In this document: in pieces, positions 1-38,268 of the stretch | Layout: the number at the start of each line of letters is the position of its first letter | Position numbering within the stretch: position 1 is the stretch's first letter | Source: Chloroflexota bacterium | GTDB taxonomy: Bacteria; Chloroflexota; Anaerolineae; Anaerolineales; Villigracilaceae | Direction of reading: 5' to 3' | Length of the DNA stretch: 38,268 nucleotides | Assembly (NCBI GenBank): GCA_016235445.1 | Contig: JACRLB010000049.1 | Coordinates: 1 to 38,268 of the forward strand | The notes under the pieces: generated by a model | The model's input: only the letters and a program-made list of their open reading frames with translations | Told to the model about the DNA's origin: nothing | Databases searched by the model: none | Position numbers and translations under genes: made by a program

Positions 1-1
1 A

Positions 2-133
2 AATCCGGCCAAGCCTTTTTCCAAATTTTGGTTGACCTTGCGCCGCTTGGCGCGTATGTTTGCTCATGCCGTTGAGAACTTATTCGATCTGGCTGATGTC
101 GTTTCTCGTCATGCTCGTGTCGCTCTTTCGTGA
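2..133 (+). CDS. Possible C-terminal end of an upstream gene (partial)
   Basis: Reading frame 2 is open from the window edge to a TGA at 131-133 and encodes about 43 residues rich in Arg, Ala, Leu and Val, ending in RHARVALS. It stops 10 nt before the preferred start of the DUF429 gene, which is typical spacing for neighbouring genes. No motif is recognisable. Frame 1 is also open for a shorter distance (to about 75), so the coding nature is uncertain. Confidence 0.3.
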   Translation, partial: NPAKPFSKFWLTLRRLARMFAHAVENLFDLADVVSRHARVALS

Positions 134-143
134 TCTACTGACT

Positions 144-902
144 ATGCTATTTACCGAATCAACCTTCATTGGCATCGACCCCACTTCAAGACGCAGAGCT
201 TTTACCTATGCGGCTCTGGATCGTGATTTGAATCTGGTTGCGCTTGCAGAAGGCGAAATGGAAGATGTGACCGCGTTCCTCGCCGCGCAGAAATCTGCGA
301 CGGTGGCGGTCAATGCGCCCGCGGGAGTCAACCGCGGGTTGGTGCGCGCGAAAATGAAAAAGGAGACGCTTACTCCGCACCAGATCCGCCGCGCGGAATA
401 CCGCATGGCCGAGTTGATTTTGCGCGAGCATGGCATTGCAGTTTCGGGCACACCCGCGAGCGCGGCAGTTTGCCCCGCCTGGATGCAGGTCGGTTTCGAG
501 CTGTACCGCAAGCTGGGAAAGCTGGGGTTTAAGAAATTCCCAGCCAAAGATTCACCCCACCAAATTTTAGAAACGAATCCACACGCAGGATATTGTGTTT
601 TGTTGAACGACGCGCCCTTACCCAAACCCACGCTGGAAGGACGACTGCAAAGACAATTGATTCTTTATGAGCGCGGCGTTCAAATAAAAGACCCCATGAA
701 TTTTTTTGAAGAGATCACCCGCCATAAAATGATAAAGGGCGCCTGGCCCATGGAGTTATTGTATTTGCCCGAACAACTGGATGCCCTGCTTGCCGCATTC
801 ACCGCATGGCTGGCAATGAACAGGCCTGCGCAAATTTCATCCATTGGCGACCCAAAAGAGGGGATGATCGTTTTGCCTGATGGCGAGTTGAAGGGGAAAT
901 AG
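144..902 (+). CDS. DUF429 family protein (predicted RNase H-fold nuclease)
   Basis: A 252-residue protein opening with FIGIDPTSRRRAF, followed by an Arg/Lys-rich stretch and a CPAWMQVGFELYRKLG segment. This layout matches the DUF429 family, predicted to have an RNase H-like fold and no firmly established substrate. An in-frame ATG at 60 would add a 28-residue hydrophobic N-terminus unlike the family, so the start at 144, just before the first beta strand, is preferred. The second family motif, usually of the form IDAP, reads VNAP here (about residue 56), so one expected acidic residue is Asn. The gene sits alone upstream of the transketolase promoter. The family call is by motif recall and the function is unknown. 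Confidence 0.6.
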   Translation: MLFTESTFIGIDPTSRRRAFTYAALDRDLNLVALAEGEMEDVTAFLAAQKSATVAVNAPAGVNRGLVRAKMKKETLTPHQIRRAEYRMAELILREHGIAVSGTPASAAVCPAWMQVGFELYRKLGKLGFKKFPAKDSPHQILETNPHAGYCVLLNDAPLPKPTLEGRLQRQLILYERGVQIKDPMNFFEEITRHKMIKGAWPMELLYLPEQLDALLAAFTAWLAMNRPAQISSIGDPKEGMIVLPDGELKGK

Positions 903-950
903 TAGCCCACCAGGTCAATGCACACTTCCTTTCCCCTGGCATGAAGATCG

Positions 951-987
951 TATAATACCGGATGCCTCAATGGTAAAATGGGGCATC
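951..987 (+). promoter_or_regulatory. Candidate promoter -10 and 5'-UTR hairpin of tkt
   Basis: A perfect TATAAT lies at 951-956, placing transcription start near 963. The first transcribed bases form a stem: gatgcctca (961-969) pairs with tggggcatc (979-987) with one G-U pair and a 9-nt loop. A good -35 is not visible at 17 nt spacing. The hairpin lies 20 nt upstream of the tkt start and could stabilise the mRNA. Confidence 0.45.
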
Positions 988-1007
988 TCCTGTCAGGAAG
1001 GATACTT

Positions 1008-2972
1008 ATGACAACCGATCTTCAATCCCGCGCAATCAATGCACTTCGTTTTCTTTCAGCCGATGGCGTTCAAAAAGCGAACTCCGGCCACCCCGGCCTG
1101 CCGATGGGCGGCGCCGCGATGGCATACACAATCTGGACTCGCCACCTGCGACACAACCCACGCAACCCAAAATGGGCGGGACGAGACCGCTTCATCCTTT
1201 CGGGCGGGCATGGTTCCATGCTCCTGTACTCTTTACTGCATCTGACGGGGTATGATCTCTCGCTCGATGAGTTGAAAAGTTTTCGTCAGTGGGGCAGTCT
1301 CACCCCCGGCCACCCTGAATACGGATTAACCCCCGGCGTGGAATTAACCACCGGCCCTCTGGGGCAGGGATTCTCCTCCGGCGTTGGCATGGCCATCGCG
1401 GCCTCGCATCTCGCCGCCACCTTCAACCAGCGCGGACATGAACTGATCGACCCATATATCTACGCCATCGTCACAGACGGTGACTTGATGGAAGGTGTCG
1501 CCTCCGAAGCCGCCTCGCTTGCGGGACATTTATCCCTTGGCCGCTTGATATATCTTTACGACGACAACCACATTTCCATTGACGGTTCCACCGACCTCGC
1601 CTTCACCGAAGACCGCGCAGTGCGCTTTCGCTCGTATGGTTGGCAGGTCTTGCGCGTGGAAGACGGCAACGATGTGGATGCCATTGACAAGGCAATTCAG
1701 GAAGCAAAAGCAGAACCACGCCCAACCCTCATCATGTGCCGCACCATCATTGGGTTTGGCGCCCCGAACAGGCAGGGCACATCCAAGGCGCATGGCGAAC
1801 CGTTGGGCGACGAAGAACTCAACGCCGCAAAGGATAATTTGGATTGGCCGAAGGAACCGCGTTTCTTCATCCCTGACGATGTGCTGGAGTTTTATCGCAA
1901 AGCCGTCGAAAAAGGCCGCGAACTCGAATACGACTGGAAGATGAAGTTCGAAGCCTACTCCCGTTTGTATCCCGCGCAGGGAACTGAATTACAACGCCGC
2001 TTGAAGGGTGAACTTCCCGAAGGCTGGGAAACCGCTCTGCCAACCTTTCCCGTGGACGCAAAAGGCATGGCCACCCGCGCCGCATCAGGCAAGGTGATCA
2101 ACGCGCTTGCGGCAAAACTCCCCGAACTCATCGGCGGCTCTGCGGATTTAGCCCCCTCCAACAACACCAAAATTGACGGAAGCCCTGCCTTTCAAAAAGA
2201 CTCCCATGCCGGGCGCAACTTCCACTTTGGCGTGCGTGAACATGCCATGGGCTCCGTGCTGAATGGCATGGCGGTTTTTGGCGGCGTAATTCCCTACGGC
2301 GCAACCTTCCTTGTCTTTGCAGATTACATGCGCGCCGCCATTCGTTTGGCGGCCTTGTCGCATTACCCATCCATTTTTATTTTCACACATGACAGTGTTG
2401 GCCTCGGTGAAGACGGCCCCACGCACCAGCCAATCGAGCATCTCACATCCCTGCGCTTGATTCCGAATCTCGCGGTCATCCGTCCCGCGGATGCGAACGA
2501 GACCGCCGCCGCATGGAAAGTTGCCATCGAACGCAGAAACGGCCCCACCGTGCTGGCGTTGACTCGTCAAAATGTGCCGACGATGGAATCATCCGCGCAG
2601 GTGGAAAAGGGCGCGTATGTGCTGAAAGATTTTGGAACGCCAGAAACCATCTTGATGGCTTCGGGTTCTGAAGTTGGCCTCATCCTCGAAGCCGCCCAAA
2701 AACTCGCGGACGAAGGCAGAGGCGTGCGCGTGGTTTCCTTCCCAAGTTGGGAACTGTTCGAGAAACAGGACGAAGCTTATCGCGAGTCTGTGTTGCCGAA
2801 AAACATCCAGAAGAGACTCGCTGTCGAAGCGGGAGCAGGCATGGGTTGGGAACGATACGCAAAGTCCGTCATCAGCATCGACCGCTACGGCGCATCCGCC
2901 CCGGCAAAAGTCATCTTTGAAAAGCTTGGGTTTACAGTTGAAAATGTGATTGCGAAGGCGAAAGAACTTTAA
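1008..2972 (+). CDS. tkt: Transketolase
   Basis: A full-length 654-residue thiamine-diphosphate transketolase of the non-oxidative pentose phosphate pathway, transferring two-carbon ketol units between sugar phosphates. The N-terminal domain has [26 protein letters not shown] and the [13 protein letters not shown] metal/ThDP-binding motif. The middle domain has the catalytic FGVREHAMG segment and [20 protein letters not shown]. The start at 1008 is chosen because an aggaagg Shine-Dalgarno sequence precedes it. An upstream in-frame ATG at 978 would add ten non-family residues and falls inside the leader hairpin. It heads a sugar-phosphate cluster with rpiB and tal-pgi, though a hairpin terminator separates it from rpiB. 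Confidence 0.97.
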
Positions 2973-2977
2973 TTAGA

Positions 2978-3008
2978 AAACCCTAAAGGTCTTTGACCTT
3001 TAGGGTTT
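2978..3008 (+). terminator. Hairpin between tkt and rpiB
   Basis: aaaccctaaaggt (2978-2990) pairs perfectly with acctttagggttt (2996-3008) around a 5-nt loop, beginning five bases after the tkt stop codon. The downstream run is T-rich but interrupted (gttta). It is probably a partial terminator or processing/attenuation site, because rpiB starts only 14 nt later. Confidence 0.7.
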
Positions 3009-3022
3009 GTTTATGGAGTCAA

Positions 3023-3484
3023 ATGAAAATAGCAGTTGGCTGTGACCATGCGGGCTTTCCGCTGAAAAATGTTGTGATCGAAGCCGTGAAAGCCGCGGGC
3101 CACGAAGTCATTGACGTGGGCACGTTCAGCGCGGACGCGGTGGACTTCCCCGATTTCACAAAAAAAGTTGGCGAGGAGATTCAAGGCGGCGAAGCCGGGC
3201 GCGGAATTTTAATTTGCGGCTCTGGCATCGGCGCGTGCATTGCGGCGAACAAAATGAAAGGCATCTACGCCTCGATCTGCCACGACACCTATTCTGCCGC
3301 GCAGGGTGTGATGCACGATGCAATGAATGTGTTGTGCATGGGCGGGCGTGTGATCGGCCCCGAGTTGGTGAAGGTGATTGTGCCCGCGTTTTTGAATGCC
3401 CGCTATCTTGGCGATGATGAAGGCGGCGAAAGACTTGCGCGCCGGGTTGAAAAAATTCGTAAAATGGAAGAAGACCATTCTTAA
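3023..3484 (+). CDS. rpiB: RpiB/LacA/LacB-family sugar-phosphate isomerase
   Basis: A 153-residue protein of normal RpiB length. It shows the N-terminal IAVGCDHAGFPLK motif, the catalytic-Cys loop ILICGSGIGACIAANK and the phosphate-binding HDTYSAAQGVMHDAMNVL segment followed by GGRVIG. It should interconvert ribose-5-phosphate and ribulose-5-phosphate. The family also includes galactose-6-phosphate and allose-6-phosphate isomerases, but the neighbours (transketolase, transaldolase) favour ribose-5-phosphate. The start at 3023 follows a ggag motif 4 nt upstream; the longer in-frame start at 2993 lies in the terminator hairpin and is rejected. Confidence 0.92.
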   Translation: MKIAVGCDHAGFPLKNVVIEAVKAAGHEVIDVGTFSADAVDFPDFTKKVGEEIQGGEAGRGILICGSGIGACIAANKMKGIYASICHDTYSAAQGVMHDAMNVLCMGGRVIGPELVKVIVPAFLNARYLGDDEGGERLARRVEKIRKMEEDHS

Positions 3485-3497
3485 TTTCACAAGAATT

Positions 3498-3519
3498 AAT
3501 CTCCAATCTCCAATCTCCA
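3498..3519. repeat. Short tandem repeat, unit ctccaat
   Basis: Three near-perfect copies of the 7-mer aatctcc lie in the 66-bp spacer between rpiB and tal-pgi. Similar low-complexity spacers occur at 19448-19480 and 20906-20949. No function is evident. Confidence 0.5.
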
Positions 3520-3550
3520 CTTACCAATACCCCCAGGAGTTCCCCACCCA

Positions 3551-6247
3551 ATGTCTGAATCCATCAAGAAATTAACGGCCCTCGGCCAATCCCTCTGGTA
3601 CGACAACATTCAAAGAAAATTATTGGAGAGCGGCGAACTCAAAGCCATGATCGAACGCGGCGACATTCGCGGCGTGACCTCCAACCCGACCATCTTCCAA
3701 AATGCGATTGCAAAGACGAACGATTACGATTCCGCATTGATCCCGCTTGCATGGGCAGGCTGGGATGCAGAGAAAATTTTCTGGCAGTTAGCCGTTGAAG
3801 ACATTCAACAAGCCTGCGATCTCTTCCGTTCGCTCTACGATGAAACCAAAGGCGGCGATGGCTATGTGAGTCTCGAAGTCAGCCCGTATCTTGCAAACGA
3901 CACCGATGGCACGATCAAACAAGCGCAGGAACTTTGGGATCGTGTCAACCGCCCCAACCTCATGGTGAAAATTCCAGCTACCCGCGAAGGCATTCCCGCC
4001 ATTCGCGCAAGCATTGCCGCGGGCATCAACGTTAACGTCACGCTCATCTTCGCGCTCGATCGCTACGCCGCCGTCATGGATGCCTATCTCGCGGGGCTTG
4101 AAGACCGCGTTGCCGCATTTCCCTCTCCCACTGGGGGAGGGCAGGGTGGGGGCATTCAACAAATTGCTTCGGTGGCTTCGTTTTTCGTTTCGCGTGTTGA
4201 TACAAAGATTGACCCACGCCTTCCCGCAGATTCGCACCTGCTTGGCAAGGCCGCCATTGCAAACGCCAAGTTTGCCTACGATGCCTTCGAATCCATTTTC
4301 ACTTCGCCGCGTTTTGCAACTCTCAAGGCTCGCTTCCGCGCCCGCGCCCAGCGTCCGCTCTGGGCGTCCACAGGCACGAAGAATCCGAAATACCCCGACA
4401 CGCTTTATGTCGACACCCTCATCGGCCCCGACACCGTCAACACCGTTCCGCCCGCCACCCTCGATGCCTTCCGCGATCACGGCAACGCGCAGATGACCAT
4501 CACGCAAGGCCTCGAAGAAGCGCAAGCCCATTTTGCCGAACTCAAAGCCCTTGGCATTTCGATGAGTACCGTCACGAAAGAATTGGAAGACGAAGGTGTG
4601 AAGTCTTTTGCGGATGCGTTCAAGACTTTGTTGGATGCAATTGAGGATAGAAGAAAAAGCGCGCTCGCTTCAATCGCCCCGTTAGCTGATTCTGTTGCCA
4701 AACGTTTAGCCACGCTGGAAAAGGACTCCGTCCCCGCCCGCATCTGGCAACACGACCCCACCCTCTGGACAGATGACTCCGCTGGACAAGCCGAAGTCCA
4801 AACCCGCCTCGGCTGGCTGGACTCAGTGGACGACGCCCGCAAACGCCTCGATGGATATTTATCTTTCGCCAAGCAAATCCACGACGAAGGCATTGACCGT
4901 GTCCTCGTCATCGGCATGGGCGGCTCTTCGTTGACTGCCGAAGTGTTGAGTTCTCTTATGGCTGGCGCAAATATGGAAGCGAAATTGAGCCTCGCCATTC
5001 TTGATTCAACCGACCCTCAGCAAGTGAAACTTGCCTTCGAGCAATATCCGCCAGAGAAATCTTTGTACATCGTCGCCAGTAAATCAGGCGGCACCGCCGA
5101 GTTGATGGCCGCCTTTGACTACGTTTGGAAACTAAGCAATGGCAACGGCTCGCGCTTCGTCGCCATCACCGACGAAGGCACATCGCTGGAGACCCTCGCA
5201 CAAGAACGCGGCTTCAGAAAAATATTCAACCCCGATCCAAACGTCGGTGGCCGCTTCTCTGCGTTGACCGATTTCGGTCTCGTCCCTGCCGCCCTGCTTG
5301 GCATGGACATCGAAAAACTACTGGCTTCTGCCGATAAAGTAAGGCGAATATCCAATTCGCCATTCAGCCCTGGCTTTGCACTGGGCGCCCTGCTGGGAGA
5401 GTCTGCTCTCGCAGGCAGAGACAAGCTGACGATTTTGGCCGATGCGCCTGTGTCCGCTTTGGCGGGTTGGGTCGAGCAGGTCATCGCTGAGTCCAGTGGC
5501 AAGAACCAGAAAGGCATTCTTCCCGTAGCCCTCGAACCTTTGGGCGCGCCAGAAATTTATGGGGATGACCGCCTGTTCGTGTATCTCCGTCAGACAGGTG
5601 AATTGGATGCTGGGATCACCGTGTTAAAAGATGCAGGCTTTCCTGTGATCGAATTACAAATTACCAATCCCTCCGACGCGGGCGCGGAATTCTTCCGCTG
5701 GGAAATGGCGATTGCTGTTGCGTGTTCCGTGCTTGGAATCAATGCATTTGACCAGCCCGATGTGCAGGATAGTAAGCTCCGCACGATTGCCAAAATCAAA
5801 GAGTACCAGTCCGCTGGCAAACTCGCAGACATTGACCTCGTGGATGTGAAAGATGCGAAGGCCGCGCTGCAGAAATTCCTTGCCGATGCAAAGGCTGGAA
5901 ATTTTATAACCATCAACGCTTACGTGCCGCGTAACAACGAAATGATCGAAGTCATCCAAAACCTGCGCGTTGCCATTCGTGAAAAGACAAAATGCCCCGT
6001 CTCCGCTGGCTTTGGCCCGCGCTTCCAGCATTCCACGGGACAATTCCACAAAGGCGGCCCGAACAAGGGATTCTTCATTCAGGTTGTGTACGATGTTGAA
6101 AATGATTTTGAGATCCCCACGCAGGGACTGACCTTCGGCGCCCTCATCCGCGCACAGGCTCTGGGTGATTACGAAGCGTTGAAGGCTGCTGGCAGGAAAG
6201 TGCTCCGTGTGAGATTGAGGAAGCTGGCAGACCTTGGAAGTATATAA
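3551..6247 (+). CDS. tal-pgi: Bifunctional transaldolase/glucose-6-phosphate isomerase
   Basis: An 898-residue fusion. Residues 1 to about 375 are a transaldolase: VTSNPTIFQNAI, VSPYLANDT, Schiff-base Lys in LMVKIPATREG, SVASFFVSRVDTKID and LWASTGTKNP. Residues from about 400 onward are a phosphoglucose isomerase-like SIS domain: GMGGSSLTAEV, VASKSGGTAEL, GGRFSALTDFG, ALEPLGAPEIYGDDRLFVYL and FGPRFQHSTGQFHKGGPNKG. The fusion links the non-oxidative pentose phosphate pathway to glycolysis in one polypeptide, consistent with the preceding tkt and rpiB. A caggag Shine-Dalgarno precedes the ATG. About 12 extra residues (FPSPTGGGQGGG, around 190-201) interrupt the transaldolase domain; they are encoded by a palindromic repeat. 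Both enzyme domains otherwise look complete. Confidence 0.95.
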   Translation: MSESIKKLTALGQSLWYDNIQRKLLESGELKAMIERGDIRGVTSNPTIFQNAIAKTNDYDSALIPLAWAGWDAEKIFWQLAVEDIQQACDLFRSLYDETKGGDGYVSLEVSPYLANDTDGTIKQAQELWDRVNRPNLMVKIPATREGIPAIRASIAAGINVNVTLIFALDRYAAVMDAYLAGLEDRVAAFPSPTGGGQGGGIQQIASVASFFVSRVDTKIDPRLPADSHLLGKAAIANAKFAYDAFESIFTSPRFATLKARFRARAQRPLWASTGTKNPKYPDTLYVDTLIGPDTVNTVPPATLDAFRDHGNAQMTITQGLEEAQAHFAELKALGISMSTVTKELEDEGVKSFADAFKTLLDAIEDRRKSALASIAPLADSVAKRLATLEKDSVPARIWQHDPTLWTDDSAGQAEVQTRLGWLDSVDDARKRLDGYLSFAKQIHDEGIDRVLVIGMGGSSLTAEVLSSLMAGANMEAKLSLAILDSTDPQQVKLAFEQYPPEKSLYIVASKSGGTAELMAAFDYVWKLSNGNGSRFVAITDEGTSLETLAQERGFRKIFNPDPNVGGRFSALTDFGLVPAALLGMDIEKLLASADKVRRISNSPFSPGFALGALLGESALAGRDKLTILADAPVSALAGWVEQVIAESSGKNQKGILPVALEPLGAPEIYGDDRLFVYLRQTGELDAGITVLKDAGFPVIELQITNPSDAGAEFFRWEMAIAVACSVLGINAFDQPDVQDSKLRTIAKIKEYQSAGKLADIDLVDVKDAKAALQKFLADAKAGNFITINAYVPRNNEMIEVIQNLRVAIREKTKCPVSAGFGPRFQHSTGQFHKGGPNKGFFIQVVYDVENDFEIPTQGLTFGALIRAQALGDYEALKAAGRKVLRVRLRKLADLGSI
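4121..4152. repeat. In-frame palindromic repeat inside tal-pgi
   Basis: ccctctccc (4121-4129) and gggggaggg (4133-4141) form an inverted repeat followed by a G-rich tail, encoding PSPTGGGQGGG. Transaldolases normally run directly from the EDRVAA helix into KIASVASFFVSR, so the residues look inserted. The length keeps the frame, as seen with REP-like elements that invade coding regions. Confidence 0.7.
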
Positions 6248-6251
6248 TGCA

Positions 6252-6302
6252 CGGTCACAAATTGCGCTTTCCCCCTTTCTAAAAAAGCGCAATTTGTGAC
6301 CG
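6252..6302. promoter_or_regulatory. Perfect 19-bp inverted repeat upstream of hicBA
   Basis: cggtcacaaattgcgcttt (6252-6270) is exactly complementary to aaagcgcaatttgtgaccg (6284-6302), with a 13-nt spacer. It starts four bases after the tal-pgi stop and ends 6 nt before a perfect TATAAT (6309-6314). No T-run follows on the plus strand, so it is less convincing as a terminator. Overlapping the -35 region of the hicBA promoter, it is a good candidate operator for HicB autoregulation. Confidence 0.6.
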
Positions 6303-6308
6303 CCATGG

Positions 6309-6314
6309 GTATAA
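6309..6314 (+). promoter_or_regulatory. -10 box of hicBA
   Basis: Perfect TATAAT 26 nt upstream of the hicB ATG. The expected -35 position lies inside the right arm of the 19-bp palindrome, so a repressor bound there would block the polymerase. Confidence 0.5.
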
Positions 6315-6340
6315 TTGGAACGTAACAAAAGGAGAGTTCC

Positions 6341-6568
6341 ATGTTTAATGTTGACGAGCGTGTTGTGAAAATTCACATCGAGAAATTGCCTGAGGGTGTA
6401 TATCTTGCAACTTCCGACGATGTGCAGGGACTGGTTGCCCAGGGACGCACAATTGCGGAAACTTTGGAAATCGCGCGTGACGTTGTGCGCAAGTTAATCG
6501 AGGCTCAAAGCGACATTCAACTTCCACAAGCCAGTGAAAGTTTCGATTATCCACTTATTGTAGGATAG
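6341..6568 (+). CDS. hicB: HicB-like antitoxin
   Basis: A 75-residue protein with the partial RNase H-like HicB fold: an N-terminal strand pair (VVKIHIEKLPEGVYLAT), the SDDVQGLVAQGRTIAETLEIARD segment and a short C-terminal tail ending in SFDYPLIVG. A strong aaaaggag Shine-Dalgarno precedes the ATG. It is followed three bases later by hicA. The antitoxin is expected to bind HicA and neutralise its mRNA cleavage. No clear helix-turn-helix or ribbon-helix-helix DNA-binding domain is visible in this short form, so how it would recognise the upstream palindrome is unclear. Confidence 0.82.
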   Translation: MFNVDERVVKIHIEKLPEGVYLATSDDVQGLVAQGRTIAETLEIARDVVRKLIEAQSDIQLPQASESFDYPLIVG

Positions 6569-6571
6569 CGT

Positions 6572-6799
6572 ATGGGTAGACTCTCAGGGTTTCGGTATCG
6601 CGAGATCGTTAAAAGACTCAAGGCCTTTGGCTTTGAGTTTTATCGTCATGCGGCGGGGAGTCACGAGATTTGGAGAAATGATGCGGCTGGAAGATTTACA
6701 ACAATTCCCAACCATCCTGGAGATATGCCCGAAGGAACCCTGCGGGCTATTTTGAAACAGGCTGGAATCGACCCTGATGAGTTTTTGAAAAAGAAATAA
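6572..6799 (+). CDS. hicA: HicA-family mRNA interferase toxin
   Basis: A 75-residue HicA with a double-stranded RNA-binding-like fold: FRYREIVKRLKAFGFEFYRH, then the catalytic-His motif GSHEIWRN, TTIPNHPGDMPEGTLRAILKQAGI and a basic tail. HicA toxins degrade mRNA when released from HicB. The antitoxin-first order means HicB is made first, and the tight spacing (3 nt) implies co-translation. The downstream gene phhB begins 3 nt after the stop, so it may share the transcript. All expected core residues appear intact. Confidence 0.87.
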   Translation: MGRLSGFRYREIVKRLKAFGFEFYRHAAGSHEIWRNDAAGRFTTIPNHPGDMPEGTLRAILKQAGIDPDEFLKKK

Positions 6800-6802
6800 C
6801 TC

Positions 6803-7141
6803 ATGACAAACCTCTCTCAATTCAAATGTGTCGCCTGCCGCGGCGGCGAACCGACTTTAACGGATGCCGAGATAGCCGAATTGCATCCCCAAATCCCCGA
6901 ATGGCAGATCAAAGAAGTGGACGGGGTCAAGCGCATCGAGCGCGTCTTCAAATTGAAGAACTTCATCGAAGCCGTGGCATTTACCAACAAGATCGCGATG
7001 GTCTCTGAAAAGCAAGACCATCATCCGCTCATCATCACCGAGTGGGGCAGGGTCACAGTGCAGTGGTGGTCTCACAAAATCAAGGGACTGCACAGGAACG
7101 ATTTCATCATGGCGGCGAAAACGGATGAGTTGTTTGGGTAA
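6803..7141 (+). CDS. phhB: Pterin-4a-carbinolamine dehydratase
   Basis: A 112-residue protein of typical PCD/DCoH length. It carries the catalytic EKQDHHPLI motif followed by [21 protein letters not shown] and the preceding IPEWQI segment. The enzyme dehydrates 4a-hydroxytetrahydropterin during pterin cofactor recycling; bacterial homologs are also linked to molybdopterin or folate metabolism. An N-terminal extension contains a CVAC pair. No aromatic amino-acid hydroxylase is nearby, so the physiological role here is open. It is followed by a strong terminator. Confidence 0.9.
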
Positions 7142-7221
7142 TTGACCTGCGCCCGTTCGATTTGCGATATTCGCAAGCCCCCGCTTCTTGCATGACTGTA
7201 AATCTGTCAGCGCAAAATTGG

Positions 7222-7254
7222 CAGGATCAACCCTCAGGGTTGATCCTGTTTTTT
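7222..7254 (+). terminator. Intrinsic terminator after phhB
   Basis: caggatcaaccct (7222-7234) pairs with agggttgatcctg (7236-7248), immediately followed by TTTTTT (7249-7254). This ends the hicBA-phhB transcript. Confidence 0.9.
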
Positions 7255-7356
7255 GAAACAGAAGCCACTGTCAGGGCGAAGGAGGCGTTGTAATTTTTTT
7301 CATGACAAGCTGGTGACATCCATCCATGTCAAAAGTGAGGATGTCTGGAATAATAA

Positions 7357-7516
7357 GGTTAACCACTGATTGCCTTACACTTTGGGTTCGGACGCTGAAA
7401 AACGCAGATCAACGCAGATTTATTTGAAGCATCGCGAGAAAAAAAACAGTTCAATCAGCGTTTTCAGCGTTCATCTGCGTCCCAATTTTGAGAATGTAAG
7501 GTAATCAGGGTTAACC
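7357..7516. repeat. 160-bp nested palindromic element upstream of feoA
   Basis: Most of the 427-bp gap between phhB and feoA is one imperfect palindrome. Outer arms (7357-7379 and 7495-7516) start with GGTTAACC and read toward TGTAAGG. Inner arms (7390-7421 and 7451-7482) consist of repeated acgcagat/aacgctga words. The inner-arm family recurs at 10847-10916. It encodes nothing and resembles a miniature inverted-repeat element. The feo operon promoter must lie in the 52 bp between it and feoA or inside it. Confidence 0.75.
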
Positions 7517-7568
7517 ATAAAATTATTTGAAAGAATTTTGCTGGTAAAAAATCAAGAGAAGAGGAGCC

Positions 7569-7826
7569 ATGTTCGTGCCTGATTCAATTCAACTTCATTT
7601 ACTGCGGCCGGGCCAGCGTGCGGTTATTACTCGAATCAACGGCGCGCGCGCGTTGCGCAGGCGTTTTGTGGAAATGGGCATCGTCAAAGGGGAGACGATT
7701 TTGATCGAGCGTAACGCGCCGCTGGGCGACCCCGTTGAATATTTCATCAAAGGTTATCACCTGGCGCTGCGCAAAGAGGAAGCCGCGCAGATCGAAGTGA
7801 TCTTGCACGAAGGTGAAAATGACTGA
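7569..7826 (+). CDS. feoA: FeoA (ferrous iron transport accessory protein)
   Basis: An 85-residue SH3-like FeoA protein: LHLLRPGQRAVITRINGA, LRRRFVEMGIVKGETILIERNAPLGDPVEYFIKGYHLALRKEEAAQIEV. FeoA proteins are thought to modulate FeoB through its cytoplasmic GTPase region. A gagg Shine-Dalgarno lies 5 nt before the ATG. The coding sequence overlaps the FeoB GTPase gene by 8 nt, so translation is coupled. It heads the first of two feo loci in the window. Confidence 0.93.
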   Translation: MFVPDSIQLHLLRPGQRAVITRINGARALRRRFVEMGIVKGETILIERNAPLGDPVEYFIKGYHLALRKEEAAQIEVILHEGEND

Positions 7827-8331
7827 CCTGACCATTGCGCTGGCGGGCAACCCAAACGCGGGCAAAACCACGATCTTCAACGCGTTGACGGGTCTGCATC
7901 AACACACGGGCAACTGGCCCGGGAAAACGGTTGAGAAAAAAGAGGGTGAAATTAAATTCGAGAATTTGAATATCAACATTGTGGATTTGCCAGGCACCTA
8001 CAGCCTCACGGCGTATTCCCCCGAAGAGATCATCGCGCGTGATTACATCATCGAAGAACATCCCGATGTGGTCATCAATGTAGTGGATGCCACCAACCTC
8101 GAACGCAATTTGTATTTGACGGTTCAAATTTTAGAACTGGATGTTCCCGTGGTTTTGGCGTTGAACATGAATGACGCTTTGCAAAAAGACGGCGCAAAAA
8201 TAAACCTCGAAAATCTTTCGCGCCTGCTGGGCGATATTCCCGTCGTTTCCACCACCGCGAATCGCGGCGCGGGAATTTCTGATCTGATCGCAAAAGCTGT
8301 TCAAGCCGCGCGTAAAAAAGAGGCGGCATGA
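7819..8331 (+). CDS. feoB: FeoB GTPase domain as a separate protein
   Basis: A 170-residue stand-alone G domain. G1 is GNPNAGKTTIFNALTG, the FeoB signature HQHTGNWPGKTV follows, G3 is DLPGTYSL, G4 is NMND and G5 lies near VSTTANRGAGI. It ends at AARKKEAA just after G5, before the helical GDI domain and membrane part, which are encoded by the next gene overlapping at ATGA. Canonical FeoB is one chain of about 700-800 residues. The start at 7819 follows aaggtg; an in-frame GTG at 7813 is also possible. The split is real rather than a frameshift, because the next gene has its own ATG and gagg ribosome site. Confidence 0.93.
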   Translation: MTDLTIALAGNPNAGKTTIFNALTGLHQHTGNWPGKTVEKKEGEIKFENLNINIVDLPGTYSLTAYSPEEIIARDYIIEEHPDVVINVVDATNLERNLYLTVQILELDVPVVLALNMNDALQKDGAKINLENLSRLLGDIPVVSTTANRGAGISDLIAKAVQAARKKEAA

Positions 8332-10016
8332 GTACGCCCGCGCAATCTTTTTTCCGTCTTGATTATGGCGGCAAGCTCGAACGCGAGATCGCGCGAATGC
8401 TGGCCCTGTTTGAAGAAATTAAATTCGATACGGGTCGTTATCCCCAACGCTGGCTGGCGATCAAATTGCTGGAAGCTGATGCCGATATTCTTGAGCGGGT
8501 GCAGTCCATGCCCAATGGCGGGCAGGTGATTGCCGCGGCGCAGGAAAGCGCAGAGAAATTAAAGTCCATGCTGGGGGAGGATGTGGATTTGCTCACCGCC
8601 GACCGCCGCTATGGCTACATCAACGGCGTGGTGCGCCAATCGCTGTATCGTCCGCTGATGGATCGCATCACCTTCACCGACCGCATCGACGACATCGTCA
8701 CGCACAAATGGCTGGGCCTGCCGTTTTTCTTTGCGATCATGTACATCATGTTTCGACTTGTGATCGATGTGTCTGCGCCGTTTTTGGATTGGACGGATGC
8801 GGTGATCAACGGCCCGATTGCGAACTGGCTCTCGTTCCTTCTTAATCTGACAACTGCTCCAGCTTGGATACATTCCCTCGTCATTGACGGAATCGTCGCC
8901 GGGGTGGGAGGCGTTTTGGTCTTCGTCCCAGGTCTGTTGATCCTGTATTTTTTCCTTGCTTTGCTCGAAGATTCTGGGTACATGTCCCGCGCGGCGTTTG
9001 TGATGGATCGTTTCATGCGCGTGGTGGGTTTGCATGGCAAGTCATTCATCCCGATGATCCTCGGCTTTGGGTGTGCCGTCCCCGCCATTTACGCCACGCG
9101 GACAATTGCCAGCCGCCGTGACCGCGTGCTGACCGCTCTGCTCGTGCCGTTGATGTCCTGCTCGGCGCGTTTGCCGGTGTATGTGGTTTTTGGGCTGGCG
9201 TTCTTTGGCGCAAAAGCTGGCACGGTGATCTGGGCGATGTATGCGTTGGGAATACTCGTTGCCATGCTGGCGGGCTTGGTCTTCACCCGCACCATTCTCA
9301 AGCCTGATGTTTCGTCCGCTTTTGTTTTGGAACTGCCGCCATACCGTCAGCCTGCGTTGAAGAGTGTTTTGATTCACATGTGGGAGAACACGCGCGAATT
9401 TGTCCGCAAGGCGGGGACGACGATTCTTTTGGTCTCGGTTGTGATGTGGCTGTTGTTGAATTTGCCGTGGGGTGTGGCCGAACAGCGGAATTCGTATTTT
9501 GGGAAGGTGAGCGGTTTTATCGCTCCTGTGTTTGCCCCGTTGGGATTTGGCAACTGGGAAACAAGCGGCGCGCTGGTTTCTGGGTTTATGGCAAAGGAGA
9601 TTGTCGTCAGCGCCATGAGCCAGGTCTATCTGAGTAACGTGCTTGATAATGAAATTGTTGAACCAGCCATGTTTGGCGAAGACCTGCTCGGCATCGCGAG
9701 CGGCTTTGCGAATGCAACGATCAGATCGGGGAAAATTTTACTCAGCATTATTCCCGGTGTGAATTTGGCGGATGAAGAGTCTGCCACGCAGGATACGGCT
9801 CTCAGCCTCGCCCTGCGTGAGAAATTCAGTCCGTTGAGCGCGGCGGCCTTGCTGGTCTTTGTGCTGTTGTATGTCCCCTGTGTTGCCACGTTGGGCGCGA
9901 TCAAGCATGAGTTTGGAACATCATGGGCTGTCACTTCGGCGGTGTATCAAACGGTTGTGGCGTGGATTGCCGCCTTCATCGTCTTTCAAGGCGGCAGGCT
10001 CCTTGGGCTTGGATAG
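8328..10016 (+). CDS. feoB: FeoB membrane permease part with GDI-like cytosolic domain
   Basis: A 562-residue protein that starts with about 120 residues of helical cytosolic domain (LEREIARMLALFEEIKFDTG, YPQRWLAIKLLEAD) followed by the FeoB permease. Gate motifs are present: LEDSGYMSRAAFVMDRFMR, HGKSFIPMILGFGCAVPAI, TRTIASRRDRVLTALLVPL and MSCSARLPVYVVF, with the conserved Cys kept. A second gate half contains the FMAKEIVVSAMSQVY motif. With the preceding GTPase it reconstitutes one FeoB for Fe2+ import across the cytoplasmic membrane. It overlaps the GTPase gene by 4 nt and is followed 9 nt later by the FeoC-like gene. Confidence 0.95.
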   Translation: MSTPAQSFFRLDYGGKLEREIARMLALFEEIKFDTGRYPQRWLAIKLLEADADILERVQSMPNGGQVIAAAQESAEKLKSMLGEDVDLLTADRRYGYINGVVRQSLYRPLMDRITFTDRIDDIVTHKWLGLPFFFAIMYIMFRLVIDVSAPFLDWTDAVINGPIANWLSFLLNLTTAPAWIHSLVIDGIVAGVGGVLVFVPGLLILYFFLALLEDSGYMSRAAFVMDRFMRVVGLHGKSFIPMILGFGCAVPAIYATRTIASRRDRVLTALLVPLMSCSARLPVYVVFGLAFFGAKAGTVIWAMYALGILVAMLAGLVFTRTILKPDVSSAFVLELPPYRQPALKSVLIHMWENTREFVRKAGTTILLVSVVMWLLLNLPWGVAEQRNSYFGKVSGFIAPVFAPLGFGNWETSGALVSGFMAKEIVVSAMSQVYLSNVLDNEIVEPAMFGEDLLGIASGFANATIRSGKILLSIIPGVNLADEESATQDTALSLALREKFSPLSAAALLVFVLLYVPCVATLGAIKHEFGTSWAVTSAVYQTVVAWIAAFIVFQGGRLLGLG

Positions 10017-10025
10017 AAATTCGCC

Positions 10026-10274
10026 ATGCTGAGGCAATTGCTTTCACTGCTTGAAGAAAAAAGAAATGGCATGAGTCTGTTCGAGATCAGCCGTGTGATG
10101 AAGGCTCAGCCCTCGGCTGTATTGTCCATGCTTGAATTGCTGGTGCGGAAGGGAAAACTGCTCGAGATCGGGCCAGACGGGAAATGCTGTTCCACCTGCG
10201 GGATGGAGTCGGAATGTAATTTGCTGGCTGTCCGCGGGAGGCGCTATGTGCTTGCGGCGCTTTTCTCCCCGTAG
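10026..10274 (+). CDS. feoC: FeoC-like winged-helix protein with Cys cluster
   Basis: An 82-residue protein with an N-terminal winged helix (LRQLLSLLEEKRNGMSLFEISRVM, SAVLSMLELLVRKGKLLEI) and a four-Cys motif CCSTCGMESEC. This is the FeoC layout; some FeoC proteins bind an oxygen-sensitive Fe-S cluster and influence FeoB stability or expression. It is last in the feo operon. A few C-terminal residues follow a VRGRRYVL segment. The assignment rests on fold pattern, Cys spacing and position. Confidence 0.78.
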   Translation: MLRQLLSLLEEKRNGMSLFEISRVMKAQPSAVLSMLELLVRKGKLLEIGPDGKCCSTCGMESECNLLAVRGRRYVLAALFSP

Positions 10275-10304
10275 ATTGCGTGGTTTCCATATCCATAAAA
10301 CTGC

Positions 10305-10333
10305 TTGTCATTATTTCATTTATTGTCTATACT
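10305..10333 (+). promoter_or_regulatory. Sigma70-type promoter of the CBS-domain gene
   Basis: TTGTCA (10305-10310) and TATACT (10328-10333) are separated by exactly 17 bp, placing the start near 10340, about 23 nt upstream of the ATG at 10363. This separates the CBS gene from the feo operon. Confidence 0.7.
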
Positions 10334-10362
10334 TTGCCTAAATCCAGTTGAGGAGACAAACC

Positions 10363-10800
10363 ATGCCCACAGTGCGCGATATGATCCGTAGGAAGGGAAG
10401 CGAGATTTTCTCCATCCTTCCCGATGCAACGATTTATGAAGCGCTGACCATCATGGCGAAACATAACACCGGCGCTTTGATGGTAGTCAGCAGTAATAAA
10501 GTGGAGGGAATCCTTTCCGAGCGCGATTGCGTCCGCAAGGTGGATTTGGCTGGCAAAACTTCAAAGAACACGAAAGTCAACGAAGTGATGACTTCCAAGG
10601 TGATCTATGTAGAGGCGGGCCAGGAGCTTGAAGAGTGCATGGCCTTGATGATCGACAAGAACATCCGTCACCTGCCGGTGTTTGATGGCAAGGAATTACT
10701 GGGCTTGATCTCCGTCCGCGACGTGTTGAAGGAAGTTGTGGATGTGCAGAAATTCATGATCTCGCAACTGGAGCATTACATCACCGGCGGGGGAAGGTAG
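10363..10800 (+). CDS. Tandem CBS-domain protein
   Basis: A 145-residue protein made of two CBS domains: VRDMIRRKGSEIFSILPDATIYEAL with GALMVVSSNKVEGILSERDCVRKV, then VMTSKVIYVEAGQELEECMALM with IRHLPVFDGKELLGLISVRDVLKEVV. CBS pairs bind adenosine nucleotides and act as sensors; stand-alone versions such as this have no set partner. The start at 10363 is chosen for its ggag ribosome site 7 nt upstream; five residues from an in-frame ATG at 10348 would be out of family. It has its own promoter. The ligand and target are unknown. Confidence 0.9.
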   Translation: MPTVRDMIRRKGSEIFSILPDATIYEALTIMAKHNTGALMVVSSNKVEGILSERDCVRKVDLAGKTSKNTKVNEVMTSKVIYVEAGQELEECMALMIDKNIRHLPVFDGKELLGLISVRDVLKEVVDVQKFMISQLEHYITGGGR

Positions 10801-10846
10801 AAGTTGGGTTAAACATAATTAACCTTTAACCCCAAACCTAATTTTC

Positions 10847-10916
10847 GGACGCAGATGAACGCTGATTTTTGCTGATAAAAAGCAAGAATCAGCGTTTTCT
10901 GCGTTATTCAGCGTCC
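10847..10916. repeat. Palindromic repeat of the acgcagat family
   Basis: ggacgcagatgaacgctgat (10847-10866) faces an imperfect complement ending cagcgtcc at 10916. It is the same repeat family as the inner arms of 7357-7516. The preceding 10807-10836 contains short gttaaa/ttaacc inverted words. Confidence 0.7.
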
Positions 10917-10933
10917 TACTTTGGTCTTAAAAA

Positions 10934-10968
10934 AACTCACCCACGAAAGATTAATTTCGGGGTGAGTT
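10934..10968 (-). terminator. Intrinsic terminator of the minus-strand propeller operon
   Basis: Read on the minus strand, aactcaccccgaaa pairs with tttcgtgggtgagtt (one bulge), followed by a T-run (complement of 10927-10936). It lies 30 bp downstream of the stop codon at 10999. Confidence 0.8.
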
Positions 10969-10998
10969 ATGATTTGTTTACGAATTACACACCACGCC

Positions 10999-12558
10999 CT
11001 AGGAAAGAATCACCTGCCCGCAGTACTCGCATTTGTCCATGCCGAGTTCGAGGGTGCCGCCGCAGTTAGGGCATTTGAAGGTCTCCACTTTGACGGAGTG
11101 TCCTGCGGTTTTGTATGCGGCTTCATTATCCGCCAGGTCTGCGCGCAGGCGTTTGAGGCGGGCAAGGTAGGCATCGCCGTTCATTTCGCCTGATTTGCGC
11201 AGGCGTTCCACATCCGCAATGGATTCTTTCAACATGCGGCGTTGCGCCTCGAGTGATTCCTTGCTTTTATCCTGAAATGAAACTTTCATTTCAGGTTTGG
11301 GCGGGATGGATGCCAGGATTGCCGCGATGATGAGAAATACTGCGGAAACGACCAGGCCAACGACCAAAGGCGTGAATTGGAAACCAGGGATGGAACTGAA
11401 ATTGACTTTATTGACCTGCACTTCGTTATAGTCTGCAATGACCAGGTAACGGTCACCGCCAAGTTTGCCAATGTCCACGCGGGTGATGCCAGTGGAATGT
11501 TTGGGCAGGTTGTTGCGCGTGCCGTTTTCGGTGAAGACTGCCACATTGCCAGCGTCGTCGCCGATGACAGCTTCCTGCTTGCCGTCTTCGTCGATATCCA
11601 GGCCTGAGATTTCGGTGACTTTATCTGAAAGAGAACCCGTCCACATTTGCTTTGCGGTTGCGCTGTCAAATGAGAAAGCCCAAATGCCGCCGTCTTTTCC
11701 ACCGACCACGATCTCGCGCGAGGATGGGTCGCCGTTCAATTCCACTTCGCGGATTTCGCTGACAGCCTGCCCAAGGGACTTGTCAAAAAGAATACTGCCA
11801 TCAACCGCATTGTAAATTTTGAAAGCGCCATACTCGCCGCCTGTGATGATCTCGCTGTTGCCATCCCCGTTCAGGTCGAAGGCGCGCATCCGGCGGAGCT
11901 GTTCCTGGCTAGTCTGCCAGACTGCATTCCCCTGGCTGTTGAATACGGCAATGTTGCCGTCATTTGTGGCGATGGCGACGTGAACCTGCCCGCTGATGCG
12001 CGCATCGTCCATGCCGCGAATTTCTGCGGAGCCGAGATCGCCGCTCCACAGCGAAGTTCCATCCAAACCAACAGACAGGACTCCGCCCCCGTTGTCGCCG
12101 AGCACAATTTGAGGTCCAGAAGAGAAGCGGATGACCGCCGCGCGCGAAGGGAAGCCAACGTTGAGCGACTTTGCCAGCTTCGTCACCTGTCCCTTGGAAA
12201 TAACATCCACAGACATGCCCGTGCCGACGTAATAAACAACCACATCTTCGACGCTGTCTCCGTTCACGTCGCCGAGAGTGGTTTTGGGAGATGAATAGGG
12301 GAGACTCCAAAGGATGGCGCCATTGCCATCGTAGACAGAGACATCACTTGTATTTTGAATGAAAAGTTCATCCTGCCCGTCGCCAGTCAGGTCAATTACC
12401 TTCATGCTTTCGGCGGTGGAGTAGGACTGGCTCCAAATGATATTGCTCCCGAATTTTTCGGCGGTCACTGCGCCGCTGAAAGCGAACACGCCCGCCACGA
12501 TCATCACAAGGCAGGAAAGTACAATTGCAACAATAAAGGGAATAATTTTGCGACTCAT
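10999..12558 (-). CDS. Membrane-anchored beta-propeller protein with C-terminal zinc ribbon
   Basis: A 519-residue protein. An N-terminal signal anchor (IIPFIVAIVLSCLVMIVAG) is followed by about 350 residues of FG-GAP/PQQ-like propeller repeats with Asp-rich loops (DLTGDGQDELF, DVNGDSVEDVVV, DLNGDGNSEII, DIDEDGKQEAVIG). A second membrane segment (FTPLVVGLVVSAVFLIIAAI) leads to a coiled coil of about 60 residues and a zinc ribbon with CPNCGG and CEYCGQ. The propeller is therefore predicted outside and the ribbon inside the cytoplasm. The start follows directly on the stop of the upstream gene with zero spacing, so both are co-translated. The function is unknown; a sensor or scaffold role is only a guess. 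Confidence 0.82.
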   Translation of the reverse strand: MSRKIIPFIVAIVLSCLVMIVAGVFAFSGAVTAEKFGSNIIWSQSYSTAESMKVIDLTGDGQDELFIQNTSDVSVYDGNGAILWSLPYSSPKTTLGDVNGDSVEDVVVYYVGTGMSVDVISKGQVTKLAKSLNVGFPSRAAVIRFSSGPQIVLGDNGGGVLSVGLDGTSLWSGDLGSAEIRGMDDARISGQVHVAIATNDGNIAVFNSQGNAVWQTSQEQLRRMRAFDLNGDGNSEIITGGEYGAFKIYNAVDGSILFDKSLGQAVSEIREVELNGDPSSREIVVGGKDGGIWAFSFDSATAKQMWTGSLSDKVTEISGLDIDEDGKQEAVIGDDAGNVAVFTENGTRNNLPKHSTGITRVDIGKLGGDRYLVIADYNEVQVNKVNFSSIPGFQFTPLVVGLVVSAVFLIIAAILASIPPKPEMKVSFQDKSKESLEAQRRMLKESIADVERLRKSGEMNGDAYLARLKRLRADLADNEAAYKTAGHSVKVETFKCPNCGGTLELGMDKCEYCGQVILS

Positions 12559-13491
12559 TTATGCAACCTTTCGTTGAAGGAGGGAATATGCTGATTTTAG
12601 AAAACCGAGGATGTGTTCCTGGCCCACATCTTCGAATGGGGATTTGGCAAGGATATTGATGATGCCGCCATCCGTGCTTAGTTCGGCAACTGTGTACTTG
12701 CCGATGTTTTGCCCGCGTTTGAAATTGGGGGTTGGTTTAATTTCGTAGGCCGCGGGGTTGACCACAATGCGGACTTTCAATTCCTGCTCCGAGCCTTTGA
12801 ATTTTTCAGGCTTGAGTTTGGATTTTCCGCTGATGCGACTGCGCTTCCAATATGATTTTCGTTTCTTCGATTTTTGAACCGCGGAAACACGCAAGACGTT
12901 GCCGTCGTACAATTTGGCTTTCAATGAAAGCCAGGAATCGCTGAAATGCTGGGTGGTGCGGTCTCGCGTGTCTTTTGTCTCGCGCGCCACCTTGGTTTGA
13001 AGCATGGCCCCTGTCAGATCGAGATGGCCCAAAAATGTTGCGCCAGGTTTGAGGTCGTCGCGAAGCGTGCGCAGGATTTCCTTCGTCCCAAAGTAGCGCG
13101 GCGAAAAATCATGCGAGTCGCTTTTTCGCAAACTGCGCGCCATGATGAAAGATGCAAGCCAGAGCAGGGTTGCGCCCCCGGTAAATACAATGGAAAAATA
13201 TCCAAGCAAAAGCAACAGGCCGTCGATTGCGGCCAGCCCCACGCCTGCAAAGAAAATCAACATGGGAATCCAGCGCCATTTATCGCCAGCCGATTCTGTT
13301 TTTTGCACTTCCCTTACAAATTTATCCATGCCGCGCATGATCGAATCTGGTTTGTCTGCAATCGAAACATAAACGGGGGTGTAATCCTTTTTGCCTGCCG
13401 CGCCGGGCGCGGGTGTTTTCTTGCGCGCCGTGTTCAACAAATAAAAGAACAACAGCACAATAACCAGAATAATTCCGCAAATACCAACCAT
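12559..13491 (-). CDS. Uncharacterised membrane protein
   Basis: A 310-residue protein with an N-terminal membrane segment (GIILVIVLLFFYLLN), a basic linker, two central membrane segments (about residues 75-115) and a C-terminal soluble domain of about 190 residues. That domain is rich in Lys (KSKKRKSYWKRSR, KSKLKPEKFKG) and Thr and has predicted beta character. No family is recognised. The start is supported by a ggagg ribosome site 6 nt upstream. It lies upstream of and abuts the propeller/zinc-ribbon gene, suggesting the two work together at the membrane. It is divergent from the glycosyltransferase with only 30 bp between starts. Confidence 0.75.
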   Translation of the reverse strand: MVGICGIILVIVLLFFYLLNTARKKTPAPGAAGKKDYTPVYVSIADKPDSIMRGMDKFVREVQKTESAGDKWRWIPMLIFFAGVGLAAIDGLLLLLGYFSIVFTGGATLLWLASFIMARSLRKSDSHDFSPRYFGTKEILRTLRDDLKPGATFLGHLDLTGAMLQTKVARETKDTRDRTTQHFSDSWLSLKAKLYDGNVLRVSAVQKSKKRKSYWKRSRISGKSKLKPEKFKGSEQELKVRIVVNPAAYEIKPTPNFKRGQNIGKYTVAELSTDGGIINILAKSPFEDVGQEHILGFLKSAYSLLQRKVA

Positions 13492-13521
13492 TCGATCCTC
13501 CAGGTACTTTATAATTCAAGA
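13492..13521. promoter_or_regulatory. 30-bp divergent promoter region
   Basis: The spacer between the minus-strand membrane protein and the glycosyltransferase contains tttataattc (13508-13517). It gives TATAAT on the plus strand (13510-13515), six bases before the glycosyltransferase ATG, and TATAAA on the minus strand. No good -35 is visible for either. The plus-strand geometry implies a leaderless or nearly leaderless mRNA. Confidence 0.4.
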
Positions 13522-14712
13522 ATGCCTAAAATTCTTTATACCGCGTTTGATATTGTACCAAGCCCAAAGGGCGCATCCACACATATTTTGCATAATATTC
13601 GCGGGCTGGTCAAGAGTCAGTTTGACGTTCATCTTATCACGCCCAACGACGGGCTTCTACCCACCGAAGATACTATCGAAGGCGCGCGCGTCACCCGCAT
13701 TTCGCAGGACCTCACGCAAAATTTTCTGGCGCGCGCCGTGCATTTTGGCAGGGCGGTTTCTTCGCACCTTGCCATTCATCACGAATACGATGTTGTTCAT
13801 TTCCGAAACATTTGGGACGGTTTTCAGATCGCGCAGAACAAAAAGAAATATGGCTGTAAAACACTTTTTGAGGTGAATGGATTGCCCTCCATCGAACTCA
13901 AATATCATTACCCCGGCCTGGATTCGGGTTTGCTTTCAAAGATCAAAGAACAGGAAATTGCGACTCTGCACCTAAGCGACGCGATCATCTGCCCCTCACG
14001 TGTGACTCGCGACTATATCACCTCGCTGGGACTTAACCCTTCGTCTCCGCTCAGGACGCGCCGACGGCTGGTGACTGTCATCCCGAACGGGGTCAGCCCC
14101 TCGGATTTTTCCCTATCCCCCTTGCCTTCGCGCGAGGGGCGTGTGCCCGTCTTGCTTTACATCGGTACCCTCGCCGATTGGCAGGGGTTGGACATTGTCA
14201 TTAAATCCCTGCCGAAGATTCTCGAACAGCAACCTGTTCGACTCCAGATCGTCGGGCGCGGACGCTCTCGTCAGCGCAAGATGCTTGCCAGGCAGATTCG
14301 GAAATTGGGAATCGAAGAACATGTAATTGTCCAGCCTGCGGTGCCGCATCATGAAATCCCGGCTTTGATTGCAAGCGCTGATATTTGCGTGGCCCCCCTT
14401 GGGTTGAATGACCGCAACGTAACACAGGGAGCCTGCCCGATTAAACTGCTCGAATACATGGCCGCAGGACGCCCCATGCTGGCTTCGAATATGCCGATTG
14501 TGCGCGAGCTTGTCCGCGAAGATGTGGATGCTTTGCTATTTTCCCCGAATGACCCCGAAGACCTTGCCCGCCAAACGCTGGCTTTGTTGAATGATTTTGA
14601 GCTGTCGAAACGATTGGCTGAATCTGCCTCAGAGCATGTGTTGACGAACTTCACCTGGCACGAGTCGCAAAAGAAACTGGTGAAGGTGTATGGAAAACTG
14701 CTGGGTGATTAA
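13522..14712 (+). CDS. Glycosyltransferase family 4-like (GT-B) protein
   Basis: A 396-residue GT-B glycosyltransferase. The N-terminal domain begins MPKILYTAFDIVPSPKGAST with HILHNIRGL and contains VVHFRNIWDGF. The C-terminal donor-binding domain has VIPNGVSPSDF, LYIGTLADWQGLD, LQIVGRGRSR, IASADICVAPL and the acidic KLLEYMAAGRPMLAS motif ending in a REL helix. It should transfer a nucleotide-activated sugar to a glycan or lipid acceptor. The start at 13522 is preferred over far upstream in-frame starts, because those overlap the divergent gene and lack homology. Residues about 196-205 (LSPLPSREGR) look like an insertion encoded by a GC-rich palindrome. It converges with the acyltransferase gene, the two stops sharing TTAA. 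Confidence 0.88.
   Translation: MPKILYTAFDIVPSPKGASTHILHNIRGLVKSQFDVHLITPNDGLLPTEDTIEGARVTRISQDLTQNFLARAVHFGRAVSSHLAIHHEYDVVHFRNIWDGFQIAQNKKKYGCKTLFEVNGLPSIELKYHYPGLDSGLLSKIKEQEIATLHLSDAIICPSRVTRDYITSLGLNPSSPLRTRRRLVTVIPNGVSPSDFSLSPLPSREGRVPVLLYIGTLADWQGLDIVIKSLPKILEQQPVRLQIVGRGRSRQRKMLARQIRKLGIEEHVIVQPAVPHHEIPALIASADICVAPLGLNDRNVTQGACPIKLLEYMAAGRPMLASNMPIVRELVREDVDALLFSPNDPEDLARQTLALLNDFELSKRLAESASEHVLTNFTWHESQKKLVKVYGKLLGD
14111..14140. repeat. Palindrome-like insertion inside the glycosyltransferase
   Basis: ccccttgccttcg / cgcgaggggc (about 14117-14140) forms a GC-rich imperfect inverted repeat encoding SPLPSREGR in the linker just before the donor-binding domain. Its composition and position resemble the in-frame repeat in tal-pgi at 4121-4152. 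Confidence 0.45.
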
Positions 14713-15731
14713 TTGGGCCTGGAATTGCCGTAAATTTTCCACAGAAATTCGGTTCTGTTTATGATTTCAATTGCCAAAATGGAACCGATCATGGCGGCTG
14801 TGAACGTGGCCAGCCCAACGTAAAAATACCTTTTTGTATACTCCGATAAAAATACGAAAAGATTATCCTGAAAAAAGGAATGGAAAACCAGAATGATCAG
14901 GCTGTTTCTTCCAAAATAGCCGAGGATGTTTTTTGCCGCTGTAAAGCGGGCGAGGAATTTTGAAGCCGCAATGACCATAAAACTCCCCGTACCTGCCAGC
15001 GTAGTGGCCGTGATCAGGTTGTCGTATTTTCTGAGATTGAGGTCTGTAGTAAAGTCTGTTGCGGCGTGCAGGGTAAGGAAAATTGCGGCTGAAATTGCAA
15101 ATGGAACGGGTTGGAATTTCTGCTCTTGTATCCAATCCTTCGCCAGTGACCCAGAAATGAAATAGAAACTTGAAACCAACAGGATGTCCGCGCTGAAAGG
15201 CAGGCCGTTGAGTTTTACTCCTGAAAATGAAATTCCCCAAAAAGAGCGGATGCTGAGCCAGCCGATTACCAACAGGGCCGACAATGCAAGGGTTTGGAGG
15301 CGCTTGTTCAAGCTGTATGTTTTAAAGATGTCGAGAAGGACCCAGCAAAAGATCGAAACAAGGAAGAGATGCGGCAGAAACCAAAATCCAACCCACCTCA
15401 AATGCGGCCCTGACCCATAAGCAACCCAAAGCAATCCGTTTGTAAATGAGTTGATCTTGAAATTAAAGAACAAGGCAATAATTTCAACGACCCCCGCGGT
15501 GAAAAAATAGGGGACAAGCAGAACTTGAATTTTTTCTTTTAGCGTTTTCCCCAGGCTTTTTTCGTAATTAAAGAAAATTCCTGATAGAACAAAAAATAAT
15601 GGAATATGGAACGAGTAAACGATCCTGTATAGTTCCCCTTTACTGCTGAGAATAATCCAATTATGACCCGCCACCACAAGCAGGATGCCAATGCCGCGAG
15701 CGATATCGATATGCGGAAGGCGGGCTTGCAT
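14709..15731 (-). CDS. Acyltransferase 3 family membrane protein
   Basis: A 340-residue multi-pass protein that begins with the family signature IDIARGIGILLVVAGHNW, including the catalytic-type His, followed by YSFHIPLFFVLSGIFF. About ten hydrophobic segments follow. Family members O-acetylate or acylate exopolysaccharides, peptidoglycan or lipids in the membrane. The start at 15731 has an aggaaaa ribosome site; a longer in-frame start adds 36 soluble residues atypical of the family. Its convergent neighbour is a glycosyltransferase, so both may serve surface-glycan assembly, but this is inferred from proximity alone. Confidence 0.88.
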   Translation of the reverse strand: MQARLPHIDIARGIGILLVVAGHNWIILSSKGELYRIVYSFHIPLFFVLSGIFFNYEKSLGKTLKEKIQVLLVPYFFTAGVVEIIALFFNFKINSFTNGLLWVAYGSGPHLRWVGFWFLPHLFLVSIFCWVLLDIFKTYSLNKRLQTLALSALLVIGWLSIRSFWGISFSGVKLNGLPFSADILLVSSFYFISGSLAKDWIQEQKFQPVPFAISAAIFLTLHAATDFTTDLNLRKYDNLITATTLAGTGSFMVIAASKFLARFTAAKNILGYFGRNSLIILVFHSFFQDNLFVFLSEYTKRYFYVGLATFTAAMIGSILAIEIINRTEFLWKIYGNSRPN

Positions 15732-15796
15732 TATGATTTTCCTGAAATGGTGATGGTTTTTGAGCAGGCGGGGGAGATGGGCATTTCCCAAGTTTA

Positions 15797-16732
15797 CTAT
15801 GTGAGCGCATGTTTGTGCTGTGGCTCCTTGATCTCGCAATATAACAGCCCGTGTTCGCAGTTTTTACATTCCATTTGCAGGGTGGCGTGTTGGATGTTGA
15901 ATCTGTGCGCGAGCAGTTCGTTGATTTTTTGCTGAATGGCAAGGCCGTCGTTGATGGAAATATCGTCTGTGACAACGTGGGCGGAGAGCATACGCAGGCT
16001 TTCGTTGATACTCCATACGTGCAGGTCGTGGACGCCGCGCACGCCGTCTATGGTGTGGATTTTCTCCACCATTTCCTGCATGTCAATATTTTCTGGAGCG
16101 CTTTCCAGCAGAATATGAATGGATTGCCGCAGGATGCTCCAGGCGTTCCATAAAATGAAGCCGCCGATGAGAACGCTGACGAGCGGGTCGAGCCAGTTCC
16201 ATTGCGTGAAGTAGATGATGATGCCTGCAATGACTGCGCCCAGTGTGGACATGACATCTCCCATCAAATGCAGGAAGGCGCTGCGCAGGTTGAGGTCGTG
16301 TTCACTGCCGTCTTTGACCATCCATGCGGTGACGAGGTTGATGATGAATGCCAGGGCGCCGACTCCTATCAGAATAACTGAATCAACTTCGGGCGGGGAG
16401 AGGAAGCGGCGGTATGCTTCGTAGAAAATCCCGATTGCGATCAGAATCAATGTGGTGGAATTGACCAATGCGACCAAAATCCCAACGCGGTGATAGCCGA
16501 ATGTTTTGCCGGCGTTGGCGGGTTTTGCGGCAATCTTCAACGCGTACCAACTTAATCCTAATGCGATCACGTCGGTGAAGTTGTGTGCGGCGTCGGTGAG
16601 CAGGGCGAGGCTGTTGCCGAATAGGCCCGCGATGATTTCGACGAGGACGAAGGCGGCGGTAAGTGCGAGGGAGAGCATGAGCCGTTTTGTGGTTTGGCTG
16701 GCGAGGCCGCCGAGGTGGGAGTGGTTTTGCAT
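15797..16732 (-). CDS. czcD: Cation diffusion facilitator (Zn2+/Cd2+ exporter)
   Basis: A 311-residue CDF transporter with six membrane segments and a C-terminal cytosolic domain. The metal site residues are visible: LLTDAAHNFTD (H50, D54) in TM2 and FLHLMGD in TM5. The His-containing site is typical of zinc/cadmium CDFs. The C-terminal domain carries VHDLHVWSI and a HATLQMECKNCEHG segment, with further His/Cys near the end (PQHKHALT). A His pair also sits at the N-terminus. It lies 6 nt downstream of the arsR-type repressor, so expression is likely metal-inducible. Confidence 0.93.
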   Translation of the reverse strand: MQNHSHLGGLASQTTKRLMLSLALTAAFVLVEIIAGLFGNSLALLTDAAHNFTDVIALGLSWYALKIAAKPANAGKTFGYHRVGILVALVNSTTLILIAIGIFYEAYRRFLSPPEVDSVILIGVGALAFIINLVTAWMVKDGSEHDLNLRSAFLHLMGDVMSTLGAVIAGIIIYFTQWNWLDPLVSVLIGGFILWNAWSILRQSIHILLESAPENIDMQEMVEKIHTIDGVRGVHDLHVWSINESLRMLSAHVVTDDISINDGLAIQQKINELLAHRFNIQHATLQMECKNCEHGLLYCEIKEPQHKHALT

Positions 16733-16738
16733 TATGAA

Positions 16739-17029
16739 TTATCCGTGGTGAACGTGGTCTAGCCCCAGCGTAAACAGGCGTGCAACGTGATCGTCGTCGA
16801 TGGAGTAGAAAACCTGCCTGCCCGATTTACGCGCGCGGACGAGGTGCATTTGGCGCAGGCCGCGCAGTTGATGGGAGACGGCGGATTCGGTCATGCCGAG
16901 TCTGTCGGCGAGGGCGCGGACGCTCGTCTCGCCGTCCATGAGCAGGGCAATGATGCGGATGCGGCTGGCGTCGCTGAGGGCGCTGAAGAGTTCGGCAAGT
17001 TGGATGGCTTTGAGTTCGGTGAGTTTCAT
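16739..17029 (-). CDS. ArsR/SmtB-family metal-responsive repressor
   Basis: A 96-residue winged-helix protein: LAELFSALSDASRIRIIALLM, SVRALADRLGMTESAVSHQLRGLRQMHLVRARKSGRQVFYSI and a C-terminal HVARLFTLGLDHVHHG. The terminal helix with DHV and HH matches the alpha-5 zinc sensing motif of SmtB/CzrA-type sensors. The start at 17029 is chosen because the in-frame upstream start at 17050 lies inside the operator-like palindrome. It is followed 6 nt later by the CDF exporter, the standard sensor-exporter arrangement. Confidence 0.9.
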   Translation of the reverse strand: MKLTELKAIQLAELFSALSDASRIRIIALLMDGETSVRALADRLGMTESAVSHQLRGLRQMHLVRARKSGRQVFYSIDDDHVARLFTLGLDHVHHG

Positions 17030-17063
17030 AATATATGAATATATGAGCAAGTTTTCATATATT
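17030..17063 (-). promoter_or_regulatory. ArsR-type operator palindrome
   Basis: aatatatgaa (17030-17039) and ttcatatatt (17054-17063) form an inverted repeat directly upstream of the repressor start. A second tatatga half-site lies at 17040-17046. This resembles AT-rich SmtB/CzrA operators. A bound repressor would cover the start region of its own transcript. Confidence 0.65.
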
Positions 17064-17069
17064 AGCGTC

Positions 17070-17113
17070 TAAAATAAAACCTGTCAATGTGATATTTGAC
17101 AGGTTTTATTTTA
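17070..17113. terminator. Bidirectional hairpin at the end of the ZIP operon
   Basis: taaaataaaacctgtcaa (17070-17087) pairs perfectly over 18 bp with ttgacaggttttatttta (17096-17113). The T-rich arm gives a terminator in the minus direction after the ZIP gene and possibly in the plus direction too. It isolates the ZIP operon from arsR-CDF. Confidence 0.8.
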
Positions 17114-17117
17114 CGGA

Positions 17118-17146
17118 AGTGACAGTCGCCTTCAAGGTGGCTGTCA
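17118..17146 (-). terminator. Second hairpin after the ZIP gene
   Basis: gtgacagtcgcc (17118-17129) pairs with ggtggctgtcac (17135-17146) with one mismatch, 10 nt from the ZIP stop codon. Together with the next hairpin it forms a tandem termination structure. Confidence 0.6.
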
Positions 17147-17155
17147 CTTTTGAGT

Positions 17156-18346
17156 CTATTTTATGAAAATGCCTGTGACCCAAAGCATGAGCATGCCTGT
17201 AATGACTCCGCTGAAAATAAAACCTGGCATGGGTTGTTTGACATTGTCTTTTTGAATGATCCTTCCAATTTCAACAGCCACCTGGAAGATTGCGCCTGTG
17301 CCGATGGCGAGGAAGAGAACGGCGAGGAATAGAGATGGAGTGAAGCCGCCGATCCATGCGCCGAGGATGGCGGGTGCGCCGCCGAGCAGTCCCAGCAACG
17401 CCAGTTGGCGAATGTTCGGGCGGTCGCGCAGGATGGGCGCGATGATGCCGAGTCCTTCGGTGATGTTTTGGATGATGAACCCAACGACGAGGAATGTGCC
17501 CAGCGCGATCTCGCCGACGTTGTAGGCCGCGCCGATGGCAAGCCCTTCGCCGAGGTTGTGGATGCCAATGCCGAGGGCAATTCTCCAGGCGATGTTCAGG
17601 CGTTGCGATGATTCGGAGCGGTCTGATGATTTGGGGCTGTCGATCATTTCGAGGAGCATGTAGGTGGCAACTGCGCCGATGCCGATCAACCCGATTCCCT
17701 GAAATGTGGATGGGACTTCTGCCGCTTGTTCGAGAGCTTCGATGAAAGTATCCAGCCCAAGAAAAATCAGCAGGCCAACAGTGACAGCCATCAGGAAGGT
17801 CATCCATTGTTTGCCGAGGGTGCGAAGCGCGGGAAGCCAGAAGATTCCAAGAAAGATCGGGATGACTCCAACATACAAACCGATCAGCGTGAAGCTCCAA
17901 AATGTTTTTGCTTCTGGCGCGGGGGTTTCAAATGCAACAGGAATCATCACATCAAACGGGACGGCGTTGCTGGTGAAAACGCGCACGGCGTAGGCTTCGC
18001 CTTCCGTCCACGCATAATTAACGGTGATAAGCGCTTTGCCAAGCCGTGGAATGGTGGCGCTGGGCGTGACTTCAAATGGCATCACCGCTTCGTTGACGAT
18101 GACTTGCGCAATGTTCAATTCGGCGGGGCCGGTGTTTTGAACATTCAATTCGATATGTCCGCGGGCGAGGTGATATCGTTCGATGGTCAGGCTTTCGATG
18201 GGTGCGGGGGAAGTGAGATCGAGTCCGCCGCCAGTTTTGAGGAAGAGGACAATCACTCCAGCGAGGAGAATGATTGGGAGCAGAAGCAGGATGAAGGTCT
18301 GGAAGGTGAAGCGGCTCTTTGTCGTGGGGGAGGTTTGGTCGGTCAT
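17156..18346 (-). CDS. ZIP-family metal permease with extracytoplasmic beta domain
   Basis: A 396-residue protein. TM1 (about 17-37) is followed by an extracytoplasmic beta-rich domain of about 100 residues (about 45-142), then the ZIP transporter core. The metal-site motifs are GIHNLGEGLAIG in TM4 (H263, N264, E267) and IIQNITEGLGIIAP in TM5 (Q293, N294, E297). Canonical ZIPs have His-Asn-x-Pro-Glu-Gly in TM5, so the His is Gln and the Pro is Thr here. It is expected to move a divalent metal into the cytoplasm. Its start has an aaggag site overlapping the stop of the multicopper oxidase gene, so the two are co-translated. The extra domain is absent from standard ZIPs. Metal preference cannot be read from sequence. 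Confidence 0.85.
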   Translation of the reverse strand: MTDQTSPTTKSRFTFQTFILLLLPIILLAGVIVLFLKTGGGLDLTSPAPIESLTIERYHLARGHIELNVQNTGPAELNIAQVIVNEAVMPFEVTPSATIPRLGKALITVNYAWTEGEAYAVRVFTSNAVPFDVMIPVAFETPAPEAKTFWSFTLIGLYVGVIPIFLGIFWLPALRTLGKQWMTFLMAVTVGLLIFLGLDTFIEALEQAAEVPSTFQGIGLIGIGAVATYMLLEMIDSPKSSDRSESSQRLNIAWRIALGIGIHNLGEGLAIGAAYNVGEIALGTFLVVGFIIQNITEGLGIIAPILRDRPNIRQLALLGLLGGAPAILGAWIGGFTPSLFLAVLFLAIGTGAIFQVAVEIGRIIQKDNVKQPMPGFIFSGVITGMLMLWVTGIFIK

Positions 18347-18359
18347 TATCGGCTTCTCC

Positions 18360-19427
18360 TTACGCTGATACCACTTCAAACATGCCATTCCAGCCGAGTT
18401 CTGCGAACTCCGTCACGTGCGCGTGGAACATGTACATGCCTGGATATTTGTAGCTGAATTCCAAAATGCCGCGCTGTGCCTGGCCTTGAATGATGGTGTC
18501 GGTAAATTCGGACGGTGTGAGGCTGGTGCCCGTGGGATAGTAGTGAAAGAAATTTGCGTGCAGATGAAAAGAGTTGAGCAGGTCGAACTCGAGAATGTTG
18601 ACGAGATAGATGCGCACGGTTTCGCCGACTTTGATCTGGATGGGATGGTTTTGATAGTAGAACGGGATGCCGTTGACGGCGTAGAAATCATTGGCGTCAT
18701 CGAAGTCGATGTCGATGCCGTGCATGACCATGACCATTTCCCTGTCCACGCGCGGACGGCCTTCCTTGGGATCGACGACGAATGCGCCGTAGAGTCCTTT
18801 TGCGATGTGGCGCGCGAGAGGGAAAACGTGGCAGTGATACAGATGCAAGCCAAATGGCTCGGCATCGAATTCATAAATAAATTCTTCACCGGGGTTCACT
18901 GTTCCGCCGGGGCCTGTGCCGGGCACGCCGTCCATTTCGCTGGGGTGGACGCCGTGAAAGTGCATGGAGTGCGGATGGTCACTGCCGTTCTTGAAATGGA
19001 TGCGAATGCGGTCGCCTTCGGTGGCGCGGATGGCGGGGCCGGGGATGCGCCCGTTGTACGTCCATGCGGGGAAGTCTATGCCTGGGACGATTTCGATGTT
19101 TTTGTTGACGGTGACAATTTCATATTCGCGCAGGGTTTGGCCGTTGGGGAGTGTGGACGTTTTTCCGTAATCAAAATCGGTGAGGATGTCTCCCGGGTTG
19201 AAGCCGTTTCTTTCGTGGTTCACGTCGCCTGTGCCGGGCAGGCCTTCGCCATGTTCCATTCCCGAAAAAGCGTCTGGACGATGTGGCGTGGGTGTTTGCA
19301 GAAAATGTTTTTTGTGATCTGCTTTTTCAGCAGGCTTGAGGTTGGTGAGGGCAACACTGCCTGCCGCGGATAAAATTCCGAACCCGCCTAGTTTGAGTAG
19401 GTCTCTTCTTGAAAGTTTGTTTTTCAT
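18360..19427 (-). CDS. Tat-exported two-domain multicopper oxidase
   Basis: A 355-residue protein with a twin-arginine signal (SRRDLLKLGGFGILSAAG), so it folds with copper before export. Cupredoxin domain 1 has SMHFHGVH (H156, H158, H161) and LYHCHVFPLARHIAKGL (H198, C199, H200, H207). Domain 2 has FHLH (H288, H290) and FHAH (H335, H337). These supply one type-1 copper and the type-2/3 ligands. The axial position of the type-1 site is Leu212, not Met, as in higher-potential laccase-like oxidases. Two-domain members include small laccases and nitrite reductase relatives. Lying between FeoB and a ZIP permease, a metal (ferroxidase) role is inferred. An agagg ribosome site precedes the ATG. Confidence 0.9.
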   Translation of the reverse strand: MKNKLSRRDLLKLGGFGILSAAGSVALTNLKPAEKADHKKHFLQTPTPHRPDAFSGMEHGEGLPGTGDVNHERNGFNPGDILTDFDYGKTSTLPNGQTLREYEIVTVNKNIEIVPGIDFPAWTYNGRIPGPAIRATEGDRIRIHFKNGSDHPHSMHFHGVHPSEMDGVPGTGPGGTVNPGEEFIYEFDAEPFGLHLYHCHVFPLARHIAKGLYGAFVVDPKEGRPRVDREMVMVMHGIDIDFDDANDFYAVNGIPFYYQNHPIQIKVGETVRIYLVNILEFDLLNSFHLHANFFHYYPTGTSLTPSEFTDTIIQGQAQRGILEFSYKYPGMYMFHAHVTEFAELGWNGMFEVVSA

Positions 19428-19447
19428 TTTTACCTCTAAGTTTGTAG

Positions 19448-19480
19448 ATTCGTAATTGGTAAATTGGTGATTGGTAATTG
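19448..19480. repeat. Degenerate tandem repeat, unit close to attggtaa
   Basis: Four degenerate copies of a/gttggtaa lie in the 54-bp gap between feoB and the multicopper oxidase gene. No promoter is seen, consistent with one operon. Confidence 0.45.
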
Positions 19481-19481
19481 A

Positions 19482-20885
19482 CTACACCCAGCCCAACAGC
19501 TTTGCGATACTTGCGGTGAGGAAGGTGACTAAAAATGCCGTGCCCAGGGTGATGACCACGCTCAAGGTTGCCCATTTGTAGCTTTTGGTTTCCTTGTAGA
19601 TGGTGATGACGGTCGTGGCGCATGGGTTGTGCAGAAGGGCAAACAACATCAGGTTGATGGCGGTGAGCATCGTCCAGCCGTTGGCGTTGACGAGCAGGTC
19701 GAAAATTGCGTTGTTCGATGACGGCCCGTTGATCATCATGCCTGCGCCCATGTAGACCATCATCATGGTCGGGACGACGATCTCGTTGGCAGGGATGGCG
19801 ATGATGTAGGCCAGCAAAATCACTCCGTCCAACCCGAGCAACAGCCCGAATGGATTCAGCCAGTCTGCGATCATGCGCGCGAGATTTGAATCTCCCAGGT
19901 GAATATTCGCCAAAATCCAGATGATCGCTCCCGCGGGGGCGGCGGTTTGCATGGCGCGCCAGAGCACGAAGATGGTGCGGTCGATGATGGAGGAGTAGAG
20001 GATGCGCCCGATGTTTGGTTTGCGGTATGGCGGAAGTTCCAGGGTGAAGGCCGAGGCTTCGCCTTTGAGAACCGTGCGGGATAACAGCCACGACATGAGG
20101 AAGGTGAACGCCACGCCGATCAAGACCACGCCGACCACTGTTCCAGCGGCGATGAAGGAGGTCAATGCCGGGGGGAAGGCCGCCGCCACAAAAACAGTGG
20201 CAAGCATAATTAAAGTCGGGAAGCGCCCGTTGCAGGGGACGAAGTTGTTGGTCAGGATGGCGATCAATCTTTCGCGCGGCGAGTCGATGACGCGAGTCGC
20301 CACCACGCCTGCCGCGTTGCACCCAAATCCCATTGCCATCGTCAGCGATTGTTTGCCGTGCGCGCCTGTTTTCTTGAACATCCAATCGAGGTTGAAGGCT
20401 ACGCGCGGCAGGTAGCCGAGGTCTTCGAGGAAGGTGAAGGCGGGGAAGAAGATCATCATTGGCGGGAGCATGACGCTGATGACCCAGGCGAGGCCAAGAT
20501 AGATGCCATCCCACAGGAAGCCTGTCAGCCACCAGGGGATGCCAATTTGAGTGAAGAGGTTTCGCCCAAGATCGCCCAGCGAAAATAGTACGGTTGCAAT
20601 CGCGTTGGAAACCACGTTTGCGCCTGAGACGGTCAGCCAGATGATGGCGCCCAGCAAAAGAAGCATGATCGGCAATCCCGTGATCGGGGAGGTGACGAGG
20701 CGGTCTATCTTTTGGTCGAGATCGTATCTTTTGTCTGTTGCGGTTTTCACGGCGCGGTTCGCCACTTTTTCCGCTTCGCTGTAAATGGATTTGACGATCT
20801 CATCGCGAAAGCCAGTGGATAAATTGTTGCGGAGCGATTCCGCTTTGGAGATGATGTCGTTGGGGGTGATGGTTGTGTTTGACAT
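19482..20885 (-). CDS. feoB: FeoB membrane permease part, second locus
   Basis: A 467-residue permease. An N-terminal cytosolic helical stretch (about 1-70; AVKTATDKRYDLDQKIDRLV, the usual lead-in to FeoB TM1) is followed by gate domains with FLEDLGYLPRVAFNLDWMFK, HGKQSLTMAMGFGCNAAGVV, SPRERLIAILTNNF and VPCNGRFPTLIML. The second half has the ANEIVVPTMMMVYMG motif. The PCNGRFP gate differs from the SCSARLP gate of the first FeoB, marking a distinct subtype whose substrate may differ (some second FeoBs have been linked to Mn2+). Its GTPase is the separate upstream gene, 80 bp away. Confidence 0.92.
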   Translation of the reverse strand: MSNTTITPNDIISKAESLRNNLSTGFRDEIVKSIYSEAEKVANRAVKTATDKRYDLDQKIDRLVTSPITGLPIMLLLLGAIIWLTVSGANVVSNAIATVLFSLGDLGRNLFTQIGIPWWLTGFLWDGIYLGLAWVISVMLPPMMIFFPAFTFLEDLGYLPRVAFNLDWMFKKTGAHGKQSLTMAMGFGCNAAGVVATRVIDSPRERLIAILTNNFVPCNGRFPTLIMLATVFVAAAFPPALTSFIAAGTVVGVVLIGVAFTFLMSWLLSRTVLKGEASAFTLELPPYRKPNIGRILYSSIIDRTIFVLWRAMQTAAPAGAIIWILANIHLGDSNLARMIADWLNPFGLLLGLDGVILLAYIIAIPANEIVVPTMMMVYMGAGMMINGPSSNNAIFDLLVNANGWTMLTAINLMLFALLHNPCATTVITIYKETKSYKWATLSVVITLGTAFLVTFLTASIAKLLGWV

Positions 20886-20905
20886 AATTTTCTCTGGGAG
20901 GTAGA

Positions 20906-20949
20906 TAACTCGTAACTCGTAACTTGTTTCTCGTAACTCGTCTCTCGTA
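20906..20949. repeat. Degenerate tandem repeat, unit taactcg
   Basis: The 80-bp spacer between the two halves of the second FeoB contains about five copies of taactcg/tttctcg. It is low-complexity and non-coding, and lies exactly at the split between the FeoB genes. Confidence 0.5.
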
Positions 20950-20965
20950 TCAGCGCTTGCCCTGT

Positions 20966-21802
20966 CTACTGTCTTCCTTCCACGCTCATCTTTTTACTGA
21001 ACTGCACATCCTCACGATACTGCCGCGAGACAATCTCGCTGAGTTCACCGCTGGTGATGGCTTTTTGTACGCGCGAGTCGCCATCCAGCAAACGGATCGC
21101 AAGCCAGCGCGCATTGGGGATGCCCGGCGCCATGCTTTCGATCATCGGCACAAGCTCACTGACCGCCATTTGGAATTCTGGCGTGCCTTCCACGCGCATG
21201 GGTTTGACCGGGATGTTGCCTTCGATAACCTCCGCAACGGTGGACAATAACGTAGCGACCCCATGGCCTGAGCGGGCGGTGATGGGGATGGCAGGCACGC
21301 CGAGATCACGCGAAAGACTGCGCGTGTCCACTTCCATTCCTTTGCGGCGCGCTTCGTCCATCAGGTTGACCGCCACCACAACCTTGTCTGTAATTTCCAT
21401 CACCTGCATGACGAGATTCAAATTGCGTTCCAGCGCGGTGGCGTCGGTTACAACGATGGTACAACTTGGCTGGCCGAACAAAATGAAATCGCGCGCCACT
21501 TCCTCATCCTGGCTGGCAGATAAAAGTGAGTATGTGCCGGGCAGGTCAACCAGTTTGTATTTCACGTTGTTGAATTGATACCCGCCTTCCGCGCGCGTGA
21601 CGGTCTTGCCAGGCCAGTTGCCCGTGTGCTGTTTGAGTCCCGTCAACGCGTTGAACAAGGTGGATTTCCCCGTGTTCGGGTTGCCAGCCAGCGCCACCAC
21701 GCGTTCGAAATCGCCCACCTTGATTCCCATTTGTTCCAGTTGCGTAAACGCGGGGCAGGTTTCGCAGTGTTCGGTGGGGAGGTTTATTTTTGTGTTTGTC
21801 AT
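20966..21802 (-). CDS. feoB: FeoB GTPase with part of the GDI domain, second locus
   Basis: A 278-residue protein. A short N-terminal extension carries CETC (C13, C16). The G domain has GNPNTGKSTLFNALTG (G1), KQHTGNWPGKTV, DLPGTYSLLS (G3), NLMD (G4) and a SGHG segment near G5. Unlike the first locus, about 80 helical residues follow (ARWLAIRLLDGDSRVQKAI), so it retains part of the GDI-like domain and the split point is different. It begins 10 nt after the DtxR-FeoA gene, with a ggaga ribosome site. It is predicted to drive the permease encoded next. Confidence 0.93.
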   Translation of the reverse strand: MTNTKINLPTEHCETCPAFTQLEQMGIKVGDFERVVALAGNPNTGKSTLFNALTGLKQHTGNWPGKTVTRAEGGYQFNNVKYKLVDLPGTYSLLSASQDEEVARDFILFGQPSCTIVVTDATALERNLNLVMQVMEITDKVVVAVNLMDEARRKGMEVDTRSLSRDLGVPAIPITARSGHGVATLLSTVAEVIEGNIPVKPMRVEGTPEFQMAVSELVPMIESMAPGIPNARWLAIRLLDGDSRVQKAITSGELSEIVSRQYREDVQFSKKMSVEGRQ

Positions 21803-21812
21803 GTGTCTCCGT

Positions 21813-22817
21813 TTAAACTGGCTTTACCCAAATTTGCGAAGCTTGATCATTTCGCAGGGCAATCATCGTTCCACGCACGCGATAAGCGCGTGGTTCGCCG
21901 AAGAAGTTTGCCAGCTCAGGGTGGATGGCAGTTCCAGGGGTCAAGCCAAGATCAAGGAATCTGCGGCGGGTGAATCCCTGCACCGAATCATCCAAAGCCA
22001 CAATCTGCGCCCGCTGACCATGCGTCAACTCGGCCAGCGGAATGGCTTCGCGCTTCAGCATTTCGCTTTCAGGCAGAGCCGTCACATAAATATTCGACGC
22101 CACCGCAGGCGCAAGCTTGTATTCGCTCTCCCCATCGCTCAACACATAACGGTGTGAATTTTTTTCGATAACGCGGATGTCTTGTCCCAGGCGGAGTCCT
22201 GCCGCCAGGATTTGTTGATACGCGAGAGCAGGTTCATCCTCAAGATGAACGATTCGCGCCGGACTTTCAGCCTGCCACGCCGTAATAGGCATTCCCTCCG
22301 CCCGATTCATTTTCCCCTCACGCGAAGGGATGGGGTCGCCGTGTGGGTCGCGGGTGGGGTGTCCCAGCGCCGCATCCAACTCGTTGAGCTGTGCCTCGGT
22401 CAACGAGTGTTCACGCTTCTGCGCCTCCCCGTGGATTTTGTTCAACGGCATCCGCGCTTCGTCTGCCAGATAACGCTCCCACAACCGATGCGCGCGGAGA
22501 ACATGCAGTGCCCAGCGTTCGCCTTCGGCGGTGAGGCGCAACTCAATGCCATGTGATTCCACCAGCCCCTGCGCTTCCATGTGTTCGATGAGCTGTATCG
22601 TCTTTGCGCGGGGCAGGTCCAGCGTCCCGCCAATGGATTCAGGAGTGGCGCGCCTGCCTTGATGCTCGCGATCCAGCAAGTGTTTGAGCGCATCCTCCAC
22701 CTGTTCGCGTTCCTGCGCGGCGCGATAGGATCTGTAAATTGCGGCCAGCCCCACACGCGGAAGGAGAATTGCCGCAAGCAAAATGAGCGCTGTTGCCATC
22801 CAAACGGTGATGTTCAT
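21813..22817 (-). CDS. Membrane-anchored DtxR-like regulator fused to a FeoA domain
   Basis: A 334-residue protein. An N-terminal hydrophobic segment (about 5-27; VWMATALILLAAILLPRVGL) precedes a winged-helix (LKHLLDREHQGRRATPESIG, LDLPRAKTIQLIEHMEAQGLV), a DtxR dimerisation/metal domain (VLRAHRLWERYLADE, EAQKREHSLTEAQLNELDAALGHPTRDPHGDPIP) and a C-terminal SH3/FeoA-like domain (RRRFLDLGLTPGTAI, FGEPRAYRVRGTMIALRNDQ). DtxR-family repressors usually lack a membrane segment. It is first in the operon with FeoB, so it may act as a metal-sensing regulator, or the FeoA domain may contact FeoB at the membrane. The start at 22817 excludes a 20-residue non-hydrophobic extension; its ribosome site is weak. 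Confidence 0.85.
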   Translation of the reverse strand: MNITVWMATALILLAAILLPRVGLAAIYRSYRAAQEREQVEDALKHLLDREHQGRRATPESIGGTLDLPRAKTIQLIEHMEAQGLVESHGIELRLTAEGERWALHVLRAHRLWERYLADEARMPLNKIHGEAQKREHSLTEAQLNELDAALGHPTRDPHGDPIPSREGKMNRAEGMPITAWQAESPARIVHLEDEPALAYQQILAAGLRLGQDIRVIEKNSHRYVLSDGESEYKLAPAVASNIYVTALPESEMLKREAIPLAELTHGQRAQIVALDDSVQGFTRRRFLDLGLTPGTAIHPELANFFGEPRAYRVRGTMIALRNDQASQIWVKPV

Positions 22818-22863
22818 ATTTATCTGCTTCCTACTTTGACAATGCCATATTTCAAAACCTTTT

Positions 22864-22930
22864 ACCACAAAGTCCACAAAGGGTCACAAAGGAGGGCAAA
22901 ATGCTAAAACCAAAGGTTTCCTTCGTGTTA
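22864..22930. repeat. cacaaag-type repeat upstream of the dtxR-feoA operon
   Basis: Three spaced cacaaag words (22866-22890) face an imperfect complement (tccttcgtgtt, about 22919-22929). The 160-bp gap 22818-22977 must also carry the operon promoter, but no clear -10/-35 pair was identified. Confidence 0.5.
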
Positions 22931-22977
22931 CTCACCTGCACTGCAACAAACGCAGTGCGGCGCAAGTGTCGTGACCT

Positions 22978-23574
22978 TCATCGAACTACTTTGGGTAAAA
23001 ATCGACCTGTCCGCTTCATGTATTCTCTATACTCGTCGCCGAATTTTTCGATGAGATTGGCTTCCTCTTTCGGCGTGCGGATTGCCATGGCGATGAACGC
23101 CAATATTCCCAGGGCGGCAATAAACCAGTTGTCTGCCATCAACCCAAAGGAAATGAACAGGGAAGACCCAATGGTGTACAGCGGGTGGCGAACCCAGCGG
23201 TACGGTCCGCTTGTGGACAGCTTATGTTCCTTGCGTGTGGCGCTGGTGGGGGAGATGCCGCCTCCGATACTGCTGAACAGCCAGTAGATCGAGAGACTGC
23301 ATAGAATTCCGACCCCGACCCCAAGCCAGCGGACCCATTCGGGAAGGCCAATCTTCGACCAGACCATCCATTGCGGGTTGAGCAAATACACGAGCGGACT
23401 AAGCCACAGAATCAACCCGCCAAATTTGATGATGTTCATCATGACAAAGCCGTCCACTTTGCGGGAGATTTTCTCGCCTGAGTCCCTATCCGCTTTGCGG
23501 CGGAAATAAGATGAGATGCCTATTCCAGTGAAAAGAGTAAGGGCGGCTAAAATGCGGAAAATGTTTTCGTTCAT
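22978..23574 (-). CDS. ICMT/PEMT-like membrane methyltransferase
   Basis: A 198-residue protein with about five membrane segments. It carries the family core SGPYRWVRHPLYTIGSSL (SAM-binding RHPxY) and the C-terminal EEANLIEKFGDEYREYMKRT with GRFLP. This is the isoprenylcysteine carboxyl methyltransferase/phospholipid methyltransferase-like superfamily; bacterial members methylate lipids or unknown small molecules. It lies 19 nt downstream of the soluble DtxR gene with an agagga ribosome site, so it is probably in the same transcript. The substrate is unknown. Confidence 0.85.
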   Translation of the reverse strand: MNENIFRILAALTLFTGIGISSYFRRKADRDSGEKISRKVDGFVMMNIIKFGGLILWLSPLVYLLNPQWMVWSKIGLPEWVRWLGVGVGILCSLSIYWLFSSIGGGISPTSATRKEHKLSTSGPYRWVRHPLYTIGSSLFISFGLMADNWFIAALGILAFIAMAIRTPKEEANLIEKFGDEYREYMKRTGRFLPKVVR

Positions 23575-23593
23575 TGTTCCTCTTTCCTCTTTG

Positions 23594-24265
23594 TTATTTA
23601 TCTACAAATACTTGACTCGTCACCGCCGTCCCCAGCACGATATTTGCCTTTTGGCCTTCGACTTTGATCGTCAGGTTGCCGTCGAACGCGGAATAGTTTT
23701 TGACCACGATCTTTACTTCGGGCACGACGCCGATCTCACGCAGGTGGCGGAGCAAGGCCGGGTCGTCGTCTGATACTCTTCGGACGGTGGCAGTTTCATC
23801 GGTCCGCAATGAAGCGAGCGGACATGATTCGTCGGCGGGCATGGTCAAATCTGCCGTGGGGATTAATTCGCCGTGCGGGTCGCGGGTGGGGTGTCCCAGC
23901 GCTTCGGCCATGCGCGCTTCGAAATCTTCCGAGATCACATGCTCGAGTTTGTCGGCTTCGTGATGCACTTCATCCCACGAATAGCCGAGCGTGTTGACGA
24001 GGAAGGTTTCGAGCAAACGATGATGACGAATGACTTCGAGCGCGGCTTTCTCCCCATTCTTTGTGAGCGTAGCCCCTTGATGTTTTTTGTAAATCACGAG
24101 CGGCGATTTAGTGCTGGCAAGTTTTTGTAACATGCCAGTGACAGAGGCAGGCGCGATGTTAAGCCGCGCGGCCAGATCGTTGGTGCTGGCTGAACCGCCG
24201 TATTCATTCAGTTCATAAATGTGTTTGAGATAATCCTGAATGGATTGGGTGATGGCTTCTGACAT
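23594..24265 (-). CDS. DtxR/MntR-family metal-dependent regulator
   Basis: A 223-residue three-domain regulator. The HTH is in SIQDYLKHIYELNEYGGSAS with LAARLNIAPASVTGMLQKLA. The metal/dimer domain has EVIRHHRLLETFLVNTLGYSWDEVHHEADKLEH, with the conserved Glu/His ligands, and GHPTRDPHGELIP. The C-terminal SH3-like domain includes LLRHLREIGVVPEVKIVV. It binds DNA when loaded with Fe2+ or Mn2+. The start at 24265 has an aaggaa site. Two DtxR-box-like sites lie 44-80 bp upstream, indicating autoregulation and possibly control of the divergent SIS gene. Unlike the 21813-22817 regulator it has no membrane segment. Confidence 0.93.
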   Translation of the reverse strand: MSEAITQSIQDYLKHIYELNEYGGSASTNDLAARLNIAPASVTGMLQKLASTKSPLVIYKKHQGATLTKNGEKAALEVIRHHRLLETFLVNTLGYSWDEVHHEADKLEHVISEDFEARMAEALGHPTRDPHGELIPTADLTMPADESCPLASLRTDETATVRRVSDDDPALLRHLREIGVVPEVKIVVKNYSAFDGNLTIKVEGQKANIVLGTAVTSQVFVDK

Positions 24266-24308
24266 AAGATTCCTTTGCGCGGCGAAATTTCCTGCATGTA
24301 AAAATAAA

Positions 24309-24345
24309 TTTAGTCTCACCTAAATTTATTTTAGCCTAGACTAAA
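24309..24345. promoter_or_regulatory. Two tandem DtxR-box-like operators
   Basis: tttagtctcacctaaa (24309-24324) and tttagcctagactaaa (24330-24345) are similar 16-bp imperfect palindromes of the TTTAG-N6-CTAAA type found at DtxR/IdeR/MntR sites. Their starts are 21 bp apart, about two helical turns, so dimers would bind the same DNA face. They sit between the divergent dtxR and SIS-domain genes. Confidence 0.75.
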
Positions 24346-24381
24346 TTTATTGTCAATGGATTCCTGTCGTACAATATTGCC

Positions 24382-25419
24382 ATGTCTCTTTACTCGGAAA
24401 TTCTCGAACAACCCGAACGAATTCATTCCCTGCTGTCTTCCCAAAGGAAGGCGGTGGAGAAGATCGCGGCGGCGCTTCGTGAGCGCGATGTGCAATATGT
24501 TTTTCTTGCCGCGCGCGGCACATCGGATAACGCGGGCAGGTATGCGAATTATCTACTGGGCGCATTGAACGGGCTTCCGCTTGCGCTGGCGACGCCATCC
24601 CTGTTCACATATTACAAACAGCCGCCGAAGTTGAAGAATGCGCTGGTGATCGGTATCTCGCAATCGGGGCAGTCGCCTGAAATTGTCAGCGTGCTGGAGG
24701 AGGGCAGGCGGCAAAACTGCCTGACGCTGGCGATCACGAACGATGCAAAATCTCCGCTTGCGAAGGCCGCCGATTTTTTGCTGGATATTCAGGCGGGCAA
24801 AGAGAAAGCCGTTGCGGCTACAAAAACATACACGACCGAGTTGATGTGCATTGCGATGCTTTCGACGGCGTTGGGCGGAAGCAAAACTCGTTGGAATGAA
24901 TTGGCTGAAATTCCGCGTTGGATGAAGTCTGTGTTGAGGCACGACTCACTGATCGCGCAATCTGCCGAACGCTACCGTTACATGGATCAAACCGTTGTGC
25001 TGGGGCGTGGATTCAATTACGCCACCGCTTTTGAATGGGCCTTGAAATTAAAGGAACTGGCCTATGTGAAAGCGGAGCCTTACTCTTCGGCAGATTTTCA
25101 GCATGGCCCGATTGCCATGCTCGAAAGCGGTTTCCCTGTTCTGGCGGTTGCGCCGAAGGGCAGGGTGTTCGAGTCGATGGTCGCGATGTTGAAACGATTA
25201 CGCAGGGAAATATCTGCTGAATTGGTTGTGATCTCGAATGACAAAAAAGCGCTTTCTCTTGCCAGCCTGCCATTGACCATCCCCGCCGATGTGCCCGAAT
25301 GGCTTTCGCCTTTGATATGTATTCTCCCCGCGCAGATGTTTGCCTATCATCTGACGCAGGCAAAGGGATTCAACACCGAGCGCCCGCGCAGTATCCGCAA
25401 GGTGACGGAAACGAAATAG
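24382..25419 (+). CDS. SIS-domain sugar-phosphate isomerase/deaminase (GlmS C-terminal-like)
   Basis: A 345-residue protein with two SIS domains and no glutaminase domain. Motifs: FLAARGTSDNAGRYANYLLG, VIGISQSGQSPEIVSVLEEG, KEKAVAATKTYTTEL, LGRGFNYATAFEWALKLKEL and the C-terminal AEPYSSADFQHGPIAML with TERPRSIRKVTETK. This is the GlmS isomerase-like group that includes NagB-II glucosamine-6-phosphate deaminases and AgaS-type enzymes. An amino-sugar phosphate substrate is likely. No ribosome site is seen; TACAAT (24370-24375) lies 6 nt before the ATG, suggesting a leaderless mRNA. Confidence 0.87.
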   Translation: MSLYSEILEQPERIHSLLSSQRKAVEKIAAALRERDVQYVFLAARGTSDNAGRYANYLLGALNGLPLALATPSLFTYYKQPPKLKNALVIGISQSGQSPEIVSVLEEGRRQNCLTLAITNDAKSPLAKAADFLLDIQAGKEKAVAATKTYTTELMCIAMLSTALGGSKTRWNELAEIPRWMKSVLRHDSLIAQSAERYRYMDQTVVLGRGFNYATAFEWALKLKELAYVKAEPYSSADFQHGPIAMLESGFPVLAVAPKGRVFESMVAMLKRLRREISAELVVISNDKKALSLASLPLTIPADVPEWLSPLICILPAQMFAYHLTQAKGFNTERPRSIRKVTETK

Positions 25420-25511
25420 CTTATTCTGCCCGATTTTTTTAAGTGTGCAAATCTTGTCATTGGATGGAATTATGTAATAATCCCATCATCAAATCAAACA
25501 GGAGATTTTCC

Positions 25512-26483
25512 ATGCGCGTCTGCGTTCTTTCCGATGAAGTGCTTGCAGATTTTGACCCATCCCCTTTTTTACAAGACTATGACTGGGAGATGGTGACCCT
25601 GACCGCGCCTGTGATGGATAAGGTGCGCGCGCTAGCCGGGAGCAATAAATTTGACTTGTACCTCAACGTCTGTGAAGGTTATGAGTTCGAAGACGAAGAG
25701 GACGATGTAATTGGTTATCAGGGCATGGAAGTGGTGGATGCGCTGGAAAAACTCCAACTTCCCTTCACAGGCGCAGACTCGAATTGTTTTGACCCCACCC
25801 GCGAAGAAATGCAAGCCGTGGCGGATGCGAATGGAATCGGCTTTGCAAAGGGGTATCGGGTGAAAAGTGCGGAGGAAGCTGAAATATTGATAAAGAACCT
25901 GCGCTTTCCCGTTATGGTCAAACACCCGAAGAGTTATGGCAGTATGGGCATGGTCAAGGAATCGCGGGCCGATACGCTGGAACAGGCGCTTGCACAAGTG
26001 AATCGTATTTGCTCCGAGTTCGGCGCGGCCCGCATGGAGGAATTCATCGTCGGCAAGGAGTTCAACGTGCTGGTGGTGGATAACGCTGATGAGCTAACCC
26101 AGCCGATTGCCTACCCGCCCGCGGAATTGATCTTCCCTCCCAACGAAGAATTCTGGCACACTGCTATCAAATGGAATTATGATGTCCCATTTGATTTCAA
26201 GGAAGTGACCGATCCTCAACTGGCCGCGCGCCTTCAAGATACAGGCAGGCGCATGTTCCTTTCCATGGGCATCTCTGGCTACGGACGCTGTGACATCCGC
26301 ATGAACGAAAAAGGTGAGTTGTTTATTTTGGAGATCAACCCCAACCCTGCAATCATGCTCCAGCCCAAAGAATACGGCCCTGCAGATTATATGATCCTGT
26401 ATGACAAAGACGGATATAAAGGATTTTTTGAACGAATATTCAATGCCGCATTTCTCAGGCAAAAAATGAGAATGGCTGGTTAA
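25512..26483 (+). CDS. ATP-grasp ligase related to D-Ala-D-Ala ligase
   Basis: A 323-residue ATP-grasp enzyme. The N-terminal domain (RVCVLSDEVLADFDP; YLNVCEGYEFEDEEDD) matches the D-Ala-D-Ala ligase-like arrangement. The central domain has LPFTGADSNCFDPTREEMQ, FPVMVKHPKSYGSMGM (ATP-binding Lys and Gly-rich loop) and MEEFIVGKEFNVLVVD. The C-terminal catalytic part is ISGYGRCDIRMNEKGELFILEINPNP (Mg2+ ligands). It ligates a carboxylate to an amine or other nucleophile. The start at 25512 has a caggag site. True Ddl activity is uncertain, as the substrate loop differs and no peptidoglycan genes are adjacent. Confidence 0.85.
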   Translation: MRVCVLSDEVLADFDPSPFLQDYDWEMVTLTAPVMDKVRALAGSNKFDLYLNVCEGYEFEDEEDDVIGYQGMEVVDALEKLQLPFTGADSNCFDPTREEMQAVADANGIGFAKGYRVKSAEEAEILIKNLRFPVMVKHPKSYGSMGMVKESRADTLEQALAQVNRICSEFGAARMEEFIVGKEFNVLVVDNADELTQPIAYPPAELIFPPNEEFWHTAIKWNYDVPFDFKEVTDPQLAARLQDTGRRMFLSMGISGYGRCDIRMNEKGELFILEINPNPAIMLQPKEYGPADYMILYDKDGYKGFFERIFNAAFLRQKMRMAG

Positions 26484-26636
26484 CCAGGGAGTGGCTAAAA
26501 GAATGGGCTAAAAAAACCTCTCACCACGGAGATCACAGAGCGCACAGAGATTTCTAAGAGTTTTTCTCCGTGACCTCCGTGTGCTCCGTGGTTAAATCTT
26601 TTGGCAAGCCCACTACATTAGCCACTCCCGTTAACC
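26478..26636. repeat. 159-bp nested palindromic element after the ATP-grasp gene
   Basis: Outer arms contain GGTTAACC-like ends and gggagtggcta (26487-26509 against 26607-26629). Inner arms (26523-26550 and 26565-26592) are of the accacggag/ctccgtggt family. The left end includes the stop codon of the ATP-grasp gene. Overall size and the GGTTAACC-type ends mirror the element at 7357-7516, although the inner sequence differs. Confidence 0.75.
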
Positions 26637-26672
26637 AAAAAGAAGTCCGCAATCACTGCGGACTTCTTTTTT
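26637..26672. terminator. Bidirectional intrinsic terminator
   Basis: aaaaagaagtccgca (26637-26651) and tgcggacttcttttt (26657-26671) form a perfect 15-bp stem with A/T tracts at both ends. It serves the convergent ATP-grasp gene (+) and lipoprotein gene (-). Confidence 0.9.
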
Positions 26673-26682
26673 GCACTAGCGG

Positions 26683-27405
26683 TTACGGTTGGCTTACAAC
26701 CAGGTTATCGAAATGGATTTCGGCAATTGGCTCTGTGTCCTCGAATGAGATTGCCGCGAAAGCAAGCGCGCCGGAGGTTGCTCCGTTCGCAATCGTCGTT
26801 GCCGAAGCGAGCAATTGACCGTTTACCTCGAGCTTCAATTCACTGCCATTGCAGGTGACGCGAACCCTGTTGGTTTCGTTGCCCTGCTTCACTGCATCCG
26901 AGAAGGACCAATCCACCAGCGGGCTCATCGAACTGGCTGTCACACTGCGGATGGTGTAATACCCGTCGCCACTGATCGCCAGCATGTACCCATCCACAGA
27001 GGTATCCTCGTGTTCCGTCAGGCGGCAGACCACGCCAAAACCCGCATTGTTATTCGCCGGGCCGCTGATCAGGGTTGCATCGAATTCGATTACCGTGTTG
27101 TCAAATTCGGTGGTGGATCGGCCCCAATGCCAGAGATCGCCCAGCGAGCGCACCACATAAACGCCGTCCCTCGTTTCAACAGAACCGTTTTCATCCGAGT
27201 AGGTTTCCATTTCCACGCCGGGCACGCTAAAGTCATCGGCAAACAAAAAGTTGGACGGTACTGCCGTGTCGATTGGAATGACAGGGTTCGTAGCAACCAG
27301 AGGCGGTTCCTGGTTGGATACGGGCAAACTTACGGCAGAACATGCCAGGGTCAGTAAAAAAAAGACGGCAATGACGCTAATACTAAGTCGATTTCTTTTA
27401 TTCAT
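26683..27405 (-). CDS. Lipoprotein with LamG/concanavalin-like domain
   Basis: A 240-residue exported lipoprotein. The signal peptide ends at a lipobox LTLAC (Cys21), followed by a short Pro-rich linker. The rest is a beta-sandwich typical of LamG-like/family 16-type lectin folds: FADDFSV near the start, TVIEFDATLISG, AGFGVVCRLTEHED, GYMLAISGDGYYTIRS, VRVTCNGSELKLEVNGQLLAS and EIHFDNLVVSQP. No catalytic residues are apparent, so it probably binds carbohydrate or another surface ligand. The start has an aaggag site. It stands alone between two terminator/repeat regions. Confidence 0.8.
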   Translation of the reverse strand: MNKRNRLSISVIAVFFLLTLACSAVSLPVSNQEPPLVATNPVIPIDTAVPSNFLFADDFSVPGVEMETYSDENGSVETRDGVYVVRSLGDLWHWGRSTTEFDNTVIEFDATLISGPANNNAGFGVVCRLTEHEDTSVDGYMLAISGDGYYTIRSVTASSMSPLVDWSFSDAVKQGNETNRVRVTCNGSELKLEVNGQLLASATTIANGATSGALAFAAISFEDTEPIAEIHFDNLVVSQP

Positions 27406-27480
27406 TTCAACTCCTTTTGTGATGATCGAATTTTAGCAGGGGCGGATAATTTCCCTAAGAACCCTTTGGTACTAACAATT

Positions 27481-28083
27481 TCATTTGATAAGCTCGAGCG
27501 TCCTCAAAAAATTCACGGTCATTCTTGCGGTTGCGCCCCAGAGCAATTCGCCGTCGTAGGGATGGTACGCGATCAGCGACCGTTCGGATTCGCGCAGGGA
27601 AAACTCCCAGTAATTATTTCGATTTGCCAGCCATAAAAGCGGGATGGTGAAGACTCGCGCCACTTCGACTCCTGCCACTCGAAAAGCATACGGCCAGGGG
27701 ATGACACCCACGATCGGACTCACCCGAAAACTGCTGATGGTTACCAAGCGGCTGAGCCTCCCGAGGACTTTTACATCGGCGGGATTCATCCCAATCTCCT
27801 CCTCGGTTTCGCGCAGGGCGGTTTGTTCGGGCGTGGTCTCGCCATCGTCACATGCGCCGCCAGGGAAGGAGACCTGTCCCTTGTGAGATTCAACCCTGTC
27901 GGTGCGGCGGGTGAAGAGGATATGCCACTCGTCTTTGACATAGGTCAACGGCACAAGCACCGCCGCGCATTTCAAGAGCGTCTCTGGTCTGACGGGAATC
28001 TCAGCATAGCCGTCCGAGTCCACGGCGTTTTGTTCGGCTTTGAATAGCTTTCGGGAAATGTATTCCTCTGTAAGTTGGGTCAT
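27481..28083 (-). CDS. Nudix hydrolase, CoA diphosphatase-like
   Basis: A 200-residue Nudix protein. The upstream signature LFTRRTDRVESHKGQVSFPGG is the hallmark of the CoA-pyrophosphatase (UPF0035/NudL) group. It runs into the Nudix box GGACDDGETTPEQTALRETEEEIG, with the catalytic REXXEE. It likely cleaves CoA or related nucleotide diphosphates to housekeep cofactor pools. It is the last gene of a three-gene operon after trmI and a zinc-ribbon protein, 9 nt downstream of the latter. Confidence 0.9.
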   Translation of the reverse strand: MTQLTEEYISRKLFKAEQNAVDSDGYAEIPVRPETLLKCAAVLVPLTYVKDEWHILFTRRTDRVESHKGQVSFPGGACDDGETTPEQTALRETEEEIGMNPADVKVLGRLSRLVTISSFRVSPIVGVIPWPYAFRVAGVEVARVFTIPLLWLANRNNYWEFSLRESERSLIAYHPYDGELLWGATARMTVNFLRTLELIK

Positions 28084-28092
28084 TTCTAAAAA

Positions 28093-28638
28093 TTACGCTT
28101 CGTTACGCACAGGACTGCCGCAATAGGAACATTCCGCGGTAATTTCATCCAGCCATTCGGCTTCATCTGGTTTTATTGCCGCCCCGCAGGATGGGCAATG
28201 GGTCGGCAGGGTGGGTCTTTTTTCAACGGCGGCTGGCTGGGCAGAAACTTCACGCGGCAGGTTGCCCTTCAATAGATTTTCGATCTCCTCCGCCTCAGCA
28301 TTTAAATTTCGCTCCCGCAATTCATGGACGATGCGCCCGCCGAGCATTTGCATTCGAGGATAGCGTCTTTGATCTGCAAGCAGGGTCAATCCACGGCGGA
28401 GATGGGACATGCCTGTTTTCGTCTGCCCGCTGAGAATGGCGGCCCGTCCCGCTTCGATGTATAAAAATGGCGCGCGCTGTGGAAAGCGGTTTTCCGCTCC
28501 CTGCGCCAGTTGATGAAAGGCGCTTGCGGCGCTGGCGTAATTGCCGTCTTCCATCATTTGATTGGCCTGCCGCAGAATGGGCGGTACATCCTGCCCCATG
28601 GCTCTGCGGAGCATACGTTGTCCACGACGTCTAAACAC
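28093..28638 (-). CDS. Zinc-ribbon protein with helical repeat region
   Basis: A 181-residue protein. Residues 1 to about 125 are helical with TPR-like spacing (MMEDGNYASAASAFHQLAQ, AGRAAILSGQTKTGMSHLRR). A linker leads to a C-terminal zinc ribbon, CPSCGA and CSYCGS. The GTG start at 28638 is supported by an aggagg ribosome site and overlaps the trmI 3' end by 8 nt; an ATG at 28614 is a weaker alternative. The function is unknown. The operon with trmI and Nudix gives no clear clue. Confidence 0.78.
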   Translation of the reverse strand: MFRRRGQRMLRRAMGQDVPPILRQANQMMEDGNYASAASAFHQLAQGAENRFPQRAPFLYIEAGRAAILSGQTKTGMSHLRRGLTLLADQRRYPRMQMLGGRIVHELRERNLNAEAEEIENLLKGNLPREVSAQPAAVEKRPTLPTHCPSCGAAIKPDEAEWLDEITAECSYCGSPVRNEA

Positions 28639-29482
28639 TGGATGCCTCCTGGTCTGAATCCACGCCGGCTTCGTTTGCCAGTTCCACGGCGCGGGGGTCG
28701 AGGGTCGCTTCTATTTTTCTGCCGAAGACAAGAAAGCCGGTGTGCGCCACCATGCGGTCTGTCGGGCGGAGGCGGCTCGCATCCGCTTTGTAATAGCGGA
28801 GCAGGATTTCGCAGACTTCGATGAACGCAAATTTATTTTTCCGGAGCGCGTTCAAAGTCTTTTCCACCTGGTTGAAGGTGGGCAGAATCGTCCCAAAAAA
28901 CCCGCCAGGCTTGAGCGCGTTGCGCACCTGGCTGATGTAGTCAAATGGATTCTGCACATCGAGGAAGAAGGCGTCTGCGTCAGATTCGTCGAAACCTTCT
29001 TGAATGTCGCGCAGTTTGAAGGTCACGCGCGAAGCGAGGCCGATGCGTTCGACATTCTTGCGAGCCAGATTCTGCACAGCGGGCTTCTGTTCATACGAGA
29101 TCACTTTTCCATCCGCGCTGACGGCGGTTGCCAATGCAATCGTCATGGAGCCTGAGCCGGTGCCGGCTTCCATCACGGTTTGGCCGGGCGCGATGCCCAT
29201 TTGAATGAGAATGTAGCCGATGTCTTTCGGGTAAAGGATTTGCGTGGTGCGCGGAAGTTCGTTGAGAATATCCGAAAGGGAGGGTTGCAATAAAAAGAAG
29301 GGCGCGCCCGTATGGCTGAAGACTTGCGAGCCCCAGGGCAGGCCGATCAGGTCATCATGCTTGAGCACGCCGCGATGACTCTGAAAATCTTTTCCTGATG
29401 CCAGGTTGAAAATAAAATGTTTGTGGGTGAGGCCGACCAGTTGAGCGAGGTCGCCATCACGGGCAGTGGATGAATAGTTCAT
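28631..29482 (-). CDS. trmI: tRNA (adenine-N1)-methyltransferase TrmI-like
   Basis: A 283-residue class I SAM methyltransferase. The N-terminal TrmI domain (GLTHKHFIFNLASGKDFQSH) precedes the catalytic fold: motif I MEAGTGSGSMTIALA, VISYEQKPAVQNLARKN, and DADAFFLDVQNPFDYI. The FQSHRGVLKHDDLIGLPWGS and PSLSDILNELPRTTQILYPKDIG segments are characteristic of TrmI, which makes m1A58 in the T-loop of tRNA. The start at 29482 is chosen because the upstream extension is encoded by a palindromic repeat. TACAAT lies 7 nt before the ATG, so the mRNA may be leaderless. First gene of the operon. Confidence 0.92.
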   Translation of the reverse strand: MNYSSTARDGDLAQLVGLTHKHFIFNLASGKDFQSHRGVLKHDDLIGLPWGSQVFSHTGAPFFLLQPSLSDILNELPRTTQILYPKDIGYILIQMGIAPGQTVMEAGTGSGSMTIALATAVSADGKVISYEQKPAVQNLARKNVERIGLASRVTFKLRDIQEGFDESDADAFFLDVQNPFDYISQVRNALKPGGFFGTILPTFNQVEKTLNALRKNKFAFIEVCEILLRYYKADASRLRPTDRMVAHTGFLVFGRKIEATLDPRAVELANEAGVDSDQEASSV

Positions 29483-29530
29483 GCGGGGTATTGTACTTCC
29501 TCTTCTGTTTCGATATTTACATTTTGTGGA

Positions 29531-29585
29531 ACGTCCCGAAGGTTCTCGTAAATCAACCTTGTTTGTAATCCAACCCTTCGGGACG
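29531..29585. repeat. cgtcccgaagg inverted repeat at the prsW 3' end
   Basis: acgtcccgaaggtt (29531-29544) and aacccttcgggacg (29572-29585) form an inverted repeat with a 27-nt spacer. The prsW stop codon (29553) lies inside it, so the element encodes the last dozen prsW residues. A second copy is at 32038-32091. Confidence 0.7.
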
Positions 29586-30785
29586 GCGCGTAGCATCAGT
29601 TCTCAATTTTCGGTTGGATGCGAGCAGTACAGCCAGCATTCCAATTCCCATAACCAGCAACCCGCAGATCAGGGCTGGGACGTAGTTGAAAAGCCACTGC
29701 GGTTTGCCGATGGATTCGCCGATGGCGGAAAGACCCGTGCCTGCGGCGGCGGCGTTCCAAAGCCCGTGAATTAACACAGCGGCAAAATAAGCGGCGAATA
29801 ACCGCCCGATGCGTTTCTCTTTAAAGGCAGAGACGATGCCCCAACCGACCAGCCCCGAAGCCGTCATGTGTAGTATGCTCGTTCCAGCGCGGACGCTGAC
29901 GATCACAGGCCAACTGCTTGTGCCGTCTGCGCTGGCGTTCAGGCTTTCGATCAGCGCAAAACCCGCGCCGCTTGCCATGCCGAGCACAAATCCCTGCGCA
30001 GACGATTCGATCTTCAGCGCAAACAACCAGACCGCCAGAGGCTTTAGCAGTTCCTCGATCAACGGCACAAGGATGGCGATGTACCCGATGACGGCGGCAA
30101 TCACGATTGGATTGGAAATATACGGCGCGAGCAGTCCCAGGATAATTTGCTCATTTGTTTCCACTTGCAGGATGTCTGCGATTTGCAGGAATTCCTGAAA
30201 CCTGGAGGGTTCGGCCACTGCGAAAACCACCATGCCGAGGACGATGAGCAAAAGGAGGAGGAGGATTTCAAGCACAACCATCACCAGGGGAGCGACCGTC
30301 ATGCTGAGGCCGAAGATGGCAAAAAAGCGCCAGCGCGGCCCTGCCTCCAGGCCGTGTGAGCCGTAGCCGAACAACAGCCAGATGGGCGGAACGATCACGA
30401 ATAACGTTAACACTGGCAGGATGAGCCAGCCCATCCACTTGATTTCTGTAAAAGCAATTACACCGCCAATCGTCACGCCGAAAACCACCAGCCCGGCCAC
30501 GGCAAGGGTTTGCCAGCCTGCAAATGGAAAGATGAATGGCTGGTCTGCCTGTTCCCGCCTCATTGCTTTTTGCAGAACGAACCATCCGCAGAGCAACAGC
30601 AGGATGATCTCGAACCCAAAAGCAATTGCGCCGATCATTTCTGCGGCGGGGTCGCCGTCTCCGCTAAAGAGATCGATCAATGAACTGACCCCTAAAAACA
30701 GCACAATCAATAGCAGAAATACTATGCTGATGCCGAAAGCCAGAACCGTTAATGTGGACGATACATGAGTTTTGTTTGGTTTCAT
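29553..30785 (-). CDS. PrsW-family intramembrane metalloprotease
   Basis: A 410-residue protein with about ten membrane segments. Family motifs: IEELLKPLAVWLF (EExxK), GAGFALIESLN (FxxxE) and the C-terminal VLIHGLWNAAAAG (HxxWN), which are thought to form the metal-dependent active site. PrsW cleaves anti-sigma factors or other membrane proteins in some bacteria. The final residues (RRPEGLDYKQG) come from a palindromic repeat and are not family-like. It starts with a 1-nt overlap on the upstream cyclophilin fusion stop, so both are co-translated. Confidence 0.87.
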   Translation of the reverse strand: MKPNKTHVSSTLTVLAFGISIVFLLLIVLFLGVSSLIDLFSGDGDPAAEMIGAIAFGFEIILLLLCGWFVLQKAMRREQADQPFIFPFAGWQTLAVAGLVVFGVTIGGVIAFTEIKWMGWLILPVLTLFVIVPPIWLLFGYGSHGLEAGPRWRFFAIFGLSMTVAPLVMVVLEILLLLLLIVLGMVVFAVAEPSRFQEFLQIADILQVETNEQIILGLLAPYISNPIVIAAVIGYIAILVPLIEELLKPLAVWLFALKIESSAQGFVLGMASGAGFALIESLNASADGTSSWPVIVSVRAGTSILHMTASGLVGWGIVSAFKEKRIGRLFAAYFAAVLIHGLWNAAAAGTGLSAIGESIGKPQWLFNYVPALICGLLVMGIGMLAVLLASNRKLRTDATRRPEGLDYKQG

Positions 30786-32020
30786 TATTTCTCTTCGATG
30801 GTCACGCGGATGATCTTATCGCCGGGCGGCGGCAGGGCGCTTTGCGCGGGGTCGCGCAGGGTCAGGTTTTCGGCAACATCCAGCCCGCTGAGGACGAATC
30901 CAAAAATGGTGTAAGAACCGTCCAGGTGCGGCGCGGGCGCGAAGGTGATAAAGAACTGGCTCCCGTTTGTATCTGGCCCGGAGTTTGCCATGCCCACCAT
31001 GCCAGGCCTGTCGAAAAACAAAGGGCTGATCTCGTTATTAAAGAAATACCCGGGGCCGCCCCTGCCCGTTCCGCTTGGGTCGCCGGCCTGCGCGGCAAAG
31101 CCAGGGATCACGCGATGAAAGGTCACGCCGTCAAACCAGCCTTCGCGCGCAAGGAACACAAACGAATTCACAGCCCAGGGCGCCTTGTCCGGGTACAACT
31201 CGAGCACGATATCGCCCTTTTCGGTCTGGATCGTGGCAATGTATTGTTTCGATGCGTCGATATTAAATGGCGGGCATTGGGTGAATTGCTTTTTCCCAAG
31301 CGCAATCAAGCCAATCGTATCGCTCATGTTTCGATAATCGAGCAGATAGAATTGCTCGCTGTTCATAAGGATTAATGGAACCGCGGCGACATTTAATTGC
31401 TTCGCCGCATCCACCATAGACATCAATCTGGTCAGCGTTTCAGGGGCATTCATCGCCGCTGTGAATTGATCCACGTCCATGCCCAATGACGGGGCTTCCT
31501 TCACTGCCCAGGCATCGAACTTGCCCGCATCCAAATTTACCCACTGGTCATACTTGGCGAATAACAGATCGTACATCGCCCAGAATTGACCCTGCTCATC
31601 CGCCGCCAGCGCGGCAAGGATGGCCTTGTCGGATTTATCCAGAACGCCGATCAAGGGCAGTGGACGAAAGACGAAGCGCAGGTCGTCATGATTTTTCATC
31701 AACTCGGTGATGACCGTTGCCATGCTCCGACAGCCCCCCGATTGAAAATCGCAATATTCGATCAGGGTCACTGGCGCGTCGGCGGGGCCGATGGAAAAAT
31801 CCGCCGCGCTGACGGGGGGGAAAAGCGAACCCACGCCGAGCACGGGCGTGGGTTCGGCTGAGATGCTCGAACAGCCATAGACAGGGGTTGGCGTATCCAC
31901 GATGAGCGGCGTTGCGATAAAAGGGGTTGCGATGGGCGGGGTTTCCTTCTGGCTGGCACATGCGCTGAGAAGGAAGATGCTTGTAACGATAAAGGATGAA
32001 ATAATCAGGGTTCGTTTCAT
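30785..32020 (-). CDS. Lipoprotein fusing a DsbA-like thioredoxin fold to a cyclophilin
   Basis: A 411-residue exported lipoprotein (lipobox LLSAC, Cys21) with a Thr/Pro-rich linker. Residues about 70-250 are a DsbA/BdbD-like thioredoxin domain (DAPVTLIEYCDFQSGGCRSM). The active site normally reads DFQCPYC; here the first catalytic Cys is Ser (S94) and only C97 remains, with an extra C90. Residues about 262-411 are a cyclophilin peptidyl-prolyl isomerase: GDIVLELYPDKAPWAVNSFV, FHRVIPGFAAQAGDPSGTG and GMANSGPDTNGSQFFIT. It is probably an extracytoplasmic folding factor. It is co-translated with prsW downstream. Confidence 0.88.
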   Translation of the reverse strand: MKRTLIISSFIVTSIFLLSACASQKETPPIATPFIATPLIVDTPTPVYGCSSISAEPTPVLGVGSLFPPVSAADFSIGPADAPVTLIEYCDFQSGGCRSMATVITELMKNHDDLRFVFRPLPLIGVLDKSDKAILAALAADEQGQFWAMYDLLFAKYDQWVNLDAGKFDAWAVKEAPSLGMDVDQFTAAMNAPETLTRLMSMVDAAKQLNVAAVPLILMNSEQFYLLDYRNMSDTIGLIALGKKQFTQCPPFNIDASKQYIATIQTEKGDIVLELYPDKAPWAVNSFVFLAREGWFDGVTFHRVIPGFAAQAGDPSGTGRGGPGYFFNNEISPLFFDRPGMVGMANSGPDTNGSQFFITFAPAPHLDGSYTIFGFVLSGLDVAENLTLRDPAQSALPPPGDKIIRVTIEEK

Positions 32021-32037
32021 TTATTGATTCACCTTGA

Positions 32038-32091
32038 ACGTCCGGAAGGGTTCTTCATAAAACAGGGTAGGTTGCTCAACCCTTCGGGACG
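32038..32091. repeat. Second cgtcccgaagg inverted repeat
   Basis: acgtccggaagggtt (32038-32052) and aacccttcgggacg (32078-32091) match the element at 29531-29585. It fills the 76-bp gap between the metalloprotease stop (32097) and the cyclophilin fusion start, probably acting as a terminator or mRNA-end hairpin. Confidence 0.7.
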
Positions 32092-32096
32092 GTTTA

Positions 32097-33368
32097 TTAA
32101 TCGACTGCCTTCTGCAAATGCTCGAATTTCCACATCCACGAGATGGTGTTGACGAAGTCTGCAAGCGATTCGCTTTGCTCTCTCAATGTGCGAACGGCGG
32201 GGCCGACGGGGTCTTCGCCTGCCGCGCCGCCGGGTGAATCGGCGTAGGCTCCGTGGAATGCGAAATACGCCTGGTTGATCTTGCGCAGTAAATATCCATT
32301 TTGCAGGAAGACGAGGCGGCGCTCTTCCATGTAGGCTTCGGCTTCTTCTATTTTTCCTTCCGCGAGCAGGGCATCGGCTGTGATGCGGGTTTCGTGCATT
32401 TGGGCGCGGAAGTCAAAGGGGGGGCGGGGTAAATCTGCGGGGTTGGGATGATTCGTCGGCAGGGAAACCAAGCCCGGGCTCGAGAGAGAGGCGGTAAGTC
32501 GCTCTGGATAAAAGCGTTGGACGACGAGCGCTCCGATCTCATCGCCTGCAATGGACGCGGTGGTCTCGTTCATGGTGCGGAGTTCGGGGGTTTCGTTGTA
32601 GGAAAATCCGAGCGGGCGAAGGGTGAGGTAGTTGTGAATCCATTCGTGCGCGATGGTGCTGAGCGTCCAGTTTAGGTCGGTGGTGCGCATGACCATGGTG
32701 GGGTACACGCCCACGCCGCCGATGTTGACAATCAATGATGATGAGTTGAGCCCCTGGTCTACATTGCTTTCAAGCTGAGCCTGCTCGTCTAAAGTGAGGT
32801 TTGTGTCCACTGAAATGTTTGCGACTTGTTCGATGCGGTCACGCGGGGAGACGATGAGGGCCATCGGCAATGGCGTGGAGTGATACCAGACGTTCGGCAC
32901 AGGCTGGCCGACGGCTGTCAGCCCGACTTCGGCAAGTACCTGGCTGACTTGTTCTTGCAGGATGGCTTCTGCGAGCGGGGCAAGTTCGCGCTGTCTTGCG
33001 TAGAGTTTGTCCAGTTCGGCGCGCAGTGACTCGGAGGCGAGTTCTTTGTCTGTGACTTCTGCGTCCGCGTAGATTTGGGCAAGCTGGTATTCCTTTTCGA
33101 GAACAAGCTGGGTGACGCGCAAGTGTGCGCTGACGATTTCTTTTTGCGATTCGTGACCGAGCGTGTAGGGGATGCCCGCCGAAGCCGCGCGGATTTTGAT
33201 GACGGCGGCATTCGACATCCATTCGACGTAATCGAATTCGATCTGGCGCGTAAATGCGCGCACCTTTTCGATGGGGTGGGTGAGGGATGGGTTGCTGTAC
33301 CCGCTAACAAAACCGAGGATGAGCAGGGCGAGCGTGATCTCCAGCCCGCGTGTGATGCGTTGAATCAT
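32097..33368 (-). CDS. Putative membrane-anchored zinc metallopeptidase
   Basis: A 423-residue protein with an N-terminal membrane segment (ITLALLILGFVSGYS). A long helical region (about 50-150) precedes a beta/alpha domain with STIAHEWIHNYL, a clear HExxH zinc site. About 20 residues on, RTMNETTASIAGDEIG supplies a downstream Glu consistent with a gluzincin. The C-terminal part is helical, with an EAYMEERRLVFLQNGYLLRK segment. The family name is not recognised. It is predicted to face the outside of the membrane. It ends at a hairpin repeat and is followed by the cyclophilin/prsW pair, which is also linked to extracytoplasmic protein processing. Confidence 0.75.
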   Translation of the reverse strand: MIQRITRGLEITLALLILGFVSGYSNPSLTHPIEKVRAFTRQIEFDYVEWMSNAAVIKIRAASAGIPYTLGHESQKEIVSAHLRVTQLVLEKEYQLAQIYADAEVTDKELASESLRAELDKLYARQRELAPLAEAILQEQVSQVLAEVGLTAVGQPVPNVWYHSTPLPMALIVSPRDRIEQVANISVDTNLTLDEQAQLESNVDQGLNSSSLIVNIGGVGVYPTMVMRTTDLNWTLSTIAHEWIHNYLTLRPLGFSYNETPELRTMNETTASIAGDEIGALVVQRFYPERLTASLSSPGLVSLPTNHPNPADLPRPPFDFRAQMHETRITADALLAEGKIEEAEAYMEERRLVFLQNGYLLRKINQAYFAFHGAYADSPGGAAGEDPVGPAVRTLREQSESLADFVNTISWMWKFEHLQKAVD

Positions 33369-33438
33369 GGAGGGGATTATAACAAAAGCGGAAGGCAGAG
33401 CCTTTTTATTTCAGCTCCGTCTTTTTTACCTCAAGCGT

Positions 33439-34497
33439 TTATGGCGCTGGTAGATTCAGCTTTAATATGGGGCGAGGAAGTGGAAAACGACTATTCCAAA
33501 AGGAATTGCGGTAATAGTAATAACTGTCTAAAGCGATTATTACCCCGCTCTCATCATAATACCAACTCTTAAAACCTCCAAACCCCATAAATAGCCCTCC
33601 TGTATATTCACGAGTTACCACTGGCATATCGGTGCTCGAAAGATAAATCCCATCATGGCGAACAACATATTTCCCGGTTGGGGATGGAACATCAGTGTAC
33701 TCAAGTGAAAAATCCACAACTTCATAATTTACCTCCAAATCGTTCATTAATTGTTCAAGGAGTTCTCCATTTACAAAGCCCTCGCTGTGAGTACCAAGTG
33801 ATGATTGAGAAAATATTATGTTTTGTTTGGTGTTTTGCCTGAAATCTGGAGATAAGGCAATTAACACGTTTTCTTCGGAATGAAGAAAAACTTCCTCGGC
33901 AGATTCAAAATATGCGTAGTTCTGAATGTCAAATTCGCCATTTTTTAATGGCAACCAGCTTAGATCAAGAAGCTCGTAACGCTTGCCATCCGTCAAATCT
34001 AAAATGTAATGAGGACTATAACTTGGGGAATTATCTGGTTTGCCTCCACTTCCTTCCAGCCAAACCAATTCTGAATTTAGAAATATCCCTCTCTCTAGCA
34101 CTAGCGGGTCATTCGGCACTTGTTTCTTTTCTCCCGTGCGTAAATTCAGCAGATAGATTTCTCCTGTTTTTAATTCATTTACAAAAAGATATTCTCCACC
34201 AGGTACCCCGCGCACAGCGGAGTTTTTACAAGCGGAAATCAGCACTTCCGTATGAGGCGGTATCTGTTTATCTTCTTTGGCACATTCCTCCCAATACAAA
34301 TTTTCATATAATTGTTCCACTTCTTCCGGGCAAAATGCCTGAAATAGCACGTCTTTCAAGCGGTCAGGGGTTTGCACCCTGCATATGCTCCAATGCAGCG
34401 CTTTCACTGGCAGGATACAGCATGTGAGGATCAACATAATTAATCCCGTAATGGTGATGGTCCAAATCTCGTAAGTTTTCCCGTTGGGGTTTTTCAT
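33439..34497 (-). CDS. Uncharacterised membrane-anchored protein, paralog 1
   Basis: A 352-residue protein with one N-terminal membrane segment (TITITGLIMLILTCCILPV) and an extracytoplasmic beta-rich domain. Conserved blocks shared with the two paralogs are RGVPGGE, FVNELKTGEIYLL, LRTGEKKQVP, SELVWLEGS, PHYILDLTDGKRYELLDL, VDFSLEYTDVPSPTGKY and SWYYDESGV, ending in FPLPRPILKLNLP. It may be a beta-propeller-like fold, but no known family was recognised. The start at 34497 has an aagga site. It lies 10 nt downstream of a lipoprotein gene. The DNA here is more AT-rich than in the first 33 kb. Confidence 0.72.
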   Translation of the reverse strand: MKNPNGKTYEIWTITITGLIMLILTCCILPVKALHWSICRVQTPDRLKDVLFQAFCPEEVEQLYENLYWEECAKEDKQIPPHTEVLISACKNSAVRGVPGGEYLFVNELKTGEIYLLNLRTGEKKQVPNDPLVLERGIFLNSELVWLEGSGGKPDNSPSYSPHYILDLTDGKRYELLDLSWLPLKNGEFDIQNYAYFESAEEVFLHSEENVLIALSPDFRQNTKQNIIFSQSSLGTHSEGFVNGELLEQLMNDLEVNYEVVDFSLEYTDVPSPTGKYVVRHDGIYLSSTDMPVVTREYTGGLFMGFGGFKSWYYDESGVIIALDSYYYYRNSFWNSRFPLPRPILKLNLPAP

Positions 34498-34503
34498 ATT
34501 TTT

Positions 34504-34573
34504 CCTTTTACGGCGTTGGAGTTGCTGTTGGCATTGCGGAAAGAACAATCAACGGCGGTTCTTCTGGATGTGT
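34504..34573. repeat. 70-bp identical repeat, copy 1
   Basis: This segment is identical to 35185-35254. It covers the C-terminal codons and stop of the downstream lipoprotein gene, plus its intergenic flank up to the next ribosome site. The rest of the two genes has diverged markedly, so this block was recently copied or converted. Confidence 0.85.
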
Positions 34574-35176
34574 TAGTCTATAGTTTAGATGATTTATCAT
34601 TTCCATTAATCTTCCATCGAATATAGAGTTTCTGGTATAAAAACCGAATTTCGCCTGCACTTCTTCAGGAAACAATTTGTCAATATTGGAGGATGCGCCA
34701 CGCTTAGGAACTTCAACACTCTTAACAGACCCGTCTGCCCTAAGATGAATTACAGCAGGACGGGAATCGTTACCCCCGGAAAAGCCGCAAAATGCCCAAA
34801 CATAAACTTTCTGACCAGACCTCGCTAAAATGTCCCATTCACATATCATAGACTCAAAGTCCCATGTTGTTGGAAGGACACTTTGGACCAGAGCAGTTTC
34901 ATATTCCTTCCACCTCTCTACTTGAATTGCATCCGGTGTAAAGATGGGAGGAGGAGGCGCCGTCGGTATGTGTGAAGGAGTAGGTTCTACAAAGGTTGCC
35001 GTCGGTGTGAAGGTAGGCGGTGGGAGAGTCGCCGTAGGCAGGGCGGTTTGAGTGAGGGAAATATGCGTCCACGCGAGGGCGATGGCTGTGTTTTGTGCGT
35101 CCGCTGTGTTGGCTTGCGCGGACGCACAGGCCGTCAGCGTGATGAGTAGAAAGGTGATGAACACTACGTTTTTCAT
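34508..35176 (-). CDS. Thr/Pro-rich lipoprotein B
   Basis: A 222-residue lipoprotein (lipobox LTAC, Cys17) with a long Thr/Pro-rich linker (about 45-80) and a C-terminal domain. The domain begins TPDAIQVERWKEYETALV, has CEWDILARSGQKVYVWAFC and ends HPEEPPLIVLSAMPTATPTP. It is paralogous to the next gene at 35189-35803, sharing the ERW-EY-ALV/A, CEW-ILxRSG and C-terminal blocks. No known family was recognised. It is co-directional with and 12 nt downstream of lipoprotein A, so an operon A-B-paralog 1 is likely. Confidence 0.75.
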   Translation of the reverse strand: MKNVVFITFLLITLTACASAQANTADAQNTAIALAWTHISLTQTALPTATLPPPTFTPTATFVEPTPSHIPTAPPPPIFTPDAIQVERWKEYETALVQSVLPTTWDFESMICEWDILARSGQKVYVWAFCGFSGGNDSRPAVIHLRADGSVKSVEVPKRGASSNIDKLFPEEVQAKFGFYTRNSIFDGRLMEMINHLNYRLTHPEEPPLIVLSAMPTATPTP

Positions 35177-35184
35177 GCTTTGCC

Positions 35185-35254
35185 CCTTTTACGGCGTTGG
35201 AGTTGCTGTTGGCATTGCGGAAAGAACAATCAACGGCGGTTCTTCTGGATGTGT
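35185..35254. repeat. 70-bp identical repeat, copy 2
   Basis: Identical to 34504-34573, covering the 3' end of lipoprotein A. See that entry for interpretation. Confidence 0.85.
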
Positions 35255-35803
35255 ACGTCTCCACTCAATATGATCTTGCAATTCCCTTGCCCTTCCACCT
35301 TGATAGTGAGCAAATTTTTCGCGCACATCTGGTGGGAACAGCCTAGGAATATCCCTACTCCAATTTTTGGCTCTTTCCACGCTTTGGATAGCACCGTCTA
35401 TCTCAAGATGAATGATAGCAGGCACACTTCCACCACCATCTTTGCCGTTGCACACTGCCCACACGTAAACATCACTGCCAGATCGATCTAAAATTTCCCA
35501 CTCACATAAAACTTCTTCTGCTGGAAGGTCAGCAAGAACATTTTTCGCTAGTGCTGTTTGATATTCCCTCCACCTTTCCACCTGAATAGGGTCAGGCGTG
35601 ATTATGGGGATAGATGTCTGTGTTGGCATTACCGTCGCGGGGACAGGTGTAAATTCCAGCGTTGGCATGGTCGTTGGCGGAATAGGCGTGAAAGTAGCTG
35701 TTGGAATAGCTGTTTCGGTTGGCAGTGCGACTATTTGTTTTCCGCAGGCAATCAGGAACGCGAAAAGAACTATCCAGAAATAGCGGTGTGGTTTCGTAAT
35801 CAT
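35189..35803 (-). CDS. Thr/Pro-rich lipoprotein A
   Basis: A 204-residue lipoprotein (lipobox LIAC, Cys20) with a Thr/Pro linker (about 30-70) and a C-terminal domain TPDPIQVERWREYQTALA, CEWEILDRSGSDVYVWAVC, AIIHLEIDGAIQSVERAK, ending with the same 20 residues as lipoprotein B. It has an aggag ribosome site 8 nt before the ATG. Two conserved Cys (CEW and VWAxC) may form a disulfide outside the cell. The function is unknown. It is the probable first gene of the lipoprotein A-B-paralog 1 operon. Confidence 0.75.
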   Translation of the reverse strand: MITKPHRYFWIVLFAFLIACGKQIVALPTETAIPTATFTPIPPTTMPTLEFTPVPATVMPTQTSIPIITPDPIQVERWREYQTALAKNVLADLPAEEVLCEWEILDRSGSDVYVWAVCNGKDGGGSVPAIIHLEIDGAIQSVERAKNWSRDIPRLFPPDVREKFAHYQGGRARELQDHIEWRRTHPEEPPLIVLSAMPTATPTP

Positions 35804-36186
35804 GGCAAATCTCCTCTACTGAACAAGAGTTTGAACTTGCGCTTAAAATACATAGGCCCTCTATTTTTTCATTTTGTTTGTTGGGGGTGTCTTTGCTTTT
35901 CCCCCACAAGGTTTATTTAAGTTTCATTATAGTGAAGTTCGCATTGAAAGCAAGTGGAAATTTTGAATTTAGGATGTGGGAATTTCATCAGGCTCAAGCC
36001 GCCGTCCTCGGCGGCGTTTCCCTGGCACCGCCCGCCGCATCGTCCCCGAAGCGGAGCGAGTGGGAAGGCAGGTGTGCGAGTAAATCCTTCACCGAGGATG
36101 TATGCCCAGATATGGGTACGGCGAAGGGAGCAACTCATTTACAAACTTTTAGCACACCCCAGTTCTGTCTTTTTTACCTCAAGCGT
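35804..36186. other. 383-bp intergenic stretch with a GC-rich insert
   Basis: AT-rich DNA surrounds a GC-rich core (about 35990-36125) that contains a perfect short palindrome (gccgccgtcctcggcggc). The minus strand is open over 35917-36138, but its product is Arg/Gly-rich and not protein-like. The last 20 bp before the paralog 2 stop share a 27-bp match (36167-36193) with DNA after paralog 1 (33419-33445). No gene is supported; it may be a small repeat element. Confidence 0.5.
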
Positions 36187-37233
36187 TTATGGCACAGGCA
36201 ATTTCATCTTTAATATAGGGCGAGGCAATGGAAAATGTGAACCATACAGACTGTCTTGAATGTAATAATATTCTCCTTGTGTAAACACTATCCCGCTTTC
36301 ATCATAATACCAACTAATAAAACTTCCGCCCTTGCCCGCGTAATACCCACGGGTATATTCACCAGGGATTAATGGGGTGTCTGCTCCGGAAAGAAAAATC
36401 CCATCCGTGCTAGCGATATATTTTCCTGTGGGAGAGAAAACTTCAACATACTGAAGTGATAAATCCACAATTTCATAATTTACTTCTAAATTTCTCATTA
36501 ATTGCACAAGCACTTCGCCATGTTCAGAATTTGCGCCGAATTCAAGAGAATACTGCGATAGGATCACATTCTGTTTAGGGTCTTGTCTGAAATTAGGAGC
36601 TAAAGCAATTAATTCGTTTTTAGAATGATGAAGAAAAACTTGTTCTGCTGACTTTATATATCTATAATTCTGAATATCAAAATCGCCATTTTTTAATGGC
36701 GCCAAAGTTAAATCAAGTAATTCATAACGCTGACCATTGGTTAAATCTAAAATATAGTGTGGCCTATAGCCATTTGCGCCAGGGCCAACTGAACTACCAC
36801 GTAACCAAACTAATTCCGAACTTAGAAATATCCCTCTTTCCAACAAGAGTGGGTCATCTGGAACTTGTTTCTTTTCCCCAGTTCGTAAGTCCAGCAGATA
36901 AATTTCGCCTGTTTTCGCTTCGTGTACAAACAATACCTCTCCGCCAGGGACGCCACGTACTTCAGGGTTTGTGCAGGCAGAGATTAACACTTCCGTATTG
37001 GGGGGGATTTGTTTGTCTTGCCTGGCGCAGTCTTCCCAAAACAAGTTTTCATACCATTGTTCCACTACTTCATCTGGGCATACACTATCTAACCACCAGT
37101 CACCGTAATCTACCAGTACTCTGCATATTCCCCAATCGAAGACTATTTTCGGCAGGAGACAGCACATGATCACAAGCACAACGCCTGTCAGTATCTTGAA
37201 GAGCAGGGGCTTTCTTTCTTTGAGATTTTGCAT
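36187..37233 (-). CDS. Uncharacterised membrane-anchored protein, paralog 2
   Basis: A 348-residue paralog of 33439-34497 with an N-terminal membrane segment (LLFKILTGVVLVIMCCLLP). Shared blocks include WYENLFWEDCARQDKQIPPN, EVLISAC, RGVPGGEVLFVHE, KTGEIYLLDLRTGEKKQVP, SELVWLRGS, PHYILDLTNGQRYELLDL and SWYYDESGI, ending FPLPRPILKMKLPVP. The start at 37233 is chosen for a ggag motif 12 nt upstream; an ATG at 37251 or TTG at 37260 are alternatives. Its 3' flank is duplicated after paralog 1, so the duplication unit included downstream DNA. Confidence 0.72.
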   Translation of the reverse strand: MQNLKERKPLLFKILTGVVLVIMCCLLPKIVFDWGICRVLVDYGDWWLDSVCPDEVVEQWYENLFWEDCARQDKQIPPNTEVLISACTNPEVRGVPGGEVLFVHEAKTGEIYLLDLRTGEKKQVPDDPLLLERGIFLSSELVWLRGSSVGPGANGYRPHYILDLTNGQRYELLDLTLAPLKNGDFDIQNYRYIKSAEQVFLHHSKNELIALAPNFRQDPKQNVILSQYSLEFGANSEHGEVLVQLMRNLEVNYEIVDLSLQYVEVFSPTGKYIASTDGIFLSGADTPLIPGEYTRGYYAGKGGSFISWYYDESGIVFTQGEYYYIQDSLYGSHFPLPRPILKMKLPVP

Positions 37234-37297
37234 TGGTTTGAAATCTCCCATCGGGTTCAAATTGCGGCTGATAAAACGGCCAGCAAAATAGGATCGC

Positions 37298-37381
37298 TCA
37301 AAACTTTGAGTCTCTCTTGTGAAACATAAGTTTTGTGTTCTTTATTGCGATCCTCTTGAAAATAGTACGTTGTGATTTCAT
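37298..37381 (-). CDS. Possible 27-residue small protein
   Basis: A short ORF (MKSQRTIFKRIA... ending RDSKF) is preceded by a near-perfect aaaggagg ribosome site 5 nt before the ATG, much stronger than that of paralog 2 downstream. The product is strongly basic. It lies in the 242-bp gap between paralog 3 and paralog 2. It could be a leader peptide, or a remnant of the ribosome site and start of a former gene. Coding is unproven. Confidence 0.35.
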   Translation of the reverse strand: MKSQRTIFKRIAIKNTKLMFHKRDSKF

Positions 37382-37502
37382 AAAATCCTCCTTTAGTTTT
37401 TTTTATTTATCTCACCTTTTGCGGAAAGATCGTCCCGGTGATACGCATCAATGAAAAGCCCTAGCGTCAGTAGCTAATCTGAATTATGGTTAATGCTATG
37501 TT

Positions 37503-38120
37503 TCATGGCACAGGCAGGCGCAGCTTGAGAATAGGGCTAGGAATACGATAATACCCTTGAGCCTCCAGGAAATGAATCAGATAACCTGCTCCTTCTTGGA
37601 ACACAACCCCACTTTCATCGTAATACCAACCTCGGAAATAATATCCCATATCGCGAGTTACAACTGGCGTGTTAGTTTCCGAAAGATAAATACCGTCAGC
37701 ACGAACGGTATAATTGCCTGCTGGTGAAGAGACATCGGCATAACGGAGCGAAAAATCCACTATCTTATAATCCTCACCCAGCTCTTTCATCAGTTTCTCA
37801 AGTAGTTCACCATTTTTGGGATTTGTTCCTTGACTAAGCGCGTACTGAGAAAAAATCACATTCCTATCAGGGTATTGGCGAAAATCAGGAGGTAATGCAA
37901 TCAGAGTATTTTCTGTCTGATGAATGAAGACCTTTTCAGCTAACTGAAAATATTCATAGTATTGAGGGTCAAACTTAAAGCCCTCGAGCCGTGGGAGTCG
38001 GTTTAAATCAAGCAGTTCGTAACGCTGACCATCGGTCAAATCTAGAATATAGTGAGGTCTATAACTAGGATCCTCGGGACCCACCAAACTACCTTCCAAC
38101 CAGACCAATTCTGAACTTAG
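37503..38120 (-). pseudogene. Paralog 3, 5'-truncated by an insertion sequence
   Basis: The C-terminal portion of the same family as 33439-34497 and 36187-37233: SELVWLEGS, PHYILDLTDGQRYELLDL, VDFSLRYADVSSPAGNY, WYYDESGVV and a PSPILKLRLPVP end. Homology to both paralogs stops abruptly at about 38120. The paralogs continue upstream with ERGIFLN and the Lys-Gln-Val-Pro block, which are absent here. The open frame extends to an ATG at 38181-38183, but those residues are encoded by the adjoining insertion sequence. About the first 160 residues, with the membrane anchor, are missing. Confidence 0.75.
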
Positions 38121-38268
38121 GGTTCGAAAAAGAATAAATTCCGTCATTGGAAAAGGCACCGAGGATAAATGGTGTAATTCCATTGCGGGCAGACAGTGTG
38201 ATATGTAATGTTCAAAGTTGCCATCATTTCATCAGAGATTTTTTCACCTGTTGCATACTTCTTTCGGA
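38121..38268 (-). mobile_element. End of an ISAzo13-like insertion sequence (partial)
   Basis: The DNA beyond 38120 has no similarity to the paralogous genes and encodes the C-terminus of a transposase. The IS end lies close to 38121, judged from where paralog homology breaks. The rest of the element is outside the window. Confidence 0.6.
38144..38268 (-). CDS. ISAzo13-like transposase, C-terminal fragment
   Basis: Minus-strand frame open from the window edge to TGA at 38144, encoding RKKYATGEKISDEMMATLNI, then HTVCPQ and WNYTI near the end. The KY-TG-KISDE-M--LNI...WNYTI pattern is the C-terminal signature recalled for ISAzo13-like (Rhodopirellula-type DDE) transposases. Only about 40 residues are in the window. 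The catalytic domain is outside the window. Confidence 0.65.
   Translation of the reverse strand, partial: RKKYATGEKISDEMMATLNITYHTVCPQWNYTIYPRCLFQ

Follow-up and report, generated by a model that had tools for sequence, protein, structure and literature searches.

A DtxR-headed gene cluster in a Chloroflexota genome ends in a conserved multicopper oxidase-ZIP permease pair

Gene content and layout of the locus

The window analysed here is a 38,268-nucleotide stretch of DNA from a Chloroflexota bacterium (contig JACRLB010000049.1, positions 1 to 38,268), and the locus under study lies on its minus strand with the following features, listed from upstream to downstream:

24328..24356, minus strand: sigma-70-type promoter-like site TTGACA-17-TAAAAT before the DtxR gene (11 of 12 consensus matches, the best of 10 found)
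24330..24345, minus strand: operator copy 1, TTTAGTCTAGGCTAAA, overlapping the -10 hexamer (exact-site genome scan)
24309..24324, minus strand: operator copy 2, TTTAGGTGAGACTAAA, 21 bp from copy 1 (exact-site genome scan)
23594..24265, minus strand: DtxR-type repressor with HTH, dimerisation and FeoA domains (Pfam; ATG at 24265 read from the sequence)
22978..23574, minus strand: ICMT/PEMT-like membrane methyltransferase, a recurrent neighbour (Pfam, family loci)
21813..22817, minus strand: protein with a single predicted N-terminal TM helix, winged helix, DtxR dimerisation domain and FeoA domains
20966..21802, minus strand: FeoB G domain and helical cytosolic part as a gene of its own (Pfam FeoB_N and FeoB_Cyto)
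19482..20885, minus strand: FeoB membrane part with the motif NNFVPCNGRFP (Pfam Gate and FeoB_C)
18360..19427, minus strand: two-domain multicopper oxidase with a Tat signal and T1 copper ligands in domain 1 (Pfam Cu-oxidase_3 and Cu-oxidase_2)
17156..18346, minus strand: ZIP permease with an N-terminal helix, an Ig-like outside domain and the motifs HNxGEG and QNxTEG (Pfam Zip)
17070..17149, minus strand: two strong terminator-like hairpins after ZIP (pattern scan, folding energy)

An earlier note on this DNA had described the last five genes as a row separated by gaps of 10, 80, 54 and 13 nt; its coordinates and gaps proved exact, and Pfam bore out its domain identities (DtxR-FeoA, split FeoB, oxidase and ZIP). 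It had missed the same-strand ICMT-like and HTH-bearing DtxR genes upstream, the operator/promoter region (24309-24356) and, at 7.5-10.0 kb of the window, another split feo locus. The transcription unit is likely longer than five genes and begins at the DtxR gene 23594-24265, for which the open-reading-frame program chose a GTG start at 24319 and we prefer the ATG at 24265. The terminator pair that the note placed after ZIP corresponds to a double hairpin of -37.2 kcal/mol (z -8.3 against shuffles), although the pattern scan lists it on the plus strand only, and its statement that no terminator interrupts the genes holds apart from one minus-strand match, a weak 5-bp stem inside the ZIP gene. 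The second hairpin overlaps the -35 element of a promoter-like site before arsR; an ArsR-CDF cassette lies beyond the hairpins in the window and in several relatives, with its own promoter-like site in the window. With one DtxR-type operator cluster upstream and the hairpins after ZIP, the description of a metal-regulated, metal-uptake-type gene cluster stands.

The oxidase-ZIP pair is the conserved unit

A comparative search recovered the five-gene order in only 5 of 53 family loci, and we rejected that order as a conserved operon: the set proposed by the earlier note is not the unit, because all 129 non-redundant testable loci have a same-strand ZIP gene no more than 700 nt downstream of the oxidase, in a sample whose genome-collection loci are the best 80 of at least 552 relatives and lean to close relatives. 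Testable loci had at least 600 nt beyond the oxidase (157 examined, 130 non-redundant, one cut by a contig end), and since all were collected with the oxidase as query, ZIP adjacency was not selected for. They span Chloroflexota, Actinomycetota, Spirochaetota, Deinococcota, Pseudomonadota, Cyanobacteriota, Bacillota and haloarchaea, and the haloarchaeal pairs are homologous to that of the window. The gap between the two genes is below about 150 nt in most loci and reaches 340-410 nt between model envelopes in four (L106, L109, L112 and L182), with a 128-aa ORF between them in L112. By comparison, none of 20 control loci carrying other oxidases of the same family, hand-picked from weaker oxidase matches and represented by shorter stretches (4.7-7.5 kb), has a ZIP neighbour. 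Among 150 family genomes, oxidase and ZIP occur together in 50, the oxidase alone in one and ZIP alone in one. The lone oxidase stops 92 nt from a contig end, and the lone ZIP is a partial hit. Both family-wide and across phyla, the last two genes are conserved above chance; the conserved unit is the oxidase-ZIP pair, and the five-gene order is local.

The oxidase has two cupredoxin domains, four His-x-His motifs and the T1 Cys and His in domain 1, as in type-C two-domain enzymes. All 11 T1/trinuclear ligands (H153, C199, H207 and eight trinuclear His) are invariant in 125 of 125 sequences, and none of 19 control oxidases from that family has T1 in domain 1 (the control L223, below 140 bits, was excluded from this comparison). 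ZIP residues H263, N264, E267, N294 and E297 are likewise present in 125 of 125; these residue counts and those for the outside domain cover 125 of the 129 pairs, the length filters having dropped four, and a ZIP lacking the outside domain would fail these filters as well. Two multicopper oxidases in the PDB, 3GDC and 7RAB, are homologous to the greater part of the oxidase (E 2e-128 and 3e-117, respectively), and our literature search found no paper describing either structure. We take 3GDC to come from Arthrobacter sp. FB24, on whose plasmid the oxidase gene has a ZIP after it and a divergent metal-dependent regulator before it.

The permease matches Pfam Zip (PF02535) and shares with BbZIP (5TSA and others) the ZIP fold and the first-metal-site motifs, HNxxEG in TM4 and QxxxEG in TM5. 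Unlike BbZIP, it has an extra helix and an Ig-like outside domain, modelled from 17 sequences as a helix (15-41) and a beta-sandwich (53-135) ahead of the ZIP bundle; PEG becomes GEG and TEG, and the second-site acid, in BbZIP metal-site numbering, aligns with Ala. Because the canonical Pro of both metal motifs is replaced by Gly or Thr, we regard this ZIP as a distinct subfamily.

Regulator, operator and Feo proteins

The DtxR 23594-24265 combines an HTH with a dimerisation and metal-binding domain, has a conserved palindrome nearby to which it is predicted to bind, and has Asp in place of both M10 and C102 of DtxR. Domain order, ligand positions and Mn- or Mn/Fe-type ligands liken it to the TroR, MntR and DtxR repressors, whereas its operator is TTTAG-N6-CTAAA, often in a 21-bp tandem. 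The passages of one study that treat these ligands give M10/C102 as the iron type, D8 with E as the manganese type and N10/E102 for TroR (PMC2628430). Across the 76 loci whose fetched sequence includes a regulator, at a distance of up to 7 kb, the nearest regulator has D in 68, N in six, A in one and M in none at the M10 position, with one unread and some of the residues read by eye; at the C102 position it has E in 49, D in 17 and C in four, with six unread. The iron-type ligand pair is absent from all oxidase-locus DtxR/MntR regulators read.

Exact TTTAG-N6-CTAAA sites number three in the 4.13-Mb genome, two of them in the DtxR promoter. Of 16 distinct close box pairs among the loci examined, 13 show the 21-bp spacing, and 36 of 48 family loci have a box close to where the oxidase or DtxR gene starts. 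At genus level, all 20 sites fetched have a box within 0.8 kb upstream of a DtxR gene, with Feo-block genes next in nine, and the same operator heads the DtxR-Feo genes of congeners that have neither oxidase nor ZIP. The operator evidence is the position of the box and not its number, because the pattern is not over-represented: the host genome holds three against 13 for the reversed pattern, and a stricter version gave about 44 against 78 in 57 genus genomes. Box counts per genome were dropped as evidence, the reversed control being commoner. Among the loci scanned beyond Chloroflexota, the exact box occurs in L159, L176 and L194 only; for Actinomycetota, scanning 30 upstream regions for palindromes yielded nothing convincing as a common operator and no related motif.

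The earlier note had cast the membrane-anchored protein 21813-22817, whose TM helix is judged from sequence and model, as the metal-sensing regulator. Pfam matches it to Fe_dep_repr_C and FeoA; PF01325 is absent from its matches (E up to 1) and weak in 7 of 19 orthologues. The winged helix is still present in its predicted structure (built on 19 sequences), but the recognition-helix columns are not conserved between orthologues, so the protein is probably a Feo accessory and not the operon's repressor, for which the upstream DtxR is the better candidate. FeoB is complete across two genes, with G domain, Gate and FeoB_C all present, and neither part alone reaches the TIGR00437 cut-off. The G-part gene was found in 18 other family loci (one cut short), the motif NNFVPCNGRFP of 19482-20885 differs from the second FeoB of the window, and no solved structure matched the membrane part by sequence.

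Neighbouring genes and mobility

Neighbour families were called by homology searches; length-chosen ORFs gave spurious frames in GC-rich loci. DtxR/MntR is the commonest of the families tested, lying within 4 kb of the oxidase in 73 of 130 loci (which include the best 80 of at least 552 relatives) and absent within that distance from the other 57, compared with none of the 20 controls. Plasmids of Sinorhizobium, Pseudosulfitobacter and Shinella have an annotated mntR divergent to the pair, and DtxR/MntR accompanies 9 of the 17 annotated plasmid loci fetched, the rest having ArsR, Fur, another or no regulator near. Within the same 4 kb, CDF genes occur in 16 and Nramp in 19 of the 130 loci, with neither in any of the 20 controls; the Nramp difference is weak, and the controls covered less sequence (4.7-7.5 kb). 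Two candidate partners were rejected: the copper P1B ATPase (14/130 versus 2/20 controls) is equally common in both sets and does not distinguish them, and Rieske proteins (12/130 versus 4/20) are not a fixed third partner. Some plasmid copies lie near copper genes (P1B ATPase, SCO, PCu(A)C), plastocyanin adjoins three haloarchaeal pairs, and the oxidase is frequent on plasmids, 74 of 133 oxidase-bearing records being predicted conjugative.

Discussion

On the best reading of these results, the oxidase-ZIP pair is an ancient and mobile module for acquiring Mn2+/Fe2+, in which a distinct ZIP subfamily has a Tat-exported two-domain oxidase of its own and which, in the window, is attached to a Feo operon. 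We give roughly even chances to the fuller proposal that DtxR, ICMT-like, TM-winged-helix-FeoA, FeoB G part, FeoB membrane part, oxidase and ZIP form one operon for divalent-metal acquisition under DtxR control, ending in this separately mobile module and working as follows. When cytoplasmic Mn2+/Fe2+ is low, apo-DtxR would leave both operators over the -10/+1 region and permit transcription. ZIP would then use its conserved first metal site to import a divalent metal, most likely Mn2+ and/or Fe2+. The Tat-exported type-C oxidase would sit at the outer face as ZIP's dedicated partner, a partnership that conservation supports; its most likely reaction is the O2-dependent oxidation of Fe2+ and/or Cu+, and this would bar readily oxidised competitors from ZIP or release the wanted metal from ligands. 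FeoB and the TM-anchored FeoA-like protein would add another importer to the regulon in the host lineage. For an Fe2+-removing oxidase to stand next to a Feo importer seems a contradiction, unless FeoB transports Mn2+ or operates at a different oxygen supply. We hold more tentatively, as a possibility well short of even, that the pair is a pan-prokaryotic redox selectivity filter in which the oxidase oxidises Fe2+ and Cu+ at the permease mouth and ZIP imports the harder-to-oxidise Mn2+ (or Mn2+/Fe2+) under MntR/DtxR control.

Copper is a live rival for the metal handled by the pair. The MCO1-ZIP permease gene pair of ammonia-oxidising archaea was reportedly described by Kerou in 2016. For that pair, like ours a two-domain oxidase with a T1 axial Leu beside a zinc/iron permease gene, Reyes 2020 proposed cooperation (PMC7785015), and the published copper-uptake proposal (PMC7785015; PMC7819960) would have the oxidase turn Cu+ into Cu2+ for import by ZIP. 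MCO1 and the adjacent permease are moderately induced by copper limitation in Nitrososphaera viennensis (PMC7785015), and the genes for a copper chaperone or SCO close to some plasmid copies, together with the three plastocyanin-linked haloarchaeal pairs, point the same way. The likeness to our pair is by description, and the sections of PMC7785015 on MCO1-ZIP draw no DtxR or Feo link. We nevertheless consider copper uptake unlikely: the commonest neighbour tested is DtxR/MntR with Mn-type or Mn/Fe-type ligands (73/130) and not a copper sensor, the pair shares its operator with the feo genes in the host genus, and copper P1B ATPases are no commoner than near control oxidases. In Haloferax mediterranei, two operons of an oxidase, a membrane protein and a plastocyanin/halocyanin-like protein, again likened to the pair by description, are up by about 7 and about 3 log2 units in denitrifying conditions (PMC11218638). 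This induction counts against our best explanation, being hard to square with an O2-using enzyme.

The frequent plasmid location, with CDF, P1B ATPase or copper genes near, the excess of CDF genes over controls and the ArsR-CDF cassette next in the window and in several relatives would suit a resistance cassette, in which the oxidase clears toxic Cu+ or Fe2+ outside and ZIP merely makes up for metals lost during heavy-metal stress. The classical role of DtxR/MntR regulators, however, is to repress uptake, and their presence as neighbours, the operator common to the pair and the feo genes in the host genus, and the window's ArsR-CDF cassette having its own promoter-like site beyond the hairpins make detoxification improbable in our judgement. 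The earlier note also likened the pair to yeast Fet3-Ftr1, in which an outside multicopper oxidase is paired with a metal permease; as a mechanism this would have the oxidase make M3+ from Fe2+ (or Mn2+) and pass it straight to ZIP. The near-obligate pairing, the presence of feoB in the window's operon and a modelled ZIP outside domain that could dock the oxidase agree with it. The ZIP family, however, carries divalent ions, and this permease has the BbZIP fold and matches only Pfam Zip, with no FTR1-family match and no further Pfam domain at E 0.001, so the analogy is chemically awkward as stated: a two-domain oxidase stands in for Fet3 and a ZIP for Ftr1, a divalent substrate is expected here, and we find direct transfer of M3+ very improbable. 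In favour of the analogy, manganese oxidation raised intracellular Mn in Pseudomonas putida GB-1, in a study whose abstract names no ZIP (PMC3798386). The Fet3-Ftr1 analogy is already in print for the archaeal MCO1-ZIP (PMC7785015).

Linkage this regular across bacteria and haloarchaea is rare among gene pairs. If the pair is one system, multicopper oxidases would gain an uptake role in prokaryotes beyond copper defence, the substrates of oxidase and ZIP would be testable in Arthrobacter, Deinococcus, Sinorhizobium or Peribacillus carriers, and the result would bear on the copper-uptake proposal for ammonia-oxidising archaea. Together with its frequent neighbour, a Mn/Fe-type regulator, the oxidase-ZIP pairing points to a widespread, little-studied uptake route for manganese and/or iron.

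Organization of the probable operon

Reanalysis exactly reproduced the five genes of the earlier note, together with their coordinates and intervening gaps (10, 80, 54 and 13 nt). The note's gene names agree with Pfam and NCBIfam, and its terminator pair after ZIP corresponds to two hairpins (-37.2 kcal/mol, z -8.3), beyond which stands an ArsR-CDF cassette that has a promoter-like site of its own. In this window, part of a 4.13-Mb genome, the transcription unit probably extends further upstream than the five genes, and the region contains the following features.

17156-18346, minus strand, ZIP permease
18360-19427, minus strand, two-domain multicopper oxidase with a Tat signal
19482-20885, minus strand, FeoB membrane part
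20966-21802, minus strand, FeoB G domain
21813-22817, minus strand, membrane-anchored (TM) DtxR-FeoA
22978-23574, same strand, upstream of the five genes, ICMT-like gene
23594-24265, same strand, upstream of the five genes, DtxR gene with HTH match
24330-24345 and 24309-24324, upstream of DtxR, two TTTAG-N6-CTAAA palindromes (boxes)
24356-24328, upstream of DtxR, promoter-like site TTGACA-17-TAAAAT, the best in the scanned 9-kb region

A 160-nt gap without a box separates the ICMT-like gene from 22817, and another start could lie within it; a single transcript is favored by several relatives (L230, L232, L239, L240 and L245) in which DtxR directly precedes the TM-DtxR-FeoA gene. ICMT/PEMT-like methyltransferases such as that at 22978-23574 recur beside DtxR, Feo and oxidase genes of Anaerolineales, and plasmids of Deinococcus and haloarchaea also carry them close to oxidase-ZIP.

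The oxidase-ZIP pair is the conserved unit

The conserved unit is oxidase-ZIP: among 150 family genomes, 51 carry a close oxidase orthologue, 51 the ZIP and 50 both. The five-gene order, proposed earlier as an operon to be sought in relatives, did not emerge as such a unit, occurring in 5 of 53 family loci (the window, L066, L071, L082 and L075, the last with broken frames). The remaining loci comprise one cut by a contig end (L068), 15 with Feo genes elsewhere near the pair and 32 in which Feo genes are absent from the stretch examined, some stretches being short. In L075, from the congener genome G131, matches to TM-DtxR-FeoA and the FeoB G domain are fragmented and the oxidase and ZIP intact; a second oxidase-ZIP copy lies on another contig of that genome.

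Elsewhere in Chloroflexota, ZIP follows the oxidase in 14/14 loci. A scan of a named genome collection yielded 80 loci from several phyla, the best-scoring 80 of at least 552 relatives, and the pooled set, including ten plasmid loci, fell from 157 loci to 130 after duplicate removal; in 129 of them the sequence continues for 600 nt or more past the oxidase. In all 129 of these non-redundant testable loci, a ZIP on the same strand follows within 700 nt. The gap is mostly below 150 nt, reaching 340-410 nt in L106, L109, L112 and L182; L112 holds a 128-aa ORF there (7636-8022), and the gaps of L106 and L109 are of similar size. No ZIP neighbors any of 20 control loci, whose oxidases are other members of this family (scores of 124-169 bits with the same model; stretches of 4.7-7.5 kb).

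Plasmid records gave 133 oxidase matches (E <=1e-40) and 148 ZIP matches (E <=1e-10), the two counts being identical in each main genus (Pseudosulfitobacter 37/37, Rhodococcus 30/30, Sinorhizobium 10/10), and haloarchaeal queries matched 144 (oxidase) and 146 (ZIP) records. In seven further plasmid loci, beyond the pooled count, ZIP directly adjoins the oxidase in six. The sole exception met, outside the 130, is Paroceanicella plasmid pD4M1E (L252), where a transposon, annotated with a Mu-type transposase, TniB and TniQ, separates the oxidase from a shortened ZIP. Three haloarchaeal plasmids (L249, L250 and L251) carry DtxR, oxidase, ZIP and plastocyanin in one row; across genera their oxidases and ZIPs share about 97-99% identity, which would fit a recent spread of the row.

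Oxidase and ZIP proteins

Residues were compared in the 125 pairs passing length filters (4 of 129 were dropped). The oxidase ligands that we assign, on the pattern of the family, to T1 copper (H153, C199 and H207) and the eight trinuclear His are kept in 125/125; the presumed axial position holds Leu in 105 oxidases and Met in the other 20. The corresponding domain 1 T1 positions are Thr, Ser and Gln in the 19 control oxidases above 140 bits, and thus it is oxidases with a domain 1 T1 copper that are paired with ZIP. The Tat-motif RR is invariant in 20 aligned family oxidases, and tatA with tatC, or tatA alone, adjoins two Bacillota pairs.

The ZIP is modeled as a helix, an Ig-like domain and a ZIP bundle (mean pLDDT 80), and among solved folds the bundle comes closest to BbZIP and the outside domain, weakly, to FlaF/FlaG of the archaellum stator. 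Since this outside domain and the motifs HN-x-(G/A)-EG and (Q/H)N-x-(T/S)-EG occur in 125/125, the paired ZIPs form a recognizable subfamily. Pairwise distances of oxidase and ZIP correlate at 0.89, which shared descent alone could produce.

Neighboring regulators and the candidate substrate

A DtxR/MntR-family gene lies within 4 kb of the pair in 73/130 loci, and a 'metal-dependent transcriptional regulator' or mntR is near it in 9/17 annotated plasmid loci (Deinococcus, Sinorhizobium, Pseudosulfitobacter, Arthrobacter, Rubrobacter, three haloarchaea and Shinella), with none near in the other eight; neither DtxR/MntR nor Nramp neighbors occur at the 20 controls within their 4.7-7.5 kb. We regard as weak evidence the difference in Nramp (19/130 versus 0/20 controls); other neighbors are CDF genes (16/130 versus 0/20), Rieske genes (12/130 versus 4/20) and P1B ATPases (14/130 versus 2/20). 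Ligand positions, partly read by eye in the nearest regulator of 76 loci (at distances of up to 7 kb), are D (68), N (6), A (1), unread (1) and never M at M10, and E (49), D (17), C (4) and unread (6) at C102. PMC2628430 assigns M10/C102 to iron-activated DtxR, D8 and E to MntR and N10/E102 to TroR, and describes an M10D/C102E DtxR that answers to Mn2+, and also to Fe2+ once iron is raised; by sequence, the neighboring regulators are therefore mostly of Mn or Mn/Fe type.

The system may be a DtxR-controlled Mn2+/Fe2+ uptake operon with an oxidase-ZIP module; the analysis shows its gene linkage, operator, ligands, export signal and predicted fold, and we infer its substrate, direction of regulation and reaction. 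Copper uptake by the pair is a live alternative, given the archaeal data of PMC7785015 and the response to denitrifying growth of Haloferax oxidase operons (PMC11218638), which may be a different pair. A comparable pair has been noted in ammonia-oxidizing archaea with a Fet3-like proposal (PMC7785015, PMC7819960), a Rhodococcus opacus oxidase sharing 57% identity with 3GDC is reported to lie upstream of zinc-transporter genes (PMC8556283), and the accessible parts of PMC9240420 and PMC4531530 do not name the pair. We recognized no description of a cross-phylum oxidase-ZIP-DtxR linkage in the literature searched, subscription journals being mostly outside its coverage.

Feo genes and a putative shared operator

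The TM-DtxR-FeoA probably serves the split FeoB as a partner resembling FeoA or FeoC. Dimerization and FeoA domains match in 19/19 orthologues, the DtxR HTH model matches weakly in 7/19 and not in the window protein, and a larger number show weak matches to other winged-helix models; its conservation falls in the recognition helix, whereas the upstream DtxR retains its own. ZIP-like stretches about 25% identical to the window ZIP (L239:8737-9303, L242:3184-3777 and L051:1395-2066) lie inside the Feo block of some relatives, between the TM-DtxR-FeoA and FeoB G genes. The window also holds a second feo locus (7540-10016, plus strand), which has no box.

Start about 7540, plus strand, FeoA, read by eye
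7813-8331, plus strand, FeoB G domain alone
8328-10016, plus strand, FeoB remainder, overlapping the G-domain gene by 4 nt

Its FeoB is split at a different point and reads GFGCAVPAI...MSCSARLP, versus GFGCNAAGV...VPCNGRFP in the operon.

The putative operator is conserved in place. The whole genome contains three exact boxes, two of them upstream of the window DtxR, and 13 of the reversed control pattern, so that the evidence of the box lies in its position, not its number. The 146 loci scanned, partly redundant and 1.79 Mb in total, contain 98 exact boxes versus about 1 expected from base composition, and spacing is exactly 21 bp in 13/16 distinct close box pairs. Of the non-redundant family loci, 48 in number, 22 carry an exact box no more than 400 nt ahead of the oxidase and a further 14 only upstream of a DtxR gene (within 950 nt). 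Six boxes lie elsewhere, in four loci; an exact box is absent from nine loci, of which L065, L068, L073 and L082 are cut by contig ends. A stricter pattern is present in 37/57 genus genomes (about 44 sites versus about 78 for the reversed control), and in all 20 of these sites inspected the box precedes a DtxR gene by no more than 0.8 kb, with Feo-block genes following in nine. Eight of these nine sites are in genomes without a close oxidase orthologue in the family search, which argues that in this genus the Feo genes, too, have this box and regulator as their own, and that oxidase-ZIP joins their regulon.
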